Shown here: piece after piece, positions 1 through 48,686 of the stretch | Position numbering within the stretch: the first letter of the stretch is position 1 | Layout: the number at the start of each line of letters is the position of its first letter | Assembly (NCBI GenBank): GCA_949295675.1 | Contig: CASFMA010000052.1 | Span: forward strand, 1 to 48,686 | DNA from: an uncultured Spirochaetales bacterium | GTDB taxonomy: Bacteria; Spirochaetota; Spirochaetia; Sphaerochaetales; Sphaerochaetaceae | DNA length: 48,686 bases | Direction of reading: 5' to 3' | Position numbers and translations under genes: made by a program | The notes under the pieces: model-generated | Told to the model about the DNA's origin: nothing | The model's database searches: none | Seen by the model: only the letters and a program-made list of their open reading frames with translations

Positions 1-8
1 CCATGAAG

Positions 9-80
9 TGGAGGATACAAGGATTGAACTTGTGACATCTTGCTTGTAAGGCAAGCGCTCTCCCGCTGAGCTAATCCTCC
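9..80 (-). tRNA. tRNA-Val (anticodon TAC)
   Basis: On the minus strand the 7-base acceptor arms pair perfectly (positions 74-80 with 10-16). The D arm has the usual AGCTCAG...GGGAGAGC form, and the T arm carries TTCAATC. The anticodon stem CTTGC/GCAAG encloses the loop CTTACAA, giving anticodon TAC for valine. The discriminator base is A at position 9. CCA is not encoded in the following bases, so it must be added after transcription. No other tRNA is next to it in the window. Confidence 0.95.
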
Positions 81-109
81 AAAATGTATCTTCTTCAGAT
101 ACCTAGGCA

Positions 110-138
110 AATATAAAGGAAAAATATTCCTTTGTAAA
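110..138 (-). promoter_or_regulatory. Promoter of tRNA-Val
   Basis: Minus strand: -35 TTTACA (133-138), 17-base spacer, -10 TATATT (110-115). Both boxes are close to the sigma-70 consensus. A start near position 103 leaves a leader of about 22 bases before the tRNA. The spacer is itself an AT-rich inverted repeat (AAGGAA...TTCCTT). Confidence 0.75.
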
Positions 139-172
139 TAGGATTGCTGATTTTTCTGAGAATGACTTGCTA

Positions 173-207
173 TGGACCTAAGCTGGGCCCAATGGCATAC
201 TTCAGAT
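173..207 (+). promoter_or_regulatory. Possible leaderless promoter for the exported protein at 208
   Basis: TGGACC (173-178), 17-base spacer, CATACT (196-201), then 6 bases to the ATG at 208. Each box matches consensus at 4 of 6 positions, so this is weak on its own. The geometry is the same as at 22740, 41480, 45586 and 46455, and there is no Shine-Dalgarno site. Confidence 0.4.
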
Positions 208-753
208 ATGAAACGCATAATCGTCATGATCGTCATGGCAGCTGCAGCATACAGCCTTGCCGCATCCTACTCCCTGGCGCTTCCTGCAGGCGATGAGCCT
301 TGCTACCAGATAATAGCAGATAACGGCGAGACTCTTGATCTTGATGACCATGTCTGGTCGAAAAGATGGAATGGGCTTGAGATAAGCCAATCAATTGATA
401 ACATCTACACGATAGATGACAATGGATATACAGTCCTGGCAGCTCCTGCGGATGCTGACTGGGACGATATCATGATGGAGATAGAATACAGCTCGCCTTC
501 CCTCCTGATACTCCAGTCCAGCAGCATAGACGAGGAATTCCTGCAGGATGAAGGGATAAAGGAGATACTGTTTGTCTCGCAGAATCCTTCAGAAAGGGAT
601 ATGGCCAGGCTTGAGGCAAAGGGCTTCACGATATACCAGGCAGAATGCGGAAGCGTTGTGGAAATAGATGACGGGCTGTATCTTCCAGACATGAGAGGAA
701 GCATTGCAGTGCAATGTCCGCACTGCGGCAGGACATTCACGCTCTATCTCTGA
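208..753 (+). CDS. Exported protein of unknown function with C-terminal CPHCG motif
   Basis: I do not recognise a family. The 181-residue product begins with a clear Sec-type signal peptide (MKRIIVMIV then an Ala-rich core), so it is probably exported. An in-frame ATG at 172 would add 12 residues and spoil the signal peptide; the start at 208 is also preceded by a promoter-like element ending 6 bases upstream. The mature part is acidic. Residues near the C-terminus contain a single Cys and then CPHCGRTF, which looks like a zinc-ribbon half and would be unusual in an exported protein. Its 3' end overlaps the convergent gene at 737 by 17 bases. Confidence 0.6.
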   Translation: MKRIIVMIVMAAAAYSLAASYSLALPAGDEPCYQIIADNGETLDLDDHVWSKRWNGLEISQSIDNIYTIDDNGYTVLAAPADADWDDIMMEIEYSSPSLLILQSSSIDEEFLQDEGIKEILFVSQNPSERDMARLEAKGFTIYQAECGSVVEIDDGLYLPDMRGSIAVQCPHCGRTFTLYL

Positions 754-1384
754 TCTCCTTTATCGAAAGATAGAGAACAAGCGCAAGAGGCAGCAATGCC
801 GCGGCTATGCTCCTTGTCCCGGAATGCTTTACCGCATAATACCCATAGACAGCACCTGCATGGAAGGAAAGCAGCGTCAGGCCATATGCGCGCATTCGGG
901 AGACTTTGCCCTCCTCCTTCCCCTCTATCTTCCTGACTGCTCCGATCAGGAACTGCTTCAGGTTATTCGTCGAGAAGATCGATGCCGAGACATAGCCATA
1001 AGGCCCCTTTATCAGGCACCACTGGATGGCCGATGCGAAGAATATCGGATACAGGCCTACCATGTTGTCAATGTCTGCAGGAAGGAAGAAAAGCACAGCT
1101 ATGGCTGCGCAGTCTATGATAGAAACGATGATGTTCCTCCACCTCTCCGCCTTTTCTATTATAAGCTCGGAAATGATTATGCCTGCAGAGTACAGAAGAA
1201 GCGCGCCGAGCCGGATCATGAAATCCCTTGCATCATGCCCAAGAAGATCTGATACCAGGCTCAGGAGATTCATGGTCTCCGCAGATCCGAACGAAAGGCG
1301 CACTGTTATGGCATATATGCCAAAGCAGCCGCCAACAAAAGCGGCTGCATAATGGATGGAAGCCTCAAGACTTTCCCTGCTCAC
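737..1384 (-). CDS. YoaK/DUF1275-like membrane protein
   Basis: A 215-residue integral membrane protein with about six hydrophobic segments and a SASIFSTNNLKQ stretch resembling the conserved Thr-Gly-Asn region of the YoaK (DUF1275) family, whose transport function is not firmly established. The GTG at 1382-1384 overlaps the TGA stop of the upstream transporter (GTGA), a typical translational-coupling junction. Starting further upstream would give a long non-hydrophobic extension inside the neighbouring gene. It is the last gene of the minus-strand run and converges with the gene at 208. The family assignment rests on a short motif and topology. Confidence 0.6.
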   Translation of the reverse strand: MSRESLEASIHYAAAFVGGCFGIYAITVRLSFGSAETMNLLSLVSDLLGHDARDFMIRLGALLLYSAGIIISELIIEKAERWRNIIVSIIDCAAIAVLFFLPADIDNMVGLYPIFFASAIQWCLIKGPYGYVSASIFSTNNLKQFLIGAVRKIEGKEEGKVSRMRAYGLTLLSFHAGAVYGYYAVKHSGTRSIAAALLPLALVLYLSIKEIRDRA

Positions 1385-2322
1385 GCTGTCTTTCCGTACT
1401 TTCTGTTGACGACGTAGATGCCGGCAGAGACGAGGACAAGGGCCGCAAGCTTGTTCCACTGGAGAGCCTGATCGAGCTCACCAAGGAATATTGCTGAGAG
1501 AAGGACTCCGAAAAGCGGTGTCATGAAGTTGAATATCGATACACGGCTTACCGGATTGTTCTTCATGAGTATTCCCCATACTGAGTAAGCTACAGCTGAT
1601 ATGAATGCCATGTAAAGAAGCAGGACATATGCAGATGCCTGAGGGACAAGGGCAATGCGGCCACCAAGCGCCAGTCCAACGATGATCATAACAAGGCCAC
1701 CCACGATGAACTGATAGCCGCTGAGCATGACGACTGAGAAACGCGCAGAATACTTCTTGGCGAGGATTCCTGAGAGCGCGAGGCTGAGCGTGGACAGGAG
1801 GACAAGCCCCTCTCCCCAGAACGAGAAGTGGAATGATGTGCCTCCATCAAATGACACATTCATTATGATAAGCCCGGAGAATCCCATGATGCAGCCGATG
1901 ACTTTGGGCAGCGTGAGCTTCTCATAGCGGAAAAGGAGCGATGCCATCAATATCGAGAAGAATCCGCTTGCACCGGAGAGGATCGTGCCTGTGACGCCGC
2001 TTGTATGGGCAAGCCCGACATAGAAGCAGAAGTACTGTACGATAGTCTGGGCGAGGCTGAGCTTCAGGATGAACGGGAAAGAGCCCTTCTCCGGCTTTAT
2101 GAACTTCCCGGCCATGAGCGACTGCACGATTATCACAAGGATGCCGGCAAGGAAGAACCTTATGCCAGCGAACAGGATGATCGAGACTGTATCGGAGCTT
2201 GCGATGCCGAACGTCTCGTAGCCTATCTTGATTGCAGGGGTTGCGCTGCCCCATAGAAAGCAGCAGAGCATAGCCAGCAGGAATACAACCCAGAGACTGC
2301 TGAGCTTGTTGTCATTTTCCAT
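1381..2322 (-). CDS. EamA/DMT-family transporter
   Basis: A 313-residue inner-membrane protein with about ten transmembrane segments in two EamA repeats. The first half opens with MLCCFLWGSATPAIKIGYE, the typical N-terminal helix of the drug/metabolite transporter superfamily. The second half contains AVAYSVWGILMK and the characteristic FMTPLFGVLLSAIFLGE motif. Such proteins usually export small metabolites or amino acids; the substrate cannot be read from sequence. A strong AGGAGG site sits 4-5 bases before the ATG. Its stop overlaps the GTG of the YoaK-like gene, so the two are probably co-translated. Confidence 0.85.
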   Translation of the reverse strand: MENDNKLSSLWVVFLLAMLCCFLWGSATPAIKIGYETFGIASSDTVSIILFAGIRFFLAGILVIIVQSLMAGKFIKPEKGSFPFILKLSLAQTIVQYFCFYVGLAHTSGVTGTILSGASGFFSILMASLLFRYEKLTLPKVIGCIMGFSGLIIMNVSFDGGTSFHFSFWGEGLVLLSTLSLALSGILAKKYSARFSVVMLSGYQFIVGGLVMIIVGLALGGRIALVPQASAYVLLLYMAFISAVAYSVWGILMKNNPVSRVSIFNFMTPLFGVLLSAIFLGELDQALQWNKLAALVLVSAGIYVVNRKYGKTA

Positions 2323-2371
2323 ATTCCCTCCTAGGAGACTCCAATGAAGCTAATACAAAGAGGAAAAAGGT

Positions 2372-3856
2372 TCAACTCCCTGCCACTGATGAGAAATCCG
2401 TCGGAACCGGGACCTTTACGGAATATGACGAGAGCGCATCTATCAGCAGCTGCTGCATATCCTCAGATGAATAGTTCCTGATGACCTCAGCCTTCTTGTA
2501 TGCGCCATATCTTCCAGTCCCCGTCGCACGGTAGCTGTTGACAGCAACAGCGAGGATCGTATCGGGGAAAGAGAGAAGATCCACTCCATCCCGCATCATC
2601 CTGACTACCCTGCCGCCTTTATCCTTCGTGTAGTCGAATGTATAGCTAAGGCCGCGGAAGAAATCAAAGTTATAGCGTTCATTCTTCCCTGGCGCGAATG
2701 ACGGGGAGACAACAGGATGACCATCCACGACATCAATGTACTCTGCAGATCTTTCCATCGCCTCCCTCAGGTCAGAAGCCTTCATCCTGAGCAGCACAAG
2801 GCTGTTGGAAAACGGATATGAGGCAAGGACATCAGAGAGTATCACATCAGGGCCTATCGATGTGAAGTTGTTCGCAAGAGACGCGACAGATACATCAGCG
2901 CCGGTAAGCCTGAGCTGTATGTCATTGATGAAATCGGCAAGCGTCGATCCGTTCAAAGCGCTCTCGACATATCCTCTGTCCTCGAGGATGCCATCGACCT
3001 TCCCGATGACCGATGAGAGAGACCTGATAGACTCATCCGCATCGCTGCACTTCTCAATGAAATCCTTCATGGAAGCCGAAAGCGGGGTGCTGCATGAACA
3101 TCTGACAAGGCGCTCGGAATGCGTTCCGTCTGCCGAAAGATCAAGCTCGGCTGCCCACTCTGCCCTGTAACCTGCCTGAAGGACGATGGTATTGCCTATG
3201 GCATGAGGTTCGATGAGCTGATGCTGATGTGCCGTAAGAAGATAGTCAAAGCCAAGTCTGGCAATCTCATCTGCCCTGTTCTCCTTCACATCTCCTCTCT
3301 CATCCCCGAACCCTCCATGGTAGATGCAGATGGAGAAATCATGGGGAACTGCCTTCATAGCCTCTGCCTCACGGCTGAGCGCCTCGACGCTGTCTGTTAT
3401 CCTCAGCCCTCCGATCTTCGGATTCCATATGTTCACATAATCAGTCACAGCACCTGTTATGAAGAGCCTGATGCCGGCACGCTCTATCACGACATGCCGC
3501 TCTATCCCAAGCTCTCCCCTCTCATCCTCGATATTCGCAGATACAGCCCGAGCATCAAGCTCCGCAAGGAAGCGTGAGAGCACATCATACCCGAAATCAA
3601 AGTCATGATTTCCCGGGACATACACATCAAGGCCTGCGGCATTGAACGCAAGGGACGGCGGAAGTGGGTGGCTTCCGCTCTTCAGCGCATAGCGGATAAG
3701 CGGCGAACCCTGAAGGACATCACCGCCGTCAAGCACGACAGATCCAGGCGTGAAGGCTGATGCGAGATGGGCATAGCCCATATCCATCTTCCCAGGATGA
3801 AGATAGTCCGTAGGGAGTATGTATGAATGCGTATCGCTGGTGAAATAGACCTTCAT
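2372..3856 (-). CDS. 5'-nucleotidase / cyclic phosphodiesterase (UshA-like, cytoplasmic)
   Basis: A 494-residue protein with an N-terminal calcineurin-like metallophosphoesterase domain and a C-terminal 5'-nucleotidase domain. Metal-ligand motifs are visible in order: SDTHS (D-x-H), DGGDVLQG, GNHDFDFG, IYHGG and TAHQHQ. The C-terminal half carries the NSYRATGTGRYG region that in this family contacts the substrate. Known relatives hydrolyse nucleoside monophosphates, 2',3'-cyclic nucleotides or UDP-sugars. Most are secreted; this one has no signal peptide, because the start at MKVYFTSDTHS (3856) leaves the first strand of the catalytic domain at the N-terminus. The ATG overlaps the previous gene's stop by 4 bases. 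Confidence 0.88.
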   Translation of the reverse strand: MKVYFTSDTHSYILPTDYLHPGKMDMGYAHLASAFTPGSVVLDGGDVLQGSPLIRYALKSGSHPLPPSLAFNAAGLDVYVPGNHDFDFGYDVLSRFLAELDARAVSANIEDERGELGIERHVVIERAGIRLFITGAVTDYVNIWNPKIGGLRITDSVEALSREAEAMKAVPHDFSICIYHGGFGDERGDVKENRADEIARLGFDYLLTAHQHQLIEPHAIGNTIVLQAGYRAEWAAELDLSADGTHSERLVRCSCSTPLSASMKDFIEKCSDADESIRSLSSVIGKVDGILEDRGYVESALNGSTLADFINDIQLRLTGADVSVASLANNFTSIGPDVILSDVLASYPFSNSLVLLRMKASDLREAMERSAEYIDVVDGHPVVSPSFAPGKNERYNFDFFRGLSYTFDYTKDKGGRVVRMMRDGVDLLSFPDTILAVAVNSYRATGTGRYGAYKKAEVIRNYSSEDMQQLLIDALSSYSVKVPVPTDFSSVAGS

Positions 3857-4578
3857 CGTGCCTTCCCTCTCCTTGCAGGTATCATGTACATCGGGATCCA
3901 GCAGACAGCGGCAATCACAGGGAATGCCAGTATGTACCATCTTCCGACATACCTTTCCAGAAGCGATAGAGGATTCCCGTCATCTCCGCCATTGAGGAAG
4001 AAGAAATTCGTATCGAACACGGCATTTGCGACGACGGCAACGGCAGCGAGGGCAAGGAATATAAGAGAGACAGATGCAAGGCGCCTTGCATCGGGCCTGA
4101 AGCCTCCTGCGAGCAATACGCATGGATACATGGCTATGATGCCATGGATCGAGAAGCTGTGTATCGACTCATAATTGCAGCAAGGAAGGGCTGCTGTCCA
4201 GTTCGGGAACACAAGTGCCATGACAGCGGTTGGCAGGGAGACCGCATAAAGGAACTCCGCAGCCCTCACGCTATGCGTGATGGCATGTATCATTATCACG
4301 AATATGGATATCGAGCAGATATGAAGAGGAAGGAAGCCCCAGTTCCACTGCCCTGTGACAATCGGCACTATATCCTTGTAAAGCTCATCCAGGAGGGCGG
4401 CAGAAGCCAGCACATAGAGAAGATATCTCCTGTGCCGGCCGTCCATTTCTTTGTATTTCGCCGCAACAGCCACCGTTGCGGATATTATCGCGGCAAGCCA
4501 AAGGAAGTGTCCCAGCGAATACGCACCCATGCCATATCCTGGGGGTATCGTGAACTTGGTCATGAGGAAAGTGTCCAT
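3853..4578 (-). CDS. YwaF-family integral membrane protein
   Basis: A 241-residue protein with about seven transmembrane segments. The opening (FTIPPGYGMGAYSLGHFLWLA), the PLHICSISIF segment and the late NFFFLNGG motif match the YwaF (TIGR02206) family of conserved membrane proteins of unknown function. It overlaps the upstream kinase gene by one base (TGATG) and the downstream nucleotidase by four (ATGA), so it lies in a tightly coupled operon. No function is proposed. Confidence 0.75.
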   Translation of the reverse strand: MDTFLMTKFTIPPGYGMGAYSLGHFLWLAAIISATVAVAAKYKEMDGRHRRYLLYVLASAALLDELYKDIVPIVTGQWNWGFLPLHICSISIFVIMIHAITHSVRAAEFLYAVSLPTAVMALVFPNWTAALPCCNYESIHSFSIHGIIAMYPCVLLAGGFRPDARRLASVSLIFLALAAVAVVANAVFDTNFFFLNGGDDGNPLSLLERYVGRWYILAFPVIAAVCWIPMYMIPARRGKAR

Positions 4579-5099
4579 CAGCCTTTCTTCCCGATTTCCT
4601 CTATTATGATGGATGCTATCTCATCAGGTGTCTTGTCATCGGTATCTATTATGATATCGGCGACAGCCTCAGGCCTTGTGTTGTCGATCCCATAGATATC
4701 CATATACCGCCTGGTGTTGGCCTTATCGCGCTCGACAGTCTCACGGTAGCGCTGCTCAAGGCTTCCCCCCTCGCGCCTGAAGATACGCTCTGCACGCGTC
4801 TCAGGCGTGGCTCTGAGATATACCTTGAGATCAGCCTCCCCAAGCATCCATATGGCAAGCCTTGAGCCAAGGACGCAGTCATTCTCGGCCATCGCCATCT
4901 CTGTCTGCCTCCTGTCAAGCTCCTTGTCTATCGAGTGATCTGTCTCCGCCATGCGGCTGAGAGTCCAGAAATCCACGCCTTTCTCAGCTGCGAGCTGGCG
5001 GAATGTGAAGTTTATCATCGGATAGCCAAGACGCTGTGCGACAAGCTTCGTGACTGTGGTGTTCCCGCATCCGCTTTCTGATGAAATCGCAATCCTCAT
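4578..5099 (-). CDS. cmk: (d)CMP kinase (CmkB-like)
   Basis: A 173-residue P-loop kinase. The N-terminus has the phosphate-binding loop SSESGCGNTTVT; the short length and the MRIAISSESGCGNTT start resemble the archaeal-type CmkB cytidylate kinases that phosphorylate CMP/dCMP. An RREGGS segment around residue 110 fits the lid region. It starts four bases inside the end of yicC. In many bacteria the gene after yicC is guanylate kinase, so a nucleotide kinase of another family occupies that position here. A longer cytidylate kinase-like paralogue is at 12707-13348. Confidence 0.75.
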   Translation of the reverse strand: MRIAISSESGCGNTTVTKLVAQRLGYPMINFTFRQLAAEKGVDFWTLSRMAETDHSIDKELDRRQTEMAMAENDCVLGSRLAIWMLGEADLKVYLRATPETRAERIFRREGGSLEQRYRETVERDKANTRRYMDIYGIDNTRPEAVADIIIDTDDKTPDEIASIIIEEIGKKG

Positions 5100-5956
5100 T
5101 CTATGTTCCTCAACTGTTCCCTGATATCCTCAATATTATCCTTCATTGAGACAACAGCAAGGTTTATCTCAACAAGCTGGCTCTTGGACGCGATGGTATT
5201 GCACTCCCTCTGCATCTCCTGGCATAGGAAGTCAAGCTTCTTCCCCACTGGTTCATCAAGCGCTATGAGCCTGCTGTACTCCGCGATATGTACATGGAGC
5301 CTTGAGACTTCCTCGTTTATGGAATACTTGACAAGCAGCGCGCCAAGCTCCTGCATGAAATCAGGAGAACCGCCCTTCACGCCTACAAGGCTCTCATACT
5401 TCTCTGTAAGCAGCTTCATGTAGTGAGCCTCAAGCTCATCGGCCTTCGCCTCTATCGATGCCAGCGACGAGGAGAACTGTGCGCCCAGCCTCTCAAGGTC
5501 AGCCTGCGTGCCGCGTCCTTCCCTGTCCTTCTCCCCCGCGAATGCTGAAAGCGCCTCATCCAAGGCTTCCCTGAATGCCGGAAGATAGATATCTGATGAT
5601 ACCTCCGCATCAGGCGTTATGACCCCAGAGACCCCTATATAATCAGAAAAGGCCGCGCTTCTGCCAGTCCTGCCCTCGATGATGGAGAAAGCCCTCATAT
5701 ATTCATCGAGAAGTCCTTCATCCACATTGATCTTCGCAGAAGAGCGCAGCACACGGAGCTTTGCGGAGACTTCGACATGGCCTCTTGCAGCAACTTTCCT
5801 CACTGCCTCATCGACAATGCCCTCAAACGGCGCAAGCGGCGTCGACATGTTCTTTATTATGTCAAGATAACGGTTATTGTAGCTCTTCACCACGATCTCT
5901 ATGGTGAAGTCCTCGGTACGCGAGAGCGCGTGCCCATATCCAGTCATGCTTCTCAT
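5096..5956 (-). CDS. yicC: YicC-family endoribonuclease
   Basis: A 286-residue protein, the usual YicC length. It begins MRSMTGYGHA, the family's near-invariant N-terminus, which fixes the start at 5956 rather than ten codons upstream. The segment VKSYNNRYLDI and the C-terminal region KLDFLCQEMQRECNTIASKS are family hallmarks. YicC proteins are stress-related RNases; the E. coli member acts on the small RNA RyhB. It follows an unknown gene after a 26-base gap and overlaps the CMP kinase gene by four bases. Confidence 0.92.
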   Translation of the reverse strand: MRSMTGYGHALSRTEDFTIEIVVKSYNNRYLDIIKNMSTPLAPFEGIVDEAVRKVAARGHVEVSAKLRVLRSSAKINVDEGLLDEYMRAFSIIEGRTGRSAAFSDYIGVSGVITPDAEVSSDIYLPAFREALDEALSAFAGEKDREGRGTQADLERLGAQFSSSLASIEAKADELEAHYMKLLTEKYESLVGVKGGSPDFMQELGALLVKYSINEEVSRLHVHIAEYSRLIALDEPVGKKLDFLCQEMQRECNTIASKSQLVEINLAVVSMKDNIEDIREQLRNIE

Positions 5957-5982
5957 ACAGAAGAGTATATGAAAAGTACCAT

Positions 5983-6384
5983 TCACCGTTCAAGATTCAC
6001 AGATATGGTAATGACTCCTGACTCATCATCGGATACAGCTGAGAGAAGCTTCTCAGCCTCGCTTCTGTCAGATGTGATGAATGCCGCGGAAAGAGCGCGT
6101 GGCACCGGTGAGAATATCACATTGTCGATGAACGACATGAATGTCCTGTATTTCCTTATGGACTTATCGCCGATCACGACAAGGTATGGAGCAGATGATA
6201 GCGCGGACGCCCAGCTTCGTGGCGACGACAGGACAGCCTCAGAGGGTATGAGGACAACAGCCTTTGGCTTCTCTGCAGCGATTATGGAAGAAGCTGCCTT
6301 GCTGTCAGAGGCTGTGAATAGCTTCCCTATCGGAATGAAAAGAGAGGACGCCTCGATAGCGGTCCTCATCTTCTCATCATCCAT
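5983..6384 (-). CDS. Hypothetical protein, yicC operon
   Basis: A 133-residue protein starting MDDEKMRTAIEASS, preceded by an AAGGAA site close to the ATG. A longer reading in the same frame is possible but would run across the small zinc-ribbon gene in another frame. The product alternates short hydrophobic strands (KAVVLIPSEAVL, APYLVVIGD, NVIFSPVPRAL) with helices, suggesting a compact alpha/beta fold. It has no Cys and no signal peptide. I do not recognise the family. Its place between the zinc-ribbon gene and yicC hints at an RNA-related housekeeping role, but this is only context. Confidence 0.6.
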   Translation of the reverse strand: MDDEKMRTAIEASSLFIPIGKLFTASDSKAASSIIAAEKPKAVVLIPSEAVLSSPRSWASALSSAPYLVVIGDKSIRKYRTFMSFIDNVIFSPVPRALSAAFITSDRSEAEKLLSAVSDDESGVITISVNLER

Positions 6385-6406
6385 TTTCCTTGATCTGAAG
6401 ATCATC

Positions 6407-6571
6407 TTACTTGGAAAGCTTTGCGTTGCATTCCTTGCAGATCTTGACCTTGTTTCCATCGATTTCCTTCTCGTAAAGGCACTTGATGGAAGTTCTCTTG
6501 CAGACAGGGCAGGTTGCCCTTCCGTTGTTGAACTGATCACGGATACCTGTTCCTCTATGCGCTTTGGACAT
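6407..6571 (-). CDS. 54-residue zinc-ribbon protein
   Basis: A short gene with an excellent ribosome binding site (AAGGAGAGG just before ATG at 6571). The product begins MSKAHRGTGIRDQFNNGRAT and contains two Cys pairs, CPVC and CKEC, about 26 residues apart, as in a treble-clef or zinc-ribbon fold. It is Lys/Arg-rich and ends AKLSK, which suggests nucleic-acid or ribosome binding, though no function is established here. It is followed 22 bases later by the 133-residue gene and then yicC. It lies downstream of a terminator, so it is likely the first gene of this operon. Confidence 0.8.
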   Translation of the reverse strand: MSKAHRGTGIRDQFNNGRATCPVCKRTSIKCLYEKEIDGNKVKICKECNAKLSK

Positions 6572-6607
6572 TTTCCTCTCCTTATAAGAATTACCTCGCT
6601 ACTGTAC

Positions 6608-6651
6608 CCTAAAAACAAACAGGGCGTCAATCATACACGATGACTGACGCC
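6608..6651 (-). terminator. Intrinsic terminator after the gene at 6657
   Basis: On the minus strand a hairpin with arms GGCGTCA/TGACGCC (6623-6629 and 6645-6651), extended by inner ATGA/TCAT pairing, is followed by a T-rich run ending in TTTTT (6608-6622). Confidence 0.75.
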
Positions 6652-6656
6652 TCATA

Positions 6657-7052
6657 TCAATCATTTCCCGGCTGTTCCGCAGAAGAAGGATTCTCATCCA
6701 CCTTGGCGTCGATTGCCTCACTCCTCGCCTTCACAGCCTCCGCCTTGTCAGCCTTCTCCTCGCGGATCTTCGTCTCCTTGTCCTCCTTGTCCTTCCTCAT
6801 GTTGAGTATGAATGATATGACAAGCGTGACAAGCCCTCCATTGAAGAGCATGTGGCCGAACGTCGCTGCAGCATGGCCAGAGCCTGGAAGCGCAGATGTG
6901 AAGTACCTCACATGATACGAGACGAAGCCATGATTGTAGGCATGGTAGTAGCTATGAGGAGAATCAAGGTAAACCCCGTAGACAGAGAGCCCGATCCCCA
7001 GGACTATAAGGACAATGGCTATTATAAGCGTAACCAAAGCACTTTTTCTCAT
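6657..7052 (-). CDS. Small membrane protein with two transmembrane segments
   Basis: A 131-residue protein starting MRKSALVTL, fixed by a GGAGG site eight bases upstream. It has one hydrophobic helix at residues 5-27 and a second (FGHMLFNGGLVTLVISFIL) near residue 80, separated by a Tyr/His-rich loop (YYHAYNHGFVSYHVRY). The C-terminal third is highly charged (many Lys/Glu/Asp) and probably cytoplasmic. No family recognised. It is followed by an intrinsic terminator, so it is the end of a transcript. Confidence 0.65.
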   Translation of the reverse strand: MRKSALVTLIIAIVLIVLGIGLSVYGVYLDSPHSYYHAYNHGFVSYHVRYFTSALPGSGHAAATFGHMLFNGGLVTLVISFILNMRKDKEDKETKIREEKADKAEAVKARSEAIDAKVDENPSSAEQPGND

Positions 7053-7131
7053 GATTTGAACCTCCACGGAAATAGAGATAGCACCAACCATGGATAAAGT
7101 CATCAGCGTTCACGAAATCTCTATCTTCTCT

Positions 7132-7722
7132 TCAGCTGCGCTTCACCGCATGTATCGAAGTGACCTTCCCCACATCTGGATTGTCATCGCTTTCGATTGC
7201 CTTCACGTCAAAACCGATGATAGAGAGCGCCATTATCACATCCTCTGGCGCATAGCGCTTCATATAGACCTTCTCATCCATTGAGTACCAGGCATCGACA
7301 AGCTTCTTTGGATATGGCGAGATGCTGCTCATGGACGGGAATGAAAGGAAGAGGTTGCCGCCGGCATTGAGCGCATCATGCAGTGAGAAGAGGTAAGGCG
7401 TAAGCTCCCGCGTGTCCAGCGTGTTGACAGTGAATATTGAGAGAGCCACATCAAATGAAGAGCCTTCGAACTTCTCAAAAGGCATAAGCACAGTCTCAAG
7501 CGCGGGATCCTCAACCCTTGCATCCTCCAACGCAGCAGGCCTGTCAGACACAGCTGTAATCCTGGCATCGGGATAGATCTTCCTGCACAGTGAGGCCATG
7601 TATGATGAAAACGAGCCAGAGAGCAGTATCCTTCCGGCACTCTCCCGCATGCAGGACAGCTCGCCTACATATCTGAAGAGATCCGCATTATCGTATATCC
7701 AGTATCCTATAGGGTCAGTCAT
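7132..7722 (-). CDS. SAM-dependent methyltransferase-like protein
   Basis: A 196-residue protein with the class I methyltransferase layout: a first strand and loop (GRILLSGSFSS in place of the usual E/DxGxGxG), an acidic strand end (ARITAVSDRP), FDVALSIFTVNTLD, and the post-core segment DALNAGGNLFLSFPS. The glycine loop is degenerate, so cofactor binding is not certain. It is 18 bases downstream of a GNAT gene and is the last gene of the salvage operon. The substrate is unknown. A TATCAT box lies seven bases upstream of the ATG, so an internal promoter is possible. Confidence 0.65.
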   Translation of the reverse strand: MTDPIGYWIYDNADLFRYVGELSCMRESAGRILLSGSFSSYMASLCRKIYPDARITAVSDRPAALEDARVEDPALETVLMPFEKFEGSSFDVALSIFTVNTLDTRELTPYLFSLHDALNAGGNLFLSFPSMSSISPYPKKLVDAWYSMDEKVYMKRYAPEDVIMALSIIGFDVKAIESDDNPDVGKVTSIHAVKRS

Positions 7723-7740
7723 GGCAATGATGATACCTTA

Positions 7741-8229
7741 TCAGACAAGTTCAGCATAGTACGGCACGATATCCTCATAGCTTCCATCCTTCATATGGAA
7801 GCCTCCTGGGATGATGCCAAGCGGCTTGAAGCCAAGGCTCTCATAAAGATGCCTTGCGCTGGCGTTCGTACGGACAACGGCATTGAACTGCATTATCCTG
7901 AAGCCGAGCCTGCGCCCTGCAGCCATCGAGTCGCGCACAAGGCTCTCGCCGATATGACGGCCCCGCATGTCCTTCCTTACGGCGTAGCTGCAGTTGCAGA
8001 TATGGCCGCAGCGCCCGACATTGTTTGGATGGAGGATGTAGAGGCCTGCGATCAAGCCATCAGCAGCAGCGACAGCCGAATAGGTCTGGGAAGAGAAGAA
8101 TGAGAGCGCTTCGGATGGTCCGAGCGTCTCTTCCTGCGGGAAAGCGATTCCGTCTTCCACGATGCTGTTCCAGATATCGGCCATTTCCGGGATATCATCT
8201 GCGGAGAACTCCCTTATCGCGATATCCAT
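7741..8229 (-). CDS. GNAT-family N-acetyltransferase (PAT/Pat-like)
   Basis: A 162-residue single-domain acetyltransferase. Motif A is visible as YAVRKDMRGRHIGESLVRDS (the R-x-x-G-x-G/A acetyl-CoA loop), followed by ASARHLYESLGFKPLGIIPGGF, the typical C-terminal half. The late GGFHMKDG resembles phosphinothricin acetyltransferase relatives, but the substrate cannot be assigned. It starts one base after the stop of the mtnP-like gene, so it is translationally coupled. Confidence 0.8.
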   Translation of the reverse strand: MDIAIREFSADDIPEMADIWNSIVEDGIAFPQEETLGPSEALSFFSSQTYSAVAAADGLIAGLYILHPNNVGRCGHICNCSYAVRKDMRGRHIGESLVRDSMAAGRRLGFRIMQFNAVVRTNASARHLYESLGFKPLGIIPGGFHMKDGSYEDIVPYYAELV

Positions 8230-8230
8230 C

Positions 8231-8941
8231 TCAGAACTTCCTCAGCGTCTTCTCAGCCAGCGCAATCACCGTCGATACCATCTTCATTATCGACTCGCCT
8301 TCCATGAACGCCATTCCCTCCGCATCAAGCCCGGCCGCCCAGTTTATCGAATAGGCAACGGAAGCATTCCTTATGCCGGCTTCACGCAGCAGCGCGACCT
8401 CCGTGCCAAGCGTCATGCCGACGACATCGCCTCCGATCCTCCTGAACGCCTCAATCTCGGCAGAGGTCTCGAAACGCGGGCCGTTTGTCGTGACATAGAC
8501 AGCATTTGCCGGTATCGGATAGCCATCCAGCGCGGCGGAGGCCACGAATGCAGCCGAGAGCTCCCTGTCAAACGCATCTATCATTGGAACATGGCGGACG
8601 ATATCCTCAGTGCCATCATAGAATGTATTCTCCCTGCCGAATGCGAAATCAATGAAATCCTTCACAACTCCGAAGCGTGTAGGCGCTATGAGCTTGGTGA
8701 TTGAGCCTACCGCATATATAGATATGACATCTGTGACGCCAAGCTCCCTGAGCTGCGCCACATTCGCCCTGTAGTTTATCCTATGCGGCGGAAGCCTGTG
8801 GCCAGGACGGTGCCTGGGAAGATACACGATATCATCCTTTATCGTGTATATGACCTCGCCATATCTGTTGACAGTCGAGATCGCATCCTCGTAGAAACGG
8901 CTGTCGCGGTCTATCCCGGTTCCTCCTATTATAGCTTTCAC
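8231..8941 (-). CDS. mtnP: MTA/purine nucleoside phosphorylase family (MtnP-like)
   Basis: A 236-residue phosphorylase. The start MKAIIGGTGID, the phosphate-contact motif LPRHRPGHRLPPHRINYRAN and the conserved VTTNGPRFETSAEI and GMTLGTEVALLREAGI segments define the MTAP/PNP-II family. These enzymes split S-methyl-5'-thioadenosine (or inosine/guanosine in some members) to base and sugar-1-phosphate. It overlaps the mtnA-like gene by four bases and sits with a purine-base deaminase, so its product base may be deaminated by the first enzyme of the operon. Exact specificity is open. Confidence 0.88.
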   Translation of the reverse strand: MKAIIGGTGIDRDSRFYEDAISTVNRYGEVIYTIKDDIVYLPRHRPGHRLPPHRINYRANVAQLRELGVTDVISIYAVGSITKLIAPTRFGVVKDFIDFAFGRENTFYDGTEDIVRHVPMIDAFDRELSAAFVASAALDGYPIPANAVYVTTNGPRFETSAEIEAFRRIGGDVVGMTLGTEVALLREAGIRNASVAYSINWAAGLDAEGMAFMEGESIMKMVSTVIALAEKTLRKF

Positions 8942-9879
8942 AATATACCCTCCTTTGTCACGATTCCTGTCACAAGCCCTGACGGGATGACATCAAAGAG
9001 AGGATACAGCATCGAAGCGCCATATCCAGGCTCTCCCCATCCATCCCTTTCCTCCAGCACTATATCCTCCCTCCTAGCCCCGCTGTCGATGGAAAGCGAG
9101 AACGCATAGTAAGGGATGCCGAAGTACTTCGCGGCTATCGCATCTGAAAGCGTTCCTGTCTTGTTGACCACAGTCCGGTCAGAGAGCGCAAGATCAGAAG
9201 CGGTCATGTATTTCTGTATCATGCCTTCTGCCATATAGTGTGCGCACATGCCATCTGTTATGAGATAGCATTCGATTCCCATGGCCCTGAGCGACGGCTC
9301 GGTGAGCTTCGCGCCCTGAAGATATGGCCTGGTCTCCGGCACGAAGACCTTTATGCGCTTGCCATTCTCCTTTGCTTTCCGCACTGACAGCATGAACGTA
9401 TGCTCTGGAAAGCATCTTGTAAGGATCCCGTCCCCGTCAGAAATCAGGCTCTCGCCGATATCGGAGATTGAGTCATAGAGGCTGTCATAGTAATCGAAGG
9501 CAGCCTGGATGGCAGATCCGCAATCCTCACCATTGCGGACATCGTCAAGGATTGCCGCAAGCGTACGTCTCATCGTAGAGTTCGTAGGTCTTGAAGCTGA
9601 GAGGACAGACACAGCCTCCGCAAGGTCCTCACCGCGCCTTTCTGCAAGAAGAAGCGCAAGCAGAGCAACCTCAAGGGGGCCTCCTCCCTGCGTCACCATC
9701 GCATTTATGGCATCAGCGGCCTCCTCGGTCGTCCTGCACTCCACATCAGCAATCTCGAGAGGAAGCTTCCTCCTGTCCCGCATGAACAAGCTTCCATCCT
9801 TAACATATGCAATGGAATCATGCCTCAGGAATGGAGGAAGAAGATCCTCAACGCTCTTTCCAGAAGCTGACATGGTCAT
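8938..9879 (-). CDS. mtnA: MtnA-like sugar-1-phosphate isomerase (eIF2B-related)
   Basis: A 313-residue member of the aIF-2B/MtnA family. Visible hallmarks are SASRPTNSTM, the catalytic Cys context ILTRCF, the VPETRPYLQGAKLT motif, the catalytic Asp in LITDGM and NKTGTLSDAIAAKYFGIPYYAF. The family isomerises methylthioribose-1-phosphate or ribose-1,5-bisphosphate to the ribulose form. The usual RGAPAIG motif reads TQGGGPLEVA, so the sequence is divergent and substrate may differ. The ATG at 9879 has GGAGAGG eight bases upstream; an ATG six bases later and one at 9909 are alternatives. It overlaps the deaminase gene by about 32 bases. Confidence 0.8.
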   Translation of the reverse strand: MTMSASGKSVEDLLPPFLRHDSIAYVKDGSLFMRDRRKLPLEIADVECRTTEEAADAINAMVTQGGGPLEVALLALLLAERRGEDLAEAVSVLSASRPTNSTMRRTLAAILDDVRNGEDCGSAIQAAFDYYDSLYDSISDIGESLISDGDGILTRCFPEHTFMLSVRKAKENGKRIKVFVPETRPYLQGAKLTEPSLRAMGIECYLITDGMCAHYMAEGMIQKYMTASDLALSDRTVVNKTGTLSDAIAAKYFGIPYYAFSLSIDSGARREDIVLEERDGWGEPGYGASMLYPLFDVIPSGLVTGIVTKEGIL

Positions 9880-10342
9880 GGCAGATCCTCTCCAGAAGCT
9901 TTTCATCATCAGCCGGGCCTTCTATCAGGATATCCTTCTGCCCATGGCTCACTACCTCCCTTGATGAAAGGGAGAATGTCGGATTCTCTTCATTGCTGCC
10001 GGTGAACCTGAGGAGATCCTTCTCTGTCGCGCCAAAGACCAGGCGGCGCACATTTGTCCAGTAAAGAGCACCAGTGCACATGCAGCACGGCTCAAAGTTC
10101 GAATAAAGCGTGCACTTCGCGAGCTTTTCAGGCGAATAAGCCTTAGCTGCCTTCAGAAGGAGAAGAGTCTCCGCATGGTAGGCACTGCCGCCGGCAGTGA
10201 ATTCATTGCCCTGCTCCATCAGGATATTCCCATCCTCATCCGCAAGCAGCGCCCCGAATGGATGGTTGCCATTCAGCATCGCCTCATGGGCAATCTCCAC
10301 AGTCCGGAGCAGCAGTTCCTTGTCTTTCTCTGTCATTGCCAT
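9848..10342 (-). CDS. Guanine deaminase-like zinc deaminase
   Basis: A 164-residue enzyme of the cytidine/deoxycytidylate deaminase fold. The zinc and proton-shuttle motif is HAE (YHAETLLLL) and the second zinc motif is EPCCMC. Length and the NHPFGALLADEDGNIL start match bacterial guanine deaminases of the GuaD type and their relatives; tRNA adenosine deaminase is less likely. It is the first gene of the operon with mtnA-like and mtnP-like genes, consistent with purine-base catabolism. A TACTAT box ends six bases before the ATG and there is no Shine-Dalgarno site. Confidence 0.8.
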   Translation of the reverse strand: MAMTEKDKELLLRTVEIAHEAMLNGNHPFGALLADEDGNILMEQGNEFTAGGSAYHAETLLLLKAAKAYSPEKLAKCTLYSNFEPCCMCTGALYWTNVRRLVFGATEKDLLRFTGSNEENPTFSLSSREVVSHGQKDILIEGPADDEKLLERICHDHVSFWKER

Positions 10343-10378
10343 GATAAGATAGTAGCACAGGCGTTCACGTAAACTCCA
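10343..10378 (-). promoter_or_regulatory. Possible leaderless promoter of the purine salvage operon
   Basis: Minus strand: TGGAGT (10373-10378), 18-base spacer, TACTAT (10349-10354), then six bases to the ATG at 10342. The -35 box is poor; the -10 box and its distance to the ATG match other predicted leaderless genes in the window. Confidence 0.4.
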
Positions 10379-10445
10379 TAGAGTTTTATTGACCCCGTCC
10401 CTTCATTGCCGTAGATTTAGTTCAGAAAAGAAAGAAGGGGTTTTT

Positions 10446-11729
10446 ATGAAAAGAGCCAGAATTATCGCACTGTTCCTGATGATCGCGATGGCACTGTTTG
10501 CTGTAAATGCCGAAGGAATCAGGGAGCAGGGCGCGGATGAGACGCTTGTACGTGTACTGTCAATCAGCAAAGGCGATGATGGCGTATACAGGATAGACGC
10601 TCTCAAGGAAGACGGCAGCGAAGTCGTTTATCTTGCCGGAGAGGACTGCGAGTCCTCATATCCTCTGGAGATGATAAAGGCAGATGATTACCTGATGGTG
10701 ACGGGAAACGGCATTATGACAATGAGCCTTCCGCCACAGTCGCCGGCTGTAAGCATAAGGTATGTGACACCTGCTGTGATAAACGGCCTGATTTCCGCTG
10801 ACTTCTCTACGCCAAGACAGTATCCGGGGCTGATACTCAATATCACCGAGATCAACAGCGATGATATGGTATCGAGATTCAGCTATGCCTATGGCTATCT
10901 TTCAGGGAAAGGGCTTGAGGCAAACTCTCTCTATCCTCACGCAGGCTACTTCGCACGCGGTGTCATAGATGCGGGCAAGGCTGATGAGGCAGAGCCCCTC
11001 ATCACAACAGAGGATATGAATGCCGCAATACAGGAATACATCGCGCAGTACATGCAGCAGGGAGTGATCACGGACCATGGCGATGTCTATGCTACGATGG
11101 ACGAGCTGATGGCGCTTGAGGCTCCTGTGGATCTTGTCGACAGATTTGCATATGCCTATGGCTATTTCAGCTACCTCAACCTCCTCTACAACGGCCTTGA
11201 GGTATATTCAGATGAATTCGCATACGGCGCACTCGCGGCCTTCTATGGCGCGACTTCCCCATATACCGTAGATGAGATGAACGCAATAGTCGAGGAATAT
11301 GCTGCACAGCTGCAGGCTGAATATGAAGCATGGCTTGCTGAGCTTTCCGCATCCAATCTCGAGAAAGCGGAAGCATATCTCAAGGACAATGCAGCCCGTG
11401 AAGGCGTGATCACGACTGACTCTGGCCTTCAGCTTGAGTTCACATATGATGACACAACAGAGAGCGCGACGCCTGCATCAGACAGCCTGGTTGTCGTTGA
11501 CTATACGCTGACGCTCATGGACGGTACCGTAATGGATCAGGGAGAGGGTGTGGAGTTCTCGCTCTCCAACCTCATACCAGGATTCAGCGAAGCTGTGATG
11601 AACATGACAGTCGGAGACAGCGTGAGGGCATATGTGCACCCATCGCTTGGATATGGTGAGAACGGCACGCCTACAATCGAGCCGAACTCTCTGCTTATCT
11701 TCGATATAACGCTTGACGAAATCAAATAA
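10446..11729 (+). CDS. Secreted FKBP-type peptidyl-prolyl isomerase with two FKBP_N-like domains
   Basis: A 427-residue protein with a signal peptide (MKRARIIALFLMIAMALF...VNA) and no lipobox. The start is set by a GAAGGGG site and the signal peptide. Residues about 140-205 and 228-300 are two similar helical units, each opening RFxYAYGYxS, like the dimerisation domain of Mip/FkpA proteins. Residues about 320-427 form the FKBP catalytic domain (DSLVVVDYTLTLMDGTV, PGFSEAVMNMTVGDS, LGYGENGTPTIEPNSLLIFDI). The enzyme should assist folding of exported proteins. About 110 residues between the signal peptide and first helical unit match nothing I recognise. Confidence 0.85.
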   Translation: MKRARIIALFLMIAMALFAVNAEGIREQGADETLVRVLSISKGDDGVYRIDALKEDGSEVVYLAGEDCESSYPLEMIKADDYLMVTGNGIMTMSLPPQSPAVSIRYVTPAVINGLISADFSTPRQYPGLILNITEINSDDMVSRFSYAYGYLSGKGLEANSLYPHAGYFARGVIDAGKADEAEPLITTEDMNAAIQEYIAQYMQQGVITDHGDVYATMDELMALEAPVDLVDRFAYAYGYFSYLNLLYNGLEVYSDEFAYGALAAFYGATSPYTVDEMNAIVEEYAAQLQAEYEAWLAELSASNLEKAEAYLKDNAAREGVITTDSGLQLEFTYDDTTESATPASDSLVVVDYTLTLMDGTVMDQGEGVEFSLSNLIPGFSEAVMNMTVGDSVRAYVHPSLGYGENGTPTIEPNSLLIFDITLDEIK

Positions 11730-11736
11730 GCTTTCA

Positions 11737-11766
11737 GGGTTGCCTGCGCTTCGGGCCAGGCAGCCC
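11737..11766. terminator. Hairpin between convergent genes
   Basis: A 10-base stem (GGGTTGCCTG with CAGGCAGCCC, one G-T pair) lies 8 bases after the FKBP gene and 13 before the end of the convergent GNAT gene. It has no T run, so it may be an mRNA end structure rather than a strong intrinsic terminator. Confidence 0.5.
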
Positions 11767-11778
11767 AGCTGTCCGCTG

Positions 11779-12333
11779 TCATAGATTCTCTATGAAATGA
11801 TGCGGATGCGCGTTCCAGTACCCCATATACACATCACAGGGGATGAAGCTGATCTGGTACATCCTGAACGTGACATCGTAGCCCTTTGGCTGCCATAGCT
11901 CTTCATATGAGTACATATACTTCATGCCAAGCACCTTCATCACGTTCCCGCTTCTAGGGTTATCAATATCATGAGTCGCGCTTACGAAAGGAAGCCCATC
12001 GTCCCTGGCCACTTCAAGCACAGCCCTGCCAGCCTCTGCAGCTATCCCCTTATGCCAGAACTCCTTCTTTATGCCATAGCCAAGATCATGGGCTTCCCCA
12101 TCATCTATTGAGATATATCCAATGGGATGATCATTGTCCTTGAGGCATATGGCAAATCCATATCGCCTGCCTTTGTATCTCTTCTCATAGAACGAGAAAG
12201 CTTCGTCAATGCTCTTCAGGGGGAACCAGGGAAGGAACCTGTTGACCTCAATGTCGCTGAGGATATCAAGGAGCGCGGGGATATCTGAATCAGTGAAATG
12301 CCTCACAATAAGACGATCTGTGCTGATTGTCAT
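11779..12333 (-). CDS. GNAT acetyltransferase, RimJ/RimL type
   Basis: A 184-residue protein starting MTISTDRLIVRHFTDSDIPAL, the standard opening of RimJ/RimL-like (Acetyltransf_3) enzymes. DLGYGIKKEFWHKGIAAEAG is the acetyl-CoA motif, and FVSATHDIDNPRSGNVMKVLGMKY the typical second half. The family acetylates protein N-termini, small molecules or antibiotics; no specific substrate is evident. Its ATG overlaps the TGA of the upstream gene by one base (TGATG). Confidence 0.85.
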   Translation of the reverse strand: MTISTDRLIVRHFTDSDIPALLDILSDIEVNRFLPWFPLKSIDEAFSFYEKRYKGRRYGFAICLKDNDHPIGYISIDDGEAHDLGYGIKKEFWHKGIAAEAGRAVLEVARDDGLPFVSATHDIDNPRSGNVMKVLGMKYMYSYEELWQPKGYDVTFRMYQISFIPCDVYMGYWNAHPHHFIENL

Positions 12334-12710
12334 CAGAATATGAACCTTACGGCCTTGGCATGCGACGGGACACTCCAGCACATTCCACGCTTTGTCTCTG
12401 CATCTCCTTTGTATATAAGGAACGTCCCCTCACCCATCCTGAATACAGAGCCAGCAACAGAGATGATCTCATCACCATCGAGGACCACCTCCATCACCCG
12501 CTTGCCGCTGAAGATCTCAGGAGAGAACCCGGACGAGGATGTGAGGAACTCATCAATAAGATAGACAACATCGCTTTTCTCAGGGGTATCATATCTTCCA
12601 GGCCCCTCCTGATAAGGCAGGGACCTGTCAAGAACGGAGATTATGACACCTATCTCCGGGAATGGCCCAAGATAGCTCTCCAGCTCAGAGAGCGTGTCAT
12701 AGACAATCAT
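12333..12710 (-). CDS. YhcH/YjgK/YiaL-like protein (DUF386)
   Basis: A 125-residue protein whose start (MIVYDTLSELESYLG), central Val-rich strands and end (GTFLIYKGDAETKRGMCW then a KAVRFIF tail) follow the layout of the YhcH/YjgK/YiaL cupin-like family, proteins linked to sugar-acid or sialic-acid metabolism. It is shorter than most members (about 150) and lacks the usual H-x-P near the end, so the assignment is tentative. It overlaps the kinase-like gene by four bases and the GNAT gene by one. Confidence 0.55.
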   Translation of the reverse strand: MIVYDTLSELESYLGPFPEIGVIISVLDRSLPYQEGPGRYDTPEKSDVVYLIDEFLTSSSGFSPEIFSGKRVMEVVLDGDEIISVAGSVFRMGEGTFLIYKGDAETKRGMCWSVPSHAKAVRFIF

Positions 12711-13348
12711 ATGCTCTTTCCCTTGTGCGCATCCCTCAGCTCGGTAAAGCGGATGATCTCATCCACGCATCCCTCTATGCCGATAGCAGCAGAATCAAGG
12801 GACAGGGAATATGTACGGCACATTCCCCATTTATGGTCTGAATAGTAGTTATAGAAATTAGCTCTGCTCTTATCGTTCTTCAGGCATACGTCCTCTGCCC
12901 TCTCAGCCTCTATGCCATAGCATTCCACAGCTCTCCTGACCCTGGCCTCGATAGGAGCATGCACGAATATGGATATCACATCAGGATCGTCGCGGAGGAC
13001 ATAATCCGCGCATCTGCCGATAATTATGCAGGAGCCTTTTGATGCGACCTTCCTGATTGTATTCGACTGTATCAGGAACAGCTGGTCATTAAGAGGCATC
13101 TCATTGAAGCCCAGAGTGCCGGAAGACATCGGATAGTTTCCCATCACCAGTGAGTAAAGAAGCGAAGATGCGGGCTTTTCATCAGCGCTGTGGAAAAGCG
13201 ACTCGGAAAAACCGCTGTCCTTGGCGGCCATAGCCAAAAGCTCCTTGTCGTAATACGGGATGCCCAGCCTTGCAGCAAGCGCTTTACCGACCTGTCTGCC
13301 ACCCGAACCGAACTGTCTGCCAATAGTGTAAATAGTCTTTTCACCCAT
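12707..13348 (-). CDS. Cytidylate kinase-like family protein
   Basis: A 213-residue P-loop protein. The Walker A region TIGRQFGSGGRQVGKALA and the following LGIPYYDKELLAMAAKDSG are typical of the cytidylate kinase-like (AAA_26) family, which is separate from housekeeping CMP kinase and of uncertain substrate. An IIIGRCADYVLRDDPDVISIFVHAP segment matches the middle of the family. The start has a strong AGGAGG site. It heads a three-gene operon with the YhcH-like and GNAT genes. Confidence 0.85.
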   Translation of the reverse strand: MGEKTIYTIGRQFGSGGRQVGKALAARLGIPYYDKELLAMAAKDSGFSESLFHSADEKPASSLLYSLVMGNYPMSSGTLGFNEMPLNDQLFLIQSNTIRKVASKGSCIIIGRCADYVLRDDPDVISIFVHAPIEARVRRAVECYGIEAERAEDVCLKNDKSRANFYNYYSDHKWGMCRTYSLSLDSAAIGIEGCVDEIIRFTELRDAHKGKSI

Positions 13349-13444
13349 AACCTGCCTCCTAGCTATATTTTAGCACAATGGAATGCACTTTCACGAAAAA
13401 TAAACACAAGTGACTGAAAATACACAAAAGGCAGGATAATGCAA

Positions 13445-13470
13445 TGGATCCACGGTCTTCCGTAGATCCA
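13445..13470 (-). terminator. Hairpin after mntP
   Basis: An 11-base stem with a four-base loop (arms 13445-13455 and 13460-13470, one G-T pair) lies six bases after the mntP stop on the minus strand. Downstream is only moderately T-rich, so termination may be partial. Confidence 0.55.
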
Positions 13471-13476
13471 AGTGCC

Positions 13477-14043
13477 TCAGATACCGTCTGTGATATGCTC
13501 TGCCAATATCTTCACGGCAATGAGTATCAGGATTATACCCCCTGCAAGCTCAGCTTTGTTCTTAAAGCGTTCACCGAGCTTTGATCCGGCCATCACGGCT
13601 ACAGCTGAGAGGATGAACGTTGTTATGCCGATGAACACCACAGCATACAGGATATCAGCGCCGATGGCTGCAAGGGCAACGCCTGATGCAAGGGCATCGA
13701 TGCTCGTAGCGATGGCAAGGGTGAGCATAGTCCCGAATGAGAGGGAACGGTTCTGCTCATCCTCTTCATCGCCTCCTCGCGATTCCCTGATCATATTGCC
13801 GCCGATGGCAGCAAGGAGGAAGAACGCAAGCCAATGATCGAACACCTGTATCCTGGCAGAGAACTGCACACCTAGGAAATACCCTATCAAAGGCATCAAG
13901 GCCTGGAAGACGCCGAACCAGAGCCCGACGACAGCAGCAGATGAAAGCTTCGGCTTCCCGAGAGCAAGACCTTTGCAGAGAGCAACCGCAAAGGCATCCA
14001 TCGAAAGCCCCACAGCAAGGACAAATAATTCAATTAAACCCAT
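13477..14043 (-). CDS. mntP: Manganese efflux pump MntP
   Basis: A 188-residue membrane protein with six transmembrane segments. The opening ELFVLAVGLSMDAFAVALCKGL and the second repeat ATSIDALASGVALA carry the paired Asp-containing motifs (SMDAFAV, SIDALASG) of MntP. The family exports Mn2+ and protects against manganese toxicity. In many bacteria mntP is controlled by a yybP-ykoY riboswitch, but only 42 bases separate it from the upstream flavodiiron gene and most of that is a hairpin, so no such riboswitch fits here. Confidence 0.93.
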   Translation of the reverse strand: MGLIELFVLAVGLSMDAFAVALCKGLALGKPKLSSAAVVGLWFGVFQALMPLIGYFLGVQFSARIQVFDHWLAFFLLAAIGGNMIRESRGGDEEDEQNRSLSFGTMLTLAIATSIDALASGVALAAIGADILYAVVFIGITTFILSAVAVMAGSKLGERFKNKAELAGGIILILIAVKILAEHITDGI

Positions 14044-14051
14044 AGCGAACC

Positions 14052-14082
14052 AAACAAAAGGAAAGGCGGGAGAACCCGCCTT
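14052..14082 (-). terminator. Hairpin between flavodiiron gene and mntP
   Basis: Arms AAGGCGGG (14063-14070) and CCCGCCTT (14075-14082) with loop AGAA, followed on the minus strand by CCTTTTGTTTGG. It directly follows the flavodiiron stop and ends about 10-20 bases before the mntP start, so it may limit read-through into mntP. Confidence 0.7.
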
Positions 14083-14085
14083 CCG

Positions 14086-15291
14086 TCAACCATTCACGCT
14101 TTCAGCAGCTTTTGCCGCAAGCTCATCGATAAGACCGACCTGATCTTCTTTCAAGGACGATTTGATTGAAATCGTCGGCATCATGAACCTGATGTTCTTC
14201 ATGCCCTCAAGAGCCTCAGTAATCTTCTTCCCTGCAGAAAGAGCCCATGTGCCATTCTCAATGACAGAAACATCCCTGTCCTGGAAGGCATGTGCCTTAA
14301 GCTCCGTAATAAGCATCTCCATCTTAGGGAATATCTCAGCATTGTATGTAGGAGACGCAAACACTATCGTGCTGTATCTGAAACACTCCGAGACAAGAAC
14401 AGAAACATCTGTCTTTGATGCGTCATACATGTGGATGTTCCTTATTCCCTTTTCAGCTGCAAGCGATGCAAGCTTGTCAGCGGCATTGGCTGTATTGCCA
14501 TAGATAGAAGAGTAGACGATCAGAAGCCCCCTCTCCTCTGCCTTATAGCTTGCCCAGGTGGTGTACTTATCGATAAACCATCCGATGTTCTCCCTCCAGA
14601 TAGGACCATGAAGAGGACATATCATCTTGATAGGAAGCGCTGCAGCCTTCTTGAGGGTATTCATGACCTGCACGCCATATTTCCCTACTATGTTGATATA
14701 GTAGCGCCTTGCATCGTCAAGCCACTCCTTCTCGAACTCGACCTCATCAGCATAGAGGTTGCCGGCAAGCGCCCCGAATGTCCCGAAAGCATCTGCTGAG
14801 AACAATATGCCTGTCGCGCTGTCGAAAGCGACCATGACCTCCGGCCAGTGCACCATCGGCGCAAACACGAACGTAAACGAGTGCTTCCCCGTAGAAAGCG
14901 TGTCTCCATCCTTCACGATATAGGCGCGGCTGCCGATGTCGAATGTATAGAACTGGCCTATCATCTGCATCGTCTTCTGGTTCCCGACTATCTTCATGCC
15001 AGGATAGCGAAGGACAAGCTCTGCGATCACGGAGCAGTGGTCAGGTTCCATGTGGTTGACGACAAGATAATCAAGAGCACGCCCTGCGAGCGCGGCTTCG
15101 ACATTCTCCAGGAACTCCCTTGATACAGAGTGATCCACTGTATCGAGAAGGACCGTCTTATCATCAAGCACGATATATGAATTGTAGCTTACGCCACGAT
15201 CGATAGGATAAACATTCTCAAAAAGAGCCAAACGTCTATCGCTAGCACCGACATAGAAAACATCATCTGTGATTCTTCTTATGTTCTGCAT
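14086..15291 (-). CDS. A-type flavodiiron protein (O2/NO reductase)
   Basis: A 401-residue protein with an N-terminal metallo-beta-lactamase-like diiron domain and a C-terminal flavodoxin domain. Diiron ligands are visible: HMEPDH, PMVHW, FSADAFG and CPLHGPIW. The FMN-binding segment is IVYSSIYGNTANAA near residue 255. Members reduce O2 to water or NO to N2O using rubredoxin-type donors, and protect anaerobes. No separate rubredoxin gene is adjacent. The start MQNIRRITDDVFYVG is set by GGAG six bases upstream; a longer reading adds 32 implausible residues. A hairpin follows the stop. Confidence 0.93.
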   Translation of the reverse strand: MQNIRRITDDVFYVGASDRRLALFENVYPIDRGVSYNSYIVLDDKTVLLDTVDHSVSREFLENVEAALAGRALDYLVVNHMEPDHCSVIAELVLRYPGMKIVGNQKTMQMIGQFYTFDIGSRAYIVKDGDTLSTGKHSFTFVFAPMVHWPEVMVAFDSATGILFSADAFGTFGALAGNLYADEVEFEKEWLDDARRYYINIVGKYGVQVMNTLKKAAALPIKMICPLHGPIWRENIGWFIDKYTTWASYKAEERGLLIVYSSIYGNTANAADKLASLAAEKGIRNIHMYDASKTDVSVLVSECFRYSTIVFASPTYNAEIFPKMEMLITELKAHAFQDRDVSVIENGTWALSAGKKITEALEGMKNIRFMMPTISIKSSLKEDQVGLIDELAAKAAESVNG

Positions 15292-15416
15292 AATAAACTC
15301 CGAATATGACGATATCAAAGAGAAAAAAAATCGGCAAGGTCTCCCTGCAGCATCACACCACCTCAAAAGTTCATCACAACGACACAAAAATAACCTTTAA
15401 GGTCAATATCGGCAAT

Positions 15417-15437
15417 ATTTCCATTGACAATGGAAAT
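15417..15437. promoter_or_regulatory. Perfect inverted repeat upstream of the flavodiiron gene
   Basis: Nine-base arms ATTTCCATT and AATGGAAAT around GAC, in the 239-base divergent region between the flavodiiron gene (minus) and the methyltransferase (plus). About 126 bases before the flavodiiron ATG. It could be a regulator site or a short hairpin; the same region has other small repeats (ACCTT...AAGGT, GTAGC...GCTAC). Confidence 0.45.
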
Positions 15438-15530
15438 AAGTAGCTGTAGGCTACACAAAAAAAGCATAGCTTTCTCTCTGGGCGGTCCCCCCTCCTGGAG
15501 AGTTTTGTTTTCAATGCGGAAAGATATCAG

Positions 15531-16250
15531 ATGCCGATGAATATTTATGACAATGAGGAATTCTTCAGATCCTATGTGAAGCTCCGCGAAGGGCTCAACT
15601 ACAATGACTTGCTGGAGACGCCTGCTATGCTCTCCCTCATCGATGACATCAGAGGCAAGGAAATCCTTGATATCGGATGCGGATTCGGAAAGACCGACAG
15701 GACATTCATAGAGCTTGGCGCCAGGCGCGTCAGGGGCATGGATATATCAGAGAAGATGATCGAAAAGGCAAAAGCCGAGAACATGGCAGAAGGCATCGAA
15801 TACAGCGTCATGCCTGCCGGCAGGCTTCAGGATATCGATGGCTTATATGACATCGTATACAGCTCGCTGTGCTTCCATTACATAGAGGACTTCGGGAAGC
15901 TGATCAGCGATATACACAGCAAGCTCAGGCCAGGTGGGATGCTGCTGTTCTCCCAGGAGCATCCTATAACGACAGCCGATTATGAAGGAGGCTTCTCAGA
16001 GGACAGCAGGAGATACACATTCTCATCATATCAGAGAGAAGGAACAAGAGTATCTGAATGGTTCGTTGATGGCGTTGTCACATATCACAGGACTTTCAGC
16101 ACGATAATAACTGAAATTGTACGAAGAGGATTCAGGATTGATACAGTTCTTGAACCAAAGCCATCTGAAAGCGCTATAAGAATGCTTCCAAGAATAGAAA
16201 GGGAATATGAGAAACCATCTTTTCTGATAGTTAAATCATATAAAAACTAA
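15531..16250 (+). CDS. Class I SAM-dependent methyltransferase
   Basis: A 239-residue enzyme with a clear cofactor-binding core: EILDIGCGFGKTDRTFIELGA (motif I), VRGMDISEKMIEKAKAE (acidic strand end), YDIVYSSLCFHYIEDF and LRPGGMLLFSQEHP. The substrate is not evident; relatives methylate small molecules. It stands alone, divergent from the flavodiiron gene and convergent to tolC. The ATG at 15531 is followed by another two codons later; GGAAAG is the only upstream purine run, about eight bases away. Confidence 0.85.
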   Translation: MPMNIYDNEEFFRSYVKLREGLNYNDLLETPAMLSLIDDIRGKEILDIGCGFGKTDRTFIELGARRVRGMDISEKMIEKAKAENMAEGIEYSVMPAGRLQDIDGLYDIVYSSLCFHYIEDFGKLISDIHSKLRPGGMLLFSQEHPITTADYEGGFSEDSRRYTFSSYQREGTRVSEWFVDGVVTYHRTFSTIITEIVRRGFRIDTVLEPKPSESAIRMLPRIEREYEKPSFLIVKSYKN

Positions 16251-16400
16251 TAATAACAATTCATTAACGATATAATTTTATATATGAAAGTTATCATATA
16301 TCAGTCTTTTCATATATAATTAGCATCGTAACTTATATGCAAGATATCATTATTGATGCGATAAACCACTGAAACAATCGATAAACAGCATCATATCTGC

Positions 16401-16430
16401 AAGATCCCAGGCAATAAAGCCAGGGATCTT
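16401..16430. terminator. Hairpin in convergent gap before the tolC-like gene end
   Basis: Arms AAGATCCC-A-GGC and GCC-A-GGGATCTT around AATAAA, four bases past the TolC-like stop. The rest of the 16251-16433 gap is AT-rich, with an inverted repeat around TATATGAAA/TTTCATATA, and shows no gene. Confidence 0.6.
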
Positions 16431-16433
16431 ATA

Positions 16434-17846
16434 TCATTCAGCCATGCCATCGGAAATAGTCATAGGATGTTCCGTATCGATTCCCGCCAGATAATAAAGC
16501 ATGTAGCAGTTCTGGAACATCGATGCCTTCTCATTGACAAGCGCCAGCTCCTGCTCAAGCAGCGACAGCTGGGCTGCAAGGATATCCTGGTCAGATGATG
16601 AACCAAGTTCCTTCTTCATCTTCTCATCATCGACCTTCCTCTCCTCATTTTCGATCTTCAGCTCCTGGTAATCAACCTTCGCAGAAGAAAGATCCAATGA
16701 TGAATAGGCGCTGACAACAGCGCTCTCTAAGGCATCCCGCGCAGCATCGTAATCTATATTGCTGGACTCTATCTGGCTTTCAATCCTGTCGATGTTGTTG
16801 AGTATCTTGCCGCCATCCCAGAGCGTAGTCTTGAAGGCCACCGTAACCATGAGGTTCCAATCATCCTTCCCTGTCCAGTTCTTCTCTATGAATGGAAAGC
16901 GCGGCCCGCCATAGCTGGCAGATAGCTGCAGCGCTATATCAGGGATGCCATACATTGAGGCATTCGCTATCTTCTTCCCATACTCGGCAGCCTCTGTCGC
17001 CTTTGAAGCCATGACAAGCGAAGGAGAAGACGGAGAGACAGCAAGCTCCACAAGGGTGTCAAGAGGATATGACAATATTGCTGTGATATCATCATCAGAA
17101 GGTACGTATGAGATATCATCACCTGCAAGGTCATCAATGCCTGTCAGTGTCCTCAGCGACTGCACAAGGCTGATCTTCTGGCTTTCCAGCTCCTTGAGCG
17201 AAAGCTCTGCCTGCTTTGCCTGTATCTGTGCATCGATAACATCAGAGGAGAGAACCGCCCCCTCAGCCTCGCCTTCCTCTGCCAGAGCGACAAGCTCTGA
17301 AGCTGTCCTGGAAGTCTCCTCAAGCAGCCCCTCAGCCTCGTTGATGAAGTACAATGCAGCAAGCCTCGACTTAAGCTCGGCAATCAGCTGCTTCTCCTTG
17401 TCGGAACGCTGTATCCTCATCGCGTCCTCCACAGTCTCGTACAGCTTCACTGAGTTGGTGATCTTCCCCCATGTGATCAGAGGCTGGGTTATGGAGAGAG
17501 AGGCGTTGTAATATGTGCTCTCCATGCCATCATACAGCTTTATGTCATATCCCTGAGCAAGCGGCGGACGGCCGATCTGGGTGAGTATGTCATTTGTATT
17601 TATGACGATATCATCAACAAGCGGATTCGGCATATACGTCCCAGTAAGCATCAGATCTATGGAGGGATGGTATGCAGCTTTCGCATCCTTGACATCCAGC
17701 TCGCTCTGTATGATGCTCTGGTCCGCCTTGCGGAGCTCGGTGTTGCTGACCACCATTGATGATATAAGGTCATCAAGATTATATGATGCCGTAATCGGAA
17801 TCAGGGCTGTTGTTGTTATCAGAGCAATCAAAATCAGTCGCTTCAT
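16434..17846 (-). CDS. TolC-family outer membrane efflux protein
   Basis: A 470-residue protein with a signal peptide (MKRLILIALITTTALIPITAS) and long amphipathic coiled-coil regions rich in Glu, Lys, Leu and Ala, as in TolC. The two halves each begin with the expected pattern (NLDDLISSMVVSNTELRKADQ and VELAVSPSSPSLVMASKATEAAEYGKK). It forms the trimeric outer-membrane duct of the efflux system encoded upstream. AAGGA precedes the ATG. It is the last gene of the operon, nine bases after the lipoprotein gene. Confidence 0.85.
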   Translation of the reverse strand: MKRLILIALITTTALIPITASYNLDDLISSMVVSNTELRKADQSIIQSELDVKDAKAAYHPSIDLMLTGTYMPNPLVDDIVINTNDILTQIGRPPLAQGYDIKLYDGMESTYYNASLSITQPLITWGKITNSVKLYETVEDAMRIQRSDKEKQLIAELKSRLAALYFINEAEGLLEETSRTASELVALAEEGEAEGAVLSSDVIDAQIQAKQAELSLKELESQKISLVQSLRTLTGIDDLAGDDISYVPSDDDITAILSYPLDTLVELAVSPSSPSLVMASKATEAAEYGKKIANASMYGIPDIALQLSASYGGPRFPFIEKNWTGKDDWNLMVTVAFKTTLWDGGKILNNIDRIESQIESSNIDYDAARDALESAVVSAYSSLDLSSAKVDYQELKIENEERKVDDEKMKKELGSSSDQDILAAQLSLLEQELALVNEKASMFQNCYMLYYLAGIDTEHPMTISDGMAE

Positions 17847-17855
17847 GGCAGTTCC

Positions 17856-18320
17856 TTAGTTGAACGACAGTACAGGAGATGCAGGAGAACCGCTTGCAGA
17901 GAATACAACAGTACCATCCTCTGAATCGATTGCATGCCTTCCATCATCAGATATTGCAAGCATATACAGCACCTGCCTGTCACCATCCTCGCCCCATTCA
18001 GGGCTGCCTGTGTCCCACATATACGGGAAAGAGACAGTACCGATAGAATCATCCGAGCCAGAAGAGCCAGGGAGGGATGAGGCGCTTGCAAGCCTGACAA
18101 CTGCATGGTAATAATAGCCGTCTATGCTCTCATCGCTTCCGATGAGGCTTATGGCATCATCCCTTGCACTCTTCGATGTGAACGCGTAGAAGTCCACGCT
18201 CTCCCCTGCATGCCCGGCCGAATCATATATCGTCGCATTGACGTATCCCGTGAAGACATATGAGCATGATGCGATGGCAAAGGCCAGCGCAAGCAGCATT
18301 ATGGTCCTGATTCTTCTCAT
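17856..18320 (-). CDS. Small lipoprotein of the efflux operon
   Basis: A 154-residue protein with a lipoprotein signal peptide (MRRIRTIMLLALAFAIASC; lipobox IASC). The mature part is acidic and Ser/Gly/Asp-rich with many aromatic residues and no recognisable domain. It lies between the RND pump (four-base overlap) and TolC gene (nine-base gap), so it is co-expressed with the pump. It may help pump assembly or be an accessory of the outer-membrane component; that is context-based. Confidence 0.7.
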   Translation of the reverse strand: MRRIRTIMLLALAFAIASCSYVFTGYVNATIYDSAGHAGESVDFYAFTSKSARDDAISLIGSDESIDGYYYHAVVRLASASSLPGSSGSDDSIGTVSFPYMWDTGSPEWGEDGDRQVLYMLAISDDGRHAIDSEDGTVVFSASGSPASPVLSFN

Positions 18321-21300
18321 TTCCGTTCCTCCTTCCTCCATTCCGGGAAAATCTTCCTTATCTTATGACGCTCCAGCAGGAAATAGAAAACAGGCATAAG
18401 GAAAAGCGTTATGAACGTTGATGTCGTAAGGCCGCCCATTATGACCTGTCCAAGCGGAGCATATATCTCTGCGCCTTCTCCTGTAGCGACCGACATCGGC
18501 AGCACTCCAAGGATAGTCGTCAGCGTACTCATCAGTATAGGGCGGAGCCTTGAAGCTGTCCCTGCCTGCACGTTTTCCTTGAGTGTCCTCAGCTCCTCGC
18601 TGTATGGCATATGCCCCATGAGATCTGCATCCTCATCATATGGGATCGAATGTTCGTCCATATACCTCTTCCTCGAACCTTCCTCAAGCTGGTTTATGTA
18701 ATCGACCATTATGATTCCATTGTTGACAAGCATGCCCGCAAGCGAGACGACTCCGAGTATTGCTATCATTGACAGAGTCGACCCGAATGCAGCAAGCGCA
18801 AGGACGACTCCGATGATGCAGAACGGGGTCAGGAGCATGATAAGAAGCGGCTGGTCGAAACGCTCGTATATAAGGACTATAACCATATAGACGAGGAATA
18901 GGGCAACGGCAAGGGCGCGGAAGACAGGAGGAAGGGACTCATCAAGCATCTCGCCTATGCCTCCTGCCTCCGTGGTCACGCCGTCAGGCAGAGGATTGGA
19001 AGCTATGAACCTGGCAACCCTCTCTGCAACACCAGCTGTGGACTCGGTCGTAAGCTGCGCGCTTACAGTCATCGTGAGGGACCTGTCGCTGTGGTCTATG
19101 CGTGAAAGGCTGTTCTCCTCGGCCAGGTCTGCAAGCGCATCCATCGACACGGCGCTTCCAGCCTGCGTATAGAGCCTGATAGAATCGAGCATCGGCTGGC
19201 CAATGGCCTTGTCCGCTATATCAGAGGAAAGGGTGATGTCATACCGCTTCCCGCCATCTGATGTGTATGTGCCGATATCCATGCCATTGAAGATGATTGC
19301 GCTTGTCATTGCGGCCTCATAATCAGATATCCCGAGCGATGACATATACTCATATGAGGCATCCATGATCGCCGTCTCGGCATCGTAGGACGAGCTTATG
19401 GAGACGGAAAGGACCTCAGGGTCGGACGAAAGGAATGACTCAATGCTCTCAGCAGCTTCATACAGAGCCCTGTTGTCATTCCCGACAAGCGTCAGGCCAT
19501 AGCCTCCGCCTCCTGAGATATATCCCACAAGATAGTCAAATCCGCCATTCTTCACGGTGACTGTCGCATCAGGGACGAGGCTCGATATGAGATACTGCAT
19601 CTGGATTATTATCTCGTGTATATCCCTCTCCCTTTCAGCGACAGGGACAAGGACAGCGTGTATTCCTCCCTGGTTCCTTGCCGAGGAGAATGAGAATACC
19701 TCAGTGCTCTTTCCTGTATAGACGATATCTGTATCAAGCTCGGGGACGTTATCGATCAGTATCTGCTCAACCTTCTCCATTCCGCGCCTTGTATCCTCGA
19801 GCGTGTAATAGTAAGGGAACTCTATGTTTATGTAGAAATCGCTGTTGTCCGTCGAAGGAATGAATGAGAGCTGAAGATTGGAAAGAGAATAGACAGATAT
19901 GACAGCGACAAGGGCGACAAGCACAAGCACGAAAGGAGTATGGTCCAGGGCACTGCCCAATGCCTTCCTGTACCCCGCCTCAAGCCTGTCTATTCCTCTC
20001 ATCAGCACGTTGTCACGTGGCGTTCTCCTGCCATCATCATGCAGCAGCTTGCTGAGTATGTAAGGCATGAATATTATCGCCACGAAAAGCGAGGAGAGGA
20101 TCGCGAACATCAGCGTCATCGATACGTCACGCAGGATATCGCCGATAAGCCCTGATATCATCGCAATAGGTATGAACACGACAACGGTCGTGAGGTTCGA
20201 GCCTATTACGGACCTGTCAACGATATCAGTGCCCCTGTAGATCGACTCACGCGCGCTGTAAAGAGCCTTGCCGTCACTCTCCTGCTGATAGAACCTGTAT
20301 ACCTGGTCAAGGACGACTATCGACGCATCGACGATGGAGCCAAGCGCCACGACTATGCCAGATATCGACATCAGGTTGATCGTGATCCCCGTAATCTTCA
20401 TGGCGAGGAACGTGAAGAAGCATGAGAGAGGGATCGACAGCCCGATGGCGAGGGTTGCCTTGACATCGCTCAGGAAGATGAAGATGACGATTATCGCAAT
20501 GATGATCCCCATGATTCCCGACTCTATGACATTGGAAAGGGAGGCGGAGATTATCTTGCTGTCATCGCTTATCATATGGTATGTGATGGCTCCGCCGGTT
20601 CCTGCTTCCATATCGGCAAGGATCTCCTTGACGGCATTAGTGATCTGCATAGTGTTGCCGTCAGAGCGCTTTGAGATGCTTACCTCTATCACACTGCGGC
20701 CGCCGCTTGTCACATAGTAGTCCTCCTCTGGATAGGAGAACTCTATATCAGCGACATCCGAAAGCCTTATGATCGTCCCCTTCTCATCTGCTCCAACAGG
20801 AAGATTGCCTATATCCGAAACATCGTCATATGAGCCATCGAATCTCATATCCACGGCCCTGCTGCCGCTTTCGACGGTTCCAAGAGGCATCGATGCGTTG
20901 GAGAACTGCAGGATCTGGTAGACAGTCGCAGGGGCTATCTTCCTGGCGTTGAGGTCATCCATCCGAAGCTTTATCTGCACCTCTGGCTCAAGCGATCCCG
21001 AGATCTCGACAGTCGATACTCCGGGAATCCTCGTGAGGCGCGGGCGGAGCTCATCGGTGACATACGCTGAAAGCGAGGCTATATCATCGCCGCCCTCGAT
21101 GATGAACGATGTGACAGGGAGCATCGTAGCTCCTCCCACTATCGCCTGCGGCTCGCCTTCAAGGCCATCTGGAAGTGACGATGAGAGCTGCGATATGCGG
21201 TTCCTCACCTCCTCAAGCTGGTCGTTGGGATCTACTCCGTCACGGAAAGTTATCGTCACGACGCCCACGCTGTTCATTGACTGGGAATCCATGCTCTTGA

Positions 21301-21529
21301 AGTCAGGCAGCGTAACGAAGTCATCCTCAAGGACATCCACCACCTCTTTCTCTATATCTTCTGCAGATGCACCTGGATAGATCGATATCACGAATATCTG
21401 CGGCAGGTCCATATTCGATATGAACTCCATATTCGTGGACGAGATCGAAAGCAGCCCGAAGAGGAGCAGGGCCAGGAGGATCATCGTCAGGACTGCCGGA
21501 TGCTTTACGGAATATCTGCTGATCTTCAC
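18317..21529 (-). CDS. RND-family efflux transporter (AcrB/MMPL-like, HAE type)
   Basis: A 1070-residue inner-membrane pump with the twelve-helix, two-porter-loop layout. The first helix region (ISRYSVKHPAVLTMILLALLLFG) and PGASAEDIEKEVVDVLED are typical of the AcrB superfamily. Helix 4 reads GSIVDASIVVLDQVYR, with one acidic residue where AcrB has the Asp pair VDDA. The second repeat shows VSLAGMLVNNGIIMVDYINQ. It should exchange protons (or Na+) for toxic or envelope compounds and work with the HlyD-like gene upstream and TolC-like gene downstream. It overlaps both neighbours by four bases. Confidence 0.92.
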   Translation of the reverse strand: MKISRYSVKHPAVLTMILLALLLFGLLSISSTNMEFISNMDLPQIFVISIYPGASAEDIEKEVVDVLEDDFVTLPDFKSMDSQSMNSVGVVTITFRDGVDPNDQLEEVRNRISQLSSSLPDGLEGEPQAIVGGATMLPVTSFIIEGGDDIASLSAYVTDELRPRLTRIPGVSTVEISGSLEPEVQIKLRMDDLNARKIAPATVYQILQFSNASMPLGTVESGSRAVDMRFDGSYDDVSDIGNLPVGADEKGTIIRLSDVADIEFSYPEEDYYVTSGGRSVIEVSISKRSDGNTMQITNAVKEILADMEAGTGGAITYHMISDDSKIISASLSNVIESGIMGIIIAIIVIFIFLSDVKATLAIGLSIPLSCFFTFLAMKITGITINLMSISGIVVALGSIVDASIVVLDQVYRFYQQESDGKALYSARESIYRGTDIVDRSVIGSNLTTVVVFIPIAMISGLIGDILRDVSMTLMFAILSSLFVAIIFMPYILSKLLHDDGRRTPRDNVLMRGIDRLEAGYRKALGSALDHTPFVLVLVALVAVISVYSLSNLQLSFIPSTDNSDFYINIEFPYYYTLEDTRRGMEKVEQILIDNVPELDTDIVYTGKSTEVFSFSSARNQGGIHAVLVPVAERERDIHEIIIQMQYLISSLVPDATVTVKNGGFDYLVGYISGGGGYGLTLVGNDNRALYEAAESIESFLSSDPEVLSVSISSSYDAETAIMDASYEYMSSLGISDYEAAMTSAIIFNGMDIGTYTSDGGKRYDITLSSDIADKAIGQPMLDSIRLYTQAGSAVSMDALADLAEENSLSRIDHSDRSLTMTVSAQLTTESTAGVAERVARFIASNPLPDGVTTEAGGIGEMLDESLPPVFRALAVALFLVYMVIVLIYERFDQPLLIMLLTPFCIIGVVLALAAFGSTLSMIAILGVVSLAGMLVNNGIIMVDYINQLEEGSRKRYMDEHSIPYDEDADLMGHMPYSEELRTLKENVQAGTASRLRPILMSTLTTILGVLPMSVATGEGAEIYAPLGQVIMGGLTTSTFITLFLMPVFYFLLERHKIRKIFPEWRKEERK

Positions 21530-22578
21530 GCCTCATCCTCCCCTACAACAGTCACAGGCATCCCTGATACAAGGCCATCGAGGCCTCTCACGATAAAGAA
21601 GGAATCGGCATATCCGTCAGGAACCGCCAGCCACGAGCCGTCATCAAGCCCTGTCTCGATATCGGCATACAGCGCCTCGCTGCCATCATCGGACAGCATG
21701 TACAGCCCGCCCCCGGCCTGCGCGGCATAATAAGGCAGCGCATAGCACTCATCTTCTGCAAGTACTATCGAGATATTGACAAACATCCCAGGAACGAAGC
21801 CTTCTGGGGAAAGAAGCCTCACCTTCATCTCGAATGTCTTTGACGTAGGATCGACATATGGCGCTATCGATATGATCTCAGCCTCGCTCATGCCGCCCTG
21901 AGGTGATGCTATCTCCACCTTGATGCTGTCACGCAGTGATGAGATCCTGGAAAAATAACGTTCGCCTATCTTGACTGAGACAACAAGGTCGGAGAGATCC
22001 GAGACAACAGCAAGAGGAGACTCAGGGGAAGCGATGGAACCAGCAGCGGATGGTGCCATAAGCACAGTGCCCGCAACAGGTGATCTTACCGTTGCATATG
22101 AAAGCTGGAGCTGGGCAAGCTCGAGCTGGGCTGATGCGGCATCAAGCTGAGCCTTAAGCATCTCATAGTCCTGCTTTGTCGCAGCGCCTTTCTGATAAAG
22201 AGCCTCTACGCGGCCAAATGAGCTTGAAAGCCCAAGGTACGCTGCCTCGGCCTGCGCTTTCTGCAGTTCGTACGGCTCCTTATCGATCTCAGCGATCACA
22301 GCGTCCTTGTCAACATGATCGCCAGCTTTCACAGGATAGCTCTCGATGGTCCCGCTCACAAACGGGACAACAGGTATCATGGCCTCAGCTTCTATGTATC
22401 CGGTAAGCTCAAGTGTATCGCGTATCACCCTCTTCTCAGGCTTCATGACCTCAACCGGCTTCACCGGACGCTCATACGAGACAGAGCTTCTGGTGCTGAA
22501 GAATACGGCAAGAGCCGCCATGATGGCGGCAAAGGCCAATATCAGCACAATATATTTTGCAATTCCTCTTCTTCTCAT
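21526..22578 (-). CDS. Periplasmic adaptor (HlyD/AcrA family)
   Basis: A 350-residue membrane-fusion protein. One N-terminal transmembrane anchor (KYIVLILAFAAIMAALAVFF) precedes the lipoyl half (GTIESYPVKAGDHVDKDAVI), a short alpha-helical hairpin (KAQAEAAYLGLSSSFGRVEA), the second lipoyl half (ATVRSPVAGTVLMAP) and the beta-barrel domain. No lipobox. GAGGGA eight bases upstream selects the ATG at 22578. It links the RND pump to the TolC-type duct and is the first gene of the operon; its ATG lies about 66 bases from a near-perfect palindrome. Confidence 0.9.
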   Translation of the reverse strand: MRRRGIAKYIVLILAFAAIMAALAVFFSTRSSVSYERPVKPVEVMKPEKRVIRDTLELTGYIEAEAMIPVVPFVSGTIESYPVKAGDHVDKDAVIAEIDKEPYELQKAQAEAAYLGLSSSFGRVEALYQKGAATKQDYEMLKAQLDAASAQLELAQLQLSYATVRSPVAGTVLMAPSAAGSIASPESPLAVVSDLSDLVVSVKIGERYFSRISSLRDSIKVEIASPQGGMSEAEIISIAPYVDPTSKTFEMKVRLLSPEGFVPGMFVNISIVLAEDECYALPYYAAQAGGGLYMLSDDGSEALYADIETGLDDGSWLAVPDGYADSFFIVRGLDGLVSGMPVTVVGEDEA

Positions 22579-22643
22579 CGCTTGTTCCCTCATCTTTGAA
22601 GATAATATGCAAAGGCTGATGATTCCTCGACAAAATGCCATCA

Positions 22644-22668
22644 CGGTGTTGGATTTAATCCAAAACCG
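22644..22668. promoter_or_regulatory. 25-base near-perfect palindrome, candidate operator
   Basis: Arms of 12 bases (22644-22655 and 22657-22668) pair at 11 of 12 positions around a central T at 22656; the core is TTGGATT-T-AATCCAA. It lies in the 161-base divergent region between the efflux operon and the aldehyde dehydrogenase gene. A further TTGGAT half-site follows at 22688. Such a site fits a dimeric regulator (TetR or MarR type); no regulator gene is adjacent. Confidence 0.6.
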
Positions 22669-22704
22669 ACACAATGTTTGAATTATGTTGGATAGCTCAG
22701 AGCG

Positions 22705-22739
22705 TTCACTATCCCGGCTCCTTGTGATATCATCGCGCC
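22705..22739 (+). promoter_or_regulatory. Leaderless promoter of the aldehyde dehydrogenase operon
   Basis: TTCACT (22705-22710), 17-base spacer, TATCAT (22728-22733), then CGCGCC and the ATG at 22740. Transcription is predicted to start at or next to the A of the ATG. There is no Shine-Dalgarno site. Confidence 0.6.
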
Positions 22740-24110
22740 ATGGCCATATATGAAGAGACGCTGGAACAGCAGAGAAGATATTTCAGGACAGGAGCGACGC
22801 TTCCTGTATCATTCAGGAAAACCATGCTCAGGAAGCTCAAGGATGAGCTGAAGAGACGTGAGGGCGATGTGATAAAGGCGCTTCACGAGGATCTTGGCAA
22901 GAGCGACTTCGAAGCATATGCAACGGAAATAGGGATCGTGTACGGAGAGATAAGCTATCTCTTGAAGCATCTTTCGTCATTCATGAGGAAGAAGAAGGTC
23001 GCTTCCCCTATAACTATATTCAAGGCAACATCATACACGATAAGGGAGCCTTTGGGGACTGTGCTTATCATGTCTCCGTGGAACTATCCGTTCCAGCTCA
23101 CCATGGTTCCTCTTGCAGGTGCGATAGCTGGCGGCAACACAGCCATAGTCAAGCCATCAAGGTACTCGAAGGCAACGTCAAGGCTGATGAAGGAGATCAT
23201 AGAAAGCATATTCCCGAAGGAGTATGTCGCAGCATTCGAAGGCGGCCATGAGACAAACACCGCGCTGCTTGAGGGAAGGTATGACATGATATTCTTCACA
23301 GGCAGCCCGAACGTCGGGAAGATCGTCGCAGCCAAGGCCGCGGAGACCCTTACCCCCACCGTCCTCGAGCTTGGCGGCAAGAGCCCTGTATTCATAGATG
23401 AGAGCGCGGATATCAAGCTCACGGCCCGCCGTCTTGCATGGGGCAAGTTCCTCAATGCGGGACAGACCTGCGTAGCGCCGGACTACGTGCTTGCAGACAA
23501 GAAGATAGTAAAGCCTCTGCTTGAGGCGCTAGAGAAGGAGACAAGGAAGATGTTCTCCTCATCCCCCCTTTCATCACCGGATCTTCCGAAGATAATAAAC
23601 GAGCGCCACTTCGAGAGGATAAGAGGGCTTATAGGAGGATCAAGGACAGCCTTTGGAGGAGAATGCGACAAAGATACGCAGAAGATAGAGCCTACGGTCC
23701 TCTATCCTGTACGCGAAGAGGATCCTGTAATGCAGGAAGAGATATTCGGCCCGGTCCTGCCAATACTGGAGTACGAAAGCCTTGACGAGGCGATAGACTT
23801 CGTACGAGGCAGGGAGAAGCCTCTCGCGCTATATGTCTTCAGCAGGAGCAGGAAGAACATCAGCAGGATACATGCCCTATGTGCTTTCGGAGGCGGCTGC
23901 GTGAACGATGCGGTGATACATCTTTCCAACCCACGCCTGCCATTCGGCGGTGTCGGCAACTCCGGAATGGGAAGCTACCATGGCAGAATGAGCCTTGAGA
24001 CCTTCACACATCAGAAATCCATCGTCAAGGAAGCGCTATGGATAGATCTTCCTGTGCGCTATGCTCCTTTCGGCAAGAAGATCAGACTGCTCAGGCTGCT
24101 GATGAGATAG
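22740..24110 (+). CDS. Aldehyde dehydrogenase (ALDH3-like)
   Basis: A 456-residue NAD(P)-dependent aldehyde dehydrogenase. Visible motifs are SPWNYPF (about 112-118), FTGSPNVGK, the general-base Glu in ELGGKSP (Glu210), the nucleophile Cys in NAGQTCVAPDYV (Cys244) and EEIFGPVLPI. Length and C-terminal tail (FGKKIRLLRL) resemble fatty/aromatic aldehyde dehydrogenases of the ALDH3 class. It probably oxidises aliphatic or aromatic aldehydes to acids. The start lacks a ribosome binding site and lies right after a -10 box. The chloride-channel gene follows nine bases later. Confidence 0.93.
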   Translation: MAIYEETLEQQRRYFRTGATLPVSFRKTMLRKLKDELKRREGDVIKALHEDLGKSDFEAYATEIGIVYGEISYLLKHLSSFMRKKKVASPITIFKATSYTIREPLGTVLIMSPWNYPFQLTMVPLAGAIAGGNTAIVKPSRYSKATSRLMKEIIESIFPKEYVAAFEGGHETNTALLEGRYDMIFFTGSPNVGKIVAAKAAETLTPTVLELGGKSPVFIDESADIKLTARRLAWGKFLNAGQTCVAPDYVLADKKIVKPLLEALEKETRKMFSSSPLSSPDLPKIINERHFERIRGLIGGSRTAFGGECDKDTQKIEPTVLYPVREEDPVMQEEIFGPVLPILEYESLDEAIDFVRGREKPLALYVFSRSRKNISRIHALCAFGGGCVNDAVIHLSNPRLPFGGVGNSGMGSYHGRMSLETFTHQKSIVKEALWIDLPVRYAPFGKKIRLLRLLMR

Positions 24111-24119
24111 GAGTCAGGG

Positions 24120-25394
24120 ATGCGTTCACCAAGATGGCTTGAGGTTGGACTGAAAAGCATGGCAATCGGAGGCGCAACAGGACTTGCCATGACGATATTC
24201 GCGAACACAGTCTCATTCCTGGGGGACCTGAACGTATGGTGTCCATATCTCGTGCTCCTCCTCCCTCTCGGAGGATACATCACGATGAAGCTCTATTCGG
24301 CATTCGGGGATTCCTACCGTGCGATAACCACGGCAGCCATTGACTTCATCCATGATGGCGAGGCAATCGAGGCAGGGGTGGAAAGACACAAGCCCAAGAT
24401 GAAGATAACACCTATGATGGGCATCGTTGCATATATCGCCGCCGCCATAGCGCACTTTGCCGGAGCATCTGTCGGAAAGGAAGGAGCCGGCGTGCAGATC
24501 GGACTCTCTATCGGGGAGCTCGGCTACAGGCTTGACAAGAGGCTCTCCTGGGAAGGGCACAGAGGACGAGGAGACTACTATCTTATGGTAGGAGCTGGAG
24601 CTGCGTTCGGAGCGCTGTTCTCAGCACCTGTCGCAGGGACGCTTTTCGCGATGACATTCGCATCCCCAGACATAATAAGGCTATCTGCCCTCTTTCCGTC
24701 GCTCGTTGCATCCATAACAGCTGTGATGGTATCGAAAGGAATGGGAATACATGTCATGGAAGTGCCGGCGTTCCAGGAGCTTCCGCTTACAATGAAGAGC
24801 CTTCTCTGCACAATACTCATAGCGATCGCAGCAGGCCTTCTGGCACGTCTCTTCGTGTTCCTTCTCGAAGCATTCAAGGAAGGCCTTAGGAAAAGATTCA
24901 GCAGCCCTGCCATGAGAACGATCATCCCTTCCATAATCGCGATGGCCATCTTCCTCACGACGTATATCGTTACAGGCCGCGATGACTACAACGGTCTGTC
25001 GCTGACGCTGCTTTACGACGCGATGAACGGAAACGGGATACCATATATCTCTTTCGTGCTCAAGGCGATACTCGTATTCCTATCCATAGCCGCAGGATTC
25101 GTAGGCGGAGAGGTAGTGCCTCTGCTTGTGACAGGAGGCACGTTCGGCTATACGCTTGCATCGATCCTGTCGCTCCATCAGCCGACATTCGCAGCGCTCG
25201 GGGCCATAGGCATGCTCTCGGGAGGAACAAACCTGCCGCTTGTCTGCTTTGCATTGGGCCTTGAGCTTTTCGGATACTCCGAACCTGTCCTTCTCTTCGT
25301 CGCAGTAGCTGTCTCCTACATAGCCTCAGGCAAGAAGAGCATATACCAGCATCAGAGGAATGCGCTGAAGGAAAGAGTCTATGGGCAATCCTGA
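24120..25394 (+). CDS. CLC-family anion channel/antiporter
   Basis: A 424-residue membrane protein with about ten to twelve helices. GASVGKEGAGVQIG contains the gating Glu (the GREGP-type motif) and GGEVVPLLVTGGTFGY is the second anion-path motif. This pattern, with GKEGA and GGEVVP rather than GREGP and GxFxP, is closer to the fluoride-exporting CLC-F subclass than to chloride exchangers, an inference from motifs. No fluoride riboswitch is visible upstream. A TAGGAG site precedes the ATG. The 3' end overlaps the Fic gene. Confidence 0.85.
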   Translation: MRSPRWLEVGLKSMAIGGATGLAMTIFANTVSFLGDLNVWCPYLVLLLPLGGYITMKLYSAFGDSYRAITTAAIDFIHDGEAIEAGVERHKPKMKITPMMGIVAYIAAAIAHFAGASVGKEGAGVQIGLSIGELGYRLDKRLSWEGHRGRGDYYLMVGAGAAFGALFSAPVAGTLFAMTFASPDIIRLSALFPSLVASITAVMVSKGMGIHVMEVPAFQELPLTMKSLLCTILIAIAAGLLARLFVFLLEAFKEGLRKRFSSPAMRTIIPSIIAMAIFLTTYIVTGRDDYNGLSLTLLYDAMNGNGIPYISFVLKAILVFLSIAAGFVGGEVVPLLVTGGTFGYTLASILSLHQPTFAALGAIGMLSGGTNLPLVCFALGLELFGYSEPVLLFVAVAVSYIASGKKSIYQHQRNALKERVYGQS

Positions 25395-26424
25395 GATCAG
25401 CATGGATATGAGTGCATACAAACCGCCATTCATGATAACAGATGATATTACGGTGCTGGTTTCAGAGATAAGCGAGGAGGTCGGGAGAATTTCCGTCCTG
25501 CAGGCAGATCATGTCACGCCGCACCTCAGGCGAAAGAACCGCATCCGTACAATCCATTCTTCGCTTGCAATTGAGCATAACTCCCTTACGATCGATCAAA
25601 TGACGGCAATCATCAACGGCAAGCATGTTCTCGGCAATCCAATTGAAATCAGGGAAGTAAGAAACGCATATGAAGCATATGAGCTTACGCTTGACCTTGA
25701 TCCTCTCTCCATTGATTACCTACTGAAAGCTCATAGAGTGATGATGAATGGGCTTGTGCCTGAAAATGGAAGATTCCGCTCTGGTGGCGTTGGAGTCTTC
25801 GATGGGGAGGAGCTCATACATATCGCACCGCCAGCAGAGTATGTTCCATCTCAGATAAGAAACCTCATCTCATGGTACAGCAGATCAAGGCTCCATCCGC
25901 TGGTCAAAAGCTCGGTATTCCATTATGAGTTCGAATTCATCCACCCATTCGTTGATGGAAACGGCAGGATGGGAAGGATGTGGCATACTCTTCTTCTTGG
26001 CAAATGGAATGAGCTCTTCCTGTGGCTTCCTATAGAAGAACTAATCCAGACCAGGCAGAAAGAATACTATGATGCGCTGCGGAAGGCTGATCAGACAGCT
26101 GACTGTGCAGTTTTCGTAGAGCTTATGCTGGAGATCATAAGGGATAGCCTGAGGGAAGCATCGGAGACAGAAGATAACAGCGACCAAGTCAGCGATCAAG
26201 TCGGAGACTCCGTCGCGAGATTGCTCTCAGTGCTTGGCGATGAGCAGCTGTCGGCACTGGAGCTGATGAAGCGGCTTGGACTCTCGCATAGGCCTACATT
26301 CAGAAAGAACTACCTTGATCCAGCATTGCGCGCAAACCTGATAGAACGTACAATCCCGGACAGGCCGAACAGCAGCAGGCAGAGATACAGGAAAGTCAGT
26401 CATCCCTCCTCATCCACCATGTAA
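25381..26424 (+). CDS. Fic-domain protein with C-terminal winged helix
   Basis: A 347-residue Fic protein. The catalytic motif HPFVDGNGRMGR (about 188-199) is complete, with the AMP-transfer His and phosphate-binding Asn-Gly-Arg. An N-terminal inhibitory helix is visible as SLAIEHN near residue 61 (S-x-x-x-E-x-N), the autoinhibited class. The C-terminal 90 residues look like a winged helix (LSALELMKRLGLSHRPTFRKNYL). Such proteins transfer AMP to target proteins. ATG 25381 has AAGGAAAG upstream; ATG 25402 is an alternative. It overlaps the CLC gene by 14 bases and the convergent GNAT gene by 29. Confidence 0.92.
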   Translation: MGNPEISMDMSAYKPPFMITDDITVLVSEISEEVGRISVLQADHVTPHLRRKNRIRTIHSSLAIEHNSLTIDQMTAIINGKHVLGNPIEIREVRNAYEAYELTLDLDPLSIDYLLKAHRVMMNGLVPENGRFRSGGVGVFDGEELIHIAPPAEYVPSQIRNLISWYSRSRLHPLVKSSVFHYEFEFIHPFVDGNGRMGRMWHTLLLGKWNELFLWLPIEELIQTRQKEYYDALRKADQTADCAVFVELMLEIIRDSLREASETEDNSDQVSDQVGDSVARLLSVLGDEQLSALELMKRLGLSHRPTFRKNYLDPALRANLIERTIPDRPNSSRQRYRKVSHPSSSTM

Positions 26425-27082
26425 GCATGTCGCTGCGGATGAGCCCGAGCTTCTGCTGAAGAGCCTCGGATGGCTTGTTTGACACATAGACATTGCAGTA
26501 TGCAGCCCTTCCCTCTTCCATCGCCTTGTCGATCAGGAACATCTCAAGCCTCTCTCCCAATGACCGTCGTCGGAACCCAGGAAGGATCTCAAGCATTCCC
26601 ATGGCTCCTTCTGTATGGAATCCGGCAAAGCCTGCGAACCTGCCATCAGGGAATATGCCCCAGATCCGATTGCTCCTTATGCGCTCTTTTATGTAGTCAA
26701 GCGCACTATGGTAGTTCTCTGCAGCCTCTGCGGCGTATTCCTCGCCAAGCGGCATTATATCGCAGTAATCTGCGTGGAAAGGCTTCCCTTCATATACGTA
26801 AAGGAAGCACGGTTCCTCCACCTTGTAGCCCTTCCCCGAAAGATAGGAATAAAGAGGCTCGCCATGGGCTGCGATCAGGTTATCGCCGAGCAATGGGGAT
26901 ATCCAGCTGCAGTCGATGCAGAAAGACGCTGCCATTATCGTTGATGATGGATTCTCCACCGCTATCCCCTTCTCTGAAAAGAACAGCACCCTGCTTCCAG
27001 GAAGCGACAATGTATCTATGATGTCTGTGTATGAAAGAGCATCCAGCCCTTTCAGGAAACGAATTTCATCATCATTTGCCAT
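26396..27082 (-). CDS. GNAT-family acetyltransferase
   Basis: A 228-residue protein with an N-terminal region of about 110 residues and a C-terminal GNAT domain: IWGIFPDGRFAGFAGFHTEG then MGMLEILPGFRRRSLGERLEMFLIDKAMEEG (acetyl-CoA motif) and YCNVYVSNKPSEALQQKLGL. The substrate is unknown. A TATAGT box ends seven bases before the ATG with no ribosome binding site. Convergent overlap with the Fic gene. Confidence 0.8.
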   Translation of the reverse strand: MANDDEIRFLKGLDALSYTDIIDTLSLPGSRVLFFSEKGIAVENPSSTIMAASFCIDCSWISPLLGDNLIAAHGEPLYSYLSGKGYKVEEPCFLYVYEGKPFHADYCDIMPLGEEYAAEAAENYHSALDYIKERIRSNRIWGIFPDGRFAGFAGFHTEGAMGMLEILPGFRRRSLGERLEMFLIDKAMEEGRAAYCNVYVSNKPSEALQQKLGLIRSDMLTWWMRRDD

Positions 27083-27149
27083 GAAGTGTACTATAGCAAT
27101 TTTCCATCACCTTACACAGATACCCTTTTTATGATATGTTTACCTCGCT

Positions 27150-29177
27150 ATGGATGAGAAGAGCATACGCAACATAGGCATCATGGCCCATATAGATGCC
27201 GGGAAGACAACGACAACGGAAAGAATACTGTACTATACAGGTGAGAACCATAGGATCGGCGAGGTCGACAACGGCGAAGCGACTATGGACTGGATGCAGC
27301 AGGAGCAGGACAGAGGCATAACTATAACGAGCGCCGCGACAACCTGCTACTGGAAGGAGCATCAGATAAACATCATAGACACCCCGGGACATGTGGACTT
27401 CACAGCAGAGGTCGAAAGATCGCTCAGGGTGCTTGATGGCGCTGTCGGCATATTCTGTGCAGTCGGAGGTGTCGAGCCTCAGACCGAGACTGTATGGCGG
27501 CAGGCAGATAAATACTCAATACCGCGCATCGCGTTCGTGAACAAGATGGACAGGCTTGGAGCCGACTTCTATGAAGTGCTTAAGGAGATGGAGAAGAAAC
27601 TTTCGGAGAATCCTGTCCCGCTCTTCATACCTGTAGGCTCTGAGAACGGATTCTCCGGGATAATAGATCTTCTTTCCATGGAGTATCTCACATTCAGCGC
27701 GGAAGACGAGGGAAAGACGATAACGCGCTCCGCTATACCTGAAAGCGAGAAGGATAACGCAGATAAGTGGAGAGAGAAGCTTATAGACAGCGCAGCATCA
27801 TTCTCGGATGAGATAACGGAGCTCTACTTCGAGGGCGAGGATATCCCATCTGACATGATACTGTCGGCACTGAGGACTGCGACGCTTGAGCGCAAGTGCC
27901 TGCCTGTATTCGTAGGCTCATCGCTCAAGAACATCGGAGTCCAGACTCTCCTTGATGGAATAGTCTCCCTCCTCCCTTCCCCTCTCGAGACGCCGGCGGT
28001 AGAGACCATAAATGCGAAGAACGGGAAGACTGAGGAGCTCAAGCACAGCCAGACAGGACCGCTTGAGGCCCTTATCTTCAAGATCCAGGTGGATCCACAG
28101 GCCGGCCCGATGTGCTTTGTTCGCGTATACTCAGGCGTCCTCAAGAAGGGCATAGCTGTATACAACATCACAAAAGGCAAGAAGGAAAGGATCAACAGGC
28201 TCCTGAGGATGCACGCAGACAGGAGCGAGGATCTTTCAGAGCTCAAGGCTGGGGATATCGGGGTGATAATAGGCTTCCGCATGGCCCAGACAGGTGACAC
28301 GATCGGACAGGAGAACCATCCATTCCTGCTGGAGAAGATGCAGTTCCCTACCCCTGTCATATCAATCGCGATAGAGCCGAAAAGCACTGCAGAGCAGGAC
28401 AAGCTGAGAAAGGCACTTGAAACCCTTGCCATGGAAGATCCGACATTCACATACAAGGATGATGCGGAAACAGGCCAGCTTGTCATATCAGGGATGGGAG
28501 AGCTTCATCTCGATGTCCTTGTGACAAGGATAACAAAGGAGATGAAGATAGATGCGAGAGTCGGAAACCCGCAGGTATCCTACAGGGAGTGCATCAGGAA
28601 GGAAGCCTCAGGCAAGGAAGATTTTGCCCGCACCATCGCAGGAAAGGAGAACACCGCATCCATATCTCTCACAGTCCGTCCTCTTCCCCCTCGGAGCGGC
28701 AACAGCCTGAAGATCACGGCAAGCACCAGGGACATCCCTGAGGATATCATCGAAGCAATAAGGAATGGGATAAACGGAGCATTCCAGGGTGGCATAAAGT
28801 TCGGCTATGAATGCACAGACATAGAGGCTGATGTGACAGCTATCGGATACGATGAGAACACATCGACTCCTTTCGCATTCACATCCTGTGCCGCGATGGC
28901 ATTTGACAGGATTGCCTCCGAGGCAGAGCCTGTGCTTATGCAGCCAGTGATGAAGGTGCAGGCAACAGCCCCATCTGAATATATCGGAGATGTCATCTCA
29001 TCCCTTACGCAGAGAGGCGGTATAGTGCTCTCGATGGAATCAAAGCCAGGCGCTGATACAGTGACAGCAGAAGCTCCTCTTGAGAAGATGTTCGGCTACA
29101 CGACTGTTCTCCGCTCATCAACCCAGGGACGTGGAACATTCAGCATGGAGTTCTCTCATTACGCTGAAAAGAACTAA
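27150..29177 (+). CDS. fusA: Elongation factor G
   Basis: A 675-residue translational GTPase. G1 AHIDAGKT, G2 [11 protein letters not shown]3 DTPGHVDF with the catalytic His, and G4 NKMD are all intact, and domains II-V follow. Spirochaetes are known to carry two specialised EF-G proteins, one for translocation and one for ribosome recycling; which role this copy has cannot be decided by eye. Upstream there is no ribosome binding site; CTTACA...TATGTT boxes end nine bases before the ATG. A strong hairpin terminator follows. Confidence 0.9.
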
Positions 29178-29195
29178 AGAGTTATGATATCATAA

Positions 29196-29231
29196 ATGGG
29201 TGTATTTGATATGATACACCCATAATTTTTA
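29196..29231 (+). terminator. Intrinsic terminator of the EF-G gene
   Basis: A perfect 10-base stem (ATGGGTGTAT / ATACACCCAT at 29196-29205 and 29214-29223) with an eight-base loop, then AATTTTTA. It may also serve the convergent dehydrogenase gene. Confidence 0.85.
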
Positions 29232-29254
29232 TAGATTATAAAATAGTAATTATA

Positions 29255-30235
29255 TTACTTTACTTGATTGGTCAGAACCTTCCCTTCCTCGAATTCCTTG
29301 ACATTCGAAAGCGTTGTCTCGCTTATAGCGGAAAGGGCTTCCTTTGTCAGATATCCCTGATGGGATGTTATTATCACATTGGGCATGCTTATCAGACGCG
29401 CCAGCGTGTCATCTGCTATCCCCTCATCGCTCTGATCGGTATAGAATATGCCTGCCTCTTCCTCATATACATCAAGCGCGGCCCCTCCTATCCTCTTCTC
29501 CTTCAGAGCCTCAAGCAGCGCATCGGAGTCAATGAGGGCTCCTCTTGACGTGTTGATGATGTAAGCCGTGTCCTTCATGTCCGAAAGTGTCCTTGCGTTT
29601 ATCATATGCCTGTTGTCATTTGTCAGTGGGCAGTAGAGGCTCACGACATCTGATTCCCGCAGAAGCGTATCAAGGTCGGTATACTCCACCCCGCTTATCT
29701 CTGCAGGATATGGATCATATGCCAGGACACGCATCCCAAAGCCTTTTGCTATGTCAATCGCAGCACGTCCGATCTTTCCAGTTCCGACAATCCCCATTGT
29801 CTTGCCATAAAGATCGATGCCGACGAGCCCAGAAAGCGAGAAATTAAACTCTCTTGTACGCACATAGGCATGTGTCAGCTTCCGGACAAGAGCGAGAAGC
29901 AGCGCGAAGGAATGCTCTGCGACAGCATGAGGACTGTAAGCCGGCACTCTGACGACAGGGATTCCATTTGATAGCGCATAGCGGTAATCAACATTGTTGA
30001 AGCCAGCTGAACGCATCGCGATGAGCTTCACCCCCTCCTGCTTGAGCACATCGACGACATTCCTGTCAACGGTGCAGTTAACGAACGGGCAGACGACATC
30101 CGCGCCCTTTGCAAGTATCGCGGTATCTCTGTTGAGCGAGGCATCGTAATACACGATGTCATATCCATATTTCCTATTGGCCTCATCGAAATGGAGCCTA
30201 TCGTATGATTTAGTATCAAACAGGGCAATCTTCAT
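29255..30235 (-). CDS. D-2-hydroxyacid dehydrogenase (D-lactate dehydrogenase-like)
   Basis: A 326-residue NAD-dependent enzyme. Start MKIALFDTKSYDR is fixed by AAGGAG eight bases upstream. The dinucleotide motif is GIVGTGKIGRAA; the catalytic Arg lies in INTSRGALIDS, the Glu follows in the next strand (LDVYEEEAG) and the His in TSHQGYLT. The first 12 residues and SHQGYLT are typical of fermentative D-lactate dehydrogenases. It should reduce pyruvate to D-lactate with NADH. It is divergent from the PTS IIC gene. Confidence 0.9.
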   Translation of the reverse strand: MKIALFDTKSYDRLHFDEANRKYGYDIVYYDASLNRDTAILAKGADVVCPFVNCTVDRNVVDVLKQEGVKLIAMRSAGFNNVDYRYALSNGIPVVRVPAYSPHAVAEHSFALLLALVRKLTHAYVRTREFNFSLSGLVGIDLYGKTMGIVGTGKIGRAAIDIAKGFGMRVLAYDPYPAEISGVEYTDLDTLLRESDVVSLYCPLTNDNRHMINARTLSDMKDTAYIINTSRGALIDSDALLEALKEKRIGGAALDVYEEEAGIFYTDQSDEGIADDTLARLISMPNVIITSHQGYLTKEALSAISETTLSNVKEFEEGKVLTNQVK

Positions 30236-30306
30236 AAATGATTCTCCTTCCAACTAAAGGTAATACCAAACAGGCAAAAAGGAAAAACGAGGCACATTGG
30301 CGATTG

Positions 30307-30335
30307 TTGACCAATTCCCCATGATTTCAGATAAT
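30307..30335 (+). promoter_or_regulatory. Promoter of the PTS IIC gene
   Basis: TTGACC (30307-30312), 17-base spacer, GATAAT (30330-30335), near consensus. Predicted start about 30342 gives an 87-base leader to the ATG at 30429. An ATTGG...CCAAT inverted repeat (30297-30316) overlaps the -35 box and may be an operator. Confidence 0.65.
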
Positions 30336-30428
30336 CACGCTGTCGGAAGCCTTCGCTGTATTGAAAATGGTAAAGCGATGTCCTGCTATCCGAGAAACCA
30401 CAAACCATCGATATTGGAGAGTAGGACA

Positions 30429-31454
30429 ATGCCTGAGGGAAAAGAGAAAGGTATCGGGGATTATATTGTCTCCATACTCAACGGAATGGCACAGGGGCTG
30501 TTTTCATCACTTATCATCGGCCTCATCATCAAGCAGATAGGCACATATGCTGGACTGGGGTGGCTAGCTTCATTCGGACAGGTCGCGCAGTGCCTCACAT
30601 GTCCAGCCATCGGAATAGGTGTAGCATACAGCATCGGTGCGAAGGGACTAGCCCTTTTCGCAGCGGCAACAGCAGGCACGATCGGAGGCGGAGCGATAAC
30701 AATAGCGGAGACTGGAGCCGTCGCGATAGCTTCCGGGGAACCTCTTGGAGCATGTATCGCGGCCCTTGTCGGAGCGCTCTGCGGCAAGCTTGTGACAGGG
30801 AGGACGAAAGCTGACATCATTGCAGTGCCGCTTGTCACGATCCTTGCTGGTGGACTTACGGGCATGTTCATATCACCTGTGGTCGCGACGCTGATGAACG
30901 CGCTCGGAGCATTCATAAACCAGCTCACCACCCTTTACCCGCTGCCTATGGGAATACTTGTATCTGCCGTCGTCGGAATGGTGCTTACCCTTCCGATAAG
31001 CTCCGCTGCCATCTGCATATCACTTGGGCTTTCAGGGCTGGCCGCAGGAGCAGCTTGCGCAGGATGCTCGGCACAGATGATAGGATTTGCCTTCATGAGC
31101 TTCAAGGAGAACGGAGTCGGAGGGCTGATCAGCCAGGGGCTTGGTACATCCATGCTCCAGATCCCGAATATCTGGAAGAACTGGAAGATATGGATTCCCC
31201 CAACAGCAGCATCGATGATCACCGGGCCGATATCAACATGTCTGTTCAAGATGACGAACAATGCAGCAGGCGCAGGAATGGGCACAAGCGGCCTGGTCGG
31301 GCAGTTCAACGCAGTTGCCGTGATGGGAGCCTCGGCACTGCCTGAGATAGTGATCGTGCACTTCCTTCTCCCCGCCATTCTCACAGTCCTCATAGCTTTG
31401 CCGCTGAGGAAGAATGGCTGGATAAAGGAAGGAGACCTGACGCTTCCTGACTGA
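30429..31454 (+). CDS. PTS-type sugar transporter subunit IIC (EIIC_2)
   Basis: A 341-residue membrane protein with about ten helices rich in Gly, Ala and Ile. Segments such as VAQCLTCPAIGIGVAYSIGA, TIGGGAITIAETGAVAI and the late TNNAAGAGMGTSGLVGQFN match the PTS_EIIC_2 family (PF13303), orphan IIC-like permeases of uncertain substrate. MPEGKEKGIGDYIV is the natural start; an upstream reading adds 44 unsuitable residues. No IIA or IIB gene is nearby, so phosphotransfer dependence is unclear. A 14-base-pair terminator follows. Confidence 0.8.
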   Translation: MPEGKEKGIGDYIVSILNGMAQGLFSSLIIGLIIKQIGTYAGLGWLASFGQVAQCLTCPAIGIGVAYSIGAKGLALFAAATAGTIGGGAITIAETGAVAIASGEPLGACIAALVGALCGKLVTGRTKADIIAVPLVTILAGGLTGMFISPVVATLMNALGAFINQLTTLYPLPMGILVSAVVGMVLTLPISSAAICISLGLSGLAAGAACAGCSAQMIGFAFMSFKENGVGGLISQGLGTSMLQIPNIWKNWKIWIPPTAASMITGPISTCLFKMTNNAAGAGMGTSGLVGQFNAVAVMGASALPEIVIVHFLLPAILTVLIALPLRKNGWIKEGDLTLPD

Positions 31455-31459
31455 TTGAT

Positions 31460-31503
31460 AAAAGCATCTGAATTACATTCTTCAATATTCAGATGCTTTT
31501 TTT
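31460..31503. terminator. Bidirectional intrinsic terminator
   Basis: A 14-base perfect stem (31460-31473 with 31487-31500) followed on the plus strand by TTT and preceded by AAAA, giving T runs on both strands. It ends the PTS IIC gene and also overlaps the last codons and stop of the convergent metallo-beta-lactamase gene. Confidence 0.88.
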
Positions 31504-32252
31504 ATAATATAATCATGATCCAATTGTGCTAATTCTGCCCTTTGGAAAACAGAGGTTGTCTCAGCCAGTATCGCTCTTCTATATTCTGAATCAACAGGTA
31601 AATGTACCAAAAGCAGATATTCTGCATTCATTTCCTTTGCAAGCATGCCAACTTGCATGCCACTGGAATGACCTTGTTCTTGAAGATGATTTCGGTATAT
31701 ATCCAGACCGCCCGCCTCGTGAATCAGCAAATCAGACGAAAAAGCAGCTGCGGGATACGGCAATGTGACTGAGCTATCGGGGAAATATGATACTTTCTCA
31801 TTGCCGCTTATGAATACATAACCTGTTGTCGGAACTTTTGGCCTATGAAATAAAGGGAAGCTTTTTATATTGATACTCCCAATACTTTCAATTTCAGTCA
31901 GCCATTTTATTTCCATCATTTTCTTCTGATCAAGAAGAAATAGCTCATACAATCTTCTTGCCATTTCTAACGTATGCGGATTTCCTAGAATAATCAGCGG
32001 CTTTTCTCTTTTCATCAGCCACAGATTGTGAAGGAGCGAAGGTAAGGCATAGATATGATCAACATGTGCATGCGTCAGGATTACTGCATCGATAGTCATG
32101 GGATCATACCCACTATGCAGCAATGAAGTAACAGGACTTCCGGATGTATCGACCAGAAATGTAGTCTTCTCATCTGATATAACAAAGCTTGTATTTCCGG
32201 TATCCCTAGCCTGAAGCCCGCCAGATATGCCTGAAAATTTCAGTCTGAACAT
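31482..32252 (-). CDS. Metallo-beta-lactamase-fold hydrolase (PhnP/RNase Z-like)
   Basis: A 256-residue protein with the metal-binding signature ILTHAHVDHIYALPSLL (H-x-H-x-D-H) near residue 58, a second His in PLFHRP and further ligands LIHEAGGLD and LLVHLP. The overall layout resembles PhnP and RNase Z-type phosphodiesterases. PhnP cleaves a cyclic phosphosugar formed in phosphonate breakdown. Here it follows a phosphonate-type transporter, so a phosphate-ester substrate linked to the imported compound is a fair guess. GGAG precedes the ATG. A strong hairpin with T6 separates it from phnD; its own 3' end overlaps a terminator stem. Confidence 0.8.
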   Translation of the reverse strand: MFRLKFSGISGGLQARDTGNTSFVISDEKTTFLVDTSGSPVTSLLHSGYDPMTIDAVILTHAHVDHIYALPSLLHNLWLMKREKPLIILGNPHTLEMARRLYELFLLDQKKMMEIKWLTEIESIGSINIKSFPLFHRPKVPTTGYVFISGNEKVSYFPDSSVTLPYPAAAFSSDLLIHEAGGLDIYRNHLQEQGHSSGMQVGMLAKEMNAEYLLLVHLPVDSEYRRAILAETTSVFQRAELAQLDHDYIIKKASEY

Positions 32253-32263
32253 AAATCACTCCG

Positions 32264-32292
32264 AAAAAACAGGGAGAGAATAAATCTCTCCC
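32264..32292 (-). terminator. Intrinsic terminator inside the phn-type operon
   Basis: Minus strand: GGGAGAGA/TCTCTCCC stem (32272-32279 and 32285-32292), five-base loop, then TG and T6. It lies 17 bases past the phnD stop and 12 before the next ATG. It may reduce read-through to the hydrolase gene or protect the phnD mRNA end. Confidence 0.8.
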
Positions 32293-32308
32293 ATATTCTT
32301 GAATTACC

Positions 32309-33298
32309 TTATTCTCCAAGCAATTCAGCCACTTTCTCACTTCCTTCACGGATATCGCGGAGAACAGCATAATCCTTCGCATAATCAACAGGAATGAACC
32401 TATCATTCTCAGGCCATGTCTCCTGCATCAACGTACCTTCCCAATCATATGTGAGGAATGCCTCCCTAACCTTTTCCTGCAGCTCTGGCTTAAGCCTATA
32501 ATTAACGCCCCATGCAGTTGGAGGGAATATATCTGACTCATATATGAAATCACACCATTCTGAAGTATCGGGGACACGTTCGCCAGCAACCATTCTCTGA
32601 AGTACTGTATCAGCAATTGCTGCAGCATCATAGTCCTGATTATACACACCCATTATTGAGTTATCGTGATTTCCAGAGAAAGAAACCTCATAATCAACAT
32701 TAGGAAGTATTCCAAAATTCTGATAAAGGATAGCCCTTGGCGCACTATATCCCGAATTTGAGCTTTCGGACACAAATGCAACATTCTTGCCAACAATATC
32801 ATCTATCGTAGAAATCCCTGAACCCTTATAGGTGATTATTGCCATCCTATATCCAACAAAGCCATTCTCAGTTCCCATTACGACCATAGGAACGAATCCA
32901 CCAACATTAACAGCATCCTGGACTGTTCCAGCAGCAAAGCCTGAAACATGGAGGCGACCAGCCCTCATTGCTTCAATCTGTGTCGCATAATTGGTTACAG
33001 CAAACCACTTGACATTCTTTCCTGTCACTTCTTCAAGATGCTTTTGGAAATCAACAAAGACTTCCTCATATACAGCAGGATCTTCCACTGGAGCATATGC
33101 AAAAATCAATGTATCCGGGTCAAGCCACATAGAGGGATCCTCAGGTGTATCAGCAATCATGTCGCCGTTCTTATCGACATAAACTGGATCCAATTCTCCA
33201 TACTGTACCACTTCTTCCGTAGTTTCATTTGAGCCTTGGGCAAAAAGAACTCCTATGAAAGCCATGAAAACGAAAGCAATTGTAAAGAATTTCTTCAT
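32309..33298 (-). CDS. phnD: Phosphonate-type ABC transporter substrate-binding protein
   Basis: A 329-residue exported protein (signal peptide MKKFFTIAFVFMAFIGVLFA, no Cys lipobox). FAYAPVEDP opens the mature fold and VSESSNSGYSAPRAILY is the ligand-contact segment equivalent to the SSTSGY motif of PhnD and PtxB proteins. YDAAAIADTVLQRM fits the second lobe. The ligand should carry a phosphonate, phosphite or phosphate group, but the binding residues differ enough to leave the exact compound open. It is the fourth transporter gene, 26 bases after phnE. Confidence 0.88.
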   Translation of the reverse strand: MKKFFTIAFVFMAFIGVLFAQGSNETTEEVVQYGELDPVYVDKNGDMIADTPEDPSMWLDPDTLIFAYAPVEDPAVYEEVFVDFQKHLEEVTGKNVKWFAVTNYATQIEAMRAGRLHVSGFAAGTVQDAVNVGGFVPMVVMGTENGFVGYRMAIITYKGSGISTIDDIVGKNVAFVSESSNSGYSAPRAILYQNFGILPNVDYEVSFSGNHDNSIMGVYNQDYDAAAIADTVLQRMVAGERVPDTSEWCDFIYESDIFPPTAWGVNYRLKPELQEKVREAFLTYDWEGTLMQETWPENDRFIPVDYAKDYAVLRDIREGSEKVAELLGE

Positions 33299-33324
33299 AA
33301 AGATACCTCCTTTTGTATTCTTTA

Positions 33325-34134
33325 TTATGAAATAGCTTTTCTTACCTTTGCTGAGACAAACTCAGCAACAACTACCGTAATGAATATCACTATCAGGATT
33401 GACAGGACCTGATTCCATTGGAGCCTATTGATTGCAGAATTCATGAGCAATCCAATGCCTCCGCCCCCCACAATACCGATAATAGTTGACTCTCTTATAT
33501 TGTTTTCCCACCTATATACAGCTGTACCGACAAATGATGGCATGACCTGTGGCAAATACCCATATACAAACACCTGTAAAGTCGATGCCCCCGTGGCGGT
33601 AATGGCCTCAATAGGTTCCCTGTCAATCTCCTCAATAGCCTCATACATAAGCTTTGACACCATTCCAATGGACCGGATTGCTATCGCTATGATGCTAGCA
33701 AGCAGGCCTGGACCAACGATCTGAACAATAACAAGGGCCCAAATCATACTATTCACAGAACGTGATGCAACAATGAATATCAACACTATCAGACGGATAA
33801 TACTGTTTGGTGTCGTATTCTTTGCAGCTAGGAATGACAGGAAGAATGATACGATAACAGCAATGCCAGTTCCAAAGACTGAAATTGTTATGGTATCCCA
33901 AAGAGCTGGCATGATCTTTCCAAAATATCTTATATCAGGTGGGAACATCCTTGATAGGAAATCCTTTATCTGATATCCAGCATCAAACACAAATTCCCAG
34001 GTAGTCTGACTGCTTATGAACTCCCAGGAGATCAGCAAGACAATCAAACCCGCTAGCGAATATAAGAACTTTATATTCTGCTGTATTCTCGTATTCTTTA
34101 CCCACTTAGTCTTATCTGCATCTACAAAAGGCAT
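33325..34134 (-). CDS. phnE: Phosphonate-type ABC transporter permease (second copy)
   Basis: A 269-residue membrane protein with about six helices. The permease EAA-type loop reads EEIDREPIEAITATGASTLQVFVYGYLPQ and VGGGGIGLLMNSAI follows, typical of PhnE. It pairs with the other PhnE-like gene; the two permeases likely form a heterodimer in the inner membrane. AGGAGG precedes the ATG, which overlaps the previous stop (TAATG). Confidence 0.9.
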   Translation of the reverse strand: MPFVDADKTKWVKNTRIQQNIKFLYSLAGLIVLLISWEFISSQTTWEFVFDAGYQIKDFLSRMFPPDIRYFGKIMPALWDTITISVFGTGIAVIVSFFLSFLAAKNTTPNSIIRLIVLIFIVASRSVNSMIWALVIVQIVGPGLLASIIAIAIRSIGMVSKLMYEAIEEIDREPIEAITATGASTLQVFVYGYLPQVMPSFVGTAVYRWENNIRESTIIGIVGGGGIGLLMNSAINRLQWNQVLSILIVIFITVVVAEFVSAKVRKAIS

Positions 34135-34922
34135 TAAACAATCCTCCTGCGAATTGAGCTTGAAATATACTCTGTAATCAGAACCATGATGATTATCACC
34201 ATCAGGATTGCACCTGCTGTGTTGTAATCATATTTACCCATTGCAGTATCAAGAACAGCGCCTATTCCACCTGCCCCCACTATGCCTATTACGGTAGACT
34301 GCCTGAAACTTATGTCAGCACGATAAATAGAGAGACCGATGAACCGAGTGGAAACCTGAGGCCATACACCATATATTACAGTCTGGAACCAATTCGCACC
34401 TGTAGACTTGATAGCCTCAATCTGCTCTTCATTAATATTCTCGATATCCTCAGCCAGCATTTTTCCGATGAATCCAACACTGTTCAGCAATAACGTCAGA
34501 ACGCCTGCCAGAGGCCCATAGCCAAACATGATGACGAAAAGAATGCTAAGGACAACAACATGAAGGCTTCTGATGAACATCAATAGAACGCGGCAGATGC
34601 AATATACCCATCGAGGAACAAGATTTCTGGAAGCACCAAAAGCCAACGGCAAAGACAAGAACATGCTCACAATAGAAGCAAACGCCGTCATTGCAAGGCT
34701 TTCCAGGATTCCTTCTATGATATATTTATACCGCGTAGCAAAATCTGGATGGAAAAAGCCTGAAAACAGCTTTCCCATCTTGCTGACACCTCGGACAATC
34801 CTTTCTGGATCTACTTCTATGCTAGATCCTGCTATCAGGATATAAAGAAACACAGCAATAATTACTGAATATCTGATAAATGGATTAGCAATCAGATGCT
34901 TTTTCTTCCATGTTCTTTCCAT
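34134..34922 (-). CDS. phnE: Phosphonate-type ABC transporter permease (first copy)
   Basis: A 262-residue membrane protein with about six helices. EDIENINEEQIEAIKSTGANWFQTVIYGVWPQ is the EAA-type loop and VGAGGIGAVLDTAMGKYD the PhnE hallmark. The ATG at 34922 has GAGGG five to six bases upstream and follows the phnC stop by one base; an ATG at 34934 inside phnC is less well supplied with a ribosome binding site. It differs clearly from the second copy, so the pair is not a recent duplication. Confidence 0.9.
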   Translation of the reverse strand: MERTWKKKHLIANPFIRYSVIIAVFLYILIAGSSIEVDPERIVRGVSKMGKLFSGFFHPDFATRYKYIIEGILESLAMTAFASIVSMFLSLPLAFGASRNLVPRWVYCICRVLLMFIRSLHVVVLSILFVIMFGYGPLAGVLTLLLNSVGFIGKMLAEDIENINEEQIEAIKSTGANWFQTVIYGVWPQVSTRFIGLSIYRADISFRQSTVIGIVGAGGIGAVLDTAMGKYDYNTAGAILMVIIIMVLITEYISSSIRRRIV

Positions 34923-34923
34923 T

Positions 34924-35706
34924 TTAGCCCTCATCAGTACTTTCGGTCTTTTTCTTCAAATTCCAGTCTTCTTCTCCATAAATCGTATTGAGTACATCTG
35001 TATCAATCTGGTCACTGGTTCCATCAAATACAACCAACCCCTTCTGCAATCCTACGATTCTAGGACAGAACATCCTTGCCAGCTGGACATCATGGATATT
35101 TACGATGCAGGATAGTTTATTCTCTTCGACCAGCTCCAGGATAAGCCTCATTACCTGCCTGGATGTCTTAGGATCAAGGCTTGCTGTAGGCTCATCTACA
35201 AGAAGCAACTCTGGGTTCTGTATCAATGCACGGGCTATGCCAACTCTCTGGCGTTGTCCACCAGACAGCTGATCTGCTCTGTTATCAACATAATCAGCCA
35301 ACCCTACTCTCTCTAGAAGAGTAAAAGCTTTTTCAACTGCTTCCTTCGGGAACTTGCGCAATGCGCTTTTCCAGAAACCAACATATCCAAGCTGTCCTGA
35401 AAGGACATTCTCCATAACAGTAAGCCTGTCCACCAAAGCATATTCCTGGAAAATCATTCCGATTTTCCTTCTTGCCAAACGGAGATCCTTCTTCCCCATC
35501 TTCACAATGCTTTTTCCATTGACAATGATATCTCCGCTCGTAGGCTCAACAAGCCTATTGATACATCTGATTAGAGTGCTTTTCCCTGCCCCAGATGGTC
35601 CAATGAGCGCTATTACACTATCATCAGGAACAACAAGGGAAACACCTTTCAAGGCCTCTTCCCCTGAAGGATATTTCTTTACAAGATTCTTGATCTCCAG
35701 CATCAT
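34924..35706 (-). CDS. phnC: Phosphonate-type ABC transporter ATPase
   Basis: A 260-residue ABC ATPase. Walker A is [10 protein letters not shown]-loop [10 protein letters not shown], signature [15 protein letters not shown], Walker [13 protein letters not shown], and the switch His is in IVNIHDV. The [10 protein letters not shown] context matches PhnC. It energises uptake with the two PhnE permeases and PhnD. AAGGAGG precedes the ATG, which overlaps the phosphohexomutase stop (ATGA). Confidence 0.92.
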
Positions 35707-37172
35707 GCACCTCCTTTCACGATCTCATCTATCTGAACTACACTATCTGCCAGCAAAGCAGCAGATGAGGCATAAACCATCACCCTTATCAGCCCCTTTT
35801 CGCTTTGACTGGAGCGCTGTGTCAAATAACACCAATCATTATCATTGCGCCACTCCAGGATTGTGGCACCAAGCGGTGAGCCATCTGGCAGTGTCGATAT
35901 GATTGAATAACCTTTGCATTGAAAATATTTCTTTATGTTCGAAAGAACTGCGTCTCTTTGTTCTTCTGAAGACAAAAAGTAGCTCCATTCAGGCCTTGAG
36001 AATACGGAGTTCTGTATTTCAATCAGCTTTTCGAGATTTCTACCATCCTTCTTCCATTCGGAGGCGAAAAGCAACGCTATCAGCAAAGTATTCTCATAAG
36101 GTGCATTCTGCCTATCCAATGACAATTTGAAATAATAATGTGCTGTCTCTTCTGCAGCAAAAGAAATAGAACCATCTTCGATCAGTTTCTTTATGAGCGA
36201 ATGGCCATTTGGAATGAGTACAGGAATGAACTCACACTCTTTCAATATTGGCTTGACAGCTGGAACTGCTTTAGGATCCAAGCCTATCTTATTACCATTG
36301 CCGCACAACTCAGATAACTTTCTTGCAAGGAATGTAAGGACTATGGAAGGAGATACAAATGACAGATGAGAGTCATATATTACAAGCCTATCTCCATCAC
36401 CATCAAATATGAAAAGAAAATCAAACTTTCCTTTCATCTCCTGAGCAACGGCCAATGTACTTCTTATGTTCCCTTCCACTGCAGGGTTTGGAGTACCGGA
36501 AGGGAATGCACCATTTGCAACAAGATTGATTGGAATAATATTTGCTCCAAGCTTCTCAAATGCAAGCATTATCTCATTTCCAGCGCTCCCTGACATGAAA
36601 TCCACGAGTATGGTTATGTCTTTCAACTGATTACCAGAAAGCCCCGCACATTTTATGGAGAAGTCTATAAATTCATTGGTTTCCTGTATAACGGCAATCC
36701 GTCCCTTGCCCGATAATGCAGGACAATCTCCTTTTATGAATGCTTCTTTAATATATGATAGGCCGCCTGCTGGCCCTACTCCATCTGCAATAGGCTCTGC
36801 ATTCAGGCCTACCAGCTTCTCACCTGTATAATTCCTAGGGTTATGGGAAGCTGTGATCATTATTCCTGCGCAATCAGGCCGCTTGCTTATGCTGTAATAA
36901 AACTGACATGTTGATATTGGATTGATGCAGCAAATAACGTTGAAGCCCAACTCTGAAAAGCGATTTATCGCAACCTGCATCAACTCCTCGCTTCTTAACC
37001 TTGTATCACGGCAAATAAGGACTTCATTTGCCTTCAGCTCATTCAGGAAATATGAGGCTTCTGCATCGCATAACCGCAGGAAGTACTCATCGGACAAATC
37101 ATCTCTATCAATCCTAATATCATACGCATGAAAAAGATTACCAGCCATTCTGTTGATATCGTCAGATTTCAT
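35703..37172 (-). CDS. Phosphohexomutase (PMM/PGM family)
   Basis: A 489-residue alpha-D-phosphohexomutase. It opens LFHAYDIR, the family start; the catalytic phosphoserine loop is [10 protein letters not shown], the metal loop FDGDGDR, the sugar loop AEETAHYYF (normally GE-S-GH, so slightly unusual) and the phosphate-binding loop [13 protein letters not shown]. Enzymes of this family swap sugar-1-phosphate and sugar-6-phosphate (mannose, glucose or glucosamine). Its position between an RpiR regulator and phosphonate-type transporter is unusual and suggests that the imported or released compound is a sugar phosphate. It overlaps the regulator gene by 11 bases. Confidence 0.9.
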
Positions 37173-38010
37173 ACTCCTTCCTCAATTCATCAAGTTCCTT
37201 CAGGTTCTTATATGCAATTTCTTTCCTCAGATTCGAGACAAACAAGCTGATTGATTCAGAAACGAGTACTGGAACAGCCATAGAATGGAATATCTGCAGA
37301 GGACCACGTTTCAGCTCTAGGACATAATCTGCATTTGCCGCAGCATAGCCTTCAGGATAATCAGTAACGACGATGGAAGGAATCCTGGCTTTCCTGCAAT
37401 ATTGAAGCAACTTCAGCAGATCGCTATTATCATGCCCAAAACAGAATCCTATAAAGCAATCATTCTCCTTATGCTGGACAATCTGATCAAATATCCTATG
37501 ACCCAATTGGCTGATTCTACGGACATCTATTCCAAAGCGCCTAAGCCAGAATTCCAATGTGTTTCCTGGCGATTTAGAAGCTCCTCCATCTTCAAATAAA
37601 AACAAAGAAGACGCAGAATTAATACAAATACAGGCTTCCTTGAATGTTGTTGATGCAATAAGGCATTTGATAGCATCGATATATCCCTTCTGGAGATCTA
37701 TGAAGGAATCAATGAAGTCCATCGTTTCATTATCATGGATAACATAATTATAAAACCGAGAGGAAATATTGAATGTAGAGGAAAATCTGTACTTGAACAG
37801 TTTCTTCATCTCAAGGAATCCAGACAGCCCTATTTTCTTGGCAAACCTGACTATAGTAGCTTCCCCAACATTCGCTATATGTGCCAAATCTGCAAGTGAC
37901 AATATCGCAATCTGTTCAGGATTGGCCTTGATATAAGCAGAAAGAATCTTCTCCGTCTTTGAAAACTGTTTTTCATGGTCACCAATTAACTGCAATATGT
38001 CCTTTTCCAT
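37162..38010 (-). CDS. RpiR/MurR-family transcriptional regulator
   Basis: A 282-residue regulator. The N-terminal helix-turn-helix reads LSLADLAHIANVGEATIVRFAKKIGLSGFLEMK; the C-terminal half is a SIS sugar-phosphate isomerase fold (ACICINSASSLFLFEDGG, CFIGFCFGHDNSDLLKLLQYCRKA). RpiR proteins bind phosphosugars and control the neighbouring catabolic genes. It is the first gene of the operon and probably controls it, including itself. A TATACT box ends six bases upstream of the ATG and there is no ribosome binding site. Confidence 0.9.
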   Translation of the reverse strand: MEKDILQLIGDHEKQFSKTEKILSAYIKANPEQIAILSLADLAHIANVGEATIVRFAKKIGLSGFLEMKKLFKYRFSSTFNISSRFYNYVIHDNETMDFIDSFIDLQKGYIDAIKCLIASTTFKEACICINSASSLFLFEDGGASKSPGNTLEFWLRRFGIDVRRISQLGHRIFDQIVQHKENDCFIGFCFGHDNSDLLKLLQYCRKARIPSIVVTDYPEGYAAANADYVLELKRGPLQIFHSMAVPVLVSESISLFVSNLRKEIAYKNLKELDELRKEYEI

Positions 38011-38044
38011 AATCCGAGTATAAAATGAACAATCAAAAAGTAAA
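38011..38044 (-). promoter_or_regulatory. Leaderless promoter of the RpiR/phn operon
   Basis: Minus strand: TTTACT (38039-38044), 16-base spacer, TATACT (38017-38022), then CGGATT and the ATG at 38010. No ribosome binding site. Confidence 0.55.
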
Positions 38045-38055
38045 GAATTATTTTA

Positions 38056-38087
38056 TTTTGGAGTAAAATTTATCAAAACTCCATTTT
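38056..38087. promoter_or_regulatory. Inverted repeat upstream of the RpiR operon, possible operator
   Basis: Arms TGGAGT (38059-38064) and ACTCCA (38078-38083), extended by flanking TTT/TTTT-rich bases, separated by 13 AT-rich bases. It lies 12 bases upstream of the putative -35 box, a fitting place for RpiR to act. Confidence 0.4.
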
Positions 38088-38193
38088 CAGCCAATTCCAA
38101 GACAATGAAAATAAGCATATCTGCAATAGTCACAGATGACCAAAATACAACAAAATTACATTTCCAAGGATCTACTGTATCTATCGAATTAGT

Positions 38194-38222
38194 TTGACTT
38201 ATGCAATCTGCGCCCTTAACAT
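38194..38222 (+). promoter_or_regulatory. Promoter of the EF-G-like gene
   Basis: TTGACT (38194-38199), 17-base spacer, TAACAT (38217-38222). Predicted start near 38229 gives a leader of about 33 bases containing a strong AGGAGG site, so this gene uses normal initiation. Confidence 0.7.
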
Positions 38223-38261
38223 CTTCTTAATAGCACATTTGCATTCAAAAGGAGGATTCAG

Positions 38262-40340
38262 ATGAGCGTCAGTACCAAGGATATCAGGAACGTGGCCATC
38301 ATCGGCCATAATGGTACGGGAAAGACGAACCTCATAGAGCAGATGCTTTATTATGGTAATGTTCTTTCCCGTCCTGAGACAGTAGACAGCGGCAAGACTG
38401 TCAGTGATTACACAGAGGAAGAGATTCAGAGGAAGATGTCTGTCCATACGACGCTCTCTTCGATGGAGTGGGATGGGAAGAGAATCAACATCCTGGACAC
38501 TCCGGGAACTGGAGACTTCATTGGTGAGGCGATAAGCGCATTCAGGGCAACAGAGGCCGCGCTTATGGTCGTAGACGGCAGGGAAGGCGCTCAGATCGAG
38601 ACAATAAAGCTATGGAGAAGGCTTGATGAAAGGAACAAGCCAAGAGCCATATTCATCAACAAGATGGATAAGGAAAGAGCAAGCTTCCGCCATGTCATAG
38701 ACTCACTTGTAGAGGAATTCAATGCGCATTTCGTGCCTGTAGTAATGGCACTCGGAGAGGCTGAAGAGTTCCACGGAGTCATAAACCTGATAGAGAACCA
38801 GGCATACGAATGCCATGAGAACGGCAAGGAAACACCTATGCCGATACCAGAGAAATACGCAGCTGTCGTCGAGGACTTCCGCGCACGCCTTATCGAGAAC
38901 GCGGCAGAAGGAACAGATGAGCTGATAGAGAAATACTTTGAGGAAGGAACACTTGAGCCAGATGACATAAGGCATGGCCTTGCTGTCGGAATGAGGGAAA
39001 ACAGAGTCATCCCGGTATTCTGCGGAGCCACGGACAAGGGAGCTGGCATAACTTCCCTTCTCAACTTCATAAAGAACAACTTCCCATGGCCTCTTGGAAT
39101 AGAGGAATACATCATAGGCCACGAGGGAGAGGAGACAACGCTCCAGATCGATCCGGACAAGCCATTCTCAGCTTATTGCTTCAAGACGACGATCGATCAG
39201 TTCTCAGGGAAGATGAGCTTCCTGAAGATAGTCACAGGCATTCTCACACCTGAGACAGATATATACAACAATGAGATCGGAAAGAAGGCAAAGCCGGGCA
39301 AGCTCTACAGAGCAGTCGGCAAGAAGCTTATAGAGACAGATAGCCTCACCGCTGGTGATATCGGCATAATAACCAAGTGCGACATAGCATACACGAATGC
39401 CACATTCGTCGCAGGTCCTGAGTTCAAGAGACGCTTCAGGCCACTGAGGATGCCTCAGCCGATCTACCAGCTTGCGATAAGCGCCGAGGACAAGAAGAGC
39501 GAGGACAAGATGAACGATGCGCTTCACCGCATCGCGGAGGAAGACCTCACATTCCAGGTTTCCTACAATGAGGAGACAAAGGAATCGATCATCGGAGGAA
39601 TGGGAGAGCTTCACATCTCGATGATCCTTGACAAGATCCGCGACAAACAGAAGATCGCCATCAACACAAAGACACCTAAGATCGCATACCGCGAGACAAT
39701 AACAAAGCCGTCAGGACTTGCTGAATACACACATAAGAAGCAGTCAGGCGGACACGGCCAGTACGGACGCGTAGTGATCGAGATCGCTCCTATCGAGAGA
39801 GGAAAGTACTACGAATTCACGAACGCCATAAAGGGAGGTGCTGTATCCAAGGGATATATCCCAGGCATCGAGAAAGGCATCCATGAGGCAATGGAGGAAG
39901 GATATCTCGCAGGCTACCCTCTTGTCGATATCGGCATAACGCTCATCGATGGAAAGGAACACCCTGTCGACTCCTCTGAAATGGCATTCAAGCTTGCGGC
40001 AAAGGGCGCAATGCAGGAAGCTCTTGGCAAAGCAGGGGTTGTCCTTCTTGAGCCGTTCATGAAGCTTGAGGTCTTCATCGACCAGGATTATCTGGGCTCC
40101 ATACTCTCCGACCTCTCCTCCAAGAGAGGCAGGGTCCTCGGGCAGGAAGAGAAAGGACATGTGGTCTCAGTCAAGGCTGAAGTGCCTATGGCAGAGCTGA
40201 GGAACTATGCCATAGACCTGAAGAGCATGACAAGCGGCACTGGTTCGTTCGAGCTTGAGTTCGATCATTACGAGCAGCTGAACGGAAAGCTTGCTGAAGA
40301 TGTCATAGCTGAGTCCAAGAGAGACAAGGAAAACGCATGA
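38262..40340 (+). CDS. EF-G-like translational GTPase (EF-G-2 type)
   Basis: A 692-residue EF-G relative with AAGGAGG before the ATG. G1 is GHNGTGKTN rather than AHIDAGKT; G2 lacks the RGITI motif (reads RKMSVHTTL); G3 is DTPGTGDF, so Thr83 replaces the His that activates water in classical EF-G; G4 NKMD is kept. The domain II-V layout is complete. This pattern matches the EF-G-2 branch (as in Thermus), whose role is not clear. The other EF-G in the window (27150) has all the standard motifs. The repeat-protein gene follows 50 bases later. Confidence 0.88.
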   Translation: MSVSTKDIRNVAIIGHNGTGKTNLIEQMLYYGNVLSRPETVDSGKTVSDYTEEEIQRKMSVHTTLSSMEWDGKRINILDTPGTGDFIGEAISAFRATEAALMVVDGREGAQIETIKLWRRLDERNKPRAIFINKMDKERASFRHVIDSLVEEFNAHFVPVVMALGEAEEFHGVINLIENQAYECHENGKETPMPIPEKYAAVVEDFRARLIENAAEGTDELIEKYFEEGTLEPDDIRHGLAVGMRENRVIPVFCGATDKGAGITSLLNFIKNNFPWPLGIEEYIIGHEGEETTLQIDPDKPFSAYCFKTTIDQFSGKMSFLKIVTGILTPETDIYNNEIGKKAKPGKLYRAVGKKLIETDSLTAGDIGIITKCDIAYTNATFVAGPEFKRRFRPLRMPQPIYQLAISAEDKKSEDKMNDALHRIAEEDLTFQVSYNEETKESIIGGMGELHISMILDKIRDKQKIAINTKTPKIAYRETITKPSGLAEYTHKKQSGGHGQYGRVVIEIAPIERGKYYEFTNAIKGGAVSKGYIPGIEKGIHEAMEEGYLAGYPLVDIGITLIDGKEHPVDSSEMAFKLAAKGAMQEALGKAGVVLLEPFMKLEVFIDQDYLGSILSDLSSKRGRVLGQEEKGHVVSVKAEVPMAELRNYAIDLKSMTSGTGSFELEFDHYEQLNGKLAEDVIAESKRDKENA

Positions 40341-40344
40341 GCGG

Positions 40345-40364
40345 AGGCCTCCGGAAGGGGGCCT
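40345..40364 (+). terminator. Hairpin between EF-G-like and repeat-protein genes
   Basis: Arms AGGCCTCC and GGGGGCCT with a GGAA tetraloop (one G-T pair), four bases after the EF-G-like stop. The sequence after it (TATGATTTTCATC) has only a short T run. It is likely a partial terminator or processing structure. Confidence 0.5.
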
Positions 40365-40390
40365 TATGATTTTCATCAAAAGGAGGAATC

Positions 40391-40795
40391 TTGAAAGCTG
40401 AAATCAAACTCAGGACAGGAGCTACGCTGAGGAACACATGGATAGTTGACGAGGAAGGTATCAGGCCGAAATCAGGTGCGAACGAATACAACACATGGAA
40501 GTTCGAGAATGGGGAGGTCAAGCCTACAGCCGGCATAACCCCATACAATACATTCATCCTCTCACCCGATGAGATCTCAAGCAAGAAAGGCGCGACAGAA
40601 CGCAATACTCTCGTGATCGAGAACGGTGAGATCAAGCCAAAGGCAAAAGCCACGGACAGGACGACATGGATTGCGGAAAACGGCACATTCTCACCTAAGG
40701 AAGATGCCTGCGATGCAAACATCTGGGAATATCCAGAAGGGCTCGATCCATCGATCGTTGCATTCACGGTCCTCATCGCAAATGAGATGAAATGA
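40391..40795 (+). CDS. Small protein built of six 19-residue repeats
   Basis: A 134-residue protein starting with TTG at 40391; an AAAAGGAGG site four bases upstream makes the start secure. From about residue 7 it consists of roughly six 19-residue units with the pattern K-x-G-A-T-x-x-N-T-W-x-x-E-N-G-E-I-K-P, the fourth (KKGATERNTLVIENGEIKP) being near consensus and the last degenerate. The short strand-turn pattern suggests a beta-solenoid or blade-like fold. The C-terminal tail LDPSIVAFTVLIANEMK looks helical. No family recognised. It follows the EF-G-like gene and ends at a terminator. Confidence 0.8.
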   Translation: MKAEIKLRTGATLRNTWIVDEEGIRPKSGANEYNTWKFENGEVKPTAGITPYNTFILSPDEISSKKGATERNTLVIENGEIKPKAKATDRTTWIAENGTFSPKEDACDANIWEYPEGLDPSIVAFTVLIANEMK

Positions 40796-40799
40796 CAGT

Positions 40800-40819
40800 G
40801 GGGAGCTGAGGCTCCCCTT
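40800..40819 (+). terminator. Intrinsic terminator after the repeat-protein gene
   Basis: GGGGAGC / GCTCCCC stem (40800-40806 and 40811-40817), loop TGAG, then TTCCCT. The T run is short. Confidence 0.7.
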
Positions 40820-40958
40820 CCCTATCTAAAATATCCTCTGGACAAGATAGAAAACAACACACTCTGGCATAATCAGAGCCTCAGAAGAATCATCTCTGAA
40901 CGTCCTTGTCCATTCTCATGAATCTAGGAATCTGCCAGGAAATATGTTTGAAAAATGC

Positions 40959-41480
40959 TCATTGCTCCGCATTGGATGCAAAGAGAGATGTATAGACCAT
41001 CTGTCCATCAATGCGCTCTGAAAGCATCAGGTCAATTGCCTTCACATCAGCTTCTATCCTTTCTATCTTTCCTGCGCATGCTGTAGTCATAACCCTTCGT
41101 CCGAGCGTTATATGCGGCCTGTACTTCCGTCTTTCAAGGCTGAATCCGGAAGATAGGAGAGCCTTATGAAGATTCCCCTGCAGTGTCATAAGCGCATTGT
41201 CCTCTCTGGCGCCGACCCACCATGTATCTCCATCAGGGCGTGCGAAGAAGCCTAATCTATCCACCGTGACAGTGAACGGACTGAACGAGATGCTCTCCAT
41301 CGCATCAATGGCAAGATTGCGCTCCGCAGGACTGCACTCTCCCAGGAATTCAAGCGTAAGATGAAGATTGCTCCTTGGCACAAATGTCCCATTGGAAGAC
41401 ACGTCATGAAGAGAATCACGAAGCATTGATAGCTTATCGACGACAGCATCATCAAACAGGATAGCTATGAAAAGACGCAT
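40959..41480 (-). CDS. thpR: RNA 2',3'-cyclic phosphodiesterase (2H family)
   Basis: A 173-residue 2H phosphoesterase. The two catalytic H-x-T motifs are NLHLTLEFLGE near residue 40 and RPHITLGR near residue 125. Start MRLFIAILFDD is the standard family opening. The enzyme hydrolyses 2',3'-cyclic phosphate ends of RNA and can act as a 2'-5' ligase in vitro. TTGCAA and TACCAT boxes with 17-base spacing end six bases before the ATG and there is no ribosome binding site. It is probably a single-gene transcript, after trmB. Confidence 0.9.
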   Translation of the reverse strand: MRLFIAILFDDAVVDKLSMLRDSLHDVSSNGTFVPRSNLHLTLEFLGECSPAERNLAIDAMESISFSPFTVTVDRLGFFARPDGDTWWVGAREDNALMTLQGNLHKALLSSGFSLERRKYRPHITLGRRVMTTACAGKIERIEADVKAIDLMLSERIDGQMVYTSLFASNAEQ

Positions 41481-41515
41481 ATAGCTATGGTAAAGCCTGA
41501 AGGCAGGGATTGCAA
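41481..41515 (-). promoter_or_regulatory. Leaderless promoter of thpR
   Basis: Minus strand: TTGCAA (41510-41515), 17-base spacer, TACCAT (41487-41492), then six bases to the ATG at 41480. Confidence 0.55.
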
Positions 41516-41549
41516 TCATCCCCTATGCTCTTCTTCCTTGACTGAGGCG

Positions 41550-42269
41550 CTAGACCCTTTCTAGCCAGATTTCGTTTATCGTGTACTCCTTCTCCATGCC
41601 CTTGCGCTCGAACTTCGTTATAGGGCGCCATGCGACAGGAGGCGCGAAACCTTCAAAGGGATTGGAAAGAAGAGGCTCGTCCTTTGCCGTCTCAACGACC
41701 TCCTCCGCATATTCCTCCCAATCCGTGACCATGTATATATAGCCCCCTTCCCTGAGCTTCGTCGCGAGAAGATGAAGGAACGGCAGCTGCATAAGGCGTC
41801 TTTTATGATGCCTCTTCTTTGGCCATGGGTCAGGGAAGAATATATGAAAGCCCTCGATCGATCCATCTGGAATCATATGATCCAGGACATCTACCGCATC
41901 AAAGCGGATTATCCTCACGTTGTCCATATCATCATCGCCGATGCGCTTCAGAAGCTTCACGAAGCCCTGCAGGAAGACCTCAATGCCAATGTAGTTGCAA
42001 TCAGGACGGCGAAGCGCTATCTCATGCAGGGAGTCCCCCATGCCGAAGCCTATCTCGATCACGACGGGACGCTCTGTCGGGAAAAGAGAGGAATAATCCA
42101 GCCCCTTATCCTCAAAGAAGAAACCATAGCGGGGCATATAGCTCAGCACAGTCTCCTTCTCCTTCTCTGAAAGCACATTGTTGCGAAGGACATAGCTCTT
42201 TATCCTCCGCTCCTTTCCTTCCCTTATCTCAATCTTCCCTAGCTTTTCCAGTATCTCTTCATCTTTCAT
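41550..42269 (-). CDS. trmB: tRNA (guanine-N7)-methyltransferase
   Basis: A 239-residue enzyme. The SAM-binding motif is VIEIGFGMGDSLHEIA, followed by NYIGIEVFLQG and the TrmB-specific signature FHIFFPDPWPKKRHHKRRL. The C-terminus (TKFERKGMEKEYTINEIWLER) contains the T-K-F-E-x-K-G motif that recognises tRNA. It makes m7G46 in the tRNA variable loop. An AGGAG site precedes the ATG, which overlaps the mfd stop by four bases. Confidence 0.95.
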   Translation of the reverse strand: MKDEEILEKLGKIEIREGKERRIKSYVLRNNVLSEKEKETVLSYMPRYGFFFEDKGLDYSSLFPTERPVVIEIGFGMGDSLHEIALRRPDCNYIGIEVFLQGFVKLLKRIGDDDMDNVRIIRFDAVDVLDHMIPDGSIEGFHIFFPDPWPKKRHHKRRLMQLPFLHLLATKLREGGYIYMVTDWEEYAEEVVETAKDEPLLSNPFEGFAPPVAWRPITKFERKGMEKEYTINEIWLERV

Positions 42270-45200
42270 AGCAATCTCCTAAGCTGCTCGAGGATGAAGA
42301 GCGCCTTATCCTTCAGAGAGACGGCACTTGTCTGCATCCTCATCTTGTCCATATGCCTTGAGTCCATCTGCACCTTACCGTCCGAAAGCCTGAGAAGATT
42401 TATCACACGATCTGGGTTCAGCGCTGAAAGCTTGGAGAACTCGATCTCCACGACCCCGCCACGCTCTGACAGATGATAAATTGAAAGACGGCGGCAGATT
42501 ATCTTTATCTCTGCGATGCAGAAGAGATTATCAACCTCAGCACTCATCTGTCCATACCTGTTCTCAAGCTCTGCCCTCAGTCCCTCAAGCTGGCCTTCAG
42601 TCTTTACCGAGGCGATCTTCTTATACGCCTCGAACTTCATTGCAGGATCAGGGATGTAGCTGTCAGGGATGAACCCTGAGTAATCAAGCTCAAGCAGCAC
42701 TTCCTCTTCCTTCTCGTTTCCGTCTGAAGTGAGGCGATCTATCTCATCCTCAAGAAGGCGCATGTACATATCAAGGCCGACAGCCTCCAGATGCCCTGAC
42801 TGCTCCCTTCCCAGTATATTGCCAGCCCCCCTTATCTCCATATCCTTCATTGCGACCTTGAAGCCTGAGCCAAGAGCGGTGTTCTCAGAGAGCACCCGCA
42901 GGCGCCTTATCGCATCATCATTGAGCAGTGACCTGTCCTTGTACAGGAGGTAGCAGTAAGCCTGCCTGTCAGAACGCCCTACCCTTCCCCTGAGCTGATA
43001 AAGCTGGGCCAGCCCGAAGCGGTCGGCATTGTCTATGATTATCGTGTTGACATTCGGTATATCGATTCCATTCTCGATGATGGTGGTCGATACGAGGACC
43101 TGGATGCCTTCATACACGAAGCGGTGCATTATATCCTCAAGCTCCGCAGCATCCATCTGCCCATGCGCGCTCTCGACTATTGCGTACTTCACGTTGGAGC
43201 GTATCATCTGGCATACATCATCAAGATCATCAATGCGGTTGTGCAGGAAGAAGACCTGGCCGCCGCGTTCAAGCTCCCTCGCGATAGCCTGGCTCACAAG
43301 AGGCTCAGAGAACTGCCCTATCGTAGTCTCTATAGGCTGCCTCTCCCTTGGAGCCGTTGTGAGAAGGGACATGTCACGGACCTTGAGAAGCGACATGTAC
43401 AGCGTCCTTGGTATAGGAGTCGCGGAGAGAGTCAGCGAGTCGACATTCGTCTTCATCTGCTTGATCCTCTCCTTGTCCTTGACGCCGAAGCGCTGCTCCT
43501 CATCGACAATCAGGAGTCCCAGATCCTTGAACTTCACGGATTTCTGGAGGATCTTATGCGTCCCGAAAAGCACATCAACAGAGCCATCTGCAACGCCTGC
43601 AGTGACCTTCCTCTGATCCTTGGGGCTCACGAATCTCGAGAGTATGCCCGCAGTGACAGGGAATGTGCCGAGACGGCGGCGGAAGTTGTTGAAGTGCTGC
43701 TCCGCAAGTATGACCGTAGGAGCGAGGAACGCGACCTGCTTGCCGCTCATCACAGCCTTGAACGCAGCACGGAAGGCAATCTCGGTCTTGCCGTATCCGA
43801 CATCGCCGCAGACAAGACGGTCCATCACCTTGTCGCTCTCCATATCCTTCTTTATCTCATCGATGCACTTCAGCTGGTCAGGTGTCTCAGAATAAGGGAA
43901 CGCGGCCTCGAACTGGATCTGCCAGTCCTTGTCCTTGTCAAACGGGAATCCCCTTGAAGCCTGGCGCTCAGCATAAAGATGGACAAGTTCCTGCGCAAGC
44001 TCCTGGGCATTCTTCATCGCCCTCTCTTTCTTCTTCGTCCAGCCCTGCGTCCCGAGCGCATCAAGCTTAGGAGGTTTCCCATCATTCCCGATGTACTTCT
44101 CTACAAGGTCTGCCTGCTCTATAGGCACATACAGGAACTCATCGTTCGCGTACCGTATCTTTATGTAATCACGCTCTGTCCTGCTTGACTTGACGCGGTC
44201 GATCTTCACGAAGCGCCCGATTCCGTAGTTAACGTGCACAACGTAGTCGCCTTCCTTGAGCTCGACAAATGAATCAAGAGGTGACGACACAGTCTCAACT
44301 ATGCTCTTCGAGCGGGATCTGCGGCGTCCGAATATCTCAGCGTCGAGGACGACAAGCAGGGACAGCGGCTCTATCTGGAAGCCTGATGAAAGATCAGAGA
44401 TATCTATTGAGACAGGGAAGTCCCCAAGGACATTGCACAGCCTCTCCTTCTGTACATCGGATGGAGCTATGACAGTAACCTTCCAGCCATTCTTCAGCAG
44501 CGCTCTCAGGTCATCCTTGAAATACGTCACGTTGCCGAAATAAGAGCGGGATGGCGAAACAGAGAAATGAAGGTACTCAGGCTGCGAGATATCATGGATG
44601 AGGAAGGCTGATGAGAGCGATTGGACAAAGTCCTCCCATGGGAACAGGAGCTTCTCAGGCAGCGTCGCATCGGCATTCTCCTTGTAAGCCTCCCTGAAGC
44701 GTGCCTTCGCCTCGTTCTGCATTGCCTTCCAGCTCGTGCCTATCCTCTCCATGCCGGAAAGGATGAAGTAATCGCCCTCCTCTATATAGTCCTCCATCGT
44801 CGTCATCAATGGACTTTCGCTTCCTGATATCATAGGGATATCCACACGGGGAAAGTCCTTATGGGCCTTCTGCGTCATCGGATCGAATGAGGCAATGCGC
44901 TCGATCGTATCCCAGTCGGCATAGAGCCTGACAGGCTCATCTGCGGAGAACGGGAAGATATCCATGACCTCGCCACGTATGGAGAAAGAACCCATCTCGA
45001 AGCATGATGACGAACGGAAATACCCCGCTTTCACAAGCTCGTCGGAGAGGGCCTCAGGCTCGAACGCATCCCCTTTCCTTATGCGTATGGTGAAGCGATC
45101 AAGCGATTCCGGGCTCATGACAGGCGACACGAACGCCCTGAGCGAAGACACGACAATGCCGTCCTTCATCGCCCTTATCCTGTCAAGGGCCTTCTTCTGC

Positions 45201-45526
45201 TCATACTCAGATGAAGATGAAGTATATCTGGAGTAAAGCTGCTTGCCGCTCGAGGGAAGACGGACCGCGTCATCCCCGATATCAGAAGAGAGCGAATCAG
45301 AGCCGTCATCTGTAGCAGTTATCACGAAGACGCGCCCGTTCCTTCTCCTCCTCACGATCCTGGCAGCGCATGAAAGCGGATAAAGGTCAAGGCCATCTGC
45401 ACGCACAATGCCACCCCTTCCGCTCCTGAAGAGGGAGGGGCCCATGATTTTCTCTATGTATCCAGAGACAAGCTCATCTATGTTCCTGTCCACGCGTCCG
45501 AATATAATTGATTCACGGCTTTGCAT
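42266..45526 (-). CDS. mfd: Transcription-repair coupling factor Mfd
   Basis: A 1086-residue SF2 helicase/translocase. Domain order is standard: UvrB-like N-terminal module (with FEMGSFSIRGEVMDIFPF), RNA polymerase interaction domain (VHVNYGIGRFVKIDRVKSS...), translocase motor with Walker A GDVGYGKTE, DEEQ box, LSATPIPRTL, and motif VI RGRVGRSDRQAYCYLLY, then the C-terminal TRCF domain. It removes stalled RNA polymerase and recruits UvrA. The ATG at 45526 (MQSRESIIFGRVDRN) is chosen because upstream codons have no ribosome binding site and overlap the divergent gene's promoter; 45547 is an alternative. Confidence 0.95.
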   Translation of the reverse strand: MQSRESIIFGRVDRNIDELVSGYIEKIMGPSLFRSGRGGIVRADGLDLYPLSCAARIVRRRRNGRVFVITATDDGSDSLSSDIGDDAVRLPSSGKQLYSRYTSSSSEYEQKKALDRIRAMKDGIVVSSLRAFVSPVMSPESLDRFTIRIRKGDAFEPEALSDELVKAGYFRSSSCFEMGSFSIRGEVMDIFPFSADEPVRLYADWDTIERIASFDPMTQKAHKDFPRVDIPMISGSESPLMTTMEDYIEEGDYFILSGMERIGTSWKAMQNEAKARFREAYKENADATLPEKLLFPWEDFVQSLSSAFLIHDISQPEYLHFSVSPSRSYFGNVTYFKDDLRALLKNGWKVTVIAPSDVQKERLCNVLGDFPVSIDISDLSSGFQIEPLSLLVVLDAEIFGRRRSRSKSIVETVSSPLDSFVELKEGDYVVHVNYGIGRFVKIDRVKSSRTERDYIKIRYANDEFLYVPIEQADLVEKYIGNDGKPPKLDALGTQGWTKKKERAMKNAQELAQELVHLYAERQASRGFPFDKDKDWQIQFEAAFPYSETPDQLKCIDEIKKDMESDKVMDRLVCGDVGYGKTEIAFRAAFKAVMSGKQVAFLAPTVILAEQHFNNFRRRLGTFPVTAGILSRFVSPKDQRKVTAGVADGSVDVLFGTHKILQKSVKFKDLGLLIVDEEQRFGVKDKERIKQMKTNVDSLTLSATPIPRTLYMSLLKVRDMSLLTTAPRERQPIETTIGQFSEPLVSQAIARELERGGQVFFLHNRIDDLDDVCQMIRSNVKYAIVESAHGQMDAAELEDIMHRFVYEGIQVLVSTTIIENGIDIPNVNTIIIDNADRFGLAQLYQLRGRVGRSDRQAYCYLLYKDRSLLNDDAIRRLRVLSENTALGSGFKVAMKDMEIRGAGNILGREQSGHLEAVGLDMYMRLLEDEIDRLTSDGNEKEEEVLLELDYSGFIPDSYIPDPAMKFEAYKKIASVKTEGQLEGLRAELENRYGQMSAEVDNLFCIAEIKIICRRLSIYHLSERGGVVEIEFSKLSALNPDRVINLLRLSDGKVQMDSRHMDKMRMQTSAVSLKDKALFILEQLRRLL

Positions 45527-45550
45527 CAACACAAGCGCAAATAGCATTGC

Positions 45551-45585
45551 TTGAACCGGAAAGCCGCAGGCGATAGAATATCCAC
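45551..45585 (+). promoter_or_regulatory. Leaderless promoter of the inositol-phosphatase-like gene
   Basis: TTGAAC (45551-45556), 17-base spacer, TAGAAT (45574-45579), then ATCCAC and the ATG at 45586. No Shine-Dalgarno site. Confidence 0.65.
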
Positions 45586-46386
45586 ATGACCTTAGATCAA
45601 GATAAGCTTGATGTACTGGCAGAAGAAGTAAGGAAAGCCGGTGCATTCGCCTTCCAGAAACAGGCGGACGTAAGACGGACATACAAGAAGGACGGCTCTG
45701 TCCTGACAGAAGTTGACATGGCCATCAGCCACAGCCTCGTATCAAAGATACGCAGCCTCTTCCCTGGCGCGGCAGTAATAAGCGAGGAAGAGGAAACCGA
45801 CGCATCGCGCGATGCTGAGTGGACGTTCATACTCGACCCGATAGACGGCACCGATGTATATTCCCAGGGACTTCCGTCATTCGCGGTATCGCTTGGCCTT
45901 CTTGACAGCAACAGGGAACCAGTCGGAGCTTATATAGAGGCACCGAGATTCGGGATAGGCACAGATGAGATGTCAATACGCCTCGATCCGGGGAAAAGGC
46001 CTCTTCTCAACGGGAAGGAGATAAAGGTCGCGGGGAACAAGGACGATGTCACGCAGGTCACGACAGGATCAAAGGCCTTCAGGTACTTTGACTTCTCATC
46101 GTTCACAGGCAAGTTCAGGATATTCGGCTCCACGATAATCCATATGCTCTCACCTGCCGTATTCTCATCGATAGAGGCCTCACTCACCTTCTCATGCTAC
46201 GCATGGGACATAGCTGCATCGCACGCTGTGCTGAGAAGCGTCGGAATGGACTCTGTCTACGCTGATCTGACCAGGCTTGAGTACGATGATGATTTTCTCT
46301 ATAAGAAGCATCCGTTGAAAGCGCCGCTCTATTCAGGAAGCGAAAAAGGAAGGGAAGCGCTCATAAAGATGCTACCGCCTCTCTGA
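45586..46386 (+). CDS. Inositol monophosphatase / CysQ-family phosphatase
   Basis: A 266-residue Mg2+-dependent, Li+-sensitive-type sugar/nucleotide phosphatase. Metal-binding motifs are VISEEEE (Glu), ILDPIDGTDVY (D-P-I-D-G-T) and the late CYAWDIAASHAVLRS (W-D-x-A). The family dephosphorylates inositol monophosphate, fructose-1,6-bisphosphate or PAP (3'-phosphoadenosine 5'-phosphate); I cannot choose between them. The insert EVDMAISHSLVSKIRSLFPGA is typical. It is a single gene with a promoter whose -10 box ends six bases before the ATG. Confidence 0.88.
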   Translation: MTLDQDKLDVLAEEVRKAGAFAFQKQADVRRTYKKDGSVLTEVDMAISHSLVSKIRSLFPGAAVISEEEETDASRDAEWTFILDPIDGTDVYSQGLPSFAVSLGLLDSNREPVGAYIEAPRFGIGTDEMSIRLDPGKRPLLNGKEIKVAGNKDDVTQVTTGSKAFRYFDFSSFTGKFRIFGSTIIHMLSPAVFSSIEASLTFSCYAWDIAASHAVLRSVGMDSVYADLTRLEYDDDFLYKKHPLKAPLYSGSEKGREALIKMLPPL

Positions 46387-46419
46387 GGGAAAACGCAAAA
46401 GACATCATTCAAAAAATAT

Positions 46420-46454
46420 TTGTGCACTACCCTCCTGCATGATAGAATTAGCTC
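46420..46454 (+). promoter_or_regulatory. Leaderless promoter of the phase-variable lipoprotein gene
   Basis: TTGTGC (46420-46425), 17-base spacer, TAGAAT (46443-46448), then TAGCTC and the ATG at 46455. It has the same -10 box and spacing as the neighbouring gene at 45586. Confidence 0.6.
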
Positions 46455-48006
46455 ATGAAAAGACTGAAGCTTAACTCTATAGCACACAACGCTTTGTACC
46501 GGTGGGGGGGGGGTATTTGCAACCATACTCTTGCTCCTGTTCGCCTGCTCAAATGATCAGCCTGTGATGCACACTGTCACATTCAGCCTTGATGGTGGAC
46601 ACTTCCTGGATGGAACAGAAGAGTCTATCACCGTAAAAGATGAAAGCACTGTCAAAAGGCCATCAGATCCAGAAAAGGAGTCCTGCAAATTCATTAACTG
46701 GTACAGCGATGAAGATGGCACATCGCTTTTTGATTTCGACACGCCCATCACGCAGGACACAACAATATATGCGAAATGGGAAAGCGAACCAATAAACAAC
46801 ACCAGATATTTCACAATCACATATAGCTATTCTGGTACAGGAACTCCAACAGGCATACCTGAGAATCCACGGAGTGTTGCAGAAGGCTCCAAACCGACAA
46901 GACCTTCGGATCCTGTACTTACGGAAAACGGCAAGACATATGTATTCGAAGGCTGGTACGAGACAGGATCTGATGAACCATTCGATTTCGAACAGCCAAT
47001 CACTGGCAGCAAGACACTTGAGGCAAAATGGAGCAAGTCATATTACGACGATAATGGATACACAGTCTACGATGTGGTGGGACTTAAAGCCTGGAACACT
47101 GCAGTAGCATCAAAATCGAGTTTGGACTGTACTCTTGCGGAGAATATCACTCTTCCACCTGTAAATGACGGCGAAAGCAACTGGGATCCCGTAAAGAACT
47201 ATTCAGGCACTTTCGATGGCAACAACAAGACGATAAGCGGAATGAAAATCACAGGAGAAGCCAAGATAAGTACAGGCTTAATTTCAAACCTGGAATCTGA
47301 CGGTACTGTGAAGAATCTGGGACTGATTGATGTTTATATCGATATCTCGAGTGATATTAGTATTGCAGCTGGGGCTATTGCTGGGATCAGTAGAGGCCCT
47401 GAAAACGGTACAACAATCACCAACTGCTATTCCACGGGAACAATATCTGTTACGGTAGAAGGCCAAAAAGATGCCCATGCTGGCGGTATCATCGGACATA
47501 ATTACATTAGTAACATAACAGCATGCTATTCCTCTGGAACAATAAATGCTGCAAGTGAGGGCGGTGTTTTTGCTGGCGGCATCACCGGACAGAATGATAG
47601 TGCTGATGCTAAAATCACAGCATGTTATTTCACGGGCAGTGTATCTGCAGGGACACAAGGAAATGGAGGTTATGTTTATGCTGGCGGTATAGCCGGAGAG
47701 ACTCGAGATGGAAGTACTATCACAGCATGTTACTCCACAGGAAGCATATCTTCTTATAGTACAGATACAGCTTATGCTGGTGGCATCTGTGGGGAATCAA
47801 GCAGCACTGTAAATACTTGTTACTGGTCATCAAGCGGTGGAACCGCTACAAAAGGAATAGATGAGGGAACAGATAATACCTTAAAAGTAGAAAATGATGA
47901 TTGGTTAACTGCAATGAATAATATGAATACTAAACTCAACGAAGTTGGGGCTACGTATAAATATACTAATGGCAATTCTGACAGACCTCTTATCATTACA
48001 ACCTAA
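46455..48006 (+). pseudogene. Phase-variable surface lipoprotein, out of frame as sequenced
   Basis: From ATG 46455 the frame reads MKRLKLNSIAHNALYRW, enters a run of ten G, and stops at 46554-46556. With nine G the same ATG joins the long frame and gives about 516 residues with a perfect lipoprotein signal peptide (VFATILLLLFAC lipobox). Then come two InlB-type (Listeria-Bacteroides) repeats, each ending in an AKW motif (about residues 40-110 and 115-195), and about six GLUG-type units (GGIxG...ITACYSTGSIS). These domains are typical of surface adhesins. The gene is judged OFF here rather than dead. A TTG at 46531 could allow weak start, but without the full signal. Confidence 0.8.
46504..46513 (+). 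repeat. Ten-G homopolymer tract
   Basis: Ten consecutive G (46504-46513) lie in codons 17-20 of the lipoprotein gene, before the hydrophobic core of the signal peptide. Slipped-strand errors in such tracts switch genes on and off in other bacteria. It is by far the longest single-base run seen in the window. Confidence 0.95.
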
Positions 48007-48036
48007 AGCCAATGGATGAGACTTATATTTGAATTT

Positions 48037-48073
48037 ATGTCTTGCGGTTTCGGCCGCAGGACATTTATTTTTT
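48037..48073. terminator. Intrinsic terminator between convergent genes
   Basis: An 11-base stem (48037-48047 with 48054-48064, one G-T pair), loop TTTCGG, then a T-rich run TTATTTTTT on the plus strand. It ends the lipoprotein transcript; its minus-strand side lies right after the NTPase stop. Confidence 0.85.
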
Positions 48074-48502
48074 GCTTATATCAACAATCTCTGCATCTTT
48101 GATTGAGAAGGCGTCTGCAACAAAAGAGAGGAACTCACGTCTGACTGCGATTGTGAGGTCAATATCCCTTTCGTGGAAAGCCCTCAGAGCAGGAGCAAAT
48201 CCACCACCGAGCACTTCAAGCCGTCCGACCTCATCCAAGACAACATCACCGCTCTTGATCTTCAGCAGCTCGCTGTTTGCCCAATCAAAAACGTTTTGGT
48301 CGTAATACCACATGCCAAACTTATCGGGGAATATGGGCTCATCGCTCATCAGGAGCCGTTCCTCGCCGCTTTCTGCATCCCTCAGGTAATAAGCATCGCC
48401 TCTATGGATCGATAGAAAGCCTTTTGCTCCTTTGCAATGCTCAAGAAGATAGCTTGTCTTCCCTTCACCTCGTCCGCCAGTGACTATCCTACAGCTCTTC
48501 AT
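48065..48502 (-). CDS. THEP1-like NTPase
   Basis: A 145-residue P-loop protein. Walker A is TGGRGEGKTS at the N-terminus, and DVVLDEVGRLEVLGGGF has the DE-x-G-x-x-E Walker B pattern of THEP1-type nucleoside-triphosphatases. The length is somewhat below the usual 170-190. The role of THEP1 proteins is poorly known. The start MKSCRIVTGGRG at 48502 has GGAGG nine bases upstream, inside the upstream gene, and the two overlap by 14 bases. Confidence 0.65.
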   Translation of the reverse strand: MKSCRIVTGGRGEGKTSYLLEHCKGAKGFLSIHRGDAYYLRDAESGEERLLMSDEPIFPDKFGMWYYDQNVFDWANSELLKIKSGDVVLDEVGRLEVLGGGFAPALRAFHERDIDLTIAVRREFLSFVADAFSIKDAEIVDISKK

Positions 48503-48686
48503 CCAGGAAAGCCTCCAGCGCCTCATACGCCCTGTAGCTGTCCTCACGGGTTATCACAAAGGTAAGGACATTCATGGTGGAGACTATCTCTATTATGTTT
48601 ATGTTCTCCCATGCAAGCTTCCTTATTGCCAGATACAGTATGCCAGGGGTCTGCAGGAAATCCCCATGGAAGACAATGGTGAGGGC
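48489..48686 (-). CDS. ACT-domain protein, C-terminal part (runs off the window)
   Basis: The last 65 codons of a minus-strand gene whose start is beyond the window end. TPGILYLAIRKLAWENINII then EIVSTMNVLTFVITREDSYRAYEAL matches an ACT ligand-binding domain as found in the regulatory region of aspartokinases or standalone ACT proteins. The stop TAG is at 48489-48491. The upstream domain cannot be seen, so the enzyme is not assigned. Confidence 0.7.
   Translation of the reverse strand, partial: ALTIVFHGDFLQTPGILYLAIRKLAWENINIIEIVSTMNVLTFVITREDSYRAYEALEAFLDEEL

Follow-up and report, generated by a model that had tools for sequence, protein, structure and literature searches.

A poly-G tract interrupting the signal peptide of an InlB/GLUG-repeat lipoprotein, very probably belonging to a set of phase switches spread across its genus, in an uncultured lineage of Sphaerochaetaceae

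The window analyzed here, a stretch of 48,686 nucleotides, is contig C52 of a 1.77-Mb assembly of an uncultured Spirochaetales bacterium (130 contigs, 78% complete). Neither FlaA nor ribosomal protein L14, the latter missing from the assembly, was informative for its placement. Towards its end the window carries an envelope-lipoprotein gene that is very probably phase-variable (a contingency gene) and belongs to a set of poly-G switches found throughout the genus. A run of 10 G interrupts the gene within its signal-peptide codons, and comparison with related genomes suggests that it is very probably one of many random on/off switches of surface proteins in this genus. The window assembly has captured the OFF phase of the gene.

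Results

The G tract and its reading frames

A probable sigma70-type promoter is located at positions 46,420 to 46,448 of the forward strand, consisting of the -35-like TTGTGC, a 17-nt spacer and the -10 box TAGAAT (46,443 to 46,448), the latter 6 nt before the ATG at 46,455. This ATG and the n-region of the signal peptide (MKRLKLNSIAHNALYR..., 46,455 to 46,503, forward strand) are translated ahead of the tract. The orthologue of the sister genome G050 (locus L212) has a promoter of the form TTGTGA-17-TAGAAT, also 6 nt before its ATG, with 77% DNA identity to the window across the ATG and n-region stretch and residues matching as MKRLKLNSI.HN.L before the tract. The sequence-only reading had argued that a leaderless promoter directly upstream marks the ATG at 46,455 as the intended start, and this putative start is supported because the -10 box, its spacing and the ATG are all conserved in the orthologue. 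Regarding a promoter-spacer tract of the porA/tp0126 type, no TTGAC was found just upstream of the G10 run in the window.

The tract itself (46,504 to 46,513, forward strand) comprises exactly 10 G as assembled and is directly followed by TA (46,514 to 46,515). It begins 49 nt inside the open reading frame, with 46 nt from the ATG to the tract, and occupies codons 17 to 20 of about 516, i.e., it is a long homopolymer in the 5' part of the frame. With 10 G, the frame of the ATG at 46,455 reads MKRLKLNSIAHNALYRWGGGICNHTLAPVRLLK and then stops, giving 33 codons. Translation with 7 to 13 G revealed that the long frame is reached only with 9 or 12 G, one length in three, while lengths of 7, 8, 10, 11 and 13 G lead to a stop after 32 to 37 codons. 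On the 3' side of the tract the frame stays open until the stop codon at 48,004 to 48,006, and no other lesion is present. No non-ATG internal start was found upstream in the assembled frame within the window.

The encoded lipoprotein

The hydrophobic core and the lipobox (VFATILLLLFAC, 46,514 to 46,545, forward strand), with the lipidation cysteine at the end, can be read only with 9 or 12 G. These in-frame lengths read ...YRWGGVFATILLLLFACSNDQ..., in which the lipobox is LFAC, and the complete 9-G phase (MKRLKLNSIAHNALYRWGGVFATILLLLFAC) shows the basic n-region, hydrophobic core and cysteine-bearing lipobox of a predicted lipoprotein. Downstream on the same strand, two InlB B-repeat-like domains (List_Bact_rpt, PF09479; 46,570 to 47,040) are recognized in two stretches by Pfam (E 5e-21, 74.9 bits, cut-off 27), as well as in a structural model and through a Foldseek match to the InlB B-repeat 2y5p. 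They are followed by a GLUG-repeat beta-helix (PF07581; 47,041 to 47,830, forward strand; E 7e-10, 39 bits, cut-off 20.5; fold match 3n6z) and by a C-terminal part including the stop codon (47,831 to 48,006, forward strand), in which homologues share an invariant W..A...MN motif.

The AlphaFold model (mean pLDDT 86) consists of small beta domains and then a beta-helix, and its best Foldseek matches are the Bacteroides GLUG protein 3n6z, non-catalytic parts of IgA1 protease entries and the InlB B-repeat. No catalytic domain was recognized. A scan against a collection of genome contigs that may lack near records gave remote repeat-protein matches only. These findings bear out what had been read from the sequence alone, namely a 10-G run just before the signal-peptide core, an ATG frame ending after 33 codons, and a 9-G version in which a lipoprotein signal peptide is fused to InlB-type and GLUG repeats; the last point agrees with both the frames and Pfam, and position, frame and domain type had been described correctly. 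The protein would presumably be lipidated and displayed on the surface. It may have an adhesive or antigenic role, "adhesin" being a term drawn from domain architecture alone.

Tract lengths compared with chance

An order-1 Markov model predicts 0.031 G- or C-runs of at least 10 in the window, and models of order 2 to 3 predict about 0.001 for G and 0.005 to 0.01 for C. Apart from the tract, G runs in the window stay below 6. The assembly as a whole contains 7 runs of at least 8, and because every one of them has at least 9, the long runs do not simply continue a smoothly falling distribution. G-run counts in the sampled loci fall from 1473 (G4) through 217 and 17 to 2 (G7) and go up again from nine on, in loci that were picked for their long tracts and that also supplied the background rates; the genome-wide statistics combine pattern searches with sampled stretches. 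In a dinucleotide shuffle for G8, 3 overlapping matches stood against a mean of 1.04, a weakly significant result, with 13 of 100 shuffles reaching 3. The number of tracts was also considered as evidence and discarded, per-genome counts not being above the naive first-order expectation. The weight of the argument lies in the position of the tracts and in the gap in run lengths.

A genus-wide set of tracts

Tracts of G9 or longer were present in all 48 genus genomes searched, with up to 21 per genome and a median of 11, compared with a median of 2 for the family's other genera. In the sampled genus loci 175 distinct tracts were read, and two classes are of relevance here. In class 1 (75/175) the tract is a promoter spacer between TTGAC and TAnnnT, the layout being TTGAC, a short stretch, G9-G12, TAnnnT, a short leader and ATG; the commonest -35/-10 spacing is 19 nt. 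These tracts are mostly upstream of lipoprotein genes whose products begin in the form MKK...LFAFTAC, and they may constitute a large phase-variation set of the promoter type. Examples of TTGACA-N9/10-G9-12-TAGNNT were seen in loci L100, L108, L127 and L129, with the tract at about position 2002 of the oriented locus (76 in L129), and, in the window's own genome, at C5:179 (L006) and C30:27128 (L007).

In class 2, to which the window gene belongs, about 20 tracts sit in the reading frame of a lipoprotein signal peptide, either within it or shortly behind it. An automatic test for this arrangement returned 22/175 tracts in sense versus 3/175 in antisense orientation (Fisher p 9e-5) and versus 57/4000 random sites (binomial p about 1e-14); two of the 22 sense matches proved to be promoter-type tracts with a chance ATG and were removed, leaving 20. 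Searching siblings and paralogues for G runs at the same place had been suggested as a check, and it yielded about 20 lipoprotein genes of sister species with G9-G12 tracts in sense orientation. The encoded proteins carry InlB repeats, GLUG, Big_2 or BspA-type LRR domains. As assembled, 10 of the 20 tracts are in frame and 10 are one base off, an ON/OFF ratio that is by itself no proof of switching; it is the length difference between orthologues and the positional enrichment that carry the argument. Contig C31 of the window's own genome carries a further class 2 gene, whose G12 tract is in frame (ON): MYIRVRKKIAGILHRGGGVALICILIAGC. Loss of mismatch repair was ruled out as a driver, and switching rates are not raised in this way, because MutS is present in 47 of the 48 genus genomes.

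Some further tracts were noted in other settings. Locus L112 (G018:C4, 26,699 to 26,708) has a G9 tract, in frame, in a type I restriction specificity gene (HsdS, Methylase_S), whose DNA specificity is likely phase-variable. In locus L114 (G018:C27, 17,291) the frame of a type ISP restriction-modification enzyme (ResIII, Helicase_C, ISP_coupler) contains a G10 tract, which is one base off relative to the upstream part of that frame. In the window's own genome, a C11 and a G9 tract on opposite strands lie 35 bases apart (L003/L004, C41:311-365) upstream of a 254-codon open frame, possibly as a divergent pair of switched promoters. Lastly, L065 and L174 are lipoprotein genes with poly-C (proline codons) on the coding strand in or near the signal-peptide region, rare mirror-image cases.

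TA at the 3' edge of the tracts

The dinucleotide TA directly follows 78% of the 175 tracts versus 6-7% of G3-G5 runs. Across 17 genus genomes it was found after 126/176 tracts, the mirror control (AT before the tract) giving 18/176. The corresponding figures were 190/345 in the tallied tract-bearing genomes of probable Treponemataceae and 35/608 in seven other tract-rich genomes. The TA of class 1 tracts forms the beginning of the -10 box; among the coding tracts of class 2 it still occurs in 16/20, where we see no coding reason for it. A single DNA-level system, with Gn-TA tracts set into promoter spacers or into the codons of signal peptides, could switch a large part of the lipoproteins of the genus, a tentative proposal that we regard as rather unlikely. 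If it were true, the TA edge of the coding tracts would mean that they were seeded from a common element or that some factor recognizes Gn-TA, as opposed to an independent origin gene by gene.

Comparison with orthologues

The window and G050 share the order mfd, inositol phosphatase, lipoprotein, and the orthologue keeps the -10 box, the ATG, the codons before the tract and a G9 tract at the same place. The orthologue is also out of frame and in the same phase, its tract being 1 G shorter and the preceding codons 2 bases shorter; the two assembled copies of this locus differ in tract length (G10 versus G9) and are equal in phase owing to this compensating change. The ON phase was seen in neither of them. 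The G050 copy contains an internal ATG (MFCAWGG...), possibly opening an in-frame short signal peptide, which the window does not have. After the tract, the frames of the two copies share 56% amino-acid identity, with dN 0.37 and dS 0.88. A dN/dS below 1 behind a tract that is assembled out of frame in both copies suggests that the lipoprotein is used, probably by part of the cells or for part of the time. A difference in phase was observed in another pair of genus genomes, where an InlB-repeat lipoprotein gene with the same signal peptide and 80-89% DNA identity carries G9 in frame (ON) in G002 versus G10 out of frame (OFF) in G017.

The shared out-of-frame phase of window and orthologue is also what one would expect of a decaying pseudogene, in which a frameshift became fixed in a lost gene. 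We consider this extremely improbable, given that 491 codons are open, dN/dS is below 1, promoter and start are conserved, and the only disruption falls exactly in a hypermutable tract. Alternatively, the G10 frame could be expressed through transcriptional or ribosomal slippage, yielding a minority of full-length protein with no heritable switch. Such a mechanism would fit two orthologues in the same out-of-frame phase with a constrained downstream frame, but promoter-spacer tracts of equal length (75/175) cannot act via ribosomal slippage, whereas slippage at the DNA level accounts for both tract classes; moreover, in-frame cases exist among the other signal-peptide tracts, and tract length varies between orthologues. 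This explanation is thus very improbable in our view.

A second version of the gene raises the question of assembly quality. The last 140 bases of the window (48,547 to 48,686) are identical to a stretch of contig C106 (L209, 1-1984), which begins within a version of the lipoprotein gene with 85% identity, the 5' end and the tract lying outside the assembled part. Its downstream neighbours are the same as in the window (an NTPase-like protein, an ACT-domain protein, then NrdR), and C52/C106 bears the marks of an assembly branch, either the allele of a second strain or a tandem copy. This diverged version with its identical end points to population or tandem complexity in a metagenome assembly of 130 contigs, and on these grounds the tenth G could be an assembly or sequencing error in a gene that truly has 9 G and is constitutively on. 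Yet an out-of-frame tract occurs at the same place in the orthologue, which comes from a different assembly, and the two phases are about equally frequent across the 20 signal-peptide tracts. Furthermore, a constitutive gene would have no need for GGG, which makes up 17% of glycine codons here, at a matching position of many lipoproteins that are unrelated to each other. An error is therefore quite improbable, and a contingency gene remains the preferred reading.

Discussion

As a phase-variable gene, the locus may work as follows. The promoter 6 nt before the ATG at 46,455 probably yields a leaderless message, and the tract sits within the signal-peptide codons, where it separates the basic n-region from the hydrophobic core. 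Through slipped-strand mispairing at replication the tract would gain or lose about one G; with one length in three (9, 12) the start would be in frame with the lipidated InlB-repeat/GLUG protein, and the remaining lengths would terminate translation within about 37 codons. Slippage within the population and expression of the lipoprotein are both presumed here from the sequence. Across the genus, most members of the set would be switched through promoter spacers and a minority, including the window gene, through the signal-peptide frame. These observations suggest that much of the lipoprotein surface of this uncultured lineage is phase-variable. Standard gene callers would either place the start of the window gene at a spurious TTG within the signal peptide or report a pseudogene, so annotations of surface proteins in such organisms are likely to be wrong.

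The kind of switch is itself known, while poly-G phase variation has apparently gone unreported for this lineage; no paper tying Sphaerochaeta to phase variation was found in the literature collection searched. The closest parallel in the reading frame is found in Neisseria, where hpuA has a poly-G tract in the open reading frame of a lipoprotein and one length in three is ON (PMC3786947). The window gene resembles hpuA and hmbR in this respect, HpuA being a lipoprotein as well, but these are unrelated haemoglobin receptors, and here the tract interrupts signal-peptide codons and the protein is an InlB/GLUG-repeat lipoprotein of an uncultured lineage. In Helicobacter pylori, oipA carries a slippage repeat in its signal-peptide codons and is switched ON and OFF by frameshift (PMC10564699). 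This location, of the sabA/hopZ type, is the same as in the window; however, oipA has a CT dinucleotide repeat and encodes an outer-membrane protein, in contrast to the poly-G tract and lipoprotein described here.

With regard to the protein, the two N-terminal domains and the beta-helix are similar in sequence and fold to the B-repeats of Listeria InlB and to GLUG surface proteins. The likeness to internalins and proteases is confined to repeat scaffolds, and neither an LRR internalin domain nor a protease domain was found. Finally, in T. pallidum tp0126 and Neisseria porA a poly-G tract sets the -35/-10 spacing (PMC7864442). The class 1 tracts of the genus are placed like those of Treponema pallidum tp0126 and tprE/G/J/L and of porA, between -35 and -10, whereas the window tract lies in the coding frame and most of the controlled genes in this genus encode lipoproteins.
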